Shown here in pieces: positions 1-64,000 of a stretch of DNA of 64,000 nucleotides. The number at the start of each line of letters is the position of its first letter. Within the stretch, counting starts at the first letter, position 1. Origin of the DNA: Acidobacteriota bacterium (lineage in GTDB: Bacteria; Acidobacteriota; Vicinamibacteria; Vicinamibacterales; UBA2999). The DNA lies in NCBI GenBank assembly GCA_963169195.1, contig CAUJDN010000040.1, positions 1-64,000 of the forward strand. The letters run 5' to 3'. Both the position numbers and the translations under genes were made by a program. The notes under the pieces are model-generated. The model made no database searches and was not told where the DNA came from. It saw nothing but the letters and a program-made list of their open reading frames with translations.

Positions 1-227
1 TGACGGGCTCGTGCGAAGCCCTGGAGCAGGCGCAGTGGCAGGCGGACTATCCGGGGAGCAATGACGGCGGTGGCGCCACGCCGAACGGTCAGCCCATCGA
101 CGAGGCCACGAGCGGCTCCGCCCGACTCTTCGCCAACGGGCGGGCCCGGCTCGCCGTAGGAACGTTCCCTCCGGCCGAACCGGTGATGGGCGGCTGGACG
201 CTGAGGGTCATCACCAAGCTTCGGTGA
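1..227 (+). CDS. C-terminal fragment of an unrecognised protein (5' end outside window)
   Basis: An open frame runs from the left edge to a TGA at 225-227 and gives about 74 residues. It contains one Cys, a Gly/Asn-rich stretch (PGSNDGGG) and ends in a plausible beta strand, WTLRVITKLR. No stop interrupts it, and its codon use is GC-rich at third positions like the neighbours, so I read it as the end of a real gene entering from the left. I do not recognise the family. The ending would suit an extracytoplasmic beta-sandwich protein, but that is a guess. Confidence 0.45.
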   Translation, partial: TGSCEALEQAQWQADYPGSNDGGGATPNGQPIDEATSGSARLFANGRARLAVGTFPPAEPVMGGWTLRVITKLR

Positions 228-402
228 GCCTCCCGCCGTGCGCCACCGCGCGCGATCTGCACCGCTTCCCCGCGAGCGGATTCGCAGGATCTGCGTGCAT
301 CGACACGCAAAGTCCTGTCCCTAGGCTGGAGCTACGGTGGCACGCCGTTCGCATCCGGGGTAGCGAGCTGCGGAGGCCGGATCGACGATGTACAATCCGC
401 GC

Positions 403-975
403 ATGGCGACGGTGGGACAGGTGCGCAAGCTCACCTACGACGACCTGCTGGCGATGCCGGACGATGGCCTGCGGCACGAGATCATCGACGGGGTGCTGTA
501 CGTGTCGCCATCGCCGGGTACGCCGCATCAGTTCACCGTGGGTAAGCTCTACCAGGCGATCGCCAACTACCTGGACGAGCACCCCGAGGGCGAGGTCTAC
601 CTGGCGCCCTTCGACGTGGTCTTCACCCGCCACGATGTGGTCGAGCCCGACCTGCTCTTCATCTCGACCGCGCGGCTGGCCGTGCTGACCGAGCGCAACG
701 TGAGCGGCGCACCGGATCTGGCGGTCGAGGTCCTGTCGCCGAGCACGAGGCGCGTGGATCTCACCTTGAAGCGCAAGCTGTTCGAGCGCGAGGGCGTGCG
801 GGAGTACTGGATCGTGGATCCTGTCGAGGGGACGATCGCCGTCCATCGGCGCCTGGGCGACGCGCTGGTTCCGAGCGCCGGCCTGTCGAAGCACGCCGGC
901 GACGTCCTCGCGTCGCCGCTGCTGCCAGGATTCGAGGTGCCGCTGGCGCGACTGTTCCGCGAACCACGCGCCTGA
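403..975 (+). CDS. Uma2-family (DUF820) putative endonuclease
   Basis: This 190-residue protein has the Uma2 layout. HEIIDG lies near residue 26, VEPDLLF near 80-85, AVEVLSPST near 108-114, and EYWIVDP near 134-140. Asp83 and Glu109, with the following Lys-rich helix, would form a PD-(D/E)XK-like nuclease site. The family is abundant in cyanobacteria and Acidobacteria, and the in vivo role is unknown. I chose the ATG at 403 rather than the in-frame ATG at 388, because a TACAAT -10-like hexamer sits at 391-396, only 6 nt upstream. Transcription would then start at about the A of the ATG (leaderless). The gene stands alone between an unknown gene and an esterase. Confidence 0.85.
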   Translation: MATVGQVRKLTYDDLLAMPDDGLRHEIIDGVLYVSPSPGTPHQFTVGKLYQAIANYLDEHPEGEVYLAPFDVVFTRHDVVEPDLLFISTARLAVLTERNVSGAPDLAVEVLSPSTRRVDLTLKRKLFEREGVREYWIVDPVEGTIAVHRRLGDALVPSAGLSKHAGDVLASPLLPGFEVPLARLFREPRA

Positions 976-999
976 TCGCCGGGGCCGGGAGCGCACCGC

Positions 1000-1028
1000 T
1001 TGAGCGCCGCGCGGCAACCCGGTATCCT
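1000..1028 (+). promoter_or_regulatory. Sigma70-type promoter of the esterase gene, very short leader
   Basis: TTGAGC (1000-1005), a 17-bp spacer and TATCCT (1023-1028) form a good housekeeping promoter. The ATG at 1039 lies 10 nt past the -10, so the predicted 5' leader is only a few nucleotides and has no Shine-Dalgarno sequence. Confidence 0.5.
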
Positions 1029-1038
1029 CGCTGGACCT

Positions 1039-1770
1039 ATGCGTCGTGACTATCACCGCTGGCACTCCTCGCGCGTCGGTCGCGAGATGGGCGTCGTCTC
1101 GTACGGGCACTTCGGCATGCCCCTCCTCGCCTTCCCCACCAGCGGCGGCGACGAGCGTGAGCAGGAGGGCCAGGGCATGATCCGGACGCTCTCGCCGTAC
1201 GTGGAGGCGGGCCGCATCCGGATTTTCTGCGTCAACAGCGTGACGGGCGAGTCGTTCTACAACAAGGCCGCGCACCCGTTTCATCGAAGCTGGATGCAGG
1301 CGCAGTACGACGCCTACATCACCCACGAGGTCTTCCCGTTCATCGACAGCGCGTGCCGGACGCCCGGCATCGCCGTGGCCACCTTCGGCGCCTCGCTTGG
1401 CGCGTACCACGCCGCCAACACGCTCTTCAAGCACCCGGACCGCGTGAAGCGCTGCTACGCCCTGTCGGGCGTGTACGACATGCGCAACTTCATGGACGGG
1501 ATGTACGACGACAACTTCTACTTCAACAACCCCGTCGACTACATGGCGAACCAGCACGACCCGTGGTTCCTGGAGCAGTACCGGAACTGCGACATTCACC
1601 TGGCCACGGGCTCCGGGCCGTGGGAGAACAGCGGCCCCACGTACCGGATGTCCGCCGTCCTTGCCGGCCGCGGCATCGCGCATCACCTGGACGACTGGGG
1701 ACCGCAGGGCGGGCACGACTGGCCGTACTGGCACCACCAGATGTGGGAGTACGTGGGCGCGCACTTCTGA
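1039..1770 (+). CDS. Putative esterase, alpha/beta-hydrolase of the esterase D / antigen 85 type
   Basis: The 243-residue protein carries the nucleophile elbow GASLGAYHA (Ser about 119), a GVYDMR segment after it and a late GGHDWPYWHHQ that supplies the catalytic His, as in the pfam00756 esterase family. It has no signal peptide. The start at 1039 (MRRDYHR) is preferred over 1000 because it places the promoter hexamers outside the coding region and the family normally starts close to this point. Many aromatic residues (FYFNN, NYMANQHDPWF) suit a lipid- or carbohydrate-ester pocket. The substrate is unknown. Acting on cytoplasmic acyl or siderophore esters is possible, but nothing nearby settles it. 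Confidence 0.8.
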   Translation: MRRDYHRWHSSRVGREMGVVSYGHFGMPLLAFPTSGGDEREQEGQGMIRTLSPYVEAGRIRIFCVNSVTGESFYNKAAHPFHRSWMQAQYDAYITHEVFPFIDSACRTPGIAVATFGASLGAYHAANTLFKHPDRVKRCYALSGVYDMRNFMDGMYDDNFYFNNPVDYMANQHDPWFLEQYRNCDIHLATGSGPWENSGPTYRMSAVLAGRGIAHHLDDWGPQGGHDWPYWHHQMWEYVGAHF

Positions 1771-1832
1771 CCAGTGCCGGCCCGACCGGCGGGGACGGGG
1801 CCGTGGGCCGTGCTATAAGTGAGAGTTCAACC

Positions 1833-2777
1833 ATGGCCGCCCGACCGACACGATCACGCAGCAGCCGCTTTATCCGCGTGGGCCTCAGCCAGATGGCCTG
1901 CGGGCCCGATCCTGCCGTGAACCTCGAGCGCCAGCTCGCGCTGGCCGAGCGGGCCATGAAGGGCGGCGCCCGCATCTTCTGCACGCAGGAGCTGTTCCGA
2001 TCGCAGTACTTCTGCCAGGTGGAGGACCACCGCTTCTTCGCGCTCGCCGAATCGATCCCGGGTCCCTCCACCGACGCCTTCGCGAAGCTCGCCCGAAAGC
2101 ACCATGCGGTGGTCGTAGCGTCGGTGTTCGAGAAGCGCGCGGCCGGCCTTTACCACAACACCGCCGTGGTGATCGAGGCCGATGGCTCGATCATGGGCAT
2201 CTACCGCAAGATGCACATCCCGGACGATCCGCTCTTCTACGAGAAGTTCTATTTCACGCCTGGCGACACGGGATTCCGGGCCTGGAAGACGTCGCAGGGG
2301 ACCATCGGTGTGCTCGTCTGCTGGGACCAGTGGTTCCCGGAGGGTGCCCGCCTCACGGCCCTGCAGGGTGCGGAGATCCTCTTCTACCCCACGGCCATCG
2401 GCTGGCACCCGAAGGAGCGCAAGCAGTACGGCAAGGCGCAGCACGACTCGTGGGAGCTCATCCAGCGGAGCCACGCCGTCGCGAATGGCTGCTACGTCTG
2501 CGTCGCCAACCGCACCGGCCACGAGCGCATTCTCGACGCCAAGGGGAAGCCCGTGAACAGGGACGGGCTGAAGTTCTGGGGCCAGTCGTTCGTGGCCTCG
2601 CCGGATGGCCAGGTCGTCAAGCGCGCCGCGATCGACCGTGATCAGGTGATGGTGGTGGACTGCGACCTCGACCAGGTGGAGTTCAGCCGCACGCACTGGC
2701 CGTTCCTCCGCGACCGCCGCATCGACGCGTACGGCGACCTCACGCGCCGCTTCACGGACCCGTCTTCGCTCGGCTGA
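1833..2777 (+). CDS. aguB: N-carbamoylputrescine amidase
   Basis: This 314-residue nitrilase-superfamily enzyme has the catalytic Glu in CTQELF (E53), Lys in YRKMHIPDD (K126) and Cys in LVCWDQWFPE (C163). The YRKMHIPDDPLFYEKFYFTPGD segment is characteristic of N-carbamoylputrescine amidases rather than of generic nitrilases. It hydrolyses N-carbamoylputrescine to putrescine, ammonia and CO2. It lies 37 nt upstream of aguA in the same orientation, so the two form the agmatine-to-putrescine branch. The start is the ATG at 1833, with a TATAAG -10-like box at 1814-1819 and little room for a leader. Length is normal for the family, and the N-terminal ten residues are a basic extension. Confidence 0.93.
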   Translation: MAARPTRSRSSRFIRVGLSQMACGPDPAVNLERQLALAERAMKGGARIFCTQELFRSQYFCQVEDHRFFALAESIPGPSTDAFAKLARKHHAVVVASVFEKRAAGLYHNTAVVIEADGSIMGIYRKMHIPDDPLFYEKFYFTPGDTGFRAWKTSQGTIGVLVCWDQWFPEGARLTALQGAEILFYPTAIGWHPKERKQYGKAQHDSWELIQRSHAVANGCYVCVANRTGHERILDAKGKPVNRDGLKFWGQSFVASPDGQVVKRAAIDRDQVMVVDCDLDQVEFSRTHWPFLRDRRIDAYGDLTRRFTDPSSLG

Positions 2778-2814
2778 CACTCCACGAGCTTCGACGGGCA
2801 GGCTGCGACTCGCA

Positions 2815-3891
2815 ATGGCTGTTCGGCGCACACGACCAGGCACGCGGACTCCGCGTGAGCTTGGCTACTCCTTCCCCGCCGAGTGGGCACGGCACCAGGG
2901 CACCTGGATCTCCTGGCCGCGCCCGGAGGGAATCTCGTTCCCCGACCGGTACCACGAGTCCATCGAGGACGTCATCCGCGTCATCGCCGCCATCGCCCGG
3001 TTCGAGGAGGTGCACCTCAACGTCCCCAACTCGAACTACCGCCGCATCGTCCGCGACGTGCTGGAGGTGAGGGGCGTGCCGCTGCGTCGCGTCCGGTGCC
3101 ACGAGATCCCGACCAACGAGTGCTGGACGCGGGATCACGGCCCGGCGTTCGTCCTGCGGGAGCGCCGCGGCCGCACCGAGGCCGCCGTCGTGGACTGGGG
3201 CTACAACGCGTGGGGCGGCAAGTACCCGCCCTGGGACGCCGACGATGCGGTGCCGACGAGGGTCGCGAAGGGGCTGAAGCTTCCGGTGTTCTCCCCGGGC
3301 ATCGTGATGGAAGGCGGTGCCGTGGACTTCAACGGCGCGGGCACGGTGCTCACCACCACGTCGTGCCTGCTCAACAGGAACCGGAACCCGCACCTCTCGA
3401 AGCCGGAGATCGAGCAGTACCTGAAGGACTACTACGGCCAGCAGCACGTCGTCTGGCTGGGTGACGGCATCGAGGGCGACGACACCGACGGCCACATCGA
3501 CGATCTCGCGCGCTTCGTGGACGAGCGCACCATCGTCGTCGGCGTCGAGGACGACCCGCGAGACGCGAACTTCAGGGTGCTGCAGGACGCGCGGCGCCGG
3601 CTCGCTCGGGCGCGCGACCAGCAGGATCGGCCCTTCGAGATTGTCGAGCTGCCGATGCCTCGCCCCGTGAGCTACAAGGGCCAGCGCCTGCCCGCCACGT
3701 ACATGAACTTCCTGTTCGTGAACGGCGCACTGCTGGTGCCGACGTTCGGGCAGCCCGCGCGCGATCGCCGTGCGCGCGCGATTCTCCAGCGCCTGCTGCC
3801 GAAGCGCCGGGTGGTGGGCGTGGACTGCCGCGCGCTCATCTGGGGCCTGGGCGCCATTCACTGCCTGACGCAGCAGCAGCCGCACTGGTAG
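2815..3891 (+). CDS. aguA: Agmatine deiminase
   Basis: This 358-residue member of the peptidyl-arginine-deiminase-like pentein fold converts agmatine to N-carbamoylputrescine and ammonia, feeding AguB. Diagnostic segments are NECWTRDHGP (101-110), WGYNAWGGKY, EGGAVDFNG, GDDTDGHIDD (His227, Asp229) and the C-terminal AIHCLTQQQP, which supplies the nucleophile Cys350. The usual GGGNIHC is replaced by GLGAIHC, a mild variation. No arginine decarboxylase gene is in the window, so the source of agmatine is elsewhere. The TAG stop is immediately followed by a hairpin-rich repeat block. Confidence 0.93.
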   Translation: MAVRRTRPGTRTPRELGYSFPAEWARHQGTWISWPRPEGISFPDRYHESIEDVIRVIAAIARFEEVHLNVPNSNYRRIVRDVLEVRGVPLRRVRCHEIPTNECWTRDHGPAFVLRERRGRTEAAVVDWGYNAWGGKYPPWDADDAVPTRVAKGLKLPVFSPGIVMEGGAVDFNGAGTVLTTTSCLLNRNRNPHLSKPEIEQYLKDYYGQQHVVWLGDGIEGDDTDGHIDDLARFVDERTIVVGVEDDPRDANFRVLQDARRRLARARDQQDRPFEIVELPMPRPVSYKGQRLPATYMNFLFVNGALLVPTFGQPARDRRARAILQRLLPKRRVVGVDCRALIWGLGAIHCLTQQQPHW

Positions 3892-3985
3892 GCCGCGCGC
3901 TCGCGGGGTGGGCGCCTCCGGCGTGGGCCGGCCTTCGGCCAGTAGGCCGCGCGTTCGCGCGGTGGGCTCGGCTCGGCGTTTTCGA
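3889..3985 (+). repeat. Hairpin / GTGGGC repeat block starting at the aguA stop codon
   Basis: Starting with the aguA TAG, the sequence alternates short GC hairpins with GTGGGC. A GCGCGCTCGCG-type stem is followed by GTGGGC, a second GTGGGC, and GGCCttcGGCC. Then TAGGCCGCGCG-TTCGCG-GGTGGGC repeats the opening almost exactly at 3943-3969. The same architecture follows the stop codon of the DUF504 gene at 55951. No coding potential is credible here. Confidence 0.6.
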
Positions 3986-3986
3986 T

Positions 3987-4469
3987 GTGCGCTCCACCCT
4001 TGGCGTGGGGAGCATGGGTTCCACGCTGGACGAGCGGATGGCCGCCGGCGCGATCCCGCTCCAGGATGCGCTCCCCATCGCCCGGCAGTTCGCCGAGGCG
4101 CTGCGGGCGGCGCACGAGAAGCGGGTCGTGCACCGCGACCTGCAGCCCACGATCCGCGCCATCCGCGGCGCATCTCGGCGACTCGAACAGCCCGTGTCTG
4201 CTGCGCGGACAGCAGCGCACCTGCCGGGCCGTGACCCGAGCGCAGCCATTCACATCGACTCGGCGCAGGCGTCGTGGCACCACGCACGAATGGTGGTCAC
4301 CTCCGGCTCGGTGGTGATCGAGGATCTGACGTCGAAGCACGGCACGATGGTGAACAGCACATGGATCGCCGCGCCGACCCGATTGCTGGATGGAGACGAG
4401 CTGCAGATTGGCACGATGCGGTTCGTGCTCAGGACAGGCGAGAAGCCAGCCGAAACCCAGACGCGTTGA
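3987..4469 (+). pseudogene. Decayed Ser/Thr kinase fused to an FHA domain
   Basis: The 160-codon open frame is a mosaic. LGVGSMG looks like a kinase glycine loop. It is joined directly to a hinge/helix-E segment (ALPIARQFAEALRAAHEKR) and then to VVHRDLQP, the catalytic loop HRDLKP with Lys changed to Gln. The rest of the catalytic core is missing. After about 25 unrelated residues comes most of an FHA domain: SWHHARM, IEDLTSKHGTMVN and LLDGDELQIGTMRFVLR. A functional kinase is excluded because the ATP-binding Lys, DFG and activation segment are absent. The frame being open across the joins suggests in-frame deletions, or a short gene rebuilt from two regulators. Another eroded kinase lies at 28.9-29.4 kb. 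Confidence 0.6.
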
Positions 4470-4507
4470 GCACACCCTGCCCCCGAGCGTCAGCGGGCCA
4501 GTCCCTT

Positions 4508-4537
4508 CGCACCTCCCCGCACCTGCCCGCACCAGTT
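4508..4537. repeat. 10-bp tandem repeat at the stop codon of the ATPase gene
   Basis: Three units of CGCACCTSCC (plus strand), reading GGTGCGGGCA-like on the minus strand, run from the TGA of the minus-strand ATPase gene outward. Related 10-bp units occur at 29404-29444 and 40351-40380. Confidence 0.6.
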
Positions 4538-5694
4538 CACAGTGGTTCCACGTGTCTCGCCAGCTCGGCGAGCGGGATGGCGTGGATGCCCGGGGCCATC
4601 TCGAATGCCGCGGTCCCGGCGTGGATGACGTCGAGCCGCGGCAGCCCGAGATCCGCCATCGCCACGTGCATCGAGCGCGTGACCGTCGGCGCGCTCGTGT
4701 ACTTGAACTCGAACGCGCGCCGGCGCCGGCCGCGCACCACGAGCAGGTCGAGCTCCGCTCCCGCGTGAGTGGCCCAGAAGAAGCACTCCTCGCGCCGTGC
4801 GCCGAGATGGGTCATCACCTCACCGCCGGCGAACCCCTCCCACGACGCCCCCACCTTGGGATGCCCCTGCAGGTCGTCATCGGACTCGAGGCCGAGGAGG
4901 GCATGCATCAGCCCGGAATCGGCGACGAACACCTTGGGCGACTTCACCTGCCGCTTGCCCACGTTCTCGTGCCACGGCTGGAGCTGCCGGAGCGCCAGCG
5001 CCGCGGACAGCGTGTCGAGGTAGTGCCGGACGGTCGTGCCCGCGATGCCGAACGCGCGGGCCAGCTCCGCCCCGTTCCAGACTTGTCCGTGATAGTGCGC
5101 AATCATCGTCCAGAAGCGACGCAGCGTCTCGGAGCGGATGCGGATCCCGAGCTCGGCCAGGTCTCGCTCGAGAAAGGTCCGGATGAAGCTGCGACGCCAG
5201 TCGTAGCTCGCGGCGTCCGATTCCGCGAGGAACGAACGGGGGAATCCGCCCCGGCCCCAGAGCGGCACGAGAGCCGCGGCGCCCACTTCCGTGACCGAAA
5301 AGCCGGGAAGCTCGTAGTAGGCGATGCGTCCCGCGAGCGACTCGGCCGATTGATTCAGCAGCTCCGGCGACGCGCTCCCGAGGACCAGGAACCGCGCGGG
5401 CCGATTCGGACGGTCCGCCAGGGGGCGAAGCGCCCGGAACAGGTCAGGACGCCTTTGCACCTCGTCGATGATGACCAGGCCCGCGAGACCCGACAGCGCC
5501 AGGTGCGGGTCGCCCAGGCGGGCGAGATCAGCCGGTTCGTCGAGATCGAACCGGTGAGCCGGCTCGTCGCAGGCAGCGGCGACCTGCCGGGCCAGGGTGG
5601 TCTTGCCCACCTGCCGCGCGCCCAGGATGGCCGTGACGGGGTTGCGGCGAGCCAAGGCCGCCAGCCGTTCCACATGCAGGGGCCGGGCAATCAT
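4537..5694 (-). CDS. AAA_14 / DUF4143 ATPase
   Basis: This 385-residue protein has Walker A GARQVGKTT (Lys31), Walker B LVIIDEVQ (Asp77, Glu78), sensor-like VLGSASPELL and the C-terminal DUF4143 region. The latter includes GTTVRHYLDTL (winged helix) and a restriction-like FFWATHAGAELDLLVVRG...FEFKYT stretch, where Asp, Glu and Lys residues resemble a PD-(D/E)XK fold. Members are scattered in prokaryotic genomes, often horizontally acquired and suspected of defence or DNA-processing roles, and the biochemical function is not established. The start at 5694 (MIARPL) follows a consensus promoter by 7 nt. The protein itself is GC-rich like its neighbours, but its promoter is strikingly AT-rich. 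Confidence 0.85.
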   Translation of the reverse strand: MIARPLHVERLAALARRNPVTAILGARQVGKTTLARQVAAACDEPAHRFDLDEPADLARLGDPHLALSGLAGLVIIDEVQRRPDLFRALRPLADRPNRPARFLVLGSASPELLNQSAESLAGRIAYYELPGFSVTEVGAAALVPLWGRGGFPRSFLAESDAASYDWRRSFIRTFLERDLAELGIRIRSETLRRFWTMIAHYHGQVWNGAELARAFGIAGTTVRHYLDTLSAALALRQLQPWHENVGKRQVKSPKVFVADSGLMHALLGLESDDDLQGHPKVGASWEGFAGGEVMTHLGARREECFFWATHAGAELDLLVVRGRRRRAFEFKYTSAPTVTRSMHVAMADLGLPRLDVIHAGTAAFEMAPGIHAIPLAELARHVEPL

Positions 5695-5698
5695 TCTT

Positions 5699-5756
5699 GA
5701 AATTATAGCGTGTATAACTATGATTTCAATAATTAATCTAAATCCCTTATAATCAA
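5699..5756 (-). promoter_or_regulatory. AT-rich promoter/operator of the AAA_14 ATPase gene
   Basis: On the minus strand, TTGAAA (5724-5729), a 16-bp spacer and TATAAT (5702-5707) form a near-consensus promoter. The ATG follows 7 nt later, so the mRNA should be leaderless. Nested inverted repeats cover it: TTATA-N5-TATAA, and the 10-bp arms GAAATTATAG / CTATGATTTC (9 of 10 pair). The block is far below the base composition of everything around it. Confidence 0.65.
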
Positions 5757-5873
5757 GTAATTACGACCACGATCAGCCCAGCCAGGCGGAGGGCATTGTC
5801 GCGGTCCGGGCTCCGGCATGGTAGGATTTTCGCGGCCGATCGCCCACAACCTCCGATCCGCGCCTCCCAGAGC

Positions 5874-7451
5874 ATGTCCGCCTCGACCACCAGCGCCGGC
5901 CACGCGTCCGCCCCCGAGTACGATCTCGTCGTCATCGGCAGCGGCTTTGGCGGATCCATGGCGGCGGCGCCCGCGGTCTTCGCCGGGCGGCGCGCCCTGA
6001 TGATCGAGTCGGGGGATTGGGTGACACGGGGTCCCCAGAACTGGGGCCCCTCCGGCATGAACGAGAAGACGCCGTACTACAGCAAGGAGGCGGCGTTCGA
6101 GGTGGCTGCGGGCGGGTACGGGCGCGACCTCGGCGCCCTCACGTGCGTGGGCGGCGCGTCGATCTTCTACGGTGGGGTGGCCCTGCGCCTGCGCGAACAG
6201 GACTTCGTTCCGTTTCCGGAGATCGACGGGGATTCAGGGGCACGATGGCCCTTCGGCTACGCGGACCTCGAGCCGTACTACACGGAGGCCGAGACCCTGC
6301 TCCAGATCGCGGGCGCGGCAGGCGAGGATCCAAACGAGCCGCCCCGTTCGGCCGGCTACCCGCAGGCGCCCGCGCCCCTGGCGCCCATCTCCGCGCGCAT
6401 CGCCGAGGCCGCACGCTCGCTGGGCCTCCACCCCTTTCGCCTGCCGCTCGCCATCAACTACAGCGTCGCGGAGGGCCGCACGCCGTGCCCGACCTGCAGC
6501 ACTTGCGACGGCTTTGCCTGCGCGGTCCGGGCGAAGAACGACCTGTCGGTGGTCATGGTGCCACGTCTCCAGCGCGCCGGGATGCACCTGGCCGTGAACA
6601 CCACCGCCCTGAGGCTGGAGCACCAGGGCGGGCGCGTGACCGGCGTCGTCTGCACCGAACGCGGATCGGGGACGACCGTGACCTACCGCGGCAAGGCCGT
6701 CGTGGTGGCAGGCGGCGCCCTGGCCACGCCGCGTCTGCTCCTGGCATCCGGGCTCGAGCGGGTGAATCCCGCCGGCCACGCCGTTGGCCGCTATCTCATG
6801 CGACACTGCAACGCGGTGGTGATGGGCGGATTCCTGTCGCGGCCGGCACCGAACCGCGAGTTCCACAAGCAGGTTGGCATCCACGACTTCTACTTCGGCC
6901 ACCCGTCGGTCTCCCGGCCCGCAGGGCGGCTCGGCTGCCTCCAGCAGTTCGGCACGCCCGAGCCCGCGATCGTCCGCGATTACCTGCCGCTCGGGCTCGG
7001 CCGCCTGGTGGCGCTCGTCGTCTCGCACACGACAGGGTTCATCGTGATGGCGGAGGACCGACCGAGCGTCGGGAACCGGGTGGAGTTGACGGGACCGGCG
7101 CCCGCCGCGGACCGGCTGCCGCCCGCACGCATCACGCATCGCTACGATGCCCGCGATCTCGCCGCCCGGGCCGTCCTGGTGCGCGCGGCGCGCCGCATCC
7201 TCCGCAAAGCCGGCGCGCTCAAGACCTACGCGCATCCCATCCGCACCTTCTCGCACGCGCTCGGCACCGTGCGCATGGGCATCGATCCCGCGACGGCCCC
7301 GCTCGACGGGTGGGGCGCCTTCCGCGGCCTCGACAACCTGTACGTGACCGACGCCAGCGCCCTGCCGCGCTCGGGCGGCGTGAACCCCTCGCTCACCATC
7401 GCGGCCAACGCTTTGCGCACCGGGCGGCGGCTGCTGGAGGCGCTCCGGTGA
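5874..7451 (+). CDS. GMC-family FAD oxidoreductase
   Basis: This 525-residue flavoprotein has an N-terminal GSGFGGSMAA dinucleotide-binding motif (GxGxxG) and a C-terminal GMC region. The latter has TFSHALGTVRMG (active-site His) and VTDASALPRSGGVNPSLTIAANAL. It probably oxidises an alcohol or sugar. Unusual for the family is a CPTCSTCDGFAC cluster in the middle, spaced C-x2-C-x2-C-x5-C, which could bind metal or form disulfides. I chose the ATG at 5874 because the upstream ATG at 5796 would add a 26-residue tail with no recognisable motif ahead of the flavin fold. The stop overlaps the GTG of the next oxidoreductase (GTGA), so the two are translationally coupled and likely act on one substrate series. 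Confidence 0.85.
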   Translation: MSASTTSAGHASAPEYDLVVIGSGFGGSMAAAPAVFAGRRALMIESGDWVTRGPQNWGPSGMNEKTPYYSKEAAFEVAAGGYGRDLGALTCVGGASIFYGGVALRLREQDFVPFPEIDGDSGARWPFGYADLEPYYTEAETLLQIAGAAGEDPNEPPRSAGYPQAPAPLAPISARIAEAARSLGLHPFRLPLAINYSVAEGRTPCPTCSTCDGFACAVRAKNDLSVVMVPRLQRAGMHLAVNTTALRLEHQGGRVTGVVCTERGSGTTVTYRGKAVVVAGGALATPRLLLASGLERVNPAGHAVGRYLMRHCNAVVMGGFLSRPAPNREFHKQVGIHDFYFGHPSVSRPAGRLGCLQQFGTPEPAIVRDYLPLGLGRLVALVVSHTTGFIVMAEDRPSVGNRVELTGPAPAADRLPPARITHRYDARDLAARAVLVRAARRILRKAGALKTYAHPIRTFSHALGTVRMGIDPATAPLDGWGAFRGLDNLYVTDASALPRSGGVNPSLTIAANALRTGRRLLEALR

Positions 7452-8398
7452 AGCTGGCTTTTCTCGGCACCGGCCTCGCGACGGCGCTGCACTCGAAGAC
7501 CATGAAGGCCGTGGCGCCAACGGTGGAGCGGTGGTACGCCAGCCGCGACCAGTCGAGAGCCGAATCCGCGCGGGCCCGCTTCGACGGCACCGGCGCGATG
7601 ACCGGCTACGAGACCGCCCTCGCCCGTCCCGACATCGACGTCGTCCTCATCGCGCTGCCGCCCTCGCTGCACCTCGACTGGACGCTGCGCGCGCTCGAGG
7701 CCGGCAAGCACGTGATCCTCGAGAAGCCGCCGCTGCTCCAGTCCCCGGACTTCTCAACCGTCGGCGACGCCGCGCGGCGCGCCGGCCGGCAGGTGATGGT
7801 CGCGGAGAACTACTTCTACAAGCCGCTGGCGCGCCTGCTCCGGGACACCATCGCGCGCGGCGATCTCGGGGATCTCCGGTTCCTCCAGCTGAACGCGCTC
7901 AAGCGGCAGGTGACAGGCGACTGGAGGGACGACCCGGCCATGACCGGCCACGGGGCGCTCTTCGAGGGCGGCATCCACTGGGTGAGCCTCCTGGCCAGCC
8001 TCGGCCTCACGGTCACGCGAGTGCAGGCCGTGCAGGCGGGCAACAGGGCCGGGCTCGATCGGAGCGTGCAGCTGACGCTCGAGTACGCGGAGGGACCGGT
8101 GGCCACGCTGTCCTACTCCTGGGAACTCGGGGGCCTCGTGAACGGCGTGCGTTGGTCCGCCTGCTACGGCACCGCGGGCACCCTCCGCTTCGAGACCAAC
8201 GGCATCCTGGCCTGGCAGACGGGGCGCGGGCGCCGCGTCACCATCCCGGGGCTCAGGGATCTCGCCGGCTACCGCGCGATGCTGGCTGACTTTTTCGAGG
8301 CAATCCGTCAGAATCGATCCCCGGCCTATGGCCTGGCGCTCGCCGAACGCGACCTGCGCCTCGTCGAACTCGCCTATTCGTCACTTCGTACCCGCTGA
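7448..8398 (+). CDS. Gfo/Idh/MocA-family NAD(P)-dependent oxidoreductase
   Basis: This 316-residue protein starts at GTG, overlapping the GMC stop. It has an N-terminal Rossmann fold (KLAFLGTGLA) and DVVLIALPPSLHLDWTLRALEAGKHVILEKP, which contains the family EKP motif (catalytic Lys). Its C-terminal alpha/beta half includes GALFEGGIHWVSLL, where the His is the usual catalytic position. Such enzymes oxidise or reduce cyclic polyols, sugars or their derivatives. Coupling with a GMC enzyme suggests consecutive oxidations of a sugar-like compound. The glycine pattern GTGLAT is slightly shortened relative to GxGxxG. Confidence 0.85.
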   Translation: MKLAFLGTGLATALHSKTMKAVAPTVERWYASRDQSRAESARARFDGTGAMTGYETALARPDIDVVLIALPPSLHLDWTLRALEAGKHVILEKPPLLQSPDFSTVGDAARRAGRQVMVAENYFYKPLARLLRDTIARGDLGDLRFLQLNALKRQVTGDWRDDPAMTGHGALFEGGIHWVSLLASLGLTVTRVQAVQAGNRAGLDRSVQLTLEYAEGPVATLSYSWELGGLVNGVRWSACYGTAGTLRFETNGILAWQTGRGRRVTIPGLRDLAGYRAMLADFFEAIRQNRSPAYGLALAERDLRLVELAYSSLRTR

Positions 8399-8403
8399 GG
8401 CAC

Positions 8404-9243
8404 ATGAATCCATCCGCACTCCTGACCGCCGCGGGCATCGGCACGCTCGCCGGCCTGCACACCGCCACGTGGGGCATGTACAAGGACTCCATTCACGAGG
8501 GGTTCTTCTGGCCCCGCTATTTCCGGAGCCCCGCCGTCGGCATCGTGATGGCCCTCATCACGTATGTGATCGCCCGGCCGTCGCTCGACTCGGCGGGCTC
8601 GATGGTGGCTTTTTTCGGCGTCGTGTACGTGCTCGAGCGGGGCGCCATCGAGCTGTGGAAGACGTTCCTCCGCAACGAGGACCAGAGCAAGTACTTCATC
8701 CCGATGCAGTTCGCGGTCTTCGGCAAGGTCGTGCACAGCCAGGCCCGACGGCTGGTCATCGGCGCCGTCATCACGGCGGCCGTCTGCGGCACGTTCCTGC
8801 TCGTGCACTACGCCTCGCCGTGGCTGCCGCTGCAGGGCTCGGTGCTGCTGGTCTTCGCGATCGCCAGCATCAGCGGGTGGATCTCGGCGTTCCTCGGCGC
8901 CTGGAAGGACGCGCCGGTCGAGGGCTTCGAGACGCTGAAGTTCTTCCGGAGCCCGCTCTGGGCGGGATTCTGGGGCCTGCTCGTCGCGCACGTCTCCACG
9001 AGCATCCTGGTCGTGATGATGGCCGCGCTCGGCTACACCATCTTCACGCTCGAGACCTACAAGACGTTCTTCTTCCCGTCGAAGCCGCGCGGCAAGTTCG
9101 CCGGCAAACCCATCCTCTACCCCGACATGCTCCGGCGGCGACAGCCGTTCGTCATCCTCTACGCGGCGATCTGGATCCTGGTGCTCGCAGGCTTCTACCT
9201 GGCACTCACGGGCCCGAAGCAGGGCCTCATCGCCATCATCTGA
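8404..9243 (+). CDS. Polytopic membrane protein with an internal duplication, family not recognised
   Basis: The 279-residue protein has about six hydrophobic spans (near residues 5-20, 45-62, 65-85, 118-135, 145-165, 185-215 and 255-275). Two halves share a motif. GMYKDSIHEGFFWPRYFRSP near residue 24 is matched by GAWKDAPVEGFETLKFFRSP near 163, each followed by a hydrophobic helix, so the protein looks like an internal duplication with KD-xxEGF-xxxFFRSP at each membrane entrance. It begins 5 nt after the Gfo/Idh stop and 10 nt before the next membrane gene, so it belongs to the same operon. I cannot assign a function. A transporter or a membrane-lipid or polyprenol enzyme are possibilities only. 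Confidence 0.8.
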   Translation: MNPSALLTAAGIGTLAGLHTATWGMYKDSIHEGFFWPRYFRSPAVGIVMALITYVIARPSLDSAGSMVAFFGVVYVLERGAIELWKTFLRNEDQSKYFIPMQFAVFGKVVHSQARRLVIGAVITAAVCGTFLLVHYASPWLPLQGSVLLVFAIASISGWISAFLGAWKDAPVEGFETLKFFRSPLWAGFWGLLVAHVSTSILVVMMAALGYTIFTLETYKTFFFPSKPRGKFAGKPILYPDMLRRRQPFVILYAAIWILVLAGFYLALTGPKQGLIAII

Positions 9244-9253
9244 AGGCGTCGCG

Positions 9254-9880
9254 ATGGGCGCCGCAGGCACGCACGGGAGGCATCGGCGGCTCGCGGCGGC
9301 CGTGACCCTCGCGGCGCTGCTGGCGGCGGGGCTGCTGGCCATCCTGCGGCCCGCGTGGCGGCCGCTCCTCGGCTATTTCCTCTACGCCATCCCGGCCCAC
9401 CTGCTGATTTCGGTCCTGGCCAACGAGCCGGCGCTGCTCGGCGCGGCCAAGCTGTTCGCGCCCGCCGCCGTGGCGCTCGCAGGCACCGCCGGGTGCATCG
9501 TCGCCATCATCCTGGACTACGCGCTGATTGGCTGGCTGACGAACCTCCGACTCGTCAGGACGGAACTGGACGACTCGCGCGGGTTCCACACCGTACAGCG
9601 CTACTTCGGCAAGGCGCCGTTCGCGCTCATCGTGCTCTCCGCGCTGCTGCCGGTGCCGTTCTACCCGGTGAAGATCCTGGCCATCACCCGCGACTACCCG
9701 CTGTGGCGCTTCGTCGGCGCCCTGGTCCTGGGCCGTTTCCCGCGCTTCTACCTGCTGGCGCTCGGCGGCCAGCGCGTGCAGGCTCCCGGGTCGGCCCTGG
9801 TCTCGGCTGGTGTGGCCCTCGCGCTCATCGGGGGCTGGGGAGTGTGGCGCACGGTCCGGCGAAACAGAAGGGAGAAGTGA
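9254..9880 (+). CDS. VTT-domain (DedA/SNARE-associated-like) membrane protein
   Basis: The 208-residue membrane protein has hydrophobic spans near residues 14-32, 38-55, 68-95, 118-140, 150-165 and 180-198. The segment ALLPVPFYPVKILAITRDYP...LGRFPRFYLLALGG matches the re-entrant, proline-containing loop and following Gly/Arg helix of VTT proteins, some of which scramble or flip lipids. It is the last gene of a four-gene run (GMC, Gfo/Idh, duplicated membrane protein, VTT). Its last codons and TGA lie inside a heptamer repeat: GAAGGGA, then GAAGTGA containing the stop. Confidence 0.75.
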   Translation: MGAAGTHGRHRRLAAAVTLAALLAAGLLAILRPAWRPLLGYFLYAIPAHLLISVLANEPALLGAAKLFAPAAVALAGTAGCIVAIILDYALIGWLTNLRLVRTELDDSRGFHTVQRYFGKAPFALIVLSALLPVPFYPVKILAITRDYPLWRFVGALVLGRFPRFYLLALGGQRVQAPGSALVSAGVALALIGGWGVWRTVRRNRREK

Positions 9881-9901
9881 GAAGTCAGAAGTCAGAAGTG
9901 G
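9867..9901 (+). repeat. 7-bp tandem repeat (GAAGTSA) running through a stop codon
   Basis: Five units (GAAGGGA, GAAGTGA, GAAGTCA, GAAGTCA, GAAGTGG) begin inside the last codons of the VTT gene. The second unit carries its TGA. The same heptamer, in the same orientation and register to the stop, forms the 18-unit array at the end of the biotin carboxylase gene (52596-52721). Confidence 0.75.
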
Positions 9902-9956
9902 AGAGTCGGAGGGCCTCGAACAAATGCGGTGACTCTCCGAGCGCCTGGTGAACGAA

Positions 9957-10024
9957 GGGCCGGGTGAGCGTGCGGCTCACCCGGCCCCTGTAGTTCGCCG
10001 TCGCTCGGGAACCCGCGGTTCCCG
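9957..10024. terminator. Two strong hairpins between convergent genes (probable bidirectional terminator)
   Basis: A perfect 13-bp stem (9957-9969 with 9975-9987, 5-nt loop) is followed by an 8-bp stem (10006-10013 with 10017-10024, loop CGC). An outer 8-bp pair, GGAGAGTC (9900-9907) with GACTCTCC (9931-9938), precedes them. There is no T-tract, so termination may be Rho-dependent or rest on stem strength. The left flank TGAACGAAGGGCCGGG recurs at 34952 beside another hairpin. Confidence 0.55.
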
Positions 10025-10030
10025 TGTCTG

Positions 10031-12097
<2,067 letters not shown>

Positions 12098-12318
12098 AGG
12101 CCTCCACCGGCAGCGGGCGCGCCCAACGGGTCGCCGGGCCGGATCTCCAGCCATTGGCTGGGTTGTGGTGCAGCAGTATAGCCTCTGCCTTGCACAAGGC
12201 CTCCCACGATGTCCCGAACGGGCAGAATCGAGGGGCGAACTGGACCGCAGGGACGGGAAATGGCCATCCGCCAGCTCATCCTTGGCAGCGGCATCCAGCC
12301 GTCCCGTAGAATGCCCCC
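12098..12318. promoter_or_regulatory. Divergent promoter region between the radical SAM and phospholipase D genes
   Basis: This 221-bp divergent gap carries a TATACT -10-like box on the minus strand (12175-12180, AGTATA on plus), about 80 nt upstream of the radical SAM ATG. I see no convincing -35 and no riboswitch-like structure. CCTTGTGCAAGG at 12188-12199 is a short perfect palindrome and could be an operator. Confidence 0.35.
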
Positions 12319-13803
12319 GTGCCCAGCACGCTCCGACTGCTCGCGAACCAGGCGTTCTCCCGGACGGCCGGCGCGCCCCTGGTCGGCGGCAACCGGGTCC
12401 GGCTTCTTCGGGATGCACGCGAGAACTACCCCGCCTGGCTGGACGCCATCGCCAGCGCCCGGAAGTGGATTCACTTCGAGAGCTACATCCTCTACAGCGA
12501 CCGCGCCGGGCGCATGTTTGCCGAGGCGCTGGCCGAGCGGGCCCGCGCCGGGGTCACGGTCCGGGTCCTCTGCGACTGGCTTGGCAGCCTCAACAAGACG
12601 TCCCGCGCGTACTGGCGAGGCCTGCAGTCCGCGGGCATCGACGCCCGGCTCTTCAATCCCCTGAAACTCGCGGCGCCGCTGGCCGCGCTCGCGCGCGATC
12701 ACCGCAAGATGATTGCCGTCGATGGCCGGACCGCGTTCGTCGCCGGCTTGTGTGTGGGCGACCAGTGGGTCGGCGATCCGGGGCGGGACATCGACCCCTG
12801 GCGCGACACCGGCGTGAGCCTCGAGGGGCCCGCCGTGGCGGACGTCGAAGCCGCATTTGCCGACGCCTGGGCCCAGGCTGGCACCCCCCTGCCGGCAGAG
12901 GAGCGGCTGGTCGAACCCGTGCCGCCGGTCGGCGACGTCGCCCTGCGGGTCGTCGCCTCCATGCCCTCGACGGGCGGCGTCCTGCGCATGGACCAGCTGG
13001 TCGCGGCCGTTGCCGAAAGGCGGCTGTGGGTGAGCGACGCCTACTTCGTCGGCGGCCCGCTGTACGTCGAGGCGCTCCTCGGCGCCGCGCGCGACGGCGT
13101 GGACGTCCGCCTGCTTGTTCCGGGAAGCGGCACCGACATCGCCGCCGTGCAGAAGCTCACCCGCGCCGGGTACAGGGTGCTGCTCGAAGGCGGCGTCCGC
13201 GTCTTCGAATGGAACGGGACCATGATGCACGCCAAGACGGCCGTGGCCGACGGCCGATGGGCGCGGGTGGGGTCCACGAATCTGAACCTCCAGAGCTGGC
13301 TGGGCAACTGGGAGCTCGACGTCGCCGTCGAGGACGATCGGTTCGGCGCGGAGATGGAGGCGATGTACGAGGCGGACCTGGCCAACACCACCGAGATCGT
13401 CCTGAGCCATCGGCGGGTGCGCCCCACCGGGGCCGTGGCCCCGGGCCGCAGGCGCCCGCGCGGCACCGACGGCACGTCACGCGCGGCGGCTGGTGCACTG
13501 CGCATCGGCAACACCTTCGGTGCGGTCCTGACGGCCAAGCGTCCCGTTGGGCCGGCTGAGGCCATGATGCTGCTCTACGGCGCCGGCCTCGCGCTGGGGG
13601 TCGCCACCCTGGCGCTGGTCGTCCCCACCCTGGTGGCCATTCCGCTGGGCCTCTTCATCGCCTGGCTGGGCCTGTCATGGGGCCTGCAGTCGTGGAAGCT
13701 CTTCCGGACACGCCGCCGGGATCCACCGGCTCGCACCGAGGCCACCGTGGCACCCACGGATGGCCCCCGTGAAGCCGGCCGCCTGGACCGCGGCGACGGC
13801 TGA
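12319..13803 (+). CDS. Cardiolipin-synthase-like phospholipase D family protein
   Basis: The 494-residue protein has two HKD motifs: HRKMIAVDG near residue 131 and HAKTAVADG near residue 304, each HxKx4D. These make a phosphatidyl-transferring active site. Companion segments are [25 protein letters not shown] and [18 protein letters not shown], as in ClsB-like enzymes. The C-terminal 130 residues add a basic linker and two hydrophobic spans (about 415-455), unlike standard Cls, which have N-terminal membrane helices. The start is GTG at 12319. It is divergently transcribed from the Tes-like radical SAM gene, suggesting a small membrane-lipid locus. Confidence 0.83.
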
Positions 13804-13900
13804 TATACTGAGGTGTTTTCGCGAACCGCCGGAAAGCGGACGGGGCCCCGGACGACACCCGCGGGCCCGTCCCGGATCCGGCACCGAAGGGATTGACGAC

Positions 13901-14170
13901 ATGAAGCCTGGCATCCACCCCGAGTATTACGAGGTCAGCGTCCACTGCGCCTGTGGCGCCGAATGGAAGACCCGCTCCACGAAGAAAGATCTGCACCTCG
14001 AGATCTGCAACAACTGCCACCCCTTCTTCACGGGTCGGCAGAAACTGATCGATACCGAAGGGCGCGTGGATCGCTTCACCAAGAAGTTCGGCGCCCAGAC
14101 CGTCGAAGCGCGCAAGGCCGCGGCGAAGGAAGCCAAGGCGAAGAAGGCATCCGCCAAGAAGGCCAACTAG
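13901..14170 (+). CDS. rpmE: 50S ribosomal protein bL31, zinc-binding (C+) form
   Basis: The 89-residue protein starts [19 protein letters not shown] and has the four metal-ligand cysteines at about 16, 18, 36 and 39 ([17 protein letters not shown]). It is the zinc-dependent type, not the zinc-free paralogue induced by zinc starvation. The tail after residue 66 is Lys/Ala-rich, longer than in E. coli and common in Acidobacteria. The upstream in-frame ATG at 13760 lies inside the preceding gene, and the ATG at 13901 is correct. A TATACT -10-like box at 13804-13809 gives a leader of about 85 nt in which bL31 or another regulator could bind. Confidence 0.95.
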
Positions 14171-14178
14171 CCGGCTAG
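14167..14178. other. Palindrome CTAGCCGGCTAG carrying both stop codons of convergent genes
   Basis: The 12-bp perfect palindrome contains the TAG of rpmE (plus) and the TAG of the MrfB-like gene (minus), separated by four bases. It leaves no room for a conventional terminator between the two genes. Confidence 0.7.
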
Positions 14179-15647
14179 GTGTCGGGCTCCAGCCACAGGG
14201 TGGAGCTCGACCGCTCCCTCTCCATCTTCCGCTCGATACGACGCAGGCGGTGCCGGGCGGCCTCCCGATGCTGGCCGGAGGGCTGCTCGACGACCAGCCG
14301 CTCCGCCTCCGCGCGCGCGGCCGCCAGGTCGTGCGCGCGGTGCTCGTGGAAGATGGCGAGGGCCTCGCGGGCCTCGCGCCTGAGCGCAGCCGGACCGCGC
14401 GGCAGTTCCGCCAGCTGCTGCCATGCGGCGGCCGCCTCGCGCACGCGGCCCGAGCGCCGGCGGCAGTGCGCCAGGCGCCTCAGCGCCTCGCCCGTGGCCT
14501 CGGGATCGCGGCCGACCCGGACCAGCCTTTCGACGGCCCGCACGTATGTCGCTTCCGCGTCCTCCAGGCGGCCGACCCGATCGTAGAGGCGCGCGAGCCC
14601 GAGGCACTCGTAGGGATCGCGCGCGGCGCCCGGCCCCCGCTCGACCAGGGCGAGCGCACGGGCCATCACCAGCGCCAGCGAGACGAGATCCAGCCGATTG
14701 TGCTCGAGCACGGCCTCGAGCGGCCGCGCGTCGCCGTCACGGACGAACTGGAAGTAGCGCGACGGGATCTCGAAGCCCGGCACGTCGCCGACACGGTGCA
14801 CGCCGGCCAGCCGCCGCTCGAGCGTGCCGAGCGAGCAGCTCGCCTCGCCGCTGCCGTCGAGCGTGCCACGCGCGCGCCAGAGCCGGCGCGCGGGATGCAG
14901 CATGTCCACGTGTGGCACGCCGTCCAGCGGGAACGGGACGCGGTGGAAGAGATACCGCGTCTCGATGAGCGGCACGTCGAACGACTTGCCATTGAAGGTG
15001 ACGATGGCGCCGCGTCCGGCGGCCCAGTCGCCGACCTCCGCCAGCAGCGCGCGCTCGTGCTCGTAGCCGGGAAGGAAGAACTGGCGCACCGAGAAACCGT
15101 CACGCGAGATGCAGGCGCAGCCCACGAGGAACGCCTGCGTGCCGGCGCCTCCCGCCAGGCCGGTCGTCTCGAGGTCGAGGAACCAGAGGTCGGAGGACTC
15201 TCGGGACTCGGGAGCGGGGAGCCGGGAGTGGGGCTCGCGGCGATGGTGTTCGGCGTGATGGGCGGGCTTGCCCACCGAAGCGTCGGCATGTTCCGAGCCG
15301 GCGACCGCGGACGCGGAGGTGGGCCAGGCCCGCGCCAGCAGCGCACGCGCGTCGCGCAGGCCGAGCAGCGTGTCGGTGATCTCGCCTATCGCGACGCGAC
15401 CGTGGCGGTCGGAGGAGGCGTAGTGACGATCGACGGTGATGATGGCGCCAGCCCGGCCGGCGACGACATCCCCGCCGAGCACTTCCGCCGCGCGCGCGAT
15501 GTCGGGCTCGCCGGGGCCGGCTGGGCGCGGGGCCGCGGCACCGGCCGGCACCGGCGCTCGCGGCTCCCCCGGTGACGAAAGCTCCGGTGAGAGGCGCGGG
15601 ACGGCCCCTCCCACGATGCCCCGCAGTCGATCGGTGAGGCTGGCCAC
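14175..15647 (-). CDS. mrfB: MrfB/YprB-like ribonuclease-H-fold exonuclease with TPR tail
   Basis: The 490-residue protein has an RNase_H_2 (YprB) exonuclease core: FLDLETTGL (DxE, about 155-163), TFNGKSFDVPLIETRYLF and LEHNRLDLVSLA (HxxxD). About 130 residues of TPR-like helices follow (ECLGLARLYDRVGRLEDAEATY and similar). In Bacillus subtilis the equivalent MrfB works with helicase MrfA in mitomycin C and inter-strand crosslink repair. Here the mrfA homologue lies directly upstream with a 2-nt gap, so the pair is conserved. Between an N-terminal non-catalytic segment and the exonuclease domain lies a linker (about residues 138-150) encoded by a tandem heptamer-like CTCCCGR repeat. It converges on rpmE. 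Confidence 0.8.
   Translation of the reverse strand: MASLTDRLRGIVGGAVPRLSPELSSPGEPRAPVPAGAAAPRPAGPGEPDIARAAEVLGGDVVAGRAGAIITVDRHYASSDRHGRVAIGEITDTLLGLRDARALLARAWPTSASAVAGSEHADASVGKPAHHAEHHRREPHSRLPAPESRESSDLWFLDLETTGLAGGAGTQAFLVGCACISRDGFSVRQFFLPGYEHERALLAEVGDWAAGRGAIVTFNGKSFDVPLIETRYLFHRVPFPLDGVPHVDMLHPARRLWRARGTLDGSGEASCSLGTLERRLAGVHRVGDVPGFEIPSRYFQFVRDGDARPLEAVLEHNRLDLVSLALVMARALALVERGPGAARDPYECLGLARLYDRVGRLEDAEATYVRAVERLVRVGRDPEATGEALRRLAHCRRRSGRVREAAAAWQQLAELPRGPAALRREAREALAIFHEHRAHDLAAARAEAERLVVEQPSGQHREAARHRLRRIERKMERERSSSTLWLEPDT
15199..15236 (-). repeat. CTCCCGR heptamer-like repeat inside the MrfB-like coding sequence
   Basis: On the minus strand CTCCCGG, CTCCCCG, CTCCCGA, GTCCCGA and GAGTCC follow one another and encode SRLPAPESRESS, the linker just before the exonuclease domain. 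The unit is the reverse complement of the GTCGGGA/GCCGGGA units beside recQ and rtcB. Confidence 0.5.
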
Positions 15648-15649
15648 GG

Positions 15650-18124
15650 CTAGAACGGCGGGTCGTCTGGCTCCCCCGCGCGGAGCGCAGGTGCCGCCGC
15701 CTGGGGGAGCGCGGCCGCCGCGCCGGCCTCAGCCGTCAGGTGCTGCAGCAGCCTGAGTGCCACGGTCTTCGCCAGCGGCCCGGTCTCGCCCACCGGCCCC
15801 ACGCAGGTCGGGCAGCCGCTCTCGCACTCGCAGCCCTCGATGAGCGCGCGCGTGCGCGCCAGCAACTCGTCGTGCATCCCGTAGAGCGGCGCGCTGAAGC
15901 CGATGCCGCCCGGGTAGGCGTCGTAGAGGAAGATCCGCGGCGTGTCCTGCCCCGGCGCCACCGCTGGACCGGACACGACCTCGTCGCCGGCGTTCACCGA
16001 CAGCCCCACGTCGCGCTGGTCGCACATCAGCAGCAGCTGCGCCACGTTCTTCATGGCGTACGCGAGCCCGCGGACACCGTCGCGCCGGTCGTCCACCGCG
16101 AAGGGCAGCGCCGCCAGCACGGGACCGGGCACCTCGAGCCAGTACGACGTCGTGTGCATCTGGTGCTCGGGCAGATCCAACTCGCCCGATCCCACGTTCT
16201 CGTTCGTGTGGAACTTGATCTTCTTGAAGCCCACCACGCGCGACACCACGTGCACCTCGCCATGGTGCGCCACCGCCGCGGCATCGCGGGCGAAGGTGTC
16301 GAGGATGGTGACCTTCGTGTAGTCGATCGCCGTCGTGTAGTAGTCGCAGTCCACGGAGCGCACGTACGCCTTCCGGCCCTCGAAGTCCAGCTTCTCCACC
16401 TGGAACAAGCGGCCCTCGACGATGTAGATGGCCTTCGGGTGCAGCATCGAGAGCGCGCTGGTGAAGTCCGTCTCCGCGATCACCTTCGGCTCGCCGGTCT
16501 GATCCACGACGACGACGTTGTCCGACGACACCGAGCGCAGGCTCACCGCGTCCGCCGGGTACGACTCGCTCGTCCAGTGCCACTGCCCCGACGCCTCGTC
16601 GTCCGGATCCGCGCCCGAGAGGTGCACGAGCCCCGCCTCCTGCAGGACGCCCAGGACTTCCTGGACGTTCACCCGCCCGTACTCCTCCACGGCGGTGAAC
16701 GGCAGCTCGAAGGCGGCGCACTTCACGTGGTTGACGAGGATGTTCAGGTTGTCGGGGTTGACGAGCGCGTGCTCCGGGGAGGCGTCGAAGAAATAGGACG
16801 GATGCCGGACGACGAACTGATCGACCGGCGCGCTCGAGGCCACCATCACCGCGGCCGAGCGGGCCGCACGCCGGCCCGCCCGCCCCGCGCGCTGCCACGT
16901 CGCCGCGATGGTACCCGGGTAGCCGGCCATGATCGACACGTCCAGTGCGCCGATGTCGATGCCCAGCTCGAGGGCGTTGGTGGAGACCACGCCGCGTACC
17001 TGTCCCTCGCGCAGGCCCTTCTCGATCTCGCGGCGGCGCAGGGGAAGGTACCCTCCACGGTAGCCGCGGATCTTCTCCGGCATGCCGGGCACGTCCTCGA
17101 AGTCGTCCTTGAGGTACGTCGTGAGGATCTCCGTGGCGAGCCGGCTCTGCGCGAAGAGGATGACCTGGAGGTTGCGCCGGAGGAACTCGCCCGCCACGCG
17201 GCGCGACTCGTTCAGGTACGACCGCCGGATGCCGAGCTCGCGGTTCACGACCGGGGGATTCACGAAGACGAAGAACTTCTCCCCTCGCGGGGCGCCGCTC
17301 TTGTCGACGAGCGCGAACGGCCGTTCCGCCAGCCGTTCGGCCAGCTCGGCCGGATTCGCGATCGTGGCCGACGAGCAGATGAACTGCGGATCCGACCCGT
17401 AGTGCCGGCAGACGCGCCGCAGCCGGCGCAGCACGTTGGCCAGGTGGCTGCCGAACACGCCTCGGTACGCGTGCAGCTCGTCGATGACGACGAAGCGGAG
17501 GTTCTCGAAGAGCTTCGCCCACTTCGGGTGGTGCGGCAGGATCCCGGAGTGCAGCATGTCGGGGTTGCTCAGCACGACGTGCGCGCGCGTGCGAATGGTG
17601 CGGCGCGCGTCCTGCGGCGTGTCGCCGTCGTAGGTGTGCACCCCGATCTCGTCGCCGCCCTCTTCGCTGATCGTCCCGGCGATCTCGTGCAGCTCGGCCA
17701 TCTGGTCCTGGGCGAGCGCCTTGGTCGGAAACAGGTAGAGCGCACGGGTGGCCGGGGCCTTCAGCACCGCGTCCAGCACCGGCAGGTTGTAGCAGAGCGT
17801 CTTGCCCGAGGCCGTGGGCGTGGTGACGACGATGTTCCGTCCGGCCGCGATGTGGGCGAAGGCCTCGGCCTGGTGCGTGTAGAGCTGTGTGGCGCCGCGC
17901 GCGGCCAGCGCCTTCAGCAGGCGCGCATCCAGCCCCTCCGGAAAGGGCGCAAAGCCGGCGGGCGTGGCCGGAAGGCGACGGACGGCAGTGACCACGCCAT
18001 CCGGTGTGTCGGGCCGATCCACGGCCGCCCCGGGGGCGAGCACCTGCAGCGCGCCCTGCAGGGCGACTTCTTTCCTCTCCTGGGTCCGGACGGCCGGCAC
18101 CTGAGCACTGGATTGCGCCGCCAT
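15650..18124 (-). CDS. mrfA: MrfA/YprA-like DEXH helicase with C-terminal DUF1998 zinc-binding domain
   Basis: The 824-residue SF2 helicase has Walker A TPTASGKT (Lys108), IDELHAYRG (DEXH), CSSATIANP (motif III), ALELGIDIGALD and QRAGRAGR (motif VI). Its C-terminal DUF1998/MZB region has LMCDQRDVG and GCECESGCPTC as cysteine metal ligands. It matches MrfA of B. subtilis, a 3'-5' helicase with a zinc-binding domain that acts with MrfB in a crosslink-repair route separate from UvrABC. Length and motif order are standard. It begins at the ATG at 18124 and is followed by mrfB two nucleotides after its stop. A perfect inverted repeat sits 10-29 nt upstream of the start. Confidence 0.85.
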   Translation of the reverse strand: MAAQSSAQVPAVRTQERKEVALQGALQVLAPGAAVDRPDTPDGVVTAVRRLPATPAGFAPFPEGLDARLLKALAARGATQLYTHQAEAFAHIAAGRNIVVTTPTASGKTLCYNLPVLDAVLKAPATRALYLFPTKALAQDQMAELHEIAGTISEEGGDEIGVHTYDGDTPQDARRTIRTRAHVVLSNPDMLHSGILPHHPKWAKLFENLRFVVIDELHAYRGVFGSHLANVLRRLRRVCRHYGSDPQFICSSATIANPAELAERLAERPFALVDKSGAPRGEKFFVFVNPPVVNRELGIRRSYLNESRRVAGEFLRRNLQVILFAQSRLATEILTTYLKDDFEDVPGMPEKIRGYRGGYLPLRRREIEKGLREGQVRGVVSTNALELGIDIGALDVSIMAGYPGTIAATWQRAGRAGRRAARSAAVMVASSAPVDQFVVRHPSYFFDASPEHALVNPDNLNILVNHVKCAAFELPFTAVEEYGRVNVQEVLGVLQEAGLVHLSGADPDDEASGQWHWTSESYPADAVSLRSVSSDNVVVVDQTGEPKVIAETDFTSALSMLHPKAIYIVEGRLFQVEKLDFEGRKAYVRSVDCDYYTTAIDYTKVTILDTFARDAAAVAHHGEVHVVSRVVGFKKIKFHTNENVGSGELDLPEHQMHTTSYWLEVPGPVLAALPFAVDDRRDGVRGLAYAMKNVAQLLLMCDQRDVGLSVNAGDEVVSGPAVAPGQDTPRIFLYDAYPGGIGFSAPLYGMHDELLARTRALIEGCECESGCPTCVGPVGETGPLAKTVALRLLQHLTAEAGAAAALPQAAAPALRAGEPDDPPF

Positions 18125-18133
18125 GGGTAATCG

Positions 18134-18153
18134 CGTGTAGACGATGCTACACG
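18134..18153. promoter_or_regulatory. Perfect inverted repeat CGTGTAG-N6-CTACACG upstream of mrfA
   Basis: Seven-base arms with a 6-nt spacer lie at the predicted promoter of the mrfA-mrfB operon, starting 10 nt before the ATG. Position and symmetry fit a repressor operator, possibly damage-responsive. It does not match the LexA boxes I know, so the regulator is unassigned. Confidence 0.45.
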
Positions 18154-18169
18154 AAAAAGGGGCGAAACC

Positions 18170-19711
18170 TCAGGACACGGGTTGGAGCTCTGTCGAGTAG
18201 ATTCGTGTGCCGGCCGTGTTGACCAGGGACACCGTAAGGACCCTTGTCTTCGGGTCTGCCTCGAGCAGCCCGAAGAACTGCAACCCGGCGCTCGGGGGAC
18301 GATTGGGCGGGAGGTCCGCGGGGACACCGCAGAAGCGGGCTTCTGGTCCGAAGGTGGCGTCGAGCGGCGGCGGGGCGAACGTCCCGGCATGCGCGGGGCC
18401 CGCGACGAACTCCCAGAACGGATCGAAGTCGGACGTCTTCGCGCGTGCGGGGTCGTAGTGGTGCGCCGCGCAGTAGTGCACGTCCGCAGTCACCCAGACG
18501 ACGTTGCGGACGCGCCGGTCCTTCAGGGCCTTGAGCAGCCCCGCGATCTCCAGCTCTCGCCCGAGCGGCGGTCCGCCGTCGGCGTTGGCCACGGCCTCGT
18601 GGAACCCGGGCTGATGCCCGACGACGAGGCCGATCGGCATGTCGGCGGCGACGACCTTCCACGTCGCCTGGGACTTCGAGAGCGCGTCGGCCAGCCAGCG
18701 CACCTGCTCCGCGCCCAGGAAGGCCGTCTCGGCGCTCATGGCGGGCTGGCGGTTCTCGCTGTTCGGCCCCCGGTAGCTGCGCATGTCGAGCGCGAAGACT
18801 TCGACGAGCGGACCGTACGGCGCGGTGCGATAGATGCGCGTCTCGCCCTGAGAGGCCAGCGCAATCGGGTAGTGCTCGAGGAAGGCCCGGCGCGCCCGGG
18901 CCGCGAGGACCGCCACGCGCTTCTCCTGATACGGCGCACGCTCGCCCAGCACCTGCGTCGGGTACCAGTTGTCGCGCACCTCGTGGTCGTCCCACATCGC
19001 CACCTGCCCCACCCCGGCGGAGAAGCGGCGATAGTGCTCGTCGAGCCGGTTGTAGAGGTGACAGCCGCGGAACTCGTCCAGCGTCTCCGCCACCTTCGCC
19101 TTCGACGGCGTCACCAGGTTGCGCCAGAGGCTGCCGTCCTCGAGGGTGACGGTTTCGCGCAGGGGCTGATCCGCATAGGTGGTGTCGCCGACGTTGAGGA
19201 ACAGGTCGGGATCCGCGGCGCGCATGGTCTCGAAGAGCCGCATGCCACCGCGTGACGTGTCGATGCCCCAGCCCTGACCGCACGTGTCGGCGGACCAGGC
19301 GATGCGGACGGGTCGCCCCGGACCAGGAGCGGTCCGGAATCTTCCGACCTCCGGCGCGCTGACAATGCGCGGGTCCGTGGGATCCTCGAACCGGACCCGA
19401 TAGAAGACGGTCTGGCCCACCGGCAGATCGCCGATCGCGACGCGGGCGGTCAGGCCGGAGTCCGGCGTGGCGACCGGGCCCGCCACCCTGCGGGCGTTGG
19501 CGAACGACTCGGTCGTGGCGTACTCGACGACCATCCGGGACGGCCGGTCCACGTGCGCCCAGACGATGGCACGGCCGGGCGCGATGTCGCCCGCGGCGAC
19601 GCCGTAGTCGATGCGCGGCCGGACGCGGTCGGAGGTGATGACCCCCGGCGCCTGCGCGACGATCGCGGCGCCGAAGGTCCGCTCGAGGAACTGGCGACGT
19701 GAGTAGGACAT
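18170..19711 (-). CDS. phoD: PhoD-like alkaline phosphatase / phosphodiesterase, Tat-exported
   Basis: The 513-residue protein starts MSYSRRQFLERTFGAA, a twin-arginine signal (SRRxFL), so it is exported folded, as PhoD enzymes are. The mature part has an N-terminal beta domain (YGVAAGDIAPGRAIVWAHVD) and the metal-binding core: SADTCG, NVGDTTYADQ, MWDDHEVRDNW, LDMRSYRG and WVTADVHYCAAHHY. These ligands bind Fe/Ca in PhoD. It probably releases phosphate from organic phosphoesters in the periplasm. An upstream in-frame ATG at 19792 is rejected because it lies in a repeat block. The gene ends 45 nt before mrfA on the same strand. Confidence 0.88.
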   Translation of the reverse strand: MSYSRRQFLERTFGAAIVAQAPGVITSDRVRPRIDYGVAAGDIAPGRAIVWAHVDRPSRMVVEYATTESFANARRVAGPVATPDSGLTARVAIGDLPVGQTVFYRVRFEDPTDPRIVSAPEVGRFRTAPGPGRPVRIAWSADTCGQGWGIDTSRGGMRLFETMRAADPDLFLNVGDTTYADQPLRETVTLEDGSLWRNLVTPSKAKVAETLDEFRGCHLYNRLDEHYRRFSAGVGQVAMWDDHEVRDNWYPTQVLGERAPYQEKRVAVLAARARRAFLEHYPIALASQGETRIYRTAPYGPLVEVFALDMRSYRGPNSENRQPAMSAETAFLGAEQVRWLADALSKSQATWKVVAADMPIGLVVGHQPGFHEAVANADGGPPLGRELEIAGLLKALKDRRVRNVVWVTADVHYCAAHHYDPARAKTSDFDPFWEFVAGPAHAGTFAPPPLDATFGPEARFCGVPADLPPNRPPSAGLQFFGLLEADPKTRVLTVSLVNTAGTRIYSTELQPVS

Positions 19712-19713
19712 CG

Positions 19714-19802
19714 CGGTCGGCGCAGGGGTGCAAAGGTGCAACGGTGCGGGGTGCCGGTGCCCCTTGCACCGTGCACCCCTGCACCCTTGCACGTGCCAGA
19801 TC
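19714..19802. repeat. G/C-rich GTGCAAGG repeat folding into a long hairpin
   Basis: The gap between the TonB-receptor stop and the PhoD start is built of GTGCAAGG, GTGCAGGG and GTGCACG units, then their complements. The two halves (about 19729-19755 and 19763-19790) pair into an imperfect stem of some 25 bp around GCCGGT. It begins about 9 nt after the receptor TGA. It may act as terminator or attenuator between the genes. Confidence 0.55.
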
Positions 19803-22800
19803 TCAGAAACTGTACTTGACGGCGAGCTGCATCACGCGTCCGTCCTCGGACGTCGTGATCTGCCCGAAGTTCGCCGCGCCAAAGACGCCGGCCGGCTGGC
19901 CGAACCGCTCCTGGTTGAACAGGTTGAACGTCTCGATGCGCACCTGGATGCGATGACGGTTGGCGAAGTCGAAGTTCTTGAAGATCGACAGGTCGGTGCG
20001 CTGATAGCCGGGCCCGCGCACGCTGTTGCGGCCGGCGTTGCCCGGGCGCTCGCCCGTCTGCGCCAGCGTGAGCGGCGTGAAGCAGCTGGTGTCGAAGTAC
20101 TGCTGCGTGGTCTTGGGCCCGTTGTTCGGGTCGCAGGTCACGTCCGGCCGGTTCGTCATGTAGCGAATGTCGAGCACCGAGCCCATCGTGACCGAGAACG
20201 GGAAGCCGCTCTGCGCCTGGTAGATGCCGTTCAGCTGCCATCCCCCGGCGATGTAGCGCAGCAACGCCGACTTGTCCTCGAATCGCGGCAACTCGTAGCC
20301 GAAGCTGAGCACGAAGCGGTGGCGCGCGTCGAAGAGCGCCGGCCCCTTTTCGAACGAGAGCGCGCGCTCCAGGCTGGCCTCGTCACCCTGCACCACCGGC
20401 AGCACCGGGCGCGACTCGCCGCCGATGTTCAGGCCCGAGACGTGGTCCGTGGCCTTGCCCAGGGTGTAGGACGCCAGGAAGTTCAGCCCCCGCGTGGGCA
20501 GCATGCGAACGCTGGCCTGCAGCGAGTCGAACCACGACTGGGCCGCCGAGAACGTCGGCCGCACCAGCGCGAACGCCGGCATGATGCGCGCACTCCGCGT
20601 GGTCTGGCCCGGCACGTACACCCCGGGGTTGACCTCCATGAAGATCGGCAGCGTGAACCCGCGCGAGCCGACGTAGGCGACCTCGGTCCCAATCCTGGAG
20701 CCCAGCTGCCGCTGCACGCCGATGTTGAAGTGGTAGGCGTACGGCGACTCGAACTGGTCGCCCCACCCGATGATCGTCAGGGCGCGCGGGAAGGGGTTGG
20801 GCGGTCCGGCCACGGCGGCCAGCGGATCCTCCAGCGAGATGGGCGTCGGCGTGTTCAGCTCGACGAGGGGCGTGAACGGCGGCGACAGCACGCCGCTCTG
20901 GAAGAAGTCGCCCTGCCCGGCCAGCGCGTCGTAGAACACGCCGAACGCGGAGCGGATGCTCGTCTTGCCATCGCCGAAGGGATCCCACGCCATCGAGACG
21001 CGCGGCGCGAAGTTGTTCTTGTCCGTCGGGACGACGCCGCGGGGCACGCCCGGGTCGCCTGGATAGACGAGGCCCGCGGGCGCGTTCGGATAGACCTGCG
21101 ACTGCACGCCCGTCCTGAAGGCGGTGATGGCGTCGTTCTTGTCCACGAAGGGCGTGGGCAGCTCGTAGCGCAGGCCCAGGTTGAGCGTCAGGCTCGGCGT
21201 GATGCGGAACTCATCCTGCACGTATCCGGCGAAGAGCCAGCCCCAGCCGTCCTGGATGGCCTGCGTCGTCGTCGCGCGGACCTGCGCGGGCAGGCCCAGC
21301 AGGAAGTCGGCGGCGGAGTTGCCCGAGCGGCCCCCGCTGAAGGTCATGTCGCCATTCGGCCGGTTGATGAAGGCGATCGTCATCGCCTCGCGACGGACGT
21401 CGAGGCCGAACTTCATCGAGTGGCGTCCTCGGATCCAGGTGAGGTCGTTGGCCACCTGCCACACGTGGTTCACCCGGTCCACGAACGGCTGCTGCGGGTC
21501 GCCCAGGGCCGACGTGCCGCCGCCGAAGAAGCCCTGGATGGCGAAGGACGGCAGCCCCGCGGCGGCCGGGTTGGTGTTGGCCAGGTTGATGCCGTAGTCG
21601 CGCGGGCTGAGGCCGCTCGTCACCGCCGGATTCGCGGTGATGCGGTTGATGGAGAAACGCGCCTGGTTGATGACGTTGTTGCTGATGACGTAGTTGTGCG
21701 ACACCATGACGTCCTGCAGGGTCGCCAGCGACCTCTGGTCCACGGGGGCGATCACGCGCGGCGTCGTGCGCTCCGTGTCACTCCGCATGTAGCGGCCCAG
21801 CAGCGACTGGTTGCTGCCCATCTGATAGTCGAAACGCAGGCCGAACTGGTCGCGCACGTCGTTCACGGTCGGTGACACGATGTACCGGTTCCCCGCCGAG
21901 TTGGGCAACGGCACGAAGTCGTTCAGGAGTCGCGTCGCGATGGGCGAAATGCGCCCGGCCGGGATGATGTTGCCCGGGAAGGGCACGCCCGTCAGCGGGT
22001 CGCGGATGGCGGTGGACAGGGCCGAGAAATCGCCCCGCCGCTGTGCCTCCGAGAACACGATGACGTTGTTCGTGATGCCGCTGTCGTTGCGGTACCCTTC
22101 GTAGTACCCGAACCCGAACAGCCGGTTCCGGACGACGGGACCGCCCAGCGCGCCGCCGAACTGGTTCTGCTTCAGCTCGGGCTTCGGCTGGGTCGCCGGC
22201 GCAAAGTAGTTCCGGGACATCAGCGCATCGTCGCGGTTGAACTCCCACAGCGCGCCCGACACCGTGTTGCTGCCCGACTTGGTCACCACGTTCACCACCG
22301 AGCCGGCATTGCGGCCGTACTCGGCGCCGAAGGCGTGCGTGAGGATCTTGAACTCCTCGATGGCGTCCGGCGGCGGCCGCAGGACGAAGCCCGTGTTGAA
22401 GGTGTCGTTGTTGGTGGCGCCGTCCAGCAGGAAGTTGTTGGACTGGTTGCGCATGCCGTTGACGTTGAAGCCGCCCGTCACGTTGCCGAACCCGCCCGGC
22501 GTGGCGTCACCCGACTGGCCACCCAGGTTCGCGGGCGGCGCGACGACGCCGGGGATGAGCGTGCCGAGCTGCGTGAAGTTACGGCCGTTCAGCGGCAGGT
22601 CCACCACCTTGTCCTCGGTGATGACGATGCCGTGGGTGGCGTTGGTCGTTTCCACGAGGGTGGCATCCGCCGTCACCGTGATGGTCTCGGTGAGCTGGCC
22701 GACCTCCAACTCGAAGGCGACGCGCGCCGTCTCCGCCACCGTCACCCGCACGCTCTCGCGCAGCGCCGTGCGGAAGCCCGAGAGCGACGCCTTCACGTCG

Positions 22801-23033
22801 TAGTCGCCGGGCTGGACCAGCGGGACCGTGAAGAGGCCGTCCGCGCCGGTGACCGCCGTGCGCACCGCGCCGGTGGCGCGGTTGGTCACCTCGATGGTCA
22901 CGCCGGGCAGCACGCCGCCCGAGGTGTCCGTGACGACGCCATTGATCTGGCCCGTCGCCTGGGCCCATGCCTGTGACGGCAGAACAAGGGCCAGCAGCGC
23001 TGCGCCCGCACATGCCAACAACCTTCGCGTCAT
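19803..23033 (-). CDS. Oar-like TonB-dependent outer-membrane receptor with carboxypeptidase-regulatory domain
   Basis: The 1076-residue protein starts MTRRLLACAGAALLALVLPS with signal-peptide cleavage after QAWAQA. It then has a CarboxypepD_reg domain (GQINGVVTDTSGGVLPGVTIEV, about 30-110), a plug region (LPLNGRNFTQLGTLIPGV, GATNNDTFNTG) and a long barrel ending in AVKYSF with C-terminal Phe. Many such receptors in Acidobacteria import or display unknown glycans, peptides or siderophores. The open frame extends upstream to 23876, but AAGGAG 8 nt before the ATG at 23033, together with the signal peptide, sets the start. Its ligand cannot be read from the neighbourhood. The stop is followed by a G-rich repeat hairpin. 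Confidence 0.88.
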   Translation of the reverse strand: MTRRLLACAGAALLALVLPSQAWAQATGQINGVVTDTSGGVLPGVTIEVTNRATGAVRTAVTGADGLFTVPLVQPGDYDVKASLSGFRTALRESVRVTVAETARVAFELEVGQLTETITVTADATLVETTNATHGIVITEDKVVDLPLNGRNFTQLGTLIPGVVAPPANLGGQSGDATPGGFGNVTGGFNVNGMRNQSNNFLLDGATNNDTFNTGFVLRPPPDAIEEFKILTHAFGAEYGRNAGSVVNVVTKSGSNTVSGALWEFNRDDALMSRNYFAPATQPKPELKQNQFGGALGGPVVRNRLFGFGYYEGYRNDSGITNNVIVFSEAQRRGDFSALSTAIRDPLTGVPFPGNIIPAGRISPIATRLLNDFVPLPNSAGNRYIVSPTVNDVRDQFGLRFDYQMGSNQSLLGRYMRSDTERTTPRVIAPVDQRSLATLQDVMVSHNYVISNNVINQARFSINRITANPAVTSGLSPRDYGINLANTNPAAAGLPSFAIQGFFGGGTSALGDPQQPFVDRVNHVWQVANDLTWIRGRHSMKFGLDVRREAMTIAFINRPNGDMTFSGGRSGNSAADFLLGLPAQVRATTTQAIQDGWGWLFAGYVQDEFRITPSLTLNLGLRYELPTPFVDKNDAITAFRTGVQSQVYPNAPAGLVYPGDPGVPRGVVPTDKNNFAPRVSMAWDPFGDGKTSIRSAFGVFYDALAGQGDFFQSGVLSPPFTPLVELNTPTPISLEDPLAAVAGPPNPFPRALTIIGWGDQFESPYAYHFNIGVQRQLGSRIGTEVAYVGSRGFTLPIFMEVNPGVYVPGQTTRSARIMPAFALVRPTFSAAQSWFDSLQASVRMLPTRGLNFLASYTLGKATDHVSGLNIGGESRPVLPVVQGDEASLERALSFEKGPALFDARHRFVLSFGYELPRFEDKSALLRYIAGGWQLNGIYQAQSGFPFSVTMGSVLDIRYMTNRPDVTCDPNNGPKTTQQYFDTSCFTPLTLAQTGERPGNAGRNSVRGPGYQRTDLSIFKNFDFANRHRIQVRIETFNLFNQERFGQPAGVFGAANFGQITTSEDGRVMQLAVKYSF

Positions 23034-23074
23034 TGTCGACTCCTTGAGTGCTCGTTCCCTCATCGCGCAGCCTA

Positions 23075-24139
23075 TCAAACGGCCGCGACGATGGCTTGCA
23101 TCATTTGCCGCGTCGTGGCGGTCCCGCCGAGATCGGGTGTCCGCACGGCACCTTCCGACAGCACGCGCTCGATGGCGCCGACCACCCGGTCGTGCAGATC
23201 CGGGTGCCCCAGGTGATCCAGCATCAGGGCGCCGGCCCAGATCGCGCCAATCGGGTTGGCGACGCCGCTGCCGGCGATGTCCGGTGCCGACCCGTGGATC
23301 GGCTCGAACATCGACGGGTGCGCCCGGTCCGGGTTCAGGTTCGCGCCCGGCGCCACGCCGAGGCTCCCCGACACCGCCGCGCCCAGGTCGGTCAGGATGT
23401 CGCCGAACAGGTTGGACGCCACCATCACGTCGAGCGTGTGCGGATGCGTCACCATGCGGGCCGCCAGCGCGTCCACATGGTACTTCCGCACGGCCACGCC
23501 CGGGTACTCCGGCGCCAGCTGCTCGACCACCTCGTCCCACAACACCATCGAGTGCTGCAGGGCGTTCGACTTGGTGGCGCTTGCCAGCATCTTCCGCGGG
23601 CGCGATTGGGCGAGGCGGAACGCGTAGCGGACCACGCGCTCGACGCCGGCACGCGTGAAGACGCCCGTCTGCTCGGCCACCTCGTGCACGGTCCCGCGGT
23701 GCACGCGCCCGCCGACGCCGGCGTACTCGCCTTCGGAGTTCTCGCGCACGCACACCATGTCGATGTCGGACGGCCCTCGGCCGGCCAGCGGGCACGAGAC
23801 GCCCGGCAGGAGGCGCATGGGCCGCAGGTTCACGTACTGCTCGAAGCGCTGCCGGATGGGCAGGATGAGCTCCCACACCGAGACGTGGTCCGGCACCGAC
23901 GGATGGCCGATGGCGCCGAGGTAGATGGCATCGGCCTCACGGAGCCGCTCGAGCGCGTCGGGCGCCATCATGCGTCCCGTCTCGCGGTAGTAGTCGCAGC
24001 CCCAGGGATGCTCGACCGTCTCGAGCGTGAGGCCCGCACGGCGGGCCACGACGGTCAGCACGCCCAGTGCCGCGGGCGTCACCTCCCGCCCGATGCCGTC
24101 GCCGGAAATGACGGCGATCCGATATCGAGGGCGAGGCAT
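23075..24139 (-). CDS. Isocitrate/isopropylmalate-family dehydrogenase, tartrate dehydrogenase-like
   Basis: The 354-residue protein starts MPRPRYRIAVISGDGIGREV. It has YLGAIGHPSVPDHVSVWELILPIRQRFEQYVNLRP, VCVRENSEGEYAGVGG, the Lys in ASATKSNALQHSMVLWDEV, NLFGDILTDLGAAVSG and the metal/NAD loop PIHGSAPDIAGSGVANPIG. The NLRP and RENSEGEY pattern is closer to tartrate dehydrogenase/decarboxylase (TtuC, D-malate) than to LeuB. It likely oxidatively decarboxylates a 2-hydroxy-dicarboxylic acid with NAD. It lies 4 nt downstream of an SDR, and an SSS transporter precedes that, so the run SSS-SDR-dehydrogenase looks catabolic. It could instead act in leucine or lysine synthesis. Confidence 0.8.
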   Translation of the reverse strand: MPRPRYRIAVISGDGIGREVTPAALGVLTVVARRAGLTLETVEHPWGCDYYRETGRMMAPDALERLREADAIYLGAIGHPSVPDHVSVWELILPIRQRFEQYVNLRPMRLLPGVSCPLAGRGPSDIDMVCVRENSEGEYAGVGGRVHRGTVHEVAEQTGVFTRAGVERVVRYAFRLAQSRPRKMLASATKSNALQHSMVLWDEVVEQLAPEYPGVAVRKYHVDALAARMVTHPHTLDVMVASNLFGDILTDLGAAVSGSLGVAPGANLNPDRAHPSMFEPIHGSAPDIAGSGVANPIGAIWAGALMLDHLGHPDLHDRVVGAIERVLSEGAVRTPDLGGTATTRQMMQAIVAAV

Positions 24140-24143
24140 GGCG

Positions 24144-24923
24144 CTACATCCCCGGCGGCGTGAAGCGGCCATCGGCCGCCAGCCAGCCGCCATCGGCGTA
24201 GATGATGGTGCCCGTCACGTAACTGGCCGCGTCCGAGAGCAGGAACACCGTGGGGCCTGCCATCTCGCCCGGCTGTGCCCAGCGCTGCAGCGGGTTCTTC
24301 ATGGCGTAGGCGTTGTACCACTCAGCGTTGGCCTTGATGGGCGCCGTCAGCGGCGTCTCCACCACGCCGGGGCCGACGGCGTTCACGCGCACGCCGAGCG
24401 GTCCCCATTCGACCGCCGCGGTCCGTGCCAGCTGCAGGATGCCCGCCTTGGTCATCGAGTACACCGACTGGCCGGGCTCGGTGGCGACGGACCGGATGGA
24501 GGAGAACAGCACGATGCTGCCGGACTTCTGCGCCGTCATGATGCGGCCCGCCGTCATCAGGGCCGCGAAGTTGCCGCGCAGGTTCAGGTGCACCACCTTG
24601 TCGAACTCGGCCAGCGTGTACCTGAGGATGGGCTTCCGCACGTTGATCGCCGGCGTGCACACCAGCCCGTCGAACCGGCCGTGCTTCTGCGCCAGGCCAT
24701 CGAACGCGGCGATGATCTGGGCCTCGTCACCGAGGTCCAGCGGGCCGGCCTCGGCCTTCCCGCCAGCGGCGGTGACCCTCTCGGCCACCGCGACGGCGCT
24801 CCCGGCATCGAGGTCCAGGCAGGTCACGTGCGCCCCTTGCGCTCCCGCCGCGAGGGCCACGCTCTCGCCGATGCCACTGCCGGCGCCCACCACCGCCACG
24901 AACTTCCCGTCCAGCCTGAACAT
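24144..24923 (-). CDS. Short-chain dehydrogenase/reductase (SDR)
   Basis: The 259-residue classical SDR has VVGAGSGIGES cofactor binding (GxxxGxG), VLFSSIRS (Ser), YSMTK (Tyr-x3-Lys) and GPGVVETPL. FTPPGM is the C-terminus. CTPAINVRKPI replaces the usual NNAG, an uncommon variant of the adenine-binding loop. The start is the ATG at 24923, and longer upstream frames are not supported. It lies between an SSS transporter gene and a tartrate-dehydrogenase-like gene on the same strand. It probably oxidises the imported sugar acid or hydroxy acid, which is inference from context. Confidence 0.85.
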   Translation of the reverse strand: MFRLDGKFVAVVGAGSGIGESVALAAGAQGAHVTCLDLDAGSAVAVAERVTAAGGKAEAGPLDLGDEAQIIAAFDGLAQKHGRFDGLVCTPAINVRKPILRYTLAEFDKVVHLNLRGNFAALMTAGRIMTAQKSGSIVLFSSIRSVATEPGQSVYSMTKAGILQLARTAAVEWGPLGVRVNAVGPGVVETPLTAPIKANAEWYNAYAMKNPLQRWAQPGEMAGPTVFLLSDAASYVTGTIIYADGGWLAADGRFTPPGM

Positions 24924-24958
24924 CGATGAGTCCTCCCGATGGATGACGCGGATCACCC

Positions 24959-26347
24959 TCATCCCCTCCGTCTGATTCGTCGCACGGCCAGGAACGCCAG
25001 TGCGGCCACCGTCAATCCTCCCACGTTCGGGTTGGTCCACACCGCACGCCCTGCCTGTCCCGAGAACTGCACGGCCAGTACGAACGACACGCCGGCCACG
25101 ATGGCGGCCAGCGCCTCGGGCATGCCGGCGCGCCGGACGTACAGGCCCGCCAGGACCGGCACGAACAGGCTGACCCCGAGCAGCGTGTAGAAGATGCTGA
25201 GCGCGCCGATCACCGTCGGCAGCTGGATGGCGAGCACGACACCGATCGCGCCGCCCGCGACCGCGGCCAGGCGGGCCACCAGCAGGATCGTGCGGTCGTC
25301 GGCCTTCGGGTTCACGAACTGCCGATACAGATCCTGCGACAGCGAGGTCGCCAGCATGAAGAGGATGGCGTCGCACGTGCTGACCTCGGCCGAGAACACG
25401 GCGGCCAGGGCGAGGGCGCCCAACCAGACGGGCAGCGCCTCGACGAGCACGGTGGGCAGCACCAGGTTCGGGCTCGACACGTCGGGGGCAATCACGCGGG
25501 CCGACATGCCCAGCAGCACGGGGATGAAAGCGAACAGCCCCAGCGCCAGGGCCTGCATGCCGACGCCGGCGCGCACCGCGCGAGCGTTCTGAGCGCCATA
25601 CACCTTCTGGAGCAGCCCGGGCGAGATGATGAACGCCGGGCCCAGCATCGCCAGCAGCGTGATCCCGGAGCCGGGGCCCGTCGTGTGCCAGAAGTCCCAG
25701 AAGTGTGGCGGCGCGGCGGCCGCAATGCCTGCGAGCCCGCCGGCCTTCGCGAGGACCATGGGCACCGCGGCCAGCAGGCCGACCAGCAGCACGACCAGCT
25801 GCACGGCGTTCACCCACGCCGAGCTCAGGAGGCCGCCGGCGACGAAATACACCAGCATCGCGGCGGCGCCGATGGCGGTGCCCCACGCTCGCGGCACATC
25901 GGCCACGACCTCGAGCACGGCGGCGCCCGCGATGAGCTGTCCCGCAAGGATGGCCAGCGTGCCGACCCAGATGAGCGCCGACACCACACCGCGCACCGGC
26001 CGGCCGTACCGGTGCTCGAGGAAGTCGCCGACCGTGTAGAAGCCGTGCCGCTCGGCGAGGCTCCAGATGCGGGGCCCCACCCACCACGCGAGGGCAATCG
26101 AGCCGATGGCCGCCGAGCCGTTCCACCACCAGGCACTGATGCCGTCGCCATAGGCGAGCCCGGCGGCCCCCACGGTGGAGCCCGCGCCGATGTTCGACGC
26201 CAGGACCGTCGAGAAGAGCAACGGCGCCGTGAGCGACCGCCCCGCCACGAAGAAGTCGCTGCTGCCGCGCACGAGTCGCGCAATCCACAGGCCCACCCCG
26301 GTCAGGACGACCGCGTAGGCCACGAGCAGCACGAGGTAGACGTTCAC
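24959..26347 (-). CDS. Sodium:solute symporter (SSS family)
   Basis: The 462-residue polytopic protein has about 13 hydrophobic spans and SSS signatures: SDFFVAGRSLTAPLLFSTVLASNIGAGS (TM1 sodium-site region), GDFLEHRYGRPVRG and AVFSAEVSTCDAILFMLATSLSQDLYR. The start is GTG at 26347, 7 nt after the P1-peptidase stop. It imports a small anion, sugar acid or amino acid with sodium. The following SDR and tartrate-dehydrogenase-like genes suggest a hydroxy- or sugar-acid substrate. The run P1 peptidase, SSS, SDR, dehydrogenase is a probable operon. Confidence 0.86.
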   Translation of the reverse strand: MNVYLVLLVAYAVVLTGVGLWIARLVRGSSDFFVAGRSLTAPLLFSTVLASNIGAGSTVGAAGLAYGDGISAWWWNGSAAIGSIALAWWVGPRIWSLAERHGFYTVGDFLEHRYGRPVRGVVSALIWVGTLAILAGQLIAGAAVLEVVADVPRAWGTAIGAAAMLVYFVAGGLLSSAWVNAVQLVVLLVGLLAAVPMVLAKAGGLAGIAAAAPPHFWDFWHTTGPGSGITLLAMLGPAFIISPGLLQKVYGAQNARAVRAGVGMQALALGLFAFIPVLLGMSARVIAPDVSSPNLVLPTVLVEALPVWLGALALAAVFSAEVSTCDAILFMLATSLSQDLYRQFVNPKADDRTILLVARLAAVAGGAIGVVLAIQLPTVIGALSIFYTLLGVSLFVPVLAGLYVRRAGMPEALAAIVAGVSFVLAVQFSGQAGRAVWTNPNVGGLTVAALAFLAVRRIRRRG

Positions 26348-26354
26348 CGCGACG

Positions 26355-27449
26355 CTACTTCTTCAGGTCCCGCGCGGCCGGAACGTTGGGGATGCCCGTT
26401 GCCTCGGAGGCGCCGCGCACGATGGCCCGTGCCATCACGTCGGCGGCGAGCGCCCCGATCTGCGAGATGTCCGCCTCCCCGTCCCATTGCCCGGTCGCGA
26501 GGGCGAACACCGTGTCGCCGTCGCCCTGCGTGTGCGCCGGGAAGATGGCGCGCGCAAACCCGTCGTCGGCCATCAGCGCCATGCGGCTCACCTGTGCCTT
26601 GGTGAGCTTCGCGTTGGTGGCGACGAGTCCGATGGTGGTGTTCTCGGCCGCGCGCGGGCGCGGGCCGGTCTGGCCCGTGCGCAGCAGCGTGCGCGCGTCG
26701 GCGAAGCTCCCGTCGGGGTTACGCACGCCCGCCACCACCGTTCCGGTGTCGGGGTCGATGACGTCGCCCACGGCGTTCACGGCGACAATGGCGCCCACGC
26801 TCAGGCCGTTCGGCAAGGTGATGCTGTAGCTGCCGAGGCCGCCCTTCATCGAGCGGCCGGGCCCGCCGCTCTTCCCGACCGTCGCGCCGGCCCCGGCGCC
26901 CACGGTACCCTCGGCCACGGGCGCGGTGGACGCCGCACCGGCGGCGCGGTACCCGCAGTCGGCCGTGGGGCGGATCTTCGGGTTGCCGCCGACGGGCAGG
27001 TCGAAGAGGATGGCCGCCGGGACGATGGGCACCTTCGCGATCCGGACGTCCCACCCGATGTCGTGCTCCTCGAGCCAGCGGACGGTGCCCGTGGCCGCAT
27101 CGAGCCCGAACGCGCTGCCCCCCGACAGCACGACCGCGTTCACCTTGTCCACCATGTTGCCGGGATCGAGGAGATCCGTCTCGCGCGTGCCGGGCGCGCC
27201 GCCCCGCTGCGACACGCCGCCGACGGCACCCTGCCCGTCCACGAGGATGACCGTGCAGCCCGTGGGCCGCTCGGTGAGCGTGTGATGCCCGACCTTGATG
27301 CCGGGCACCGCCGTGAGCGTGCGGTTCGCCCCGGCGGCCGGCGCGGGCGATGCTGTCCGCGGTGTCGAGGCCGAGGGCGTCGGGGTCTGGCCATTCACGC
27401 AGGCCATGGCAATCAGGGACAGGAGGCCGACGGTCGCGGAGACGCGCAT
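26355..27449 (-). CDS. P1-family (DmpA/NylC-like) self-processing N-terminal-nucleophile peptidase, exported
   Basis: The 364-residue protein begins with a hydrophobic segment ending IAMAC near residue 17, a possible lipobox, then a Ser/Thr/Pro/Ala linker. Conserved parts include VPGIKVGHHT, GCTVILVDGQGAVGGVSQRGGAPGTRETDLLDP, VVLSGGSAFGLDA and AENTTIGLVATNAKLTK. In the last of these, cleavage before Thr would expose the nucleophile, as in NylC and DmpA. It cuts N-terminal residues or amide-linked oligomers such as D-amino-acid peptides. It lies 7 nt upstream of the SSS transporter gene. A TATGAT -10-like box (27458-27463) sits only 8 nt before the ATG. Confidence 0.82.
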   Translation of the reverse strand: MRVSATVGLLSLIAMACVNGQTPTPSASTPRTASPAPAAGANRTLTAVPGIKVGHHTLTERPTGCTVILVDGQGAVGGVSQRGGAPGTRETDLLDPGNMVDKVNAVVLSGGSAFGLDAATGTVRWLEEHDIGWDVRIAKVPIVPAAILFDLPVGGNPKIRPTADCGYRAAGAASTAPVAEGTVGAGAGATVGKSGGPGRSMKGGLGSYSITLPNGLSVGAIVAVNAVGDVIDPDTGTVVAGVRNPDGSFADARTLLRTGQTGPRPRAAENTTIGLVATNAKLTKAQVSRMALMADDGFARAIFPAHTQGDGDTVFALATGQWDGEADISQIGALAADVMARAIVRGASEATGIPNVPAARDLKK

Positions 27450-27516
27450 GACGGGAGATCATAACCGGAGAACCGTCAAGGATTGACCACGACGCGTCTT
27501 CCGGTCACGATGGCTC

Positions 27517-28815
27517 GTGCCTGGATCATCACACCTGATCGATCGCGTCCTCCTCGAGGTGGAGCGCGCCGCGGATGAGATCGTGGCGTTCACCGCCGAC
27601 ATGGTGCGCATCCCCACCGTCAACCCGCCGGGCGAGCACTACGAGGACTGCGCGCGGTTCATCGGCGACACGCTGGCCCGCCTCGGCTTCGACATCGAGT
27701 ACTTCGCTGCCGAGGGAAGGCCCGAGCACACCGCCCGCCACCCTCGGCTGAACGTCGTCGGCACGCGCACCGGACTGGCGGCGCGGCCCACGGTTCACCT
27801 GAACGGCCACTTCGACGTCGTCCCGGCCGGAGAGGGGTGGACACTCGATCCGTTCGGGGGCGTGGTCAGGGACGGGAAGATCTACGGTCGCGGCTCGTGC
27901 GACATGAAGGCGGGCATCGCGGCCGCGGCCTTCGCGGCCGAGGCCATCCGTCGAGCGGGCGTGCCGGTGCCCGGCACCATCGAGGTGAGCGGCACGGTGG
28001 ACGAGGAGAGCGGCGGATTCGCCGGCGTGGCCTGGCTGGCCGAGCGCGGGCGCCTCTCGTCCACGCGGACCGACTACTGCATCATCCCGGAGCCGCTGAA
28101 CGTGGACCGGGTGTGCGTCGGGCACCGGGGGGTGTACTGGTTCGAGGTGGCGGCCCGCGGGCACATCGCGCACGGCAGCATGCCGTTTCTCGGCGTCAGC
28201 GCCATCGACGGCATGGGCCACCTGCTGCAGGCGATTCGCGAGGAGCTGCTGCCGGCGCTGGCCGCCAGGCGGACCGAGGTGCCGGTCGTGCCAGACGGCG
28301 CGCGGCAGGCCACGCTCAACATCAACGGCATCTTCGGCGGGCAGCCCGTGGACGGCATCCAGACGCCGTGCGTGGCCGACGTCTGCCGCGCCGTCTTCGA
28401 CCGCCGCTTCCTGCTCGAGGAAGGCTTCGAGCAGACGAAGCGCGAGGTGGAGGCCGTGCTGGACCGCGTGCGCGCCCGGATCCCGCGCGTCCAGTACGGG
28501 TTGCGCGACCTGATGGTCGTGCATCCCACGCGCACGCCGGACGACTCACCCGTCATCGCGGCCATCGAGGCGGGCGTAGGCCACGTGCTCGGCCGGAAGG
28601 CCACGCGCGTCGCGAGCCCCGGCACCTACGATCACAAGCACGTGGCGCGCATCGCCGGTGTCCCGCACTGCGTGGCCTACGGCCCCGGGGAGCTCGAGCA
28701 GGCGCACCAGCCGGACGAGTACTGCCGCGTGGACGACCTGGTGGCTTCCACGAAGGTGCTCGCCCTGGCCATCCTCAGGCTGACGGGAGCTGTGTCTCGA
28801 GGTCCTGAGGCCTGA
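27517..28815 (+). CDS. M20-family metallohydrolase (ArgE/DapE type)
   Basis: The 432-residue protein has the M20 zinc-ligand set HLNGHFDVVP (His, Asp), RGSCDMKAG and TVDEESGGFAG (Glu general base). The dimerisation domain begins near HRGVYWFEVAARGHIAHGS, and a late His is in GTYDHKHVARIAGVPHCVAYGPG. It is close to acetylornithine deacetylase/succinyl-diaminopimelate desuccinylase relatives, but the HRG and GHIAHGS segments are typical of the broad ArgE/DapE group. The substrate is probably an N-acyl amino acid or dipeptide. The start is GTG at 27517, because the ATG seven bases earlier is out of frame. It is divergent from the P1-peptidase gene, so the two may process the same peptides. Confidence 0.85.
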   Translation: MPGSSHLIDRVLLEVERAADEIVAFTADMVRIPTVNPPGEHYEDCARFIGDTLARLGFDIEYFAAEGRPEHTARHPRLNVVGTRTGLAARPTVHLNGHFDVVPAGEGWTLDPFGGVVRDGKIYGRGSCDMKAGIAAAAFAAEAIRRAGVPVPGTIEVSGTVDEESGGFAGVAWLAERGRLSSTRTDYCIIPEPLNVDRVCVGHRGVYWFEVAARGHIAHGSMPFLGVSAIDGMGHLLQAIREELLPALAARRTEVPVVPDGARQATLNINGIFGGQPVDGIQTPCVADVCRAVFDRRFLLEEGFEQTKREVEAVLDRVRARIPRVQYGLRDLMVVHPTRTPDDSPVIAAIEAGVGHVLGRKATRVASPGTYDHKHVARIAGVPHCVAYGPGELEQAHQPDEYCRVDDLVASTKVLALAILRLTGAVSRGPEA

Positions 28816-28859
28816 TGCGCCAGGGCTCGGAGCCTGGAGCGCGGCGATGTCATGGCGCG

Positions 28860-29379
28860 TGTACGGGTCGTCGGCGCCGCCGGCCAGGCGCTGGTCGAAG
28901 GCCGTCACCGCACGGTCCACGTAGATCTGGGCGTTCCCGCCGTCGCCCTTCCGCTGGTACGCCGATCCACTCGTCCGCGGCGTCGCCCGTGGTAGCGGAA
29001 GCCGGGATCTTTCTCCAGTGCCTTGCGGACGATCGTCTCCACGTCGGCCGGGACGCTGGATGTGTAGCGCCCGATGGCCTCGGGCTCCCGATTGAGGATG
29101 CGGTCCGCGACGTCGGCCATCGACTCGCCGGCAATCGGCAGGCGCCCGGTGAGCATCTCGCACAGCACGACACCGAGCGCGGCCACCTGCGCCTCGCGCA
29201 CGAGCCGCGCGCACCTCGGGACCCGCGTCGAGCGCCGAGGCGAGACACTTCAGGGCAACACGCCGGCCCAGGCGCGTGTCTTCCGCGAGGTACACCTGCC
29301 CCATGCCGCCGCCGCCGAGGCGGTCGACCACGCGGTACTGGAGGATGGACGCTCCCTGAAGGTCTGCGCCGTCAGGCAC
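28860..29379 (-). pseudogene. Decayed Ser/Thr protein kinase (PknB/TPR type)
   Basis: Read on the minus strand from a GTG at 29379, ADLQGASILQYRVVDRLGGGGMGQVYLAEDTRLGRRVALK gives the glycine loop and VALK lysine of a kinase N-lobe. The frame then runs into REAQVAALGVVLCEMLTGRLPIAG and VPADVETIVRKALEKDPGFRY, which is the C-lobe, but one frame away. Everything between the alpha-C helix and helix F, including HRD and DFG, is deleted. A TPR-like tail (AVTAFDQRLAGGADDPYT) survives in a third context near 28860. No functional product is possible. Together with the remnant at 3987 this shows repeated loss of such kinases by internal deletion. No other gene lies in 28816-29444. Confidence 0.72.
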
Positions 29380-29403
29380 GCCTCGATCGTAGTGCGCGAC
29401 CCC

Positions 29404-29444
29404 CTCGCACCTGCCCCGCAACCGTTCGCACCTGCGGCTCCCGG
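29404..29444. repeat. 10-bp CGCACCTGCC repeat after an SDR stop codon
   Basis: Two good units (TCGCACCTGCCCC and TCGCACCTGCGG) with a degenerate one between them fill the gap from the SDR stop codon to the kinase remnant. The unit is the same as at 4508-4537. Confidence 0.45.
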
Positions 29445-30221
29445 TTAGAACATCCGTGACTGGCAGCCGTCCACCACGACGGTGGTCCCGCTGATCCAGC
29501 TGGCCCGCGGGGACGAGAGGAACGCCACGACATTGCCCACCTCTTCGGGGGTGCCGAATCGGCCGAATGGGAGCTCGCGCGCGATGAAGTCGGCAATGCC
29601 CCTTGGATCCTCCTGCTGGCGCTTCCACCACGATCCGCCCTCGAACAGGATCGAGCCGGGCGCCACGCCCACGACGCGGATACCGTCCGGGGCCAACTGC
29701 TGCGCGAGCGACTTGGTCAGGCTGATCTCGGCCGACTTCACCACGTTGTAGGTCATGCGGCCGCCCGCCTCGCGTCCGTAGATTGACGAGATGATGACGA
29801 TGACGCCCCCGCCCCGCTGCCGCATGTGCGGCAGCGCCAGCTGCGAGCATCGAATGGCGGGAAACAGCGTGTGGTCGAACGCCTCACGCCACTCCGCATC
29901 GGTGGTGCGCTCGAGCGTGCTGCCGCGCCCCACGCCGACGTTGTTGACCAGCACGTCCACGCCGCCGCATTCGACGACGGCCGATTCGACGAGGTGATCC
30001 ACGCCCTCGGTCGTGGACACGTCGCAAGTGACCGCCAGGACCTTCGTGCCGCGGCCGTGCCGCGCGCGAATCTGGTCCGCTGCCTGTGTCAGCTGCGCGA
30101 GCCCTCGCGCGCCAATCACCACGCGACAGCCCTCCGCCGCCAGCGCATGCGCCGCCGCCAGCCCCAACCCCCGGCTGCCACCCGTGACGACCGCCACCTT
30201 CCCGCTCAACCCGAGATCCAT
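29445..30221 (-). CDS. Short-chain dehydrogenase/reductase
   Basis: The 258-residue SDR has VVTGGSRGLGLA, LVNNVGVGRG (NNxG), VIIISS-like IVIISSIYG (Ser) and YNVVK (YxxxK), and it ends VVVDGCQSRMF. The substrate is not evident, and 3-oxoacyl or sugar-alcohol reductases share this pattern. Its ATG at 30221 lies 3 nt past the edge of a 15-bp repeat array. The array supplies the region where a ribosome-binding site should be. The nearest candidate is GGGGGT in the degenerate last unit, and perfect units carry GGAGGT. It may be co-transcribed with the upstream DUF547 and hydrolase genes. Confidence 0.86.
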   Translation of the reverse strand: MDLGLSGKVAVVTGGSRGLGLAAAHALAAEGCRVVIGARGLAQLTQAADQIRARHGRGTKVLAVTCDVSTTEGVDHLVESAVVECGGVDVLVNNVGVGRGSTLERTTDAEWREAFDHTLFPAIRCSQLALPHMRQRGGGVIVIISSIYGREAGGRMTYNVVKSAEISLTKSLAQQLAPDGIRVVGVAPGSILFEGGSWWKRQQEDPRGIADFIARELPFGRFGTPEEVGNVVAFLSSPRASWISGTTVVVDGCQSRMF

Positions 30222-30223
30222 CT

Positions 30224-30332
30224 GTGCTTCGACCCCCGTGCTTCGAACCTGCGTGCTTCGAACCTCCGTGCTTCGAACCTGCGTGCTTCGAACCTGCGTG
30301 CTTCGAACCTGCGTGCTTCGAACCTCCGTGCC
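30224..30332 (-). repeat. 15-bp tandem repeat (GGTTCGAAGCACGSA) between DUF547 and SDR genes
   Basis: Six perfect 15-bp units (30238-30327, plus strand GTGCTTCGAACCTSC) and one degenerate unit at 30224-30237 fill the whole gap. On the transcribed strand each unit has a TTCGAA palindrome, and some have GGAGGT. The array begins at the DUF547 stop (TAAGGCAC). The same unit forms the array at 34988. Confidence 0.9.
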
Positions 30333-31163
30333 TTACCGTCGTGTCAGGTCGTTCAGCCGCCAGTCGAAGTCGTGGAAGGCCACGCGGAAGCGGTTCTCCC
30401 TCAGGAACTCCGCCTCCGACCGGACCACGACGGGCGCGATCAGGCCAAGGACCGCGCGCTCCAGCGGGCTGCGTGCCGTGAACCCGGGCGCCGCCTTGCC
30501 CGCAAACGCCGCGACGAAGACGGGCTCGCGCCACGAGAACAGCGGGCTCACGCTGATCACCGCGTTCTCCCGGTCCACGAACACCAGCTCACGCCGATCC
30601 ACGACCTCGCGCACCATCGAGTCGAGCTGCGCGTCCAGCCGCTCGGCCGTGTAGGCCTCGCTCTTGAGGCGCCCGCTGCCGAGGGCGCCGCGGCCCAGCG
30701 CCAGCAGTGCCCTGGCGTCGCCCATGGGGACGATGATGTCCCTCTCGATCTGGTCGAGTGTCACCATGCGACGGGCCGCGCGGAACTGCCGTCGCTCGAA
30801 GGATCCTGGCACCTGCCGGATGCTGTTGGGCGGATAGGCCGCCGCGCGGCCCCTGATGGGATAGTGATCGATCACCGTCCGCAGCACGAAGGCGTTGTAG
30901 GCATTGAGCCAGAACGCGAGCCGGCGAGCCGGCGACCAGGTGTCGGAGACCTCCACGTCGGCCAGGCTGGCCACGTACCGGTCGAATCGGGGGCGCTCGA
31001 GCTTGAGCGCCTGGTAGTAGACCAGCCCGTCGCGCACGTAGACATCGAGGATGCCATCGAGTGCGCGGTGCAGCGGATCCACTGGAGGCGGCGGCGCGTC
31101 CTGCGCGGCCGTGCCGGCCGCCAGGACGAGCACCGCGAGCGCCGCCGGGATCCACGTCTTCAT
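30333..31163 (-). CDS. DUF547-domain exported protein
   Basis: The 276-residue protein has a signal peptide (MKTWIPAALAVLVLAAGTAAQ) and the DUF547 core: FWLNAYNAFVLRTVIDHYP, PNSIRQVPG, ERDIIVP, LGRGALGSGRLKSEAYTAERLD and ISVSPLFSWRE. The domain resembles a papain-like or transglutaminase-like fold, and its function is unknown. The ATG overlaps the stop of the upstream alpha/beta-hydrolase gene (ATGA), so translation is coupled. The stop TAA is immediately followed by the 15-bp repeat array. Confidence 0.83.
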   Translation of the reverse strand: MKTWIPAALAVLVLAAGTAAQDAPPPPVDPLHRALDGILDVYVRDGLVYYQALKLERPRFDRYVASLADVEVSDTWSPARRLAFWLNAYNAFVLRTVIDHYPIRGRAAAYPPNSIRQVPGSFERRQFRAARRMVTLDQIERDIIVPMGDARALLALGRGALGSGRLKSEAYTAERLDAQLDSMVREVVDRRELVFVDRENAVISVSPLFSWREPVFVAAFAGKAAPGFTARSPLERAVLGLIAPVVVRSEAEFLRENRFRVAFHDFDWRLNDLTRR

Positions 31164-31975
31164 GGGAGCAAGGCCAGGAACGAGACGAGGGCGGCGTTGA
31201 ACGGGCCGGGCTGTTCGAGGTTGGCGAGGTGCCCGGCCCGCGGGATGATCTCCAGGCGTGCCCCTGGGATCGCCGCCGCGATCCGCCGCGACTCCTCGAC
31301 CGGCGTCAGCTCGTCCTCCTCCCCGACAAGGACCAGCACGGGAACCCTCAGCGACGCTGCCGTGGCCATCGAATCGGGCCGGTCCATCATGCGCTGAATG
31401 GCCCCGCGAATGCCTTCGGGCGACTGCTGCTTGATGAGGCGCCGCACCGTGGACTCCACGGTCGTGTCCGTGGCCCGCGTCGTGCGACCCAGGAGCTTCG
31501 GCATCATCTCGCGGGCCACGCCCGATGCCCCTTCCCGATCCACCAGCGCCAGCATGCTCCGCCGGTTCGTGCGCCCCTCGAGCGAGTCGGCGCCGGCGCG
31601 CGTATCGGCCAGCACCACGGCTTCCACCATCTCGGTCGCCTTGCGGATGACGGCAAACGTCGCGTAGCCGCCCATCGAGCACCCGCCGACGACGGCGCGG
31701 GTGATGCCGAGCGCGTCCAGCAGGTCGATGACATCCCGGGCGTAGTCGTCCATCGAGGGCGAGCTGCCCCCGGCCTCGGAGGTACCGCCGAACCCGCTGA
31801 GGTCCGGCGTGATCAACCGCCACCCCTTGGGAATGGCGTGAATCTGCGGCTCCCACATGCCCGCCCCCAGCGGGAACGCGTGGAGCAGAACGATGGTGCG
31901 AAGGTCCGAGGCGCCGGGAACCGAATCGAGGTACGCGATCGTGCGCGGGCCGACATGGCAATACTGCCTGGTCAT
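31160..31975 (-). CDS. Alpha/beta-hydrolase
   Basis: The 271-residue protein has LLHAFPLGAGMW (oxyanion-hole HG-like), VVGGCSMGGYATF (nucleophile Ser), VLVGEEDELTP (acid) and IPRAGHLANLEQP (His), a complete catalytic triad in a standard alpha/beta-hydrolase. It is related to 3-oxoadipate enol-lactonase-like and peroxidase-like esterases. I start at the ATG at 31975. An upstream in-frame start at 32185 would add a hydrophobic stretch (FGGLVSVALVASAAGAA) that could be a signal peptide but crosses a TACAAT -10-like box (31991-31996). It is coupled to DUF547 downstream. Confidence 0.8.
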   Translation of the reverse strand: MTRQYCHVGPRTIAYLDSVPGASDLRTIVLLHAFPLGAGMWEPQIHAIPKGWRLITPDLSGFGGTSEAGGSSPSMDDYARDVIDLLDALGITRAVVGGCSMGGYATFAVIRKATEMVEAVVLADTRAGADSLEGRTNRRSMLALVDREGASGVAREMMPKLLGRTTRATDTTVESTVRRLIKQQSPEGIRGAIQRMMDRPDSMATAASLRVPVLVLVGEEDELTPVEESRRIAAAIPGARLEIIPRAGHLANLEQPGPFNAALVSFLALLP

Positions 31976-32192
31976 GGAGTGAGTGACGCAATTGTATATC
32001 GCCCCTCGCCCCCGCCGTGATGGCGCTGGGACTCCCGCCGAGCCTCGGCCGGATCGACGCGCGGGGCGTGCAGCGCCGGCAGCGCTGGCCACGAGAGCCA
32101 CGCTCACAAGTCCCCCGAAGGCCGCAAGACAGGTGAGCCGGGAGGAGCCGTGGCTGCGCCACGGCGTCCGCGGCGTCGCGCCCACTCGGCGT

Positions 32193-32900
32193 TCAGATCT
32201 CGATCGCCCCGCCGATCGATTTCAGGTGCGCGCGGAACGTGAGGTCGGGATCGGCGTCGCGCTGCTGGAGGTAGTCGGCCAGCCGCAGCTGGTCGCGGAG
32301 CAGCTCACCGGCGAGCAGCCGCGCGGCCTGCGCCTGCTCACGGGCGGCAATGTCGCGCGCGGCGGCCATCACGCGCTCGCACTCGGCCAGCGCCACGAAC
32401 ACGGCGCCGTCCTCGTCCGCAAACACCGCGTCCTCGCGCGTGACCGTCGTCGGTCCGCAGGTCGCGGCCTGGAGGGCGGTGGCATGTCGCCGCCTGAGCT
32501 CGAGCGGGCCGGTGGGCGAGGTGCCGCGCGACCAGACCGGGATGCCCATCGCGCGGATCGCCGCACTGTCACGGTGCGCGCCGTCCACGACCAGGCCCGT
32601 GAGTCCGCTGACGAAGGCCTCCCCCGCCACGAGGTCCCCGATGCAGCCTTCGTCCAGCCGGCCGTTGTTGTCGACGACCAGCACGTCGCCGCGCGCGGCG
32701 AGCGCGATGGCCTCGAGGAACACGTCCGTGCTGCCGGCGTGCACGGCTGGCGCGACCCGCCCGGCCACCCGGGATCCCGGGATGAGCGGCCTCAGCCCCG
32801 GCGGCCCCAGCCGCACGGGCAGTTGCAGCAGCACACAGGCGTCCGCGATGAAGGGCGTGGTCCAGTCGAAGCCGTGAAGTGAGGCAAGGGGAGCGGGCAT
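32193..32900 (-). CDS. RraA-like / 4-hydroxy-4-methyl-2-oxoglutarate aldolase-family protein
   Basis: The 235-residue protein has the RraA-fold core GRVAPAVHAGSTDVFLEAIALAARGDVLVVDNNG, GDLVAGEAFVSGLTGLVVDGAHRDSAAIRAMGIPVWSRG, and CGPTTVTREDAVFADEDGAVFV. The G-x-RD and downstream D/E residues place substrate and Mg2+ as in HMG/CHA aldolases, not in the RNase E inhibitor sense. It likely cleaves a 4-carboxy-4-hydroxy-2-oxo acid or decarboxylates oxaloacetate. A TACACT box at 32907-32912 ends 6 nt before the ATG at 32900, so the mRNA could be leaderless. No partner genes are adjacent. Confidence 0.8.
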   Translation of the reverse strand: MPAPLASLHGFDWTTPFIADACVLLQLPVRLGPPGLRPLIPGSRVAGRVAPAVHAGSTDVFLEAIALAARGDVLVVDNNGRLDEGCIGDLVAGEAFVSGLTGLVVDGAHRDSAAIRAMGIPVWSRGTSPTGPLELRRRHATALQAATCGPTTVTREDAVFADEDGAVFVALAECERVMAAARDIAAREQAQAARLLAGELLRDQLRLADYLQQRDADPDLTFRAHLKSIGGAIEI

Positions 32901-32989
32901 ACTGACAGTGTAGCGTCGGGATGACGATCCCGTCGCGGTGCACTCCCGTCGCCATGCCCTCCCGACGGATCTCACGCCCTGCGCGATTC

Positions 32990-33063
32990 GACTCCCGACT
33001 CCCGGCTCCCGTCGCAGCTCAGCGCCCGACACCCGTCGCAGGCCGGTTCCCGACTCCCGACGC
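32990..33063. repeat. 7-bp GTCGGGA repeat spanning the recQ stop codon
   Basis: On the minus strand GTCGGGA, ACCGG, GACGGGTGTCGGGCGC, then GACGGGAGCCGGGA and GTCGGGA units run through the last codons and TGA of recQ. They encode the tail SGVGNRPATGVGR. The family recurs after the rtcB stop (56061-56115) and, degenerate, after 59725. Confidence 0.6.
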
Positions 33064-34884
33064 GATCACGTCGAGCACCGCCGCCCCGAGATCTTCCGCC
33101 TTGCGCGCGCCCACGCCGTACACGCGCCGGAGCGCCTCCGCCGTCGTCGGCCTGATGCGCGCCAGCTCGCGCAGCGTCGCGTCGTGGAAGATCACGTACG
33201 GCGGCACACCGCGCTCGCGGGCGAGGCGCAGGCGCAGCCCGCGCAGCTCCTCGAAGAGCGCGCGATCCACGCCCTCCCACGACTCGGCCTCCGCCTTCGA
33301 TCGCCTGGGCGCACGGCCCTTCTCGGGCTTTCGCTGCCGCGCCAGCGACAGCGTCCCCGCCGCCCCGGCGTCGCGGAGCAGCGCCGCGCCGTCGGACGTG
33401 AGGTGCAGCACCGGGTACTGATCGCCCGCCTGCTGCAGGAGCCCATGCGCGATGAGCTGATCGACGTAGCCGCGGATCTCGTCCACCGAGGCGTCCTTGA
33501 GCAGCCCGAAGACCGAGAGCGTGTCGTGGCCGCGCGTCCGCACCTGCTCGCTGGCATGGCCGCGCAGGACGCTTCCCACGTGCGCGGCGCCGAACCGCTG
33601 TCCGACCCGCGCCACCGCCGACAGGATCTTCCGCGCCAGCGTCGCCGGATCGGCCACCGCCTCGAGCTCGCCGAGGCAGTAGTCGCACGCGCCGCAGTCG
33701 TCCTTGGCGTACGCCTCGCCGAAGTAGCCCACCAGGCGCTTGTGCCGGCACCCGACGCTGGCGGCGTAGCGCTCCATGTCTCGCAGCAGCGCCTGGCGCG
33801 CGTCGGTCAGCTCGCCGTTCTTGTTGAGGATCTCGCGCCACCGCAGGAAGTCGGCGGACGACACGATGAGCACGCACTCGGCTTCCAGGCCATCACGGCC
33901 AGCGCGCCCGGCCTCCTGCTGGTAGTGCTCGAGCGACTGCGGCGCGCCCGCGTGAATCACGAACCGCACGTCCGACCGGTCGATGCCCATGCCGAACGCC
34001 ACGGTGGCCGCCACGATGTCGATGGACTCGTTGAGGAACGCATCCTGGTTGGCGTGGCGTTCCTGGTCGCTCAGGCCCGCGTGGTAGGGCCGCGCGCGGA
34101 AGCCTTCCTCCTGCAGCCATGCGGCCGTGTCGTCCACCTCGCGACGGGTCGGACAGTACACGATGCCCGCCTCGCCCTGGTGGCGGGAGAGCACCTGGAG
34201 GATCTGCGCCTTGATGGTGGCGCGCGGCAGCACGCGGTACAGCAGGTTCGGCCGGTCGAACGATCCGACCAGCGTCAGCGCGTCCTTCAGGCCCAGCTGC
34301 TCGACGATGTCCTGACGCACGCGCGCGGTGGCGGTGGCCGTGTAGGCGTGGAAGCTCACGTGCGGCAGCGCCGCGCGCAGCGCGCCCAGCTGCCGGTACT
34401 CCGGCCGAAAGTCGTGCCCCCAGTGGCTGATGCAGTGCGCCTCGTCGATCGCGACGAAGCTCAGGGGACATGTGGCCTGCAGCCATGAGAACCACCCGCC
34501 GCCCTCGCCGGCGATGCGCTCGGGCGCGACGTAGAGCAGGCGGTACCGCCCTTCGCGGAGCCCCGCGGTCACGGCCGCGCGCTCGTCCGCGGCCATCGCG
34601 CTATTCAGGCACGCGGCCGCCACACCGTTGGCGACGAGCGTGTCCACCTGGTCCTTCATCAGCGAGATGAGCGGCGAGATGACCAGCGCCAGCCCTTCGC
34701 GCACCAGCGCCGGCGCCTGGAAGCAGAGCGACTTCCCGCCGCCGGTGGGCAGCACCAGCAGCGAATCCCGCCCCTGGACGACGGCCTCCATGGCCTCGCG
34801 CTGGAGCGGGCGAAACGAGGAGTAGCCCCAGTAGCGTTCGAGAATCGCGAGCAGGGAATCGGAGGAGGCAGCCGGCGCGGGCAT
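33019..34884 (-). CDS. recQ: ATP-dependent DNA helicase RecQ
   Basis: The 621-residue RecQ has LPTGGGKS (Walker A, Lys51), AIDEAHCISHWGHDFRPEY (DEAH and aromatic-rich loop), FHAYTATAT, GIVYCPTR, FGMGIDRSDVRFVIH and QEAGRAGRDG (motif VI). Its RQC zinc ligands are in GCRHKRLVGYFGE and DDCGACDYC, and it has an HRDC domain (FEELRGLRLRLARERGVPPYVIFHDATL). Domain order is complete. The ATG at 34884 is used, and the open frame upstream merely reads across a repeat array and an nrdJ shadow. The last dozen residues are encoded by a 7-bp repeat and are unlikely to be functional. It follows nrdJ by 239 nt of repeat and hairpin. Confidence 0.93.
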   Translation of the reverse strand: MPAPAASSDSLLAILERYWGYSSFRPLQREAMEAVVQGRDSLLVLPTGGGKSLCFQAPALVREGLALVISPLISLMKDQVDTLVANGVAAACLNSAMAADERAAVTAGLREGRYRLLYVAPERIAGEGGGWFSWLQATCPLSFVAIDEAHCISHWGHDFRPEYRQLGALRAALPHVSFHAYTATATARVRQDIVEQLGLKDALTLVGSFDRPNLLYRVLPRATIKAQILQVLSRHQGEAGIVYCPTRREVDDTAAWLQEEGFRARPYHAGLSDQERHANQDAFLNESIDIVAATVAFGMGIDRSDVRFVIHAGAPQSLEHYQQEAGRAGRDGLEAECVLIVSSADFLRWREILNKNGELTDARQALLRDMERYAASVGCRHKRLVGYFGEAYAKDDCGACDYCLGELEAVADPATLARKILSAVARVGQRFGAAHVGSVLRGHASEQVRTRGHDTLSVFGLLKDASVDEIRGYVDQLIAHGLLQQAGDQYPVLHLTSDGAALLRDAGAAGTLSLARQRKPEKGRAPRRSKAEAESWEGVDRALFEELRGLRLRLARERGVPPYVIFHDATLRELARIRPTTAEALRRVYGVGARKAEDLGAAVLDVIASGVGNRPATGVGR

Positions 34885-34953
34885 CGGGATGACGTCCCAT
34901 CCTGACACACCCGGCGGTCGCGCGCGTGTGATCGGCTCGGCTGGGAAACCGTT

Positions 34954-34982
34954 GAACGAAGAGCCGGGACCGAAGTCCCGGC
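34954..34982. repeat. Hairpin element TGAACGAAGRGCCGGG family
   Basis: A perfect 8-bp stem (34963-34970 with 34975-34982) closed by CGAA follows GAACGAAGA. The 16-nt left flank matches 9949-9964 with one difference. It stands between the 15-bp array and recQ. Confidence 0.45.
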
Positions 34983-34987
34983 GCTCC

Positions 34988-35121
34988 GTGCTTCGAACCT
35001 TCGTGCTTCGAACCTTCGTGCTTCGAACCTTCGTGCTTCGAACCTTCGTGCTTCGAACCTTCGTGCTTCGAACCTCCGTGCTTCGAACCTCCGTGCGAAC
35101 GTCCGCCCCCTGCTCCTTCGT
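34988..35121 (-). repeat. 15-bp tandem repeat array between nrdJ and recQ
   Basis: Seven perfect units (five with GAAGGTTCGAAGCAC and two with GGAGGTTCGAAGCAC on the minus strand, 34988-35092) plus a degenerate unit. The pattern starts at the nrdJ stop, TAGGCACGAAGG. Unit, orientation and register match the array at 30224. Confidence 0.9.
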
Positions 35122-35123
35122 GC

Positions 35124-37991
<2,868 letters not shown>

Positions 37992-38013
37992 GCTCCCTCC
38001 AGACACGAGACGA

Positions 38014-38033
38014 CACCCCGCCCCTGTGGGGTG
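38014..38033 (-). promoter_or_regulatory. Leader hairpin just upstream of the nrdJ ribosome-binding site
   Basis: CACCCC (38014-38019) pairs with GGGGTG (38028-38033) around an 8-nt loop, about 20 nt before the GGAGGG. It could modulate nrdJ translation. I see no riboswitch core in the leader of about 190 nt. Confidence 0.3.
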
Positions 38034-38185
38034 CCACCTCGGGATCGCTGAACCTCTAGAAAGCTTGTCGCGCGCGTGTGTTGTTCCGTGCAGTCCTGCT
38101 CATGGCTTCTGGCTCGAATCGCGTCTGCAACACCGGCCGCTGGGATGGGCCGAGGCCGCCGACCTCGTTCTCGCGCGCGACGCCC

Positions 38186-38214
38186 AATATGCGCCCCCGA
38201 CACACGGTTGTCAA
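38186..38214 (-). promoter_or_regulatory. Promoter of nrdJ
   Basis: Minus-strand TTGACA (38209-38214, perfect -35), a 17-bp spacer and CATATT (38186-38191). It gives a leader of about 185 nt. The 38034-38347 remainder of this gap of more than 300 bp holds only this promoter, the boxes upstream and AT-richer sequence, with no gene. Confidence 0.65.
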
Positions 38215-38221
38215 GCATCCA

Positions 38222-38269
38222 ACCACAAGATGTTGGGTTTTTGTTTTAGGGCGAACGCAAAATGTAGCA
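38222..38269. promoter_or_regulatory. Pair of NrdR-like boxes upstream of nrdJ
   Basis: CCCAACATCTTGTGGT (38222-38237, minus strand) and TGCTACATTTTGCGTT (38254-38269, minus) share CxACATxTTGxG and are offset by 32 bp, three helical turns. That is the arrangement of NrdR operator pairs. The boxes sit 8 bp upstream of the -35. The nrdR gene itself is not in the window. Confidence 0.6.
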
Positions 38270-38347
38270 GCTTCCCGAAGCAAACGCATGTTTCGCCTTA
38301 TTTTCGCACGACAACCAGGCGACGACAAGGTGACGGCGGAACGGGCC

Positions 38348-38890
38348 CTACCGGACGAGCACGGCGGCCATGACGGCCGCCTTGTCGGCGAGCTTGCCGG
38401 CGTACACCAGGTTGCGCGCCTTCAGCGCCTCCTCGGCCTGCTGCACGAAGCGCCGCGCCGCGTCGAACTGCGTCCGGCCGTCGGCCGAGAGCCCCGCGAC
38501 GTTGACCCGACCGAGGTCCGACGAGGCGCGGGCCAGCAGGACGCGGATCGACGCCTCGGTCTTGGCTTCGACGCCGGGCGCGGGCGTCAGCGTCAGGGCC
38601 GGCGGCGGCATGGCGCGCGGCTCCTCGGGCGTGGGCCGCTCGGGCTCGGCCACCGGCGCCGTCGGCTTCGGCTGTGGGCGGGACGGCGCGGCGGGCTCGG
38701 CGGGCGGCGGGGCCTCGACCAGCACCGGCTCGGCCGGCTCGGTGTAGATCGCCACGATCCGGGGCGGCGCCGGTGGAGGCGCCATCACCGGCAGTTCGGG
38801 CTCGGGCACCGGCGCCACGGTCCGGGTGGCGCAGCCTGCGCCGCCCGCGACCAGGACCGCCACGGCGGCAAGGAGGGCCAGTCGCATCAT
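38348..38890 (-). CDS. Proline-rich lipoprotein with DUF4398-like C-terminal helix bundle
   Basis: The 180-residue protein starts with a lipoprotein signal (MMRLALLAAVAVLVAGGAGC). A Pro/Glu/Ala-rich tether follows to about residue 100, and then a helical domain (ASIRVLLARASSDLGRVNVAGLSADGRTQFDAARRFVQQAEEALKARNLVYAGKLADKA) resembling DUF4398 domains. Such proteins are thought to be anchored in the outer membrane and span peptidoglycan with the tether. The 7-nt spacing from the histidine kinase stop suggests co-transcription with the sensor kinase upstream. Function unknown. Confidence 0.7.
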   Translation of the reverse strand: MMRLALLAAVAVLVAGGAGCATRTVAPVPEPELPVMAPPPAPPRIVAIYTEPAEPVLVEAPPPAEPAAPSRPQPKPTAPVAEPERPTPEEPRAMPPPALTLTPAPGVEAKTEASIRVLLARASSDLGRVNVAGLSADGRTQFDAARRFVQQAEEALKARNLVYAGKLADKAAVMAAVLVR

Positions 38891-38897
38891 GCCGATC

Positions 38898-40346
38898 CTA
38901 ACGCGCGCGGGGGAATTTGATCACGAACGTCGTCCCCGTCCCGACCGTCGACTCCACGTCGATGTCGCCGTTGTGGAGCTGAATCGTCCGGAACACGAGC
39001 GACAGCCCGATGCCGCTGCCGCGCTTCTTCGTCGTGAAGTAGAGGTCGAAGATGCGTGCCAGGTGCTCGGGCGCGATGCCCTCGCCGGTGTCCTGCACGC
39101 GGATCTCCACGCGCCCGTCGCGGCCCGCCGCGCACGCGATGCGCAGCTTGCCGCCTCGGGGCATGGCCTGCACGGCGTTCTGCGCCAGGTTCAGGAACGC
39201 CTGCCGCAGCAGGGGCTCGTCGCCCTCGATGGCCAGGTCCGGGTCCTGGCACGCGTGCTCGCACGCAATGCCGCCGGTCTCGGCCTCGACGCGCACCGCA
39301 TCGAACACGCTCGTGATGAGGGGCATCGTCTTGACGGGCGCCAGCGTCACGTCCTCTGGGCGCACGAACTTCAGGAACCCCTGGACGACCTCGTCCAGGC
39401 GCCGGATTTCGTTGCCGATCACCTCGACGTGCCGCGAGGCCGATGCCGGGTCCGGAGAGGCGAGCTTCTGCTTGAGCAGCTCGAGGTGGATGGTCATCGC
39501 GTTCAACGGGTTCTTCACCTCGTGGGCGACGCCCGCCGTGAGCCGGCCGAGGGAGGCCACACGTCGGGTGAGATCGGCCAGCTGCGCCCGCTTGGGGCCG
39601 TCGCCAATCGTCGACTGGAGCTGGGCGGAGACCCGGTCGAACACGTCGCCCAGGTCGCGGAACTCCTCGTCGCGCAGGTCGAGCCGCGTGCCGATCTCTC
39701 CGCGGCCGAGCCGCGACAGCCCGCTCGTGATCACGTGGATCGGCCTCAGGACCACCTGCGCCAGGGCCATGGCCACCGCCACGGCGATCAACAGGGCCAG
39801 GCTGACGGCGACCCCGGCCGACAGCACCGGGCGCTCGAGTTCCCGGCGCACGAAGATGGTGTTGAGGCCGATGCAGATTTCCCCGAACGGCTCGTCGTCC
39901 AGGGCCAGGGGCTGGCGCCACTCGAACGTCCGTCCCCCCGTGTACACGGCCCGCACCTGCTGGTAGCCGGGGGCGTTGACCAGCGCCATCAGGTCCTCGC
40001 CGCGCGGCAGGGTCCTGCCCACTTGCGCGGGATCGTTGGCCGCGATGACGGTACGCGTCCGATCCACGATGGCGGCGTACAGGACCTCCGGCGAGTAGAT
40101 GGCCGTCTCGAGGGCCAGGCGAACCTGCGGGCTGGATCGGATGTCCTGGTAGGCGGTCTCGTGGCTGAGCACCGCGCCGCTGGTCTGGTGCACCACGCTC
40201 GACGCCACGAACTCCGCGCGCGCCGCCCCCTGCTCCAGCAGCACCCGCACGAGCGTCCCCACCTGCAGCACGGACAGGCCGATGACGACGAGCACCACGA
40301 TGGTGGTCACGCCGAGCACCTGCTTCTGCTTGATCGAGAGGGGCAT
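38898..40346 (-). CDS. Membrane sensor histidine kinase with periplasmic sensor and HAMP domain
   Basis: The 482-residue kinase has two hydrophobic spans (about 8-30 and 178-200) flanking a periplasmic sensor of about 145 residues, with an SSPQVRLALETAIYSPEVLYAAIVD segment resembling dCache/PAS-like folds. A HAMP domain (200-250) follows, then the H box GVAHEVKNPLNAM (His275) and the ATPase domain (NLAQNAVQAMPRGG N box, DTGEGIAPEHLARIFDLYFTTK G1, GSGIGLSLVF G2). It should phosphorylate the NtrC-type regulator encoded at 42296. The pair is separated by an amidase gene. The ATG at 40346 is preceded by a 10-bp repeat instead of a clear ribosome-binding site. Confidence 0.88.
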   Translation of the reverse strand: MPLSIKQKQVLGVTTIVVLVVIGLSVLQVGTLVRVLLEQGAARAEFVASSVVHQTSGAVLSHETAYQDIRSSPQVRLALETAIYSPEVLYAAIVDRTRTVIAANDPAQVGRTLPRGEDLMALVNAPGYQQVRAVYTGGRTFEWRQPLALDDEPFGEICIGLNTIFVRRELERPVLSAGVAVSLALLIAVAVAMALAQVVLRPIHVITSGLSRLGRGEIGTRLDLRDEEFRDLGDVFDRVSAQLQSTIGDGPKRAQLADLTRRVASLGRLTAGVAHEVKNPLNAMTIHLELLKQKLASPDPASASRHVEVIGNEIRRLDEVVQGFLKFVRPEDVTLAPVKTMPLITSVFDAVRVEAETGGIACEHACQDPDLAIEGDEPLLRQAFLNLAQNAVQAMPRGGKLRIACAAGRDGRVEIRVQDTGEGIAPEHLARIFDLYFTTKKRGSGIGLSLVFRTIQLHNGDIDVESTVGTGTTFVIKFPRAR

Positions 40347-40350
40347 GGTC

Positions 40351-40380
40351 AGGTGCGGGCAGGTGCGGGCAGGTGCGCTC
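40351..40380. repeat. 10-bp AGGTGCGGGC tandem repeat between amidase and kinase genes
   Basis: Three units fill the space immediately upstream of the histidine kinase ATG. The orientation is opposite to that of the related repeats at 4508 and 29404 relative to the gene whose stop is nearest (amidase, 12 nt away). Confidence 0.55.
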
Positions 40381-40389
40381 GCATCATCG

Positions 40390-42295
40390 TCACCGTGCGA
40401 GGGGCGCGAGGCGGAGGGTCGCGGCGCCCTGGGCCGTTCGCAGCAGGACGCGGAGCGCGCCCTCCAGCAGCCATGGGCGCTGGTACGGGGGAAGGACTAT
40501 GGCCCCGCGGCTCGCCGCGGCGGCGGGATCGAGGAGCCGGTGCAGCACGGGGCCGTCGGGGCCCGGTGTGGAGCGGTGAATCGAGGCCGAGAGCGTGCCG
40601 GTGGGAAGATCGAAGGACAGCCGTCCCGAGACGGGGTCGAACTCGAAGCGCGCCACGATGGCCGTGGCCGGCGCCCCTTCGGCGGCGGCCGTGAACGCCA
40701 CCGGGCGCGGCGCCTGCCCGTTCACGAGGGCTGGCGTGGTCGGCGATGGCCGCCGGGGGCGCGCGGCCTGCTCGTAGGCGTGAGCCAGCGCGATCAGCCG
40801 CGTGTCGCTCCAGGCCGGGCCCAGCAGCTCGAAGCCGATGGGCACGCCGTCGGCGGTGAAGCCGGCCGGCATGGCCATCGCCGGGAAGCCGGTGGACGCG
40901 CTCAGCTGGCAATTGGACCCGCGCTGGGGCTCATCCACGACGACCGGGCGACGCCGCAGCGTCGGGTAGGCGAGCGCCTCGACGCGATGCTCCTCCAGCG
41001 CCGCGCTCACCAGGGACGCCGCGAGCGCACGCCGGCCCTGGACCTTGCGGATCTCCTCCGGGTCGGCGACCGCGGCGTTGCGCAGCTTGAAGGTGGCCTG
41101 GAGGGCCGCATGGAACGCCCCCCGATCCAGGATTTCCTGCAGCGACTTCACAGGCGCGTGCGGGAACTGCGCGAGGTACTGCATGAGGTCGGCCTTGAAC
41201 TCGAGATTGATGAGACTGGACGCCCCGACCACCTCGTCGAGCCCGGGGATGGTGACCTCCACGATCTCGGCGCCCTGCGCCTTCAACTGGTCCAGCGCCC
41301 GCCGCACGATGCCCGACACCTCGTCGTCCTCGGGCGCCGTCCCGAAGTGATTCCTCAGGACCCCGATGCGCGTGCCCTTGAGCGCGCGGTCGTCCAGGCT
41401 GTCGGCGAAGCGCGCGGGCAGCCGCCTGCGGCTGGCGGCCGTCGTGGCGTCCGACGGGTCCTCACCCACGGTGGCATCGAGCAGCACCGCCAGGTCCGCG
41501 ACGGTGCGCGCCAGCGGCCCCCCGATGTCCTGTGTGTGCGAGAGCGGGATGATGCCGGTGCGGCTCGACAGGCCGAGCGTGCCGCGCAGGCCGAACAGGT
41601 TGTTGTTGGCGGCGGGAATGCGGATGGACCCGCAGGTGTCGCTGGCCATCCCGCCGGCGGCAAAGCTCGCGGCCACGGCGGCGGCGGTGCCACCGCTCGA
41701 CCCGCCGGGCGTGCGCGCGAGATCGTACGGGTTGCGCGTCTGGCCGCCCAGCGAGCTGATGGTGATGATGCCGGCCGCCAGCTCGTGGAGATTCGTCTTC
41801 CCGAGAATGACCGCGCCGGCGTCACGCAGTCGCTTCACCTGGAACGCGTCGCGGCCGGTGGAGAACCCGGCGAGCGCCACCGTCCCGCCCGTCGTCGGCA
41901 GGTCGGCCGTCTCGTAGTTGTCCTTGATGACCACGGGAATCCCGTGGAGGGGACCGCGGGGCCCGCGTTCCAGGCGCTCGCGGTCGAGGGCCTCGGCCTC
42001 GTCCAGCGCGCGGGGATTGACCGCGATCATCGCGTTCAGCGACGGGCCCTGCTTGTCGTAGGCGCCGATGCGTGCCAGGTACGCCGCCGTGATGTCGCGC
42101 GACGTGGCACGCCCGGCGCGCATGTCCTCCTGGAGCGCCTGAATGCTGCGCTCCACGACCTCGACGACGCGCGGCGGCGGGGCGGCGGGCCGGCGCCGGG
42201 CCGGCCCGCTCTGCGGGGCGACGGCCACCAGGCCCGCCGACAGGCAGACGGCAACCGCGCTGCCGATGGCCAGGGTCAGGTGGCGGCGCGGCGTC

Positions 42296-42315
<20 letters not shown>
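40390..42315 (-). CDS. Exported amidase (amidase-signature family)
   Basis: The 641-residue protein has an N-terminal hydrophobic signal (HLTLAIGSAVAVCLSAGLV). The amidase-signature triad is the Lys in IPVVIKDNYE, Ser in TPGGSSGGTAAA (cis-Ser) and Ser in ASDTCGSIRIPAANN (nucleophile). It continues with the usual SGPLARTVADLAVLLD-like segment. The last 100 residues form an unusual extra domain. It is not GatA, which lacks a signal peptide. It probably hydrolyses amides or peptides in the periplasm. Its ATG overlaps the response-regulator stop by 20 bp, so it is coupled to it. A two-component system whose regulator controls this amidase is plausible. Confidence 0.85.
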
Positions 42316-43696
<1,381 letters not shown>

Positions 43697-43725
43697 GCAA
43701 TCGAGTGTACCATCCCTGTCGAGCG

Positions 43726-44421
43726 ATGACCCCGCGCCGGCCGTGGCACTCCTTCTGGGAAGTCGTCCTCTGCTCCGGCTATCCCACCCAGCTGGCGCTC
43801 AGCGGCCTGGCCCGCCTGGCGGGCCTCGCGCCGCAGGCTCCGGAGGGGACCCTGTCCCTGACGTTCGTGACGCTGGTGTCGGCCGCCGACACGGTCGTGC
43901 TGGTCGGCCTCATCCTGTGGCTGCTCCGGCGGCGCGGCGAGTCGCCCCGCCGGGTGTTTCTGGGCCGGCGGCCCCAGCACGTCGAGGCCGGGCTCGGCGT
44001 CATCCTCGCCCCCGCGGTGCTGTGCCTCATCTGGTTCACGCTGTGGCTGCTCCGGGCCGTCGCGCCGTCGCTCAGGACCGTGCCCGACAACCCGTTCGAG
44101 GCCCTCGCCAGCTCGCCCGGAGGCGCCTTCGTGCTGCTCGCCCTGGCGGTGGTCGCCGGGGGCGTTCGCGAGGAGATCCAGCGCGCCTTCCTGCTCCACC
44201 GGTTCCGCGCGGACCTCGGCGGCGCGGGCTGGGGGCTGCTGGCCACCTCGCTCGTGTTCGGCCTCGGCCACGCCCTGCAGGGGTGGGATGCCGTGGTCGT
44301 CACGGCGCTGTTGGGGGCCGCGTGGGGCACGGTCTATCTCGCGCGCGCCAGCATCACCGCGGGCCTGGTCAGCCATGCCCTCGCCAACGCCGCGCAGGTC
44401 GTCGTCGCCCACCTGCGATAG
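43726..44421 (+). CDS. CPBP-family intramembrane glutamic endopeptidase-like protein
   Basis: The 231-residue membrane protein has hydrophobic spans near 20-35, 50-75, 95-120, 135-155, 170-190 and 195-225. It has the three CPBP motifs: VREEIQRAFLLHRF (EEx3R), FGLGHALQG (FxxxH) and VSHALANA (H). These form the metal-free glutamate protease active site in Rce1-like proteins. Target unknown, with roles ranging from prenyl-protein processing to bacteriocin immunity. The ATG at 43726 (MTPRRPW) is chosen over 43705, which overlaps the divergent regulator promoter. Confidence 0.82.
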   Translation: MTPRRPWHSFWEVVLCSGYPTQLALSGLARLAGLAPQAPEGTLSLTFVTLVSAADTVVLVGLILWLLRRRGESPRRVFLGRRPQHVEAGLGVILAPAVLCLIWFTLWLLRAVAPSLRTVPDNPFEALASSPGGAFVLLALAVVAGGVREEIQRAFLLHRFRADLGGAGWGLLATSLVFGLGHALQGWDAVVVTALLGAAWGTVYLARASITAGLVSHALANAAQVVVAHLR

Positions 44422-44453
44422 CACCGCCGAACCCGAGAACCCAGCCCCAAGAC

Positions 44454-44927
44454 CTACGGGGGCAGGATGACCACCTGCGCCCGGCGCCTCAGATCGCTCA
44501 CCCAGTCGGCCACGAGATCCTCGCGGCGCTCGTCGGCGACGAACCGCTGCTGGAGGTAGGACGCGATGCGCAAATCGTCGCGCACCCATGCGCGCAGGCG
44601 GCCCTCGGTGAATCCACCCTGTGCCAGGACGCGGGCCAGGGCCTGCTCCCCGCCGGCTCGCGCGCGCACCTCGGCCAGCCGAACCTCGATGCGCTCGTCC
44701 GGCGGCGCGGGGGGCTCGTAGCGGTCGGCCTCGATGAGCATCAGCTGGCGGTCCACGAGGCGCTGGAGGACGCCGGCGTCCACCGCGTCGCCGTCCACCA
44801 GCCCGAGCACGAGCAGCGTGCGCGCGTCCGACAGGGTGATGGTGTGGCCCGAGACGATCGCGAGCGTCCGATCCAGCAGCTCGGGCGCCTGAACCGTCAC
44901 GAGGCACGCGGCCAGCAGGAGTGACAT
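44454..44927 (-). CDS. SurA-N-like periplasmic chaperone domain without PPIase
   Basis: The 157-residue protein has an N-terminal hydrophobic start (MSLLLAACLVTVQA) and LDRTLAIVSGHTITLSDA, the SurA N-terminal signature. LQRLVDRQLMLIEADRY and an alpha-helical rest follow. It lacks the parvulin PPIase repeats. SurA-N modules bind unfolded outer-membrane proteins. Its ATG overlaps the TamA stop (TGATG), so it is translated with the outer-membrane assembly factors, which fits a chaperone role for barrel substrates. Start context is good, but the signal peptide is short. Confidence 0.75.
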   Translation of the reverse strand: MSLLLAACLVTVQAPELLDRTLAIVSGHTITLSDARTLLVLGLVDGDAVDAGVLQRLVDRQLMLIEADRYEPPAPPDERIEVRLAEVRARAGGEQALARVLAQGGFTEGRLRAWVRDDLRIASYLQQRFVADERREDLVADWVSDLRRRAQVVILPP

Positions 44928-47866
44928 CAGAACGCCTGGCCCAGCGAGATGTGCACGATCATGCCACGCTCCCGGCTGCCGGTGGCCAGGGTGCGCGGAT
45001 TCACCTTGAACCCGAGGTCCACCCGCAGCGGCCCGATGGGCGAGCGATAGCGCGCGCCGAATCCCGCCGCGACCCTCAGATCGCCCAGGTCGATGTCCCC
45101 GACCTGCTTGAACACGTTGCCGGCATCGACGAAGCCCACGAGGCCGACACCCTTCCAGTAGGGCGCCCGGAGCTCGGCGTTCAAGACCACGAGCCCGTTG
45201 CCGCCCTGCGGGAAGCCCTGGGAGTCGAGCGTGTCGACGGTGCCGAGCCGGTCCAGCGCAAACCCCCGGACCGTGGTATCGCCCCCCGCGAAGAATCGCT
45301 CGCTCGCCGGCAGGTCCTCCACGATGTCCACGATTGGCCGACCGTCCTCGCCGGGAACCGGGTTGCCGTCCTCGTCCACGCGCGGGACCTCACGCGCGAA
45401 CCCGGTCGCGAACCCTGCACGCACGCCCCCTGCGAGCACGAACCCCTTGCCCGGCAGGCGCCGGTAGAGGAACCCCTGCAGGAACGTCTTGGCAAAGCCC
45501 ACTTCCGATCCATAGGCGCGCGCCGCCACCGCGCCGTCGAGGCCGATGACGGCGCCGCGCTGGGGGTCCAGCACATCGTCCCTGGAATCGCGCAGGAACG
45601 CCCCGAAAAAAGTGGAGAGGCGTACCTGCGGGAACAGGCGGTCGATGAGCAGCCGGTCCTCCGCCGCGATCTGCTCGTCGAAGAGCTCGGTGTAGTCGTT
45701 CGTATAGCGGCCCGTCACGGTGAAGCCCGTGCCGAAGCGCCGCGCGTAGTCGGTGCGCACGCCGCGCCGGTCGAAGGTGAAGCTGGCACGGATGCCACGC
45801 TCGAGGAACGCCGTCACCTGGGCGTCACCGGGGGTCCCGAAGGCGCGCGGTTCCCGGAACGTGCCGGTCACGCGGTAGTCGTTCAAGCCGTAGCCGCCCG
45901 TGTCGGTCGGGTCTCGGCTGTCGATGGCGGGATCGCGCGGACGCAGCGAGACGCGGGAGAACAGGCTGAGGGTGCGGTTCTTGCCCCACAGGTTCCGGCG
46001 GCTCACCTCGAAGAACGCGCGGGGCGCCACCTCGACGCGCTCGGCCGCGACACCGCCCGCGCCCTGGCGGAGCCGTCGTCCCACCTCCAGGCCGCCGCCG
46101 TACGTCACCGCCGTCGCGGGCGCTTCTTCCACGGTCACCAGCACGTCGCGCTGCGGCGTGCCGGGACGCGGCAGCTCCACGATGCGCACGCGGCGGAACA
46201 GCCCGAGCTGGCTGAGGCGCTGCTGGCTCTCGGCCAGGGCCTCCGCGCCCAGCGGCACGCCGGGCCGGAGGCGCAGCTCGCGCCGGATCACGTCCGAGCT
46301 GGTCCGGGTGTTGCCGGTGATGAGCACATGGTCCACCACGGACTGCTCACCCGCCGAGATGTTCCAGGTCACGGCCACGCGCTGGTTGCCGTCGCTGAAG
46401 GCCAGCGTCGGCGTCACCCGTGCGGAGAGGAAGCCGAGGTTGCGAAGGTGGCGCTCGATGGCATCGCGGTCGGCGGCCAGCTGCGGGCGATAGAACGGGC
46501 GTCCCGTCACGAGGCCCAGCCGCGCGCGCAGGTCGGGCTCCGGCACGCCGGGCGTGGCTCCCAGGGTCACGCCGGCCACCGTGGTCCCGACGCCCTCGAC
46601 GATGGTGAAGTGCGTGGCCACGGGCCGGAACCGGACGCTGCCCTCGGCCTGCTCCGGCAGCACCTCGACGGACGGCTTCACCGTCACGCGCTCGTGACCG
46701 CGCACCCGGTAGAGCTCCTCGATGGCCGCGGCGATGGCCGCGACGCGCGCGTCCACGAAGGGGTCCCCCCGCGTCAGCTTCAGCAGCGGCTCGATCTCCG
46801 CGTCGGGCACCGAGGCGTTGCCCTCGAGGCCGACGGCGCCCACGCGGTGCAACGGGCCCCGCTCGACCGCGAACGTCAGCACGAGATCGCCGCTCGCCTC
46901 GGCCCGGGTGTAGGTGGCCCTCGCCTCGCGAAACCCGCGCTCGCGCAGGTAGGCCTCGATGTTGCGGCTCGCATCCTCGAGCAGGTCCTCGTCGACCGAG
47001 CGCTCCTCGCGGACGGGCACGAGCGACTCGAGCACGCCCCGCGGCAGCGGATCGCCGGCGTACGCGAGCCGCACGCGCGGCCCCGTGCTGACGTCCACCG
47101 CCACGCTCGCGGTATGGCCCTCATCGTCGAAGGTGGTGGCCTCGCGGACCGAGGCTTCGTAGAAGCCGTCCGCCCGAAGGCGGCTCGCGTACGCCGCGAT
47201 CCGCTCCTCGAGGTCCAGGCGATCGAAGGGCTGGCCCGGCTCGATGCGCAGGAAGTCCAGGATGCGGTTGGGCGCCTCGCGGGGGCTGCCCGTGACCGAC
47301 GCCGTGAGAACCGTCGTGCGCGGACCGCGCGCGACCGACAGGTCGAGCCACACCTCGCCCGCCGTCCTCCCGGGGGTCAGCTGCGGCACGACGGTCGCCG
47401 CGCGGTAGCCGTGGTCGCGGTAGAAGTCGGTGACGGCGGCGACAATCTCGGGCACCCGCGACGCGGCCGGCCGCTCGCCGAAGCGCTCGCTCACGACCGT
47501 GCTCGACGCAACGGACGCCAGCCCGCCACCTCCACCGATCGACACGCGGGTGATCTTCCGGATGGGGCGCAGCACCCAGCGCAGCGACACGCCCGCGCCT
47601 GCCGGAGCCGCCTCGGCGAACAGCCGGACGTCGTCGTAACGCCCCAGGCCGACCAGGTGGTCGATGGTGTCGCGCACCCGCGCCATGGCCAGCGGCTGGC
47701 CGACACGCGTCTCGATCAACTCGAGGACGCCCGGCTCGAGCACGGGGCCATCGGCCGTCTCGACGCGCACAGCGGCGATGGGCTGGCCGATGAATGCGTC
47801 GGGGGAGGCGACGACCGGCCGCGGGGTACCGAGCAGGGCGACGGCCGCGATCAGCAGCACGCGCAT
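44927..47866 (-). CDS. tamA: BamA/TamA-type outer-membrane assembly protein
   Basis: The 979-residue protein has a signal peptide (MRVLLIAAVALLGTPRPVVA) and several POTRA domains (repeats such as RILDFLRIEPGQPFDRLDLEERIAAY and VIRRELRLRPGVPLGAEALAESQQRL). It ends in a 16-strand barrel with the lid motif FFAGGDTTVRGFALDRLG, an FVDAGNVF segment and the terminal Phe GQAF. At least five POTRA-like repeats make it larger than E. coli TamA. Its gene overlaps both TamB upstream (TGATG) and the SurA-N gene downstream. TamB adjacency favours TamA over BamA. Confidence 0.88.
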   Translation of the reverse strand: MRVLLIAAVALLGTPRPVVASPDAFIGQPIAAVRVETADGPVLEPGVLELIETRVGQPLAMARVRDTIDHLVGLGRYDDVRLFAEAAPAGAGVSLRWVLRPIRKITRVSIGGGGGLASVASSTVVSERFGERPAASRVPEIVAAVTDFYRDHGYRAATVVPQLTPGRTAGEVWLDLSVARGPRTTVLTASVTGSPREAPNRILDFLRIEPGQPFDRLDLEERIAAYASRLRADGFYEASVREATTFDDEGHTASVAVDVSTGPRVRLAYAGDPLPRGVLESLVPVREERSVDEDLLEDASRNIEAYLRERGFREARATYTRAEASGDLVLTFAVERGPLHRVGAVGLEGNASVPDAEIEPLLKLTRGDPFVDARVAAIAAAIEELYRVRGHERVTVKPSVEVLPEQAEGSVRFRPVATHFTIVEGVGTTVAGVTLGATPGVPEPDLRARLGLVTGRPFYRPQLAADRDAIERHLRNLGFLSARVTPTLAFSDGNQRVAVTWNISAGEQSVVDHVLITGNTRTSSDVIRRELRLRPGVPLGAEALAESQQRLSQLGLFRRVRIVELPRPGTPQRDVLVTVEEAPATAVTYGGGLEVGRRLRQGAGGVAAERVEVAPRAFFEVSRRNLWGKNRTLSLFSRVSLRPRDPAIDSRDPTDTGGYGLNDYRVTGTFREPRAFGTPGDAQVTAFLERGIRASFTFDRRGVRTDYARRFGTGFTVTGRYTNDYTELFDEQIAAEDRLLIDRLFPQVRLSTFFGAFLRDSRDDVLDPQRGAVIGLDGAVAARAYGSEVGFAKTFLQGFLYRRLPGKGFVLAGGVRAGFATGFAREVPRVDEDGNPVPGEDGRPIVDIVEDLPASERFFAGGDTTVRGFALDRLGTVDTLDSQGFPQGGNGLVVLNAELRAPYWKGVGLVGFVDAGNVFKQVGDIDLGDLRVAAGFGARYRSPIGPLRVDLGFKVNPRTLATGSRERGMIVHISLGQAF

Positions 47867-50800
47867 CAGAACGTGTGCCTCTTCCGCACTTCGAGCGCGT
47901 AGGTCCGGTCCTCGTTCTGGGACAGGACCCAGGCCAGCGTGTCGCTCTGATCGAACTCGAGCAGGACGATCTCGTCGCGCGCGGACGAGGACAGGCTGCG
48001 GGCGTAGGTGAGGTAGATGCGATCGGAGATCCGCTTGCCGATGGTCACGCGCGCCGACGGGTTGACGTTCAGCCGCGCCGACTGCTGATAGGGATCGACG
48101 AGCAGCGGGGTGATCTGGAACGAGTCGACCCCGAAGGTCTCCTGCACCACGCGGCCGACCTCCGCCGACAGCGTGCCCGTCAGCGCGCGCGTGGCCCGCG
48201 CCTCGAGCAGCCGCTGCTCGCGCTCGTTCGGGCGCTGCTGGGCCGCCAGCTCGACGTCGCCGCTCGGCGTGGTGTCGCTGAACAGCATCGTCAGGATCTC
48301 GATGGGCGGCAGTGGCGGGTCGGAGGTGAACTCCGGCTGCAGGCGCTCGGTCGTCCCCGCCATGCGCAGCGTGACGCGGTAGGTCTGGCCGGGCACCCGG
48401 ACACGGGTCTCCGCCTCGATGTCGAAGAACGGCTGGATGCGGTCGGGGTTCGTGAAGTCGATGCTGCCGCGCGTGACGAGGTAGCGCCGGCCCTCGAAGC
48501 GCGCCTCGCCGCGATCGATGTCGGCGCGCCCCAGCACCAGCGGACGTTCGAGCGTCCCGCGCAGGTTCAGGTCTGCGCTGGCCACGATGCGCGCCTGGTC
48601 GTTCTCGATGCGCAGGCTCGACGGGGCGATGAGCCGCACGTCGAAGCGCAGGGCGCTGGCGGACCCGGCCGCCAGCGCGCCCTCGACCGCCGGGATGCCG
48701 TCCGGCCCGCCGGACAGGTCGAAGAGGCCCGCCGACGTGTCGAAGGGCCGCGACCACATCGCGTTCTTCACGACCACCTCACCCGTCACCACCGGCGCGG
48801 CGACGGGACCGCGCAGGGCGAGCTCCGCGTCGACCGTCGAGCGCATGCCCTCCGGGTAGCGGAGCCGCATGTCGGTGCCGACGGCCGTGACGTCGTACTC
48901 GCTCAGCGTGTAGCCCGACTGCCCCAGGCGTCCGCCGAAGCGCACCGTCCCGCCGCCCACGCGCCCGCCGAGCCCGTCGAGCCGGACGCCCGAGGCATCG
49001 AACGTCAGGATGCCGTTCAGCGCTTCCAGGGCATGCGGGAAGCCGAAGTGCCGGAGGCGGCCGTTCGAGAGCAACGCGGTGCCGGACACGGCCGGCGCCT
49101 CCGCGGTGCCGCCGATGCGCGCCGAGACCTCGGCCCGGCCGCTGCTGCGCACGTCGGGCACGAAGCCCTGGAGCACCGCCAGGTTCGCCGCGCCGTTCGC
49201 CGTCAGGGCGAGCGCCTGGGTGGGCAGATCCACCGACCCCGCCAGGTCGAGCTCCGTATCCTCGCCGACGAGCCGCAGCGCCGTCACCTGCAGCACCTGC
49301 CGGTCCACGCTCATGCGGATGGCGCCGGCGTTGCGCAGGTGGTAGTCGAAGAACCGGAGGTCGACGCCGTCCACCTCGACGTCCACGCGCAGCGCGTCGG
49401 GGTTGTAGAGCTCGCCGACCACGCGGATGGCGCCGCTCGCCACCGCGGACGTGAACGGCGACAGCTGCGGCTGGAACGCGCGGAGATACGGATCGAGCGA
49501 CGTGTCGGTCACGCGGAAGGACAGTTCCGCGTCCATCTCGTCGGTGAGGGCGATGCGGCCCGTCCCGGACGCGGCCAGGCGGTTCGACGCCACTTCGACC
49601 TCGTAGGTCATCACGATGTCGCGCACCGACAGGCGTCCCGACACCTCCCCCACGCCTTCGTCGCCGTAGAACAGGTCCCGCACGCCGAACTTCACGTCGT
49701 AGCGCGGCTCCTCGAACGTGCCGCTGCCGGTGGCCGAGAAGTCCAGCAGGCCCGTGAACCCCGGGCCGCTGGGAGTGGCCGCCAGCGCCAGCGTCTCGAC
49801 GGCCATCCCGCGCGCATCCGCGTTGAAGGAATAGGTGCCGTTCCAGCCCACATAGGCGGCGCCGGTCGCGGTCGTGCCGCCCTTGCTGATGGTCAGGCCA
49901 TCGAGGCGCACGCCGGCGCCCTCGAACCGCATCGCCGCCACCCCCTCGGCAAACGGCTCCCCGTACGCCGTGCCCCGGTGAATGGACAGCCGCCCGAACC
50001 CGACCGGCCGCGTGTACTGCCCGTACAGGTGGAGGTCACCCGACACGATGCCGTCCACGTCGTAGTCCTCGAGGTCGAAGGCCGCCAGGAAGTCCTTGAC
50101 GCCGCGATTGGTGATGCGCACGCGCGCGTCCAGCTCCTCGCCCTGGTCCCGGCGCGGATACCCCAGCGAGAACTGGCCGGTCACCTCCATTCGCGAGAAG
50201 CCCTCGGTGATGACCGCGCGGCTGACGTTCGCGTACGCGTTCTCGACGACGAAGTCGCCATCGACGGCCCCCCACGTGACGCCCCACGCGCGGATTTCCT
50301 CGCCGACGAACCGGCCCTCGATTCGCGGGCTGCGGAAGGCGCCGAGCATCACGCCGTCGAAGCGACCGATGCCGTCGATGGGAATGGCCATCGTCCGCGC
50401 GCCGAAGGCCGTCATGATCCCGGCCAGCAGGCGATCCCCCTCCTGCCAGTTCGCGCTCGTGACGCGGAACGGCAGCGTCGAGCGCTCGCCCCACGCGGTG
50501 GCGCCCTCGAAGGTCACGTGGGTGTGGCTGGTGGCCAGCTCGCTCGGCTCGAGCCGGAGGATCCCGCCATCGAAGCGGTACGTCAGGCGACCGCCAATGC
50601 CGACGGGATCGAGCGGCGTGTGGTCGCTGAACGGGCCGTAGTCGAGCGCGCGCAACTCGGCGTCGGCCGTCGCGCCGGCCGGAAGCCGCGGCCCCATCAG
50701 GCTGGTGCCCGGCGGTGCCGTCACCACGACCTCACCCGCCCCGGCACGGTCGGCAAAGCGGCCCATCGGCCACTCGAGCCTGTTGCGGCCGGTCGCACGG

Positions 50801-51945
50801 CCCGCCACGCGGATCCCTTCGGTCTGGAGCGCGTTGGTGAGCGCGAGCACGTCCACCTGATCGTACTGCACGTCGAAGCGCGCCCGCGTGGGCTGGTCGT
50901 GCAGGCCGAGCGGTGCCATCTGGTAGGTGAACGCGAGGCGCCCCCCGTGGAACCCGGACGTGGCGCGCGTGACGTCGAAGCTCCGCGGCACCCAGACCAG
51001 CGACCCCCCGAGATCGGGGAATCGCAACTGGTTGAGGCCGGCCTCGCGGCTGTGGAAGTCGCCCTTCAGCTCGCGGCCGCCCTTGAAGAGGTGGAAGGTG
51101 CCGGTGAAGTCGCTCTCGCCGTGCAGGCTGAACGTGTTGCCGGCGAAGAAGAGCTCCCGCATGCGCGGAAGCTGGATCCGCGACTGCACGTGGTAGGTCT
51201 GCTCCGGCCACTGGGCCAGCTCCACCACCCCGGTCACGTCGCTCACCGCGCCGTCGGTGACCAGCTTCATCCGGTCGAAGACCAGCCGGCTGCCGAGGAT
51301 GCGGAAGGACGCACCCAGGTCGGCTTCCATCGGGACGTAGTCCTGGATGGCAATCGTGCCGCCCGAGAACCTGATCTGCCCGCGGTATTCGACGAGCTTC
51401 GAAACCGTGACGTCGAGGTTGCGCGCCACCGTGCTCCACGGCGTGCCGTGATCGCGATAGACCACTTCGCCGCGGCTGGCCCTCACATACTGGACCGTGG
51501 TGCGCACGGGCGAGGGGCCGGTGCGGGGCGGGCGGGGCGGCCCCATCACGCGCGGAAATGTCTGGCGCCCATCGGGAAAGCTCTCAATCACCATCCGCCA
51601 GTCGGTCATCTCGATGGTGTCGAGGAGCACCTCCCGGTGGATGAGCGCGCCCCAGGTGAGCGACACCTCCACGCGGCGGGCCGTGAGCCAGGGCTCCTCG
51701 CCGGGTCGCTGGCCCTCGATCACGAGGTCTTCGAGAACGAACCGGCCGCGGCCGAGCTGCACGCCGAGCCGGCCGATGCGCATGGGGCGGTCGAGCCAGT
51801 TGCCGCCGGCCCGCTCCGCGCGCGCCTTCAACGCCGGGCCCAGGTCGATGCTGACGACGCTCACGAGCAGGACCGCCAGCGACACCGCCACGACGATCAC
51901 GATGGTGCGCGCGTAGCGATAGGCCGCGGCGGCCAGTCTCCTCAC
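47866..51945 (-). CDS. tamB: TamB/AsmA-like lipid-bridge protein (DUF490)
   Basis: The 1359-residue protein starts at GTG with an N-terminal membrane anchor (TIVIVVAVSLAVLLVSVVS). A long beta-rich groove follows, with an AsmA-like start and repeated segments (DLAGSVDLPT, SGTALLSNGRLRHFG). The C-terminal DUF490 block includes RGEARFEGRRYLVTRGSIDFTNPDRIQPFFDIEAETRV. It ends in RKRHTF with a C-terminal Phe. TamB-like proteins carry lipids between membranes and work with TamA in barrel assembly. The gene lies 3 nt downstream of the biotin carrier gene, an unusual join of acyl-CoA carboxylase and envelope genes. Confidence 0.88.
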   Translation of the reverse strand: MRRLAAAAYRYARTIVIVVAVSLAVLLVSVVSIDLGPALKARAERAGGNWLDRPMRIGRLGVQLGRGRFVLEDLVIEGQRPGEEPWLTARRVEVSLTWGALIHREVLLDTIEMTDWRMVIESFPDGRQTFPRVMGPPRPPRTGPSPVRTTVQYVRASRGEVVYRDHGTPWSTVARNLDVTVSKLVEYRGQIRFSGGTIAIQDYVPMEADLGASFRILGSRLVFDRMKLVTDGAVSDVTGVVELAQWPEQTYHVQSRIQLPRMRELFFAGNTFSLHGESDFTGTFHLFKGGRELKGDFHSREAGLNQLRFPDLGGSLVWVPRSFDVTRATSGFHGGRLAFTYQMAPLGLHDQPTRARFDVQYDQVDVLALTNALQTEGIRVAGRATGRNRLEWPMGRFADRAGAGEVVVTAPPGTSLMGPRLPAGATADAELRALDYGPFSDHTPLDPVGIGGRLTYRFDGGILRLEPSELATSHTHVTFEGATAWGERSTLPFRVTSANWQEGDRLLAGIMTAFGARTMAIPIDGIGRFDGVMLGAFRSPRIEGRFVGEEIRAWGVTWGAVDGDFVVENAYANVSRAVITEGFSRMEVTGQFSLGYPRRDQGEELDARVRITNRGVKDFLAAFDLEDYDVDGIVSGDLHLYGQYTRPVGFGRLSIHRGTAYGEPFAEGVAAMRFEGAGVRLDGLTISKGGTTATGAAYVGWNGTYSFNADARGMAVETLALAATPSGPGFTGLLDFSATGSGTFEEPRYDVKFGVRDLFYGDEGVGEVSGRLSVRDIVMTYEVEVASNRLAASGTGRIALTDEMDAELSFRVTDTSLDPYLRAFQPQLSPFTSAVASGAIRVVGELYNPDALRVDVEVDGVDLRFFDYHLRNAGAIRMSVDRQVLQVTALRLVGEDTELDLAGSVDLPTQALALTANGAANLAVLQGFVPDVRSSGRAEVSARIGGTAEAPAVSGTALLSNGRLRHFGFPHALEALNGILTFDASGVRLDGLGGRVGGGTVRFGGRLGQSGYTLSEYDVTAVGTDMRLRYPEGMRSTVDAELALRGPVAAPVVTGEVVVKNAMWSRPFDTSAGLFDLSGGPDGIPAVEGALAAGSASALRFDVRLIAPSSLRIENDQARIVASADLNLRGTLERPLVLGRADIDRGEARFEGRRYLVTRGSIDFTNPDRIQPFFDIEAETRVRVPGQTYRVTLRMAGTTERLQPEFTSDPPLPPIEILTMLFSDTTPSGDVELAAQQRPNEREQRLLEARATRALTGTLSAEVGRVVQETFGVDSFQITPLLVDPYQQSARLNVNPSARVTIGKRISDRIYLTYARSLSSSARDEIVLLEFDQSDTLAWVLSQNEDRTYALEVRKRHTF

Positions 51946-51948
51946 CGT

Positions 51949-52464
51949 CTACTCCACGGTGACCAGCAGGACCCCGGCCTCGACCGACTGGCCTTCGGCC
52001 ACCTTGACGGCCCGGACTCGGCCCGCGCGCGATGCGCGGAGTTCGTTCTCCATCTTCATCGCCTCGATGACCACCAGGCCCTGGCGGGGCTGCACCGCAT
52101 CGCCCGGCGCCACCAGGAGCTTCACGATCTTGCCGGGCATCGGCGACACGACCTGCTGCGGCCCGGAGCCGGAGGCTGCGGAGTCGCCACCCCGCCGCCC
52201 GAAACATGACACCAGCGTCGCCGAAAGCGTGTGCCCGTCGAGCAAGACGTCGAAACCGGCCCCGCCGGGCCGCGGCGACACCGTCGCGTCCACGCTGCGC
52301 GGCGGCCCGCCGTGCTCGCGGACGAGCAGCGACACGGCCTCGCGCCCCACGCCGCGGTGATCCACGTCGAACACGCGGTCGTCCACGGCGACTTCCGTCC
52401 GTCCGTCGCGCGCGGCCACGCGAACGCGCCGCACGCGCCCGCCAATTTCAAGATCGAACACCAC
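51949..52464 (-). CDS. Biotin carboxyl carrier subunit of an acyl-CoA carboxylase
   Basis: The 171-residue protein has a beta-rich N-terminal region and a biotinyl domain VSPMPGKIVKLLVAPGDAVQPRQGLVVIEAMKMENEL with the biotinylated Lys137 in EAMKMEN. The N-terminal stretch resembles the BT domain that docks such carriers to carboxylases. The GTG start lies about 17 nt from an 8-bp repeat array, and I see no Shine-Dalgarno sequence. It is separated from the biotin carboxylase by 249 bp of repeats. A carboxyltransferase half-gene at the right edge (63280) may complete the enzyme. Confidence 0.87.
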   Translation of the reverse strand: MVFDLEIGGRVRRVRVAARDGRTEVAVDDRVFDVDHRGVGREAVSLLVREHGGPPRSVDATVSPRPGGAGFDVLLDGHTLSATLVSCFGRRGGDSAASGSGPQQVVSPMPGKIVKLLVAPGDAVQPRQGLVVIEAMKMENELRASRAGRVRAVKVAEGQSVEAGVLLVTVE

Positions 52465-52480
52465 TGGTCAGGGTCTCGGG

Positions 52481-52582
52481 TTCTGAGGTTCTGGGGTTCT
52501 GGGGTTCTGAGGTTCTGGGGTTCTGGGGTTCTGAGGTTCTGGGGTTCTGGGGTTCTCCGGTTCTAGGTTCCAGGGTTCTTGG
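52481..52582. repeat. 8-bp TTCTGGGG array with 24-bp higher-order period
   Basis: Ten 8-bp units (52481-52560) occur in the order GAGG, GGGG, GGGG repeated three times, then TTCTCCGG, then decayed units to 52582. The plus strand carries regular GGGG runs with four-base spacers, a G-quadruplex pattern. The array lies directly upstream of the minus-strand biotin carrier gene. Confidence 0.9.
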
Positions 52583-52595
52583 ATTCCAGCGATTT

Positions 52596-52721
52596 CACTC
52601 CCCACTCCCCACTCCCCACTCCCCACTTCCCACTTCCCACTTCCCACTTCTCACTTCTCACTTCTCCCTTCCCACTTCTCACTTCCCACTTCCCACTTCT
52701 CACTTCTCACTTCTCACTTCC
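52596..52721 (-). repeat. 18-unit heptamer array overlapping the biotin carboxylase stop codon
   Basis: Eighteen units of CACTYCY (plus) / RGRAGTG (minus) run from 52596 to 52721. Four CACTCCC, then CACTTCC and CACTTCT blocks show unit-by-unit spread of variants. The minus-strand reading GGAAGTGAGAAG places the accC TGA inside the array, as at 9874-9880. Confidence 0.92.
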
Positions 52722-54231
52722 CCCGAAGGGCCGTCGCCCGGGCATCCTGGCGCCACCGGCTGGGGGCTGAGTCCACGGCTGGCAGGGGGACCGCGCCCGC
52801 GGTCATCTGCCGCACGGCGACGGCCACGGTCGCCAGCACGGCGTGCTCGTCGTCCGGGGCGGTGAGCGGCTGGCCGTGACGCGCCCCGAGCTTGCGGTCG
52901 ATGAATGTCGTGTCGAAGCGCCCGGCTCGAAACTCCTCGTCGTCCAGGATCCAGCGGAAGAACGGGAGGGTGGTGCGGATGCCCCGCACTTCGTATTCGG
53001 CAAGCGCGCGCTTCATGCGGGCCAGGGCGCCCGGGCGATCCTCGGCCCATGTGATCAGCTTCGAGATCATCGGGTCGTAGTGGATCGGCACCTCGCCCCC
53101 TTCGTACAGGCCGCTGTCGTCGCGCACGCCCGGGCCCTGGGGCACGCGCAGGCCGAGGATGCGTCCCGGCGAGGGCATGAAGTTCGTGTCGGGGTCCTCG
53201 GCGTAGATGCGGCACTCGAGTGCGTGCGCCCTCGGCGCGAGCAGCGCCTCCGGATCGAGCGTCAGCCGCTCGCCGCGCGCGATGCGCACCTGCCACTGCA
53301 CCAGGTCCACCCCCGTCACCATCTCGGTGATCGGGTGCTCCACCTGCAGCCGGGTGTTCATCTCGAGGAAGAAGCACGAGCCGTCCTGGTCCAGCAGGAA
53401 CTCGATGGTGCCGGCGTTGGTGTACTTCGCCGCCCGCGCCACCGCCGCAGCGGCCGACGTGATCCGGCGCCGCAGATCGGGCGAGACGGCGAGCGACGGG
53501 CTCTCCTCCACCACCTTCTGGTGACGGCGCTGGATGGAGCACTCCCGTTCCACGAAGGGCACGACCGTGCCGAAGTGATCCCCGAGCAGCTGCACCTCGA
53601 TGTGCCGCGGCGCGAGGATCCGCCGCTCGAGATAGACGGCCGAATCGCCGAAGGCCGAGCCCGCCTCGGAGCGTGCGGCGCGCAGCGCCCCGGGCAGCTC
53701 CCCGGGCGCCGACACCATCCGCATGCCCTTCCCGCCACCGCCCGCCACCGCCTTGAGCATCAGCGGGTAGCCGATGCGATCCGCGACGGCGAGCACGTCC
53801 GCGTCCGCGACGTCCGCGTCGAGGGGCTCCTCGGTACCGGGCACCACCGGCACGCCGGCGGCAATGGCCACCTGCCTCGCCGCGGTCTTGCTGCCCATCA
53901 GCGTGATGGCCTCGGGTGTCGGACCGATGAAGACGAGCCCGGCGTCCCGGCAGGCGGCCGCGAAATCCGCGTTCTCGGCGAGAAAGCCGTAGCCGGGGTG
54001 CACCGCGTCGGCGCCGGATCGGCGCGCCACCTCGAGTATCCGGTCGATCCGCAGATAGCTGTCGCGGGGAGCATCGGGGCCGACGTGGTAGGCCTCGTCG
54101 GCCATTCGGACATGCAGCGCCGCCCGATCGCAGTCCGAGAACACGGCGACCGAGGCGATGCCCAGATCGCGGCAGGCGCGGATGACGCGAACCGCAATCT
54201 CACCCCGGTTCGCGATGAGGATCTTCTGCAT
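52714..54231 (-). CDS. Biotin carboxylase subunit of an acyl-CoA carboxylase
   Basis: The 505-residue protein has an ATP-grasp fold (MQKILIANRGEIAVRVIRACR) and Gly-rich loop VAGGGGKGMRMV. It also has RHIEVQLLGD, CSIQRRHQKVVEESPS, FLLDQDGSCFFLEMNTRLQVEHPITEMVTG and RIYAEDPDTNFMPSPG. It carboxylates biotin using bicarbonate and ATP. Length and motifs fit AccC or the split alpha subunit of propionyl/methylcrotonyl-CoA carboxylase. The final residues, ALRGK, run into the heptamer array, which supplies the last codon and TGA. The ATG at 54231 is divergent from a cNMP-binding gene. An AGCAT-N4-ATGCT inverted repeat lies between them near 54255. Confidence 0.88.
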   Translation of the reverse strand: MQKILIANRGEIAVRVIRACRDLGIASVAVFSDCDRAALHVRMADEAYHVGPDAPRDSYLRIDRILEVARRSGADAVHPGYGFLAENADFAAACRDAGLVFIGPTPEAITLMGSKTAARQVAIAAGVPVVPGTEEPLDADVADADVLAVADRIGYPLMLKAVAGGGGKGMRMVSAPGELPGALRAARSEAGSAFGDSAVYLERRILAPRHIEVQLLGDHFGTVVPFVERECSIQRRHQKVVEESPSLAVSPDLRRRITSAAAAVARAAKYTNAGTIEFLLDQDGSCFFLEMNTRLQVEHPITEMVTGVDLVQWQVRIARGERLTLDPEALLAPRAHALECRIYAEDPDTNFMPSPGRILGLRVPQGPGVRDDSGLYEGGEVPIHYDPMISKLITWAEDRPGALARMKRALAEYEVRGIRTTLPFFRWILDDEEFRAGRFDTTFIDRKLGARHGQPLTAPDDEHAVLATVAVAVRQMTAGAVPLPAVDSAPSRWRQDARATALRGK

Positions 54232-54283
54232 GAGGCCGAAACTCTTATGATTCTAGCATTTACATGCTGAGGGAACGTCCCGC

Positions 54284-54925
54284 ATGACCCCCTATCTGGT
54301 GCATATCGGTTACGTGCTGATGCTGGTCGCGCTCGTGGCGCGGGACGTGCTGTGGCTCCGCGCGATGATGGTGGCGGCCCAGGGCGTCCTGGGCGGCTAC
54401 GCCTGGCTCATGAAGGTGCCGGCCATCACCCTGTGGAACAGCCTCTTCGTGGCGATCAATCTCGCCTGGGTCATCCGGATCCTGCATGAACGGCGCGCCG
54501 TGCAGCTCCCTGCGGACCTGGCCGCCCTCTACGAGCGCCACTTCAGCGCCTTCACCAGGGCCGAGTTCCTCCGCTGGTGGCAGACGGGCCGCCGCGAGCA
54601 GCTCTGCGACCGCCAGCTCACCTGGAACGGCCAGCGGCCAGAGGCCCTCTTCTTCCTGCTCGGCGGCCGGGCCCGCGTGAGCCGGGGCGGCGAGGCGGTG
54701 GTCGACCTGGCACCCGGCCAGTTCGTCGCCGAGATGAGCCTGATCACCGGCGATCCGGCCAATGCGGACGTCGTGACACTGGGTGAGGCCGATGTGGTCT
54801 GGTGGCCCACGGTGGACCTGCGGACGATGCAGACAGCCCAGCCGGCGCTCTGGGCGCGGCTGCAGTCCGTGATCGGCCGCGACCTCGTGGAGAAGATCCG
54901 GCGCGGCGAGACCCGATCCGCATGA
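54284..54925 (+). CDS. Popeye-like membrane protein with a cyclic-nucleotide-binding-type domain
   Basis: The 213-residue protein has three hydrophobic spans (about 5-22, 24-42 and 48-64) followed by a CNMP-binding-type beta barrel (EALFFLLGGRARVSRGGEAVVDLAPGQFVAEMSLITGDPANADVV). This is the architecture of animal Popeye proteins, known also in bacteria. The phosphate-binding cassette reads AEMSLITGDPANA. The usual GE becomes AE and the Arg that contacts the cyclic phosphate is missing, so ligand binding may differ. It ends before a PCM gene (36 nt), on the same strand. The function could be membrane-linked sensing. Confidence 0.75.
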   Translation: MTPYLVHIGYVLMLVALVARDVLWLRAMMVAAQGVLGGYAWLMKVPAITLWNSLFVAINLAWVIRILHERRAVQLPADLAALYERHFSAFTRAEFLRWWQTGRREQLCDRQLTWNGQRPEALFFLLGGRARVSRGGEAVVDLAPGQFVAEMSLITGDPANADVVTLGEADVVWWPTVDLRTMQTAQPALWARLQSVIGRDLVEKIRRGETRSA

Positions 54926-54961
54926 CCGCGCCGGTCCATAATGGACCGAGGAGGTGCGGCC

Positions 54962-55696
54962 ATGAGACGACCGGCCGGCCTGGCAGCGATCGTCATGACC
55001 GCGTGGGCGCTCTGGGCCTGCGGCGGTGCGATCACCGCCGAGTCCCAGGATCGGACCGCCGAGGCCCGGCGCATGGTGGACGCCCAGCTGCGCGCGCGCG
55101 GCATCCACGACGAGCGCGTGCTGGCCGCCATGCTCAAGGTCCCGCGCCACCGCTACATCCCTCCCGAAATGCAGCGCTCGGCATACGCCGACAGCGCGCT
55201 GCCCATCGGCTACGGCCAGACCATCTCGCAGCCCTACATCGTCGCGTTCATGACCGAAGCCCTGAAGCTCGAGCCACAGGACGTGGTGCTGGAAATCGGC
55301 ACCGGCTCGGGCTACCAGGCCGCCATCCTCGCCGAGCTGGCCCGTGAGGTCTACACCATCGAAATCGTGGCCGGGCTGGCCGAGCGTGCACGGCGCACGC
55401 TCGAGGCCGAAGGCTACCGCAACGTCCACGTGCGGGCCGGCGACGGCTACAAGGGCTGGCCCGAGCATGCGCCCTTCCCGAAGATCATGGTCACCGCGGC
55501 GCCCGAGGAGGTGCCGCCCGCGCTGGTCGAGCAGCTCGCGGTCGGCGGGACGATGATCCTGCCGGTCGGTCCGCGAATGGGCAATCAGGAGCTGCGCATC
55601 CTGACGAAGACCGGGAAGGGTGTCATGACCGAACGGAGCCTGCCGGTGCGGTTCGTCCCGATGGTGAAGCCGCCGGGCGACGGGTCCGAGCCGTGA
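54962..55696 (+). CDS. pcm: Protein-L-isoaspartate O-methyltransferase, predicted exported lipoprotein
   Basis: The 244-residue protein has the PCM fold: RRMVDAQLRARGIHDERVLAAMLKVPRHRYIP, YADSALPIGYGQTISQPYIVAFMTE and VLEIGTGSGYQAAILA (SAM-binding), with VTAAPEEVPPALVEQL. It methylates damaged Asp/Asn residues in proteins. Unlike cytosolic PCM, it begins with MRRPAGLAAIVMTAWALWAC, a lipoprotein-type signal with lipobox LWAC, suggesting action outside the cytoplasm, where SAM supply is unclear. The stop overlaps the GTG of DUF504 (GTGA). The upstream in-frame ATG at 54941 is less likely. Confidence 0.85.
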   Translation: MRRPAGLAAIVMTAWALWACGGAITAESQDRTAEARRMVDAQLRARGIHDERVLAAMLKVPRHRYIPPEMQRSAYADSALPIGYGQTISQPYIVAFMTEALKLEPQDVVLEIGTGSGYQAAILAELAREVYTIEIVAGLAERARRTLEAEGYRNVHVRAGDGYKGWPEHAPFPKIMVTAAPEEVPPALVEQLAVGGTMILPVGPRMGNQELRILTKTGKGVMTERSLPVRFVPMVKPPGDGSEP

Positions 55697-55953
55697 TCCC
55701 TGTCCAGGATCTCCTTCACCGGATCCGATGGGATCCCTCCCTGAGCGGCTTGCGCTTCGAGATCGCGTACCTGGATCGCGTGGCGCATCGGCTCGAGCGC
55801 GTGCCGCTGGCCGACGTGCGCTTCGACCCGGACGAGCCGTTCGGGTTCGAGGCCGTGGCGGCCGACGGCGTCGAGCGCTTCATCCCCTACCACCGCGTGC
55901 GCGAGGTCTACCGGGACGGCGTGCGCATCTGGAATCGCCCGTCACACGAGTAG
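55693..55953 (+). CDS. DUF504 / MJ1316-domain protein (predicted RNA-end recognition)
   Basis: The 86-residue protein starts at GTG overlapping the pcm stop. It has the MJ1316 (DUF504) pattern: LLHRIRWDPSLS, YLDRVAHRLERVPLADV and VERFIPYHRVREVYRDG. The domain has been predicted to recognise 2',3'-cyclic phosphate RNA ends and often travels with RNA-repair genes. Here it converges on rtcB, whose cofactor archease is just beyond, so an RNA-repair group is likely. The TAG is followed at once by a hairpin-GTGGG repeat block, and the next 162 bp contain no gene. Confidence 0.82.
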   Translation: MIPVQDLLHRIRWDPSLSGLRFEIAYLDRVAHRLERVPLADVRFDPDEPFGFEAVAADGVERFIPYHRVREVYRDGVRIWNRPSHE

Positions 55954-56050
55954 CCCAAGCGTTCTGCGCGGGTGGGCTCGCGCTTCGCGCGAGTGGGGCA
56001 TCGCTGGCGCGATGGCAGGCCCGTGCATTCAACGCACGGGTGGGCGGCGA
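55951..56050 (+). repeat. Hairpin / GTGGG repeat block at the DUF504 stop codon
   Basis: Starting in the TAG, hairpins (TCGCGCttCGCGCGA, TCGCtggcGCGA, CGTGCattcaacGCACG, GGCGGCgaaGCCGCC) alternate with GGTGGGC or GTGGGGC. The same design follows the aguA stop at 3889. Confidence 0.6.
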
Positions 56051-56060
56051 AGCCGCCTCC

Positions 56061-56115
56061 TGGTTCCCGCCTCCCCCGGTTCCCGACTCCCGACTCCCGG
56101 TTCCCGACGCGCTCG
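56061..56115 (-). repeat. 7-bp GTCGGGA/ACCGGGA array after the rtcB stop codon
   Basis: On the minus strand, 7 nt after the rtcB TGA, the units GTCGGGA, ACCGGGA, GTCGGGA, GTCGGGA and ACCGGGG lead into GAGGCGGGAACC. The family is that of the recQ end. Confidence 0.7.
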
Positions 56116-57546
56116 TCACCCCTTGATGCACACCACCGGCTCGAGGCGCGCGACCTTGCGCGAGAGGCCGGCCGCGTCCGCCGCGTCCACCACGCGGGTC
56201 ACGTCCTTGTAGGCCGCCGGCGCCTCCTCGGCAATGCCGCGCGACGACGGACTGCGGATGATGATGCCGCGCCCGGCCAGGTCGTCGGCGATCTGCCGGC
56301 CGCGGAAGCGTTTGAGCGCCTCGTGGCGGCTCATGCTGCGCCCGGCGCCGTGGCACGACGAGCCGAAGGCCCGCTCGCCCTTCCCCCCCGTGCCTGCGAG
56401 GACGTACGAGGCCGTGCCCATGGTGCCTCCAATCAGCACGGGCTGCCCGACCTCCGTCCAGACTGCGGGCAGGTCCGGATGCCCCGGGCCGAACGCTCTC
56501 GTCGCGCCCTTCCGGTGGACGAACAGCCGCTTGTCCTCGCCGTCCACGACGTGCGTCTCCACCTTGCAGGTGTTGTGCGATACGTCGTAGAGCAGCGGCA
56601 GCGTCGAGCCCGGGAACAGCGTCGCGAACACGTCGCGCACGAGCGCCGTGATGATCTGCCGGTTCGCGAGCGCGCAGTTGATCCCGGCCCGCATCGCCCC
56701 GAGATAGGCGCGGCCGAGTTCCGAGCGGATGGGCGCGCACGCCAGCTCCCGGTCCGGCAGCTCGATGCCGTGCGCGGCGGCCTCGATGGCCATCCGCCGC
56801 AGGAACTCGGTGCCAATCTGGTGCCCGAGCCCGCGCGATCCGCAGTGGATGGTGACGACGAGGTCGCCCTCGTGAAGCTGAAACGCCTCGCCGATCGCGG
56901 GGTCGAAGACGGCGGCCACGTGCTGCACCTCGAGGTAGTGGTTCCCGGACCCGAGCGTGCCCATCTCGTCGCGCTGCCGGCGCCTGGCCCGCGGCGACAC
57001 TTCGGCAGGCTCGGCGCCAGCCATGCACCCGTGCTCCTCGATCCGTTCGAGATCCGCGACGGTCCCGTACCCCCGCTCGACCGCCCATCGCGCACCGCCC
57101 GACAGCATGGCGTCCATCTCCGCATCGTCGAGACTGATCTGGCCCTCGCTGCCGACACCCGCTGGAACGGCCCGCGCCAGGGCATTGGCCACGTCGACCC
57201 TGCGTGTCTCGATGTCGCGCAGCGCGAGCCCCGTGCAGAGCGTGCGGACGCCGCACGAGATGTCGAATCCCACGCCGCCGGCCGAGATCACGCCGCCCCG
57301 ATCCGGGTCGAAGGCCGCCACGCCGCCGATGGGAAACCCGTAGCCCCAGTGCGCGTCGGGCATCGCGTAGGAGGCGCCCTCGATGCCCGGCAGCATCGCG
57401 ACGTTGGCCACCTGCTCGTACACCTTGTGGTCCATGTCCGCGACCAGGGCCTCGGAGGCATAGATCACGCCGGGCACGCGCATGCGCCCCTGGGGCTCGA
57501 TGACCCATTCGTGGTCGGAACGGCGGGTCAGCCGCGACAGGTCCAT
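56116..57546 (-). CDS. rtcB: RNA-splicing / RNA-repair ligase RtcB
   Basis: The 476-residue ligase has the RtcB core MPDAHWGYGFPIGGVAAFD, GGVGFDISCGVRTL (Cys ligand), GSGNHYLEVQHV, IHCGSRGLGHQIG, YDVSHNTCKVE and the nucleophile His in SSCHGAGRSMSR. It ends in VVCIKG. It joins 2',3'-cyclic phosphate or 3'-phosphate RNA to 5'-OH RNA with GTP and Mn2+. The archease gene lies 15 nt upstream on the same strand, and a DUF504 gene converges on it. This arrangement favours RNA repair, for example of tRNA cut by stress or toxin nucleases. In the C-terminal region KRLFVHRKGATRAFGPGH is typical. Confidence 0.93.
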   Translation of the reverse strand: MDLSRLTRRSDHEWVIEPQGRMRVPGVIYASEALVADMDHKVYEQVANVAMLPGIEGASYAMPDAHWGYGFPIGGVAAFDPDRGGVISAGGVGFDISCGVRTLCTGLALRDIETRRVDVANALARAVPAGVGSEGQISLDDAEMDAMLSGGARWAVERGYGTVADLERIEEHGCMAGAEPAEVSPRARRRQRDEMGTLGSGNHYLEVQHVAAVFDPAIGEAFQLHEGDLVVTIHCGSRGLGHQIGTEFLRRMAIEAAAHGIELPDRELACAPIRSELGRAYLGAMRAGINCALANRQIITALVRDVFATLFPGSTLPLLYDVSHNTCKVETHVVDGEDKRLFVHRKGATRAFGPGHPDLPAVWTEVGQPVLIGGTMGTASYVLAGTGGKGERAFGSSCHGAGRSMSRHEALKRFRGRQIADDLAGRGIIIRSPSSRGIAEEAPAAYKDVTRVVDAADAAGLSRKVARLEPVVCIKG

Positions 57547-57561
57547 GACGTCCTCACATGC

Positions 57562-57981
57562 CTACACGTCGACGACGCACTCGGCCGTCCAGGCGCCGGC
57601 GTCCTGCGTCACGCGGAGGGCCGTCTGCGTGGCGCCCTTCACCTCGACCGCCGGCTCGTGCCGGCGGGGATCCACGCGCTCGCCCCATGCCGTGGCCCGC
57701 AGGCGCCGATGGGCGTCGATCGCGACGTGGAACTGCGCGAACAGCATGCGGCGCGTGGACATCTCGTAGACCAGGGCGTTCAGCCAGTCCACGAACAGGA
57801 TGTCATCGCTGGGCGCGTCGCAGGCAATCGAAACGGAGGTCTCCGGTCGCACGAGGGCCGGATCGGTGACGACGGCGGTGAGGGCGAGCGCGGCCTGCTC
57901 GAAGGCCACCGCCAGGGTGGGCCCGGTGCCACGCACGCCGATGTCGGCGCCGTGCTCGAAGTGCTCCCAGCGGCTCTCCAT
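57562..57981 (-). CDS. Archease (RtcB activator)
   Basis: The 139-residue protein has [66 protein letters not shown] and the C-terminal [14 protein letters not shown], where the final Asp residues help bind Ca2+. Archease speeds RtcB guanylylation and broadens its nucleotide use. The ATG at 57981 (MESRWEH) is preferred because the upstream extension to 58146 lacks family similarity. It is directly followed by rtcB. Confidence 0.88.
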
Positions 57982-58144
57982 CGCAGGCGGCTGGCCCCTA
58001 TCCTGACACACGGGCGTGCCGCCGGCCGCACGGGTGTGCGACCGGACCCGCGTGGTCCGGGTACGGACGGCCTCGATGGTTCGATGCTGCCACATCGAAT
58101 AAACAGAATCACGGACCCCCTGCTGGCCGTGATGTGATCCCGGC

Positions 58145-59725
58145 ATGGGCGATCAGGCCGAGGTCCTCGCGCTGCTGGCCGACCCGGCCAGCTACCAGGG
58201 CCGGCCCTCCTCGATCGAGCGCATCGACACCCACAGCGCCAGCGTCTTCCTCGCCGGTCGGCACGCCTACAAGCTGAAGCGCGCGGTGCGCTATTCGTTC
58301 CTGGACTTCTCGACCGCCGAGCGCCGGCGCCGGTCGTGTGAGGCCGAGGTGCGCCTCAATCGCCGCACCGCGGCCGACCTCTACGCCGGCGTCACGCCGG
58401 TGACACGGGAGGCCGATGGCCGGCTGGCCATCGGCGGCTCGGGCGAGCCGGTGGACTGGCTCGTCCAGATGCGCCGCTTCCCGCAGGAACAGCTCCTGGA
58501 TCGCCTGGCCGTGTCGGGCGGCATCTCGCCGGAGCTGGCGCGCCGGCTCGCGGACCGGATCGCCGACTTCCACGCCGCAGCCGCGCCAGCGCCGCACCGG
58601 GGCGGCCGCGCGGGCATGCGCGAGGTCGTCGACGACAACTCCCGGGCCCTGGCCGCGGCCATCGGCGTGCTCGACGCCACGACCGTCGAGACCGTGAACA
58701 CGGCGTGCCAGGACGCCGTCGCCCGCCTTGGCCCGACGCTCGAGGCTCGCCGCGCCGGTGGCTTCGTCCGCCAGTGCCACGGCGACCTGCACCTGCGCAA
58801 CATCGTCCTCATCGACCAGGCCCCCACGCTGTTCGATGCGGTGGAGTTCAACGACGACTTCGCCTGCATCGACGTGTGGTACGACCTCGCGTTCCTGCTG
58901 ATGGACCTGCTGGGGCGCTCGCTGGCGAGCCAGGCCAACGGGGTGTTCAACCAGTACCTGATGCGGACGAGCGACCTGGGAGGCCTGCCGCTGCTGCCGC
59001 TGTTCCTCGGCTGTCGCGCGGCCATCCGATCGAAGACGAGCCTGGCCAGCGCCTCGCTGGAAACCGACGCCGCACGGCGGTTCGAGTACGAGGCACGCGC
59101 ACGGGACTACCTTTCCCTTGCCGCTCGGCTCGTCGTGCCGGCGCCGCCGCGAGTGGTGGCCATCGGCGGCCTGTCGGGATCCGGCAAGTCCACGCTGGCC
59201 GCGCACCTCGCGCCGCTGCTGGGCAGCCCGCCCGGCGGGGTCGTCCTGCGGAGCGACGTGCTCCGGAAGGCGCTGTTTCACGTCGCGCCAGAGGAACACC
59301 TGGGCCCGGAGGCCTATGAGCCAGAGGTCACGCGCGAGGTCTACCGCGCCCTGGCCACTCGGGCCGGGGATGTGCTCGCCGCCGGGGGGAGCGTCGTCGT
59401 GGATGCCACGTTTCTCGCCCCGGAGTGGCGGGAGGGCGCCGCCCGCGTGGCCGCCAGCGCCGGCGCGCCCTTCACCGGCATCTGGCTCGACGTGCCGCCT
59501 GCGCTGATGGCCGAGCGCCTGGGTCGCCGCACGCGGGACGCGTCGGACGCCACCATCGACGTGCTGGAACGGCAGCTGAAGGGCGACCTCGGCGCGATCG
59601 ACTGGCCGCGACTGGACGCGACGCCGCCGGTCGAGCAGCTGGGTGCCAGGGCCCTGGCGGCCGTTCGGGGCTCGGCGGCTCCGGTGCCCTCGCCGGATTC
59701 CCGGCACTGTCCTCCGCCCGCGTGA
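58145..59725 (+). CDS. Aminoglycoside-phosphotransferase-like / AAA-kinase fusion protein
   Basis: The 526-residue two-domain protein has an N-terminal APH-like kinase fold ([13 protein letters not shown] catalytic loop, [25 protein letters not shown] metal-binding segment). It also has a C-terminal P-loop kinase ([22 protein letters not shown] Walker [41 protein letters not shown]), the zeta-toxin/gluconate-kinase-like fold. Fusions of this type are common and uncharacterised. A role in nucleotide, sugar or antibiotic phosphorylation is possible. It is divergent from archease. A degenerate 7-bp GTCGGGA-type sequence follows the TGA. Confidence 0.82.
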
Positions 59726-59815
59726 CGAGAGAGTCGCGGCTCGGGACCTCACGTCGGGAACGCGGCACCAGGTCGTGGAACGCGAATTGCGTCAGAATCG
59801 ATGGCAGGGATCCAC

Positions 59816-60256
59816 ATGAGCCGAGCGCTTCTGCCTGTCGTCGTCGCTGCCGCGGCGGCCGTCGCGATTGTCGGGGGTGTGTCCGCCGAGCCTCAGACCA
59901 CGGGGCCGACCACGCCGTCGCTGGTCATCAGCTCGATGGCCGGGGGCGACCTCTACCAGGCCTACTGCGCGTCGTGTCACGGGCGCGGGGGCAGGGGGGA
60001 CGGCCCGACCGTTCCCGCGCTCCGATCCGCGATGCCCGACCTCACGACGCTGGCTCGGCGGAACGACGGGGTGTTCCCGGCCGAGCGCGTGGCCGCGCTC
60101 GTGACGCACGGCGAGACGCTGCGGTCGCCGGCGCACGGCTCTGGGGAGATGCCGGTCTGGGGTCCCCTGTTCCGGGCACTCGACCCGAGCGACACGCGCG
60201 CGGCGGTGCGCATCTCGAGCATCGTGGAGTTCATCCGGTCGATGCAGGTCGAGTGA
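59816..60256 (+). CDS. Class I mono-heme cytochrome c, exported
   Basis: The 146-residue protein has a signal peptide (MSRALLPVVVAAAAAVAIVG), then GGDLYQAYCASCHGRGGRGDGP with the heme site C51-x2-C54-H55 and the distal Met in SGEMPVWG. It is of the cytochrome c/cbb3-accessory type (TLARRNDGVFP, VRISSIVEFIRSMQ). It carries electrons in the periplasm, with no specific donor evident. The ATG at 59816 is preferred over the one at 59801, because the signal then starts normally. Confidence 0.85.
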   Translation: MSRALLPVVVAAAAAVAIVGGVSAEPQTTGPTTPSLVISSMAGGDLYQAYCASCHGRGGRGDGPTVPALRSAMPDLTTLARRNDGVFPAERVAALVTHGETLRSPAHGSGEMPVWGPLFRALDPSDTRAAVRISSIVEFIRSMQVE

Positions 60257-60271
60257 GCCGAGGAGCCTGCC

Positions 60272-60745
60272 ATGATTTCCGCACGCCTGGTCGAGCTGAT
60301 TCAGAACCATGCGCCGCGCCTCACCGAGGACGTCGTGAACGATCTCGTGTCGAACGCGGAGACGACCGGGTTCCGCGCGGTGCCGCGCCTCGAGCTCGAG
60401 TCGCGCATCTTCGAGATCTGTCATCGCCTCGGTGACTGGATTGCCGCGCGCGCCGACGACGCCGTCCAGGCCGAGTTCGAGGCGTGGGGCAACCGCCGAT
60501 TCGGCCAGGGCATCCCGCTCAGCCAGGTCGTCTACGCGGTGATCCTCCTGAAGCGCCACCTGCGCCGCTACATCCGCGATCACGGGCTCGTCGAGTCGGC
60601 GTTCCCGCGTGTCGAGGCCGACTACGTGCTGCCCATGCATCTCCTCAGCCTCCAGGAGCTCGACGGGATGGTCAGCGAGTTCTTCGACAAGGCGATTCAC
60701 CACCTCACGCGCGGCTATGAGGCCGCGGCCGGGCGCGCACGATGA
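60272..60745 (+). CDS. RsbRD N-terminal-domain-like protein
   Basis: The 157-residue all-helical protein (ISARLVELIQNHAPRLTEDVVNDL, IFEICHRLGDWIAARADDAVQAEFEAWGNRRFGQGIPLSQVVYAVILLKRHLRRYIRDHGL) resembles the RsbRD-N domain found in stressosome sensors and related regulators, without STAS or kinase parts. It starts 15 nt after the cytochrome c gene and ends 13 nt before the MacA-like gene, so it lies in the same likely operon. It may sense a small molecule or gas through its helical bundle, but that is inference. Confidence 0.62.
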   Translation: MISARLVELIQNHAPRLTEDVVNDLVSNAETTGFRAVPRLELESRIFEICHRLGDWIAARADDAVQAEFEAWGNRRFGQGIPLSQVVYAVILLKRHLRRYIRDHGLVESAFPRVEADYVLPMHLLSLQELDGMVSEFFDKAIHHLTRGYEAAAGRAR

Positions 60746-60758
60746 GGCTGGAGGATTC

Positions 60759-62051
60759 ATGAAGGCTGCCCTCTGGACCCTGCTGGTCGTCGCCGCCCTT
60801 GGTGGCGCGGTCTACTACTACCGCGCCGATGTCGGGGCCGCCCCTCCCCAGCTCATCGTCGCCAGTGTGACGCGAGGGCCCGTCGTCTCGACGGTGGACG
60901 CCACCGGCACGCTGCAGACCGTGGACACGGTGGAGGTGGGCACGCAGGTGAGCGGCACCATCGCCACGCTCGGCGTGGACTTCAACGACACGGTCAGGAG
61001 GGGCCAGGTCGTCGCGACCCTGGACCAGGCCATCTTCCTCTCGCAGATTCAGCAGGCCGAGGCGCAGGTCTTCCGCCTCCGCGCGGAACACGAGCGGGCG
61101 CGCGTCCAGGTCCTCGACGCAGAGACGAAGCTGAAGCGGGCGCGGATGCTCGGTGAAAGGCAGCTCGTGGCGGCCACGGAGGTGGAGACCGCCGAGGTGA
61201 ACACCGAACTGGCGAAGGCGTCCTTCAAGGCCGCCGAGGCGCAGCTCACGCAGGCTGAGGGCGCGCTCGCCCAGGCCCGGGTCAACCTGTCGTACACGGT
61301 CATCCGCTCGCCGGTGGACGGCATCATCCTGAGCCGGAACGTGGACGTCGGGCAGACCGTGGCCGCGGGCCTGCAGGCGCCCACGCTGTTCGTCATCGCA
61401 CGCAGCCTGGACACGCTCGAACTGGCAGCCAGCGTGGCGGAGTCGGACGTGGGTCGCGTGCGTCAGGGGCAACCGGTCACCTTCACGGTGGATGCGTACC
61501 CGAGGGAGTCCTTCTCCGGCACGGTCAGGCAGGTGCGGCTCCAGCCGACCGTGCAGCAGAACGTCGTCAGCTACACCACGATCATCGACGTGCCCAACCC
61601 CGGTGGGCTCCTCAAGCCGGGCATGACCGCCACGCTCGCCATCGAGGTGGCGCGTGCGGACGAGGTCCTGCGCGTGCCGGCGTCGGCGCTGCGGTTCCAG
61701 CCCTCCGAAGAGGTGCTGGCCGCGTACGGCAGCGACGAAGCCGCCGCCGCGGCCGGACCGCCCGATGGAGCGGCGAGCCCGCGCGGCACGCGGCCGCCGG
61801 GTGGCCCGACGGCCGACGGCCCGCAGGCGGCCACGGTCTGGCAGCTCGCCAACGGCGTGCTCCAGCCGCGTCGCGTGCGTACCGGGCTGTCGGATGGGAC
61901 GACCGTGGCCATCCTCGAAGGCCCGCTCACCGAGGGGGCCCAGGTGGTGACCAACACCGCCACGACATCCACGGCCACGACGACGACCACGGGCGGCGGC
62001 TCGCCGCTCGTCCCGACCATGCCGCGCCGGCCCGGCACGCAGAGGCGATGA
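60759..62051 (+). CDS. Efflux periplasmic adaptor (MacA/HlyD-like membrane-fusion protein)
   Basis: The 430-residue protein has an N-terminal anchor (MKAALWTLLVVAALGGAVYYY) and barrel-sandwich halves VEVGTQVSGTIATLGVDFNDTVRRGQVVATLD and YTVIRSPVDGIILSRNVDVGQTV. A long alpha hairpin between them (residues about 105-190) is rich in Ala/Glu coiled coil. Downstream beta domains are VTFTVDAYPRESFSGTVRQVRL and KPGMTATLAIEVAR. A Thr-rich, Gly-rich tail (about 400-420) is unusual. It is followed by a MacB-type permease gene, 4 nt later. The pair forms an export system, with an ATPase expected. Confidence 0.87.
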   Translation: MKAALWTLLVVAALGGAVYYYRADVGAAPPQLIVASVTRGPVVSTVDATGTLQTVDTVEVGTQVSGTIATLGVDFNDTVRRGQVVATLDQAIFLSQIQQAEAQVFRLRAEHERARVQVLDAETKLKRARMLGERQLVAATEVETAEVNTELAKASFKAAEAQLTQAEGALAQARVNLSYTVIRSPVDGIILSRNVDVGQTVAAGLQAPTLFVIARSLDTLELAASVAESDVGRVRQGQPVTFTVDAYPRESFSGTVRQVRLQPTVQQNVVSYTTIIDVPNPGGLLKPGMTATLAIEVARADEVLRVPASALRFQPSEEVLAAYGSDEAAAAAGPPDGAASPRGTRPPGGPTADGPQAATVWQLANGVLQPRRVRTGLSDGTTVAILEGPLTEGAQVVTNTATTSTATTTTTGGGSPLVPTMPRRPGTQRR

Positions 62052-62055
62052 GGCC

Positions 62056-63276
62056 ATGCGAAGCATCCCCGTCCTCGGCGTGGCGCTCGAGGCCCTGCGG
62101 CGCAACGTGCTGCGGTCCGCGCTCACGTCGCTCGGGATCATCATCGGCGTCGCCGCGGTCATCGTGATGATGGCGCTCGGTGACGGCGCGCGGCAGTCGA
62201 TCACGTCGCGGATTCAGAGCCTGGGCACCAACGTCATCACGGTCACGGCCGGGTCGTTCAGCATGGGCCCCGCGCAGATGGGCACGGGCGCCGTTCGCAC
62301 CCTGACGGCGGCGGATGCGGCGGCCATCCTCGACGAGGTGCCCGGGGTGCAGGCGGTCTCGCCGGGCTTGAACGCGCGATCGCAGATCGTGGCGCCGTCG
62401 GGCAACTGGCAGACGCAGATCCAGGGCGTCGGCGAGGCACTGCCCGAGGTGCGGGAGTGGCCGGTCGAGATCGGGATGTTCTTCGAGGAGGCCGCCGTCA
62501 CGCGCGCCGATCGCGTGGTGGTGCTCGGCGCCATCGTCCGCGATCGCCTCTTCGGCGAGAACACGGACCCCGTGGGCGAGGTCGCGCGGATCGCCAACCA
62601 GCCGTTCCGGGTGATTGGCGTCATGAGCCGCAAGGGCCAGTCGGCGATGGGCCAGGACCAGGACGATGCGGTGTTCGTGCCCTACACGACGGTGCAGAAG
62701 CGCATCCAGGGCGTGCAGCACGTGTCGAGCATCTCGGTGCTCGTCTCCCCGGGGACGCCGTCCTCCGAGGTCTCAGCCGGAATCAGCGAGGCGCTGAGGC
62801 GCCGTCATGGCCTGGGACCCGACGCCGAGGACGACTTCATGCTGCGCACGCCCGAGGAGATGGCCGCCGTGCTGACGCAGACCACCAACACGATGACCTA
62901 CCTGCTCGCCAGCGTGGCCGCGGTCTCCCTGCTGGTGGGCGGCATCGGCATCATGAACATCATGCTGGTGTCGGTCACCGAGCGGACACGCGAGATCGGC
63001 CTGCGCCGCGCGGTCGGGGCACGCCGTCGCGACGTGCTGGGCCAGTTCGTCATCGAGGCGATGGCGCTCACGCTGGCCGGGGGGCTGGCGGGCATCGCGG
63101 TCGGCGTGGGCGGGGCCTGGGCCGTGCACCGGCTGCTCAACTGGGCGACCGTCGTCTCGATGCCCGCGGTGCTGCTCTCCTTCGGCTTCGCCGCCATCGT
63201 GGGCATGGTCTTCGGCTTCTTCCCCGCGCGCCGCGCCGCCGGGCTCAACCCCGTGGAAGCCCTGCGCTACGAGTAG
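62056..63276 (+). CDS. MacB-like ABC transporter permease (FtsX/MacB_PCD)
   Basis: The 406-residue permease has an N-terminal TM helix (SALTSLGIIIGVAAVIVMMALGDGARQSI), a periplasmic MacB_PCD domain of about 240 residues and three C-terminal helices, with IGIMNIMLVSVTERTREIGLRRAVGARRRDVLGQFVIEA and NPVEALRYE. It starts 4 nt after the adaptor. E. coli MacB fuses an ATPase to the permease. Here no ATPase is fused or adjacent in the window, so a separate MacB-type ATPase is expected elsewhere, or this permease works with a shared one. Probable substrates are lipoproteins, peptides or antibiotics. Confidence 0.88.
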   Translation: MRSIPVLGVALEALRRNVLRSALTSLGIIIGVAAVIVMMALGDGARQSITSRIQSLGTNVITVTAGSFSMGPAQMGTGAVRTLTAADAAAILDEVPGVQAVSPGLNARSQIVAPSGNWQTQIQGVGEALPEVREWPVEIGMFFEEAAVTRADRVVVLGAIVRDRLFGENTDPVGEVARIANQPFRVIGVMSRKGQSAMGQDQDDAVFVPYTTVQKRIQGVQHVSSISVLVSPGTPSSEVSAGISEALRRRHGLGPDAEDDFMLRTPEEMAAVLTQTTNTMTYLLASVAAVSLLVGGIGIMNIMLVSVTERTREIGLRRAVGARRRDVLGQFVIEAMALTLAGGLAGIAVGVGGAWAVHRLLNWATVVSMPAVLLSFGFAAIVGMVFGFFPARRAAGLNPVEALRYE

Positions 63277-63279
63277 GGC

Positions 63280-64000
63280 TCAGAGCGGGATGTTCCCGTG
63301 CTTCTTCGGCGGGTTCCGGTCGCGCTTCCCTTCGAGCGTGGCCAGGGCCTGGATGAGCTTGCGGCGTGTCGTCCGCGGCAGGATCACCTCGTCCACGAAC
63401 CCCTTCTCCGCCGCCACATACGGGTTCGCGAACTTCTCGCGGAACTCGGCCACCTTCTGCGCGCGCACGGCCGCCGGGTCGGCGGCCCGTTCGATCTCGC
63501 GCCTGTAGAGGATGTTGACCGCGCCCTCGGCGCCCATCACGGCGATCTCGGCCGTGGGCCACGCGTAGTTGAAATCGGTTCGGATGTGCTTCGAGGCCAT
63601 GACGCAGTACGCGCCGCCATAGGCCTTCCGCGTGATCACGGTGACCTTCGGCACGGTGGCCTCGGCGAAGGCGTAGAGCAGCTTGGCGCCGTGCCGGATG
63701 ATGCCGCCGTACTCCTGCACGGTGCCGGGCAGGAAGCCGGGCACGTCCTCGAACGTGACCAGCGGGATGTTGAACGCGTCGCAGAACCGCACGAAGCGCG
63801 CGCCCTTCACCGACGCATCGATGTCGAGCGTGCCGGCGAGGTGCGCGGGCTGGTTCGCCACGACCCCGACCGGGCGCCCGCCCAGCCGCGCGAAGCCGAC
63901 GACGAGGTTTTTCGCGAAGTGCTGGTGCACCTCGAGGAAGTCGCCCTCGTCCGCGATCGCGTGGATCAGATCCAGCATGTCGTAGGGCTGGTGGGGCGAG
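63280..64000 (-). CDS. Acyl-CoA carboxylase carboxyltransferase subunit (C-terminal half, runs off the window)
   Basis: The last 239 or so residues of a crotonase-fold carboxyltransferase of the PccB/MccB type: [97 protein letters not shown]. It ends with GNIPL. The frame is open to the right edge with upstream residues [10 protein letters not shown], the usual pattern in PccB. With biotin carboxylase and carrier genes 10 kb away it probably completes a propionyl-CoA or acetyl-CoA carboxylase. It is convergent with the MacB gene, 3 nt apart. Confidence 0.92.

Follow-up and report, generated by a model that had tools for sequence, protein, structure and literature searches.

Two small hairpin arrays behind genes of an Acidobacteriota bacterium probably belong to a dispersed palindrome family of the REP/BIME kind

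Studying the 64,000-nucleotide stretch of Acidobacteriota DNA analysed here (the window) reveals two blocks of short hairpins, one behind an aguA-like gene and one behind a gene encoding a DUF504 domain (Table 1). An earlier note on this DNA had described hairpins separated by GTGGGC behind these two genes, which was borne out in outline, the separators being GTGGG or GTAGG, and both genes are identified by Pfam. Block 1 (3888-3966) is made up of four short hairpins set between five GTRGGC tags, which start at 3888, 3908, 3923, 3942 and 3962. The TAG stop of the aguA-like gene (3889-3891) lies inside GTAGGC, the first of these tags. Block 2 (55972-56057) has tags at 55972, 55993 and 56040 and a degenerate one at 56015, and is faced from its other side by a convergent rtcB gene. 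The tags follow each other in steps of 20, 15, 19 and 20 nt in block 1 and of 21, 22 and 25 nt in block 2; the step of about 25 nt given in the earlier note thus comes close for block 2 (21-25 nt) and is wrong for block 1 (15-20 nt). The hairpin arms differ in both blocks, just as the note had it.

Table 1. Genes and repeat units of the two blocks, in positions of the window.
Feature	Position	Strand	Support
Gene upstream of block 1, aguA-like, PAD_porph / agmatine-deiminase family	2815..3891	+	ORF; PF04371, E 1.7e-122
Block 1, unit 1: GTAGG tag, imperfect 16-nt hairpin CCGCGCGCTCGCGGGG, TGGG tag	3888..3912	+	
Block 1, unit 2: GTGGG tag, short 4-bp hairpin CGCCTCCGGCG, TGGG tag	3908..3927	+	
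Block 1, unit 3: GTGGG tag, 15-nt hairpin CCGGCCTTCGGCCAG (5/6 pairs), TAGGC tag	3923..3947	+	model R1, 37.5 bits
Block 1, unit 4: GTAGG tag, perfect hairpin CCGCGCGTTCGCGCGG, TGGG tag	3942..3966	+	
Gene upstream of block 2, MJ1316 / DUF504 domain	55693..55953	+	PF04457, E 1.5e-21
Block 2, unit: GTGGG tag, 17-nt hairpin CTCGCGCTTCGCGCGAG (7 bp), TGGG tag	55972..55998	+	model R1, 26.3 bits
Block 2, hairpin CATCGCTGGCGCGATG, then degenerate tag GCAGG	55999..56014	+	
Block 2, hairpin CCCGTGCATTCAACGCACGGG, then GTGGG tag	56020..56044	+	
Block 2, last hairpin GGCGGCGAAGCCGCC, loop GAA, opposite orientation	56043..56057	+	

The repeat unit consists of TRGG, a 15-nt hairpin (6 bp, 3-nt loop) and a second TRGG; longer and shorter forms also exist. 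Written as a pattern, a tag T(A/G)GG, usually GTRGG, is followed by a hairpin C-NNNN-C-T[T/C/G]C-G-N'N'N'N'-G and by the second tag. Units occur singly or in arrays, either head to tail with a common tag and a period of 19 nt, or in opposite orientation. Longer arrays contain composite repeats, each built of several hairpins with both orientations represented, for example two copies in L012 (8825-9156). A covariance model, R1, was built from nine 15-nt units, one of them from the window, namely unit 3 of block 1, so that its R1 score in Table 1 is that of a training row. The genome to which the window belongs (5.0 Mb) yielded at least 94 R1 matches at E<=1 with the best 150 of 7569 first-look candidates scored, so a family of such structures, which the earlier note had thought worth searching for, does exist.

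With the tags as the only criterion, all six Watson-Crick pairs are present in 38 of the 67 intergenic TRGG-N15-TRGG sequences of this genome and in 54 of 78 in the related genome SJ725 (G004), compared to fully paired sequences in 0 of 18 in the reversed-sequence control of either genome; the sequence stretches were mostly fetched for R1 matches, and these paired fractions describe the family and not the whole genome. Across 91 distinct units the Watson-Crick share of the pairs is 80%; it drops to 27-43% if the partner is slid and to 53% (58% at most) if the arms of different units are shuffled. The earlier note's view of arms that vary under preserved pairing is hereby confirmed. The sampled DNA of the two species contains 44 distinct perfect units and 20 distinct 6-nt arms. 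First and last pair of the stem are almost always C-G, the loops are mostly TTC, TGC or TCC, and 11 of the 16 possible inner tetramers of all-G/C stems occur. Imperfect tag-selected units often have 4 or 5 pairs, including a recurrent CCTCGC-TNC-GCTCGG with two mismatches.

The window by itself would leave room for the view that a GC-rich genome simply contains chance hairpins which were multiplied by ordinary duplication. GTGGGC alone is not enriched there (74 vs 73 expected), and short palindromes abound in GC-rich DNA, a tag-free hairpin count over 458 kb giving 3173 real against 2907 simulated hairpins and no useful signal over this background. Counts of GTRGGC-gap-GTRGG in seven genomes, mostly without the family, did not rise above the reversed-pattern control either. 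GTAGGC is enriched in the window (29 vs 13.5 expected). However, the perfect pairing of tag-selected units in both genomes, as opposed to their controls, refutes such an origin, and the absence of R1 matches at E<=0.001 from 38 relatives speaks against it as well, so that we consider it very improbable. The convincing evidence for the family is genome-wide: the unit matches together with the pairing of tag-selected units.

The units are placed non-randomly with respect to genes, as called with a codon-usage caller made for this analysis, which is not a standard caller. In the window's own genome 59 of 67 units are intergenic, while intergenic DNA makes up 10% of the total. Arrays were found there in 3 of 113 divergent gaps versus 32 of 416 other gaps (p 0.06), and in SJ725 in 0 of 64 versus 31 of 191 (p 9e-5). 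In both genomes the units occur in both orientations and mostly behind stop codons. The first unit begins exactly in the stop codon at seven gene 3' ends among the 37 arrays of the own genome and at eight among the 32 arrays of SJ725, and the stops touching a unit are TAG in 18 of 19 cases, compared to a base rate of 471 in 1294. Pre-existing TAGG sequences may have been used as target, which would explain the start of units in TAG stops. One hairpin array (L007 1480-1580 in the own genome, L294 in SJ725) lies in frame within a membrane-protein-like gene, where it encodes a variable Pro/Thr-rich linker; it is longer in SJ725.

The location behind genes and the near absence from divergent gaps would fit the opinion of the earlier note, which took the hairpins for a selected RNA structure. 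As such they might be terminators without a T run or stabilisers of 3' mRNA ends, preserved by selection on pairing in the transcript. Because the units are palindromes, pairing as such cannot separate a DNA structure from an RNA structure, and several observations argue against RNA. By definition TRGG, and not a T run, follows the units, and there is no terminator-like site (GC hairpin followed by a T run) at block 1 between 3700 and 4200. Folded as RNA, block 1 is not better than shuffled sequences (z +0.45); block 2 is more stable than its shuffles (z -2.54). The Rfam search of the 64-kb window at the gathering threshold gave no match. Moreover, the units are found in both orientations, and REPs (repetitive extragenic palindromes) likewise lie behind genes.

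The range of the family is also narrow. SJ725, with 48 R1 matches at E<=0.001, is as rich in units as the own genome, and is the exception among 39 other relatives: the remaining 38 (3 congeners and 35 further genomes) have no match at this threshold. No match at E<=5e-4 was found in 395 further genomes sampled from the phylum under stricter filters, with 19 candidates scored per genome. Within the genus, units are therefore present in two of five genomes and absent from three. The aguA locus illustrates this. In SJ725 hairpins follow directly 3' of the TAG as in the own genome, the counterpart of unit 3 being CCGGCCTTCGGCCGG, whereas the same locus in SJ70 (G001), M_surface_10_m1_251 (G002) and L079 has no hairpins after the gene. 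With units missing from three of the five congeneric genomes and from all more distant genomes searched, a conserved regulatory RNA fits poorly.

The two carriers are sister species with 88.4% identity over 350 kb of aligned DNA. In 131 orthologous gaps units are present in both species 15 times, in one species 4 times and in none 112 times; including gaps from additional SJ725 stretches (175 in total) the numbers are 15, 7 and 153. This positional concordance is inflated, because the stretches of both genomes were mostly chosen for model matches. In unselected stretches (the window, L252-L291 and L011-L030, of which the last lie on contigs that had shown earlier matches) none of three sites is concordant by the strict criterion, and two still have looser hairpins. 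Arrays common to both species differ by gain or loss of units, by changes in the loop and by changes in stem length. Only one candidate (L192/L235) was found for a recent insertion that can be cleanly paired with its empty site, and this is not at TRGG.

In 32 orthologous hairpins, from which those with less than 80% identity, gaps or less than 70% G+C were excluded (a version at 70% identity was also computed), 172 of 198 pairs are unchanged. One-sided changes affect 19 pairs, with 12 transversion and 7 transition mismatches; where both sides changed, five pairs are still paired and two are unpaired. Chance alone would give about 0.46 compensated changes (Poisson p about 1e-4), and the covariation which the earlier note had named as support is therefore indeed present. 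Four of the five strict compensated changes are A-T/G-C exchanges, i.e. transitions, which can pass through G-U; G-C/C-G flips account for one of five strict and three of seven lax compensated changes. Since compensated changes exceed chance and one-sided changes are nevertheless common, pairing is held above chance and far from absolutely.

These compensatory changes, most of them of the kind that can pass through G-U, speak for a selected RNA. They are outnumbered by the 19 one-sided changes, of which 12 are transversion mismatches. Of the claim of a selected RNA structure we can thus retain that pairing is kept, and not its RNA nature, in view of the two orientations, the lack of a T run and of an Rfam match, and the restriction to two species. 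Altogether we regard the hairpins as unlikely to be selected RNA structures. An RNA role is possible, and nothing here requires one.

Palindromes could also be kept perfect by mutation itself, if one arm is rewritten from the other during hairpin-templated repair or template switching, without any selection, and if arrays grow and shrink by slippage of units. Such a process would account for a nearly free stem sequence that is perfectly paired all the same, and for orthologous arrays which differ mainly in unit number and stem length and still contain perfect palindromes, such as the perfect palindromes of 18 and 13 nt at the same orthologous place in L188/L222. The G-C/C-G flips mentioned above are in line with it too, but four of the five strict compensated changes are transitions and not flips, unrepaired one-sided changes are common (19 of 198 pairs), and the constant tag and loop as well as the two-species range are left unexplained. 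Therefore we judge copying between the arms quite unlikely as the explanation.

The features of the units have more in common with dispersed DNA palindromes of the REP type, which favours an unrecorded relative of the REPs over a conserved regulatory RNA. In the literature, a GT(A/G)G REP is a tetranucleotide GT(A/G)G 5' of a palindrome with variable composition (PMC3686654), the GTAG families including the SMAGs and the REPs of Pseudomonas and E. coli (PMC3733652). Further traits given there are alternate stems per genome, arrays known as BIMEs and a location downstream of genes (PMC3733652, PMC3686654, PMC2817692), where the REPs are plausibly transcribed (PMC3733652). Most stems of known REP palindromes are described there as 6-9 bp long with small loops, and the palindromes as occurring as singles, dimers and clusters and as being kept despite mutation. 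The units described here resemble this picture in having a GTRGG tag beside a short, GC-rich palindrome of variable composition and in being dispersed, many-copy, almost only extragenic and mostly downstream of genes; within one genome they have complementary alternate stem residues, and they are found single, paired and grouped in both orientations. They differ in that the tag, one-ended in known REPs as far as these descriptions go, is two-sided here, with single-tagged hairpins counted loosely, that head-to-tail neighbours have a tag in common, and that as many as 20 different 6-nt arms occur. A further difference to the REPtron arrangement is that no cognate rayt gene flanked by TRGG units was found.

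The REPINs of P. fluorescens, for which compensatory changes in the hairpin spacer are reported (PMC3116915), are likewise palindromic, extragenic and high-copy. A REPIN joins two highly conserved REPs in inverted order around a variable spacer, while in the family described here every unit on its own is a hairpin of variable sequence. Listed publications on REPs in Acidobacteria and on palindromic repeats in Vicinamibacter contain no apparent description of a TRGG family. Short mobile GC hairpins are also found in mitochondrial genomes, as double-hairpin elements and other mobile GC palindromes. All these differ from our units in being organellar and in having other tags.

REPs are linked to a Y1 transposase, so the resident genes of this type are of importance. 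There are two Y1_Tnp (PF01797) genes in the own genome and two in SJ725; the Y1 proteins of the own genome are known here from PF01797 matches and mutual similarity alone, and those of C19 (own genome, G000) and C167 (SJ725, G004) are 89% identical. No R1 unit was found at E<=0.05 in about 5-12 kb on each side of the four genes (L218, L219, L250, L251), the stretches covered being 15-20 kb long. All four sit between other inverted repeats of the types GGGGACAGTCCCTGT, GGGGCCTGGCACGG and CGCCGGGGCTTCAGCC, and we therefore rejected the resident Y1 genes as source of the units. Flanks of this unrelated kind at all four genes mean that the link defining a REP and its RAYT was looked for and not found. 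Since both genomes are incomplete MAGs, a cognate gene may be missing from the assemblies. Y1_Tnp genes also occur in G003 and in many relatives without TRGG units.

Apart from the units, the four Y1 genes look like Y1 transposases flanked by terminal inverted repeats (TIRs). One survey describes TIRYT or TIRtron elements as Y1 transposases with unrelated terminal inverted repeats, gives a TIR consensus GGGGWSAS and places a TIRYT group in Acidobacteria (PMC3733652). Y1 genes with TIRs of this GGGGWSAS type (GGGGACAG) occur in the own genome, and the inverted repeats differ in sequence from the TRGG units. Inverted repeats of Y1_Tnp genes were seen in L009, L010, L169, L250 and L251, and the GGGGACAGTCCCTGT and GGGGCCTGGCACGG types are also found alone at other loci.

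Taken together, the two blocks probably represent a dispersed DNA palindrome of the REP/BIME type, arranged in small arrays. The family itself is a REP-like variant with two-sided tags and nearly free stems and without an identified transposase, and is not a proven member of the REPs. Its units would have spread in the common ancestor of the two sister species. The spreading enzyme may, by analogy to TnpA-REP (RAYT, a Y1/HUH enzyme) with the GT(A/G)G REPs, recognise a folded single strand with a short unpaired tag. As such an enzyme would read shape, tag and loop only, the letters of the stem would be free to drift as long as the stem pairs. For a family fixed only in these three features the TnpA-REP of E. 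coli would be the best available model: binding and cleavage are still seen when the upper stem is swapped to its complement (PMC8266576). At most sampled common sites arrays are present in both species with units gained, lost or changed, and present turnover therefore seems to be mainly local.

One may tentatively go further, to a proposal that we hold to be rather doubtful: that the family is defined by shape alone, with the two-sided tag and the T-N-C loop fixed and the G/C stems roaming, that it stays paired either through a shape-reading enzyme acting on single-stranded DNA or through templated correction from arm to arm, and that it has expanded in one sub-lineage of the genus without a recognisable REPtron, anchoring at TAG stops. 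The usual picture of REP-type palindromes is one of discrete families that each go with a RAYT of their own. Nearly free stems and two-sided tags in a family that lacks a cognate enzyme would help to show which features (shape, tag, loop) a mobilising enzyme reads, and also by what means a palindrome is preserved. The two species, 88% identical in nucleotides and with common array sites, and the congeners free of the family allow a direct comparison of birth and turnover of the repeats.

Several other short repeats were observed. At one orthologous gap (L030/L262) one species has a hairpin array and the other an 8-bp tandem repeat. Both species have such 8-bp tandem repeats (GGTTCTGA/GGTTCTGG, TRF consensus TCTGGGGT) scattered over their intergenic DNA, with sites at 52474-52579 of the window, in the gap just mentioned and in L293. 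Tandem arrays of a 15-bp unit are seen twice in the window, with the nearly identical units GTGCTTCGAACCTGC and CGTGCTTCGAACCTT in about seven copies each (30224-30331 and 34987-35096), and a further array there consists of 18 copies of the heptamer CACTTCC (52596-52722). Repeats of 10 nt of the GTGCGGGCAGGTGCGGAC type lie between genes in L199 (1497-2160) and L238, with lengths that differ between the two species, and a short array of CAGGTGCGGG is found at 40350-40377 of the window as well.
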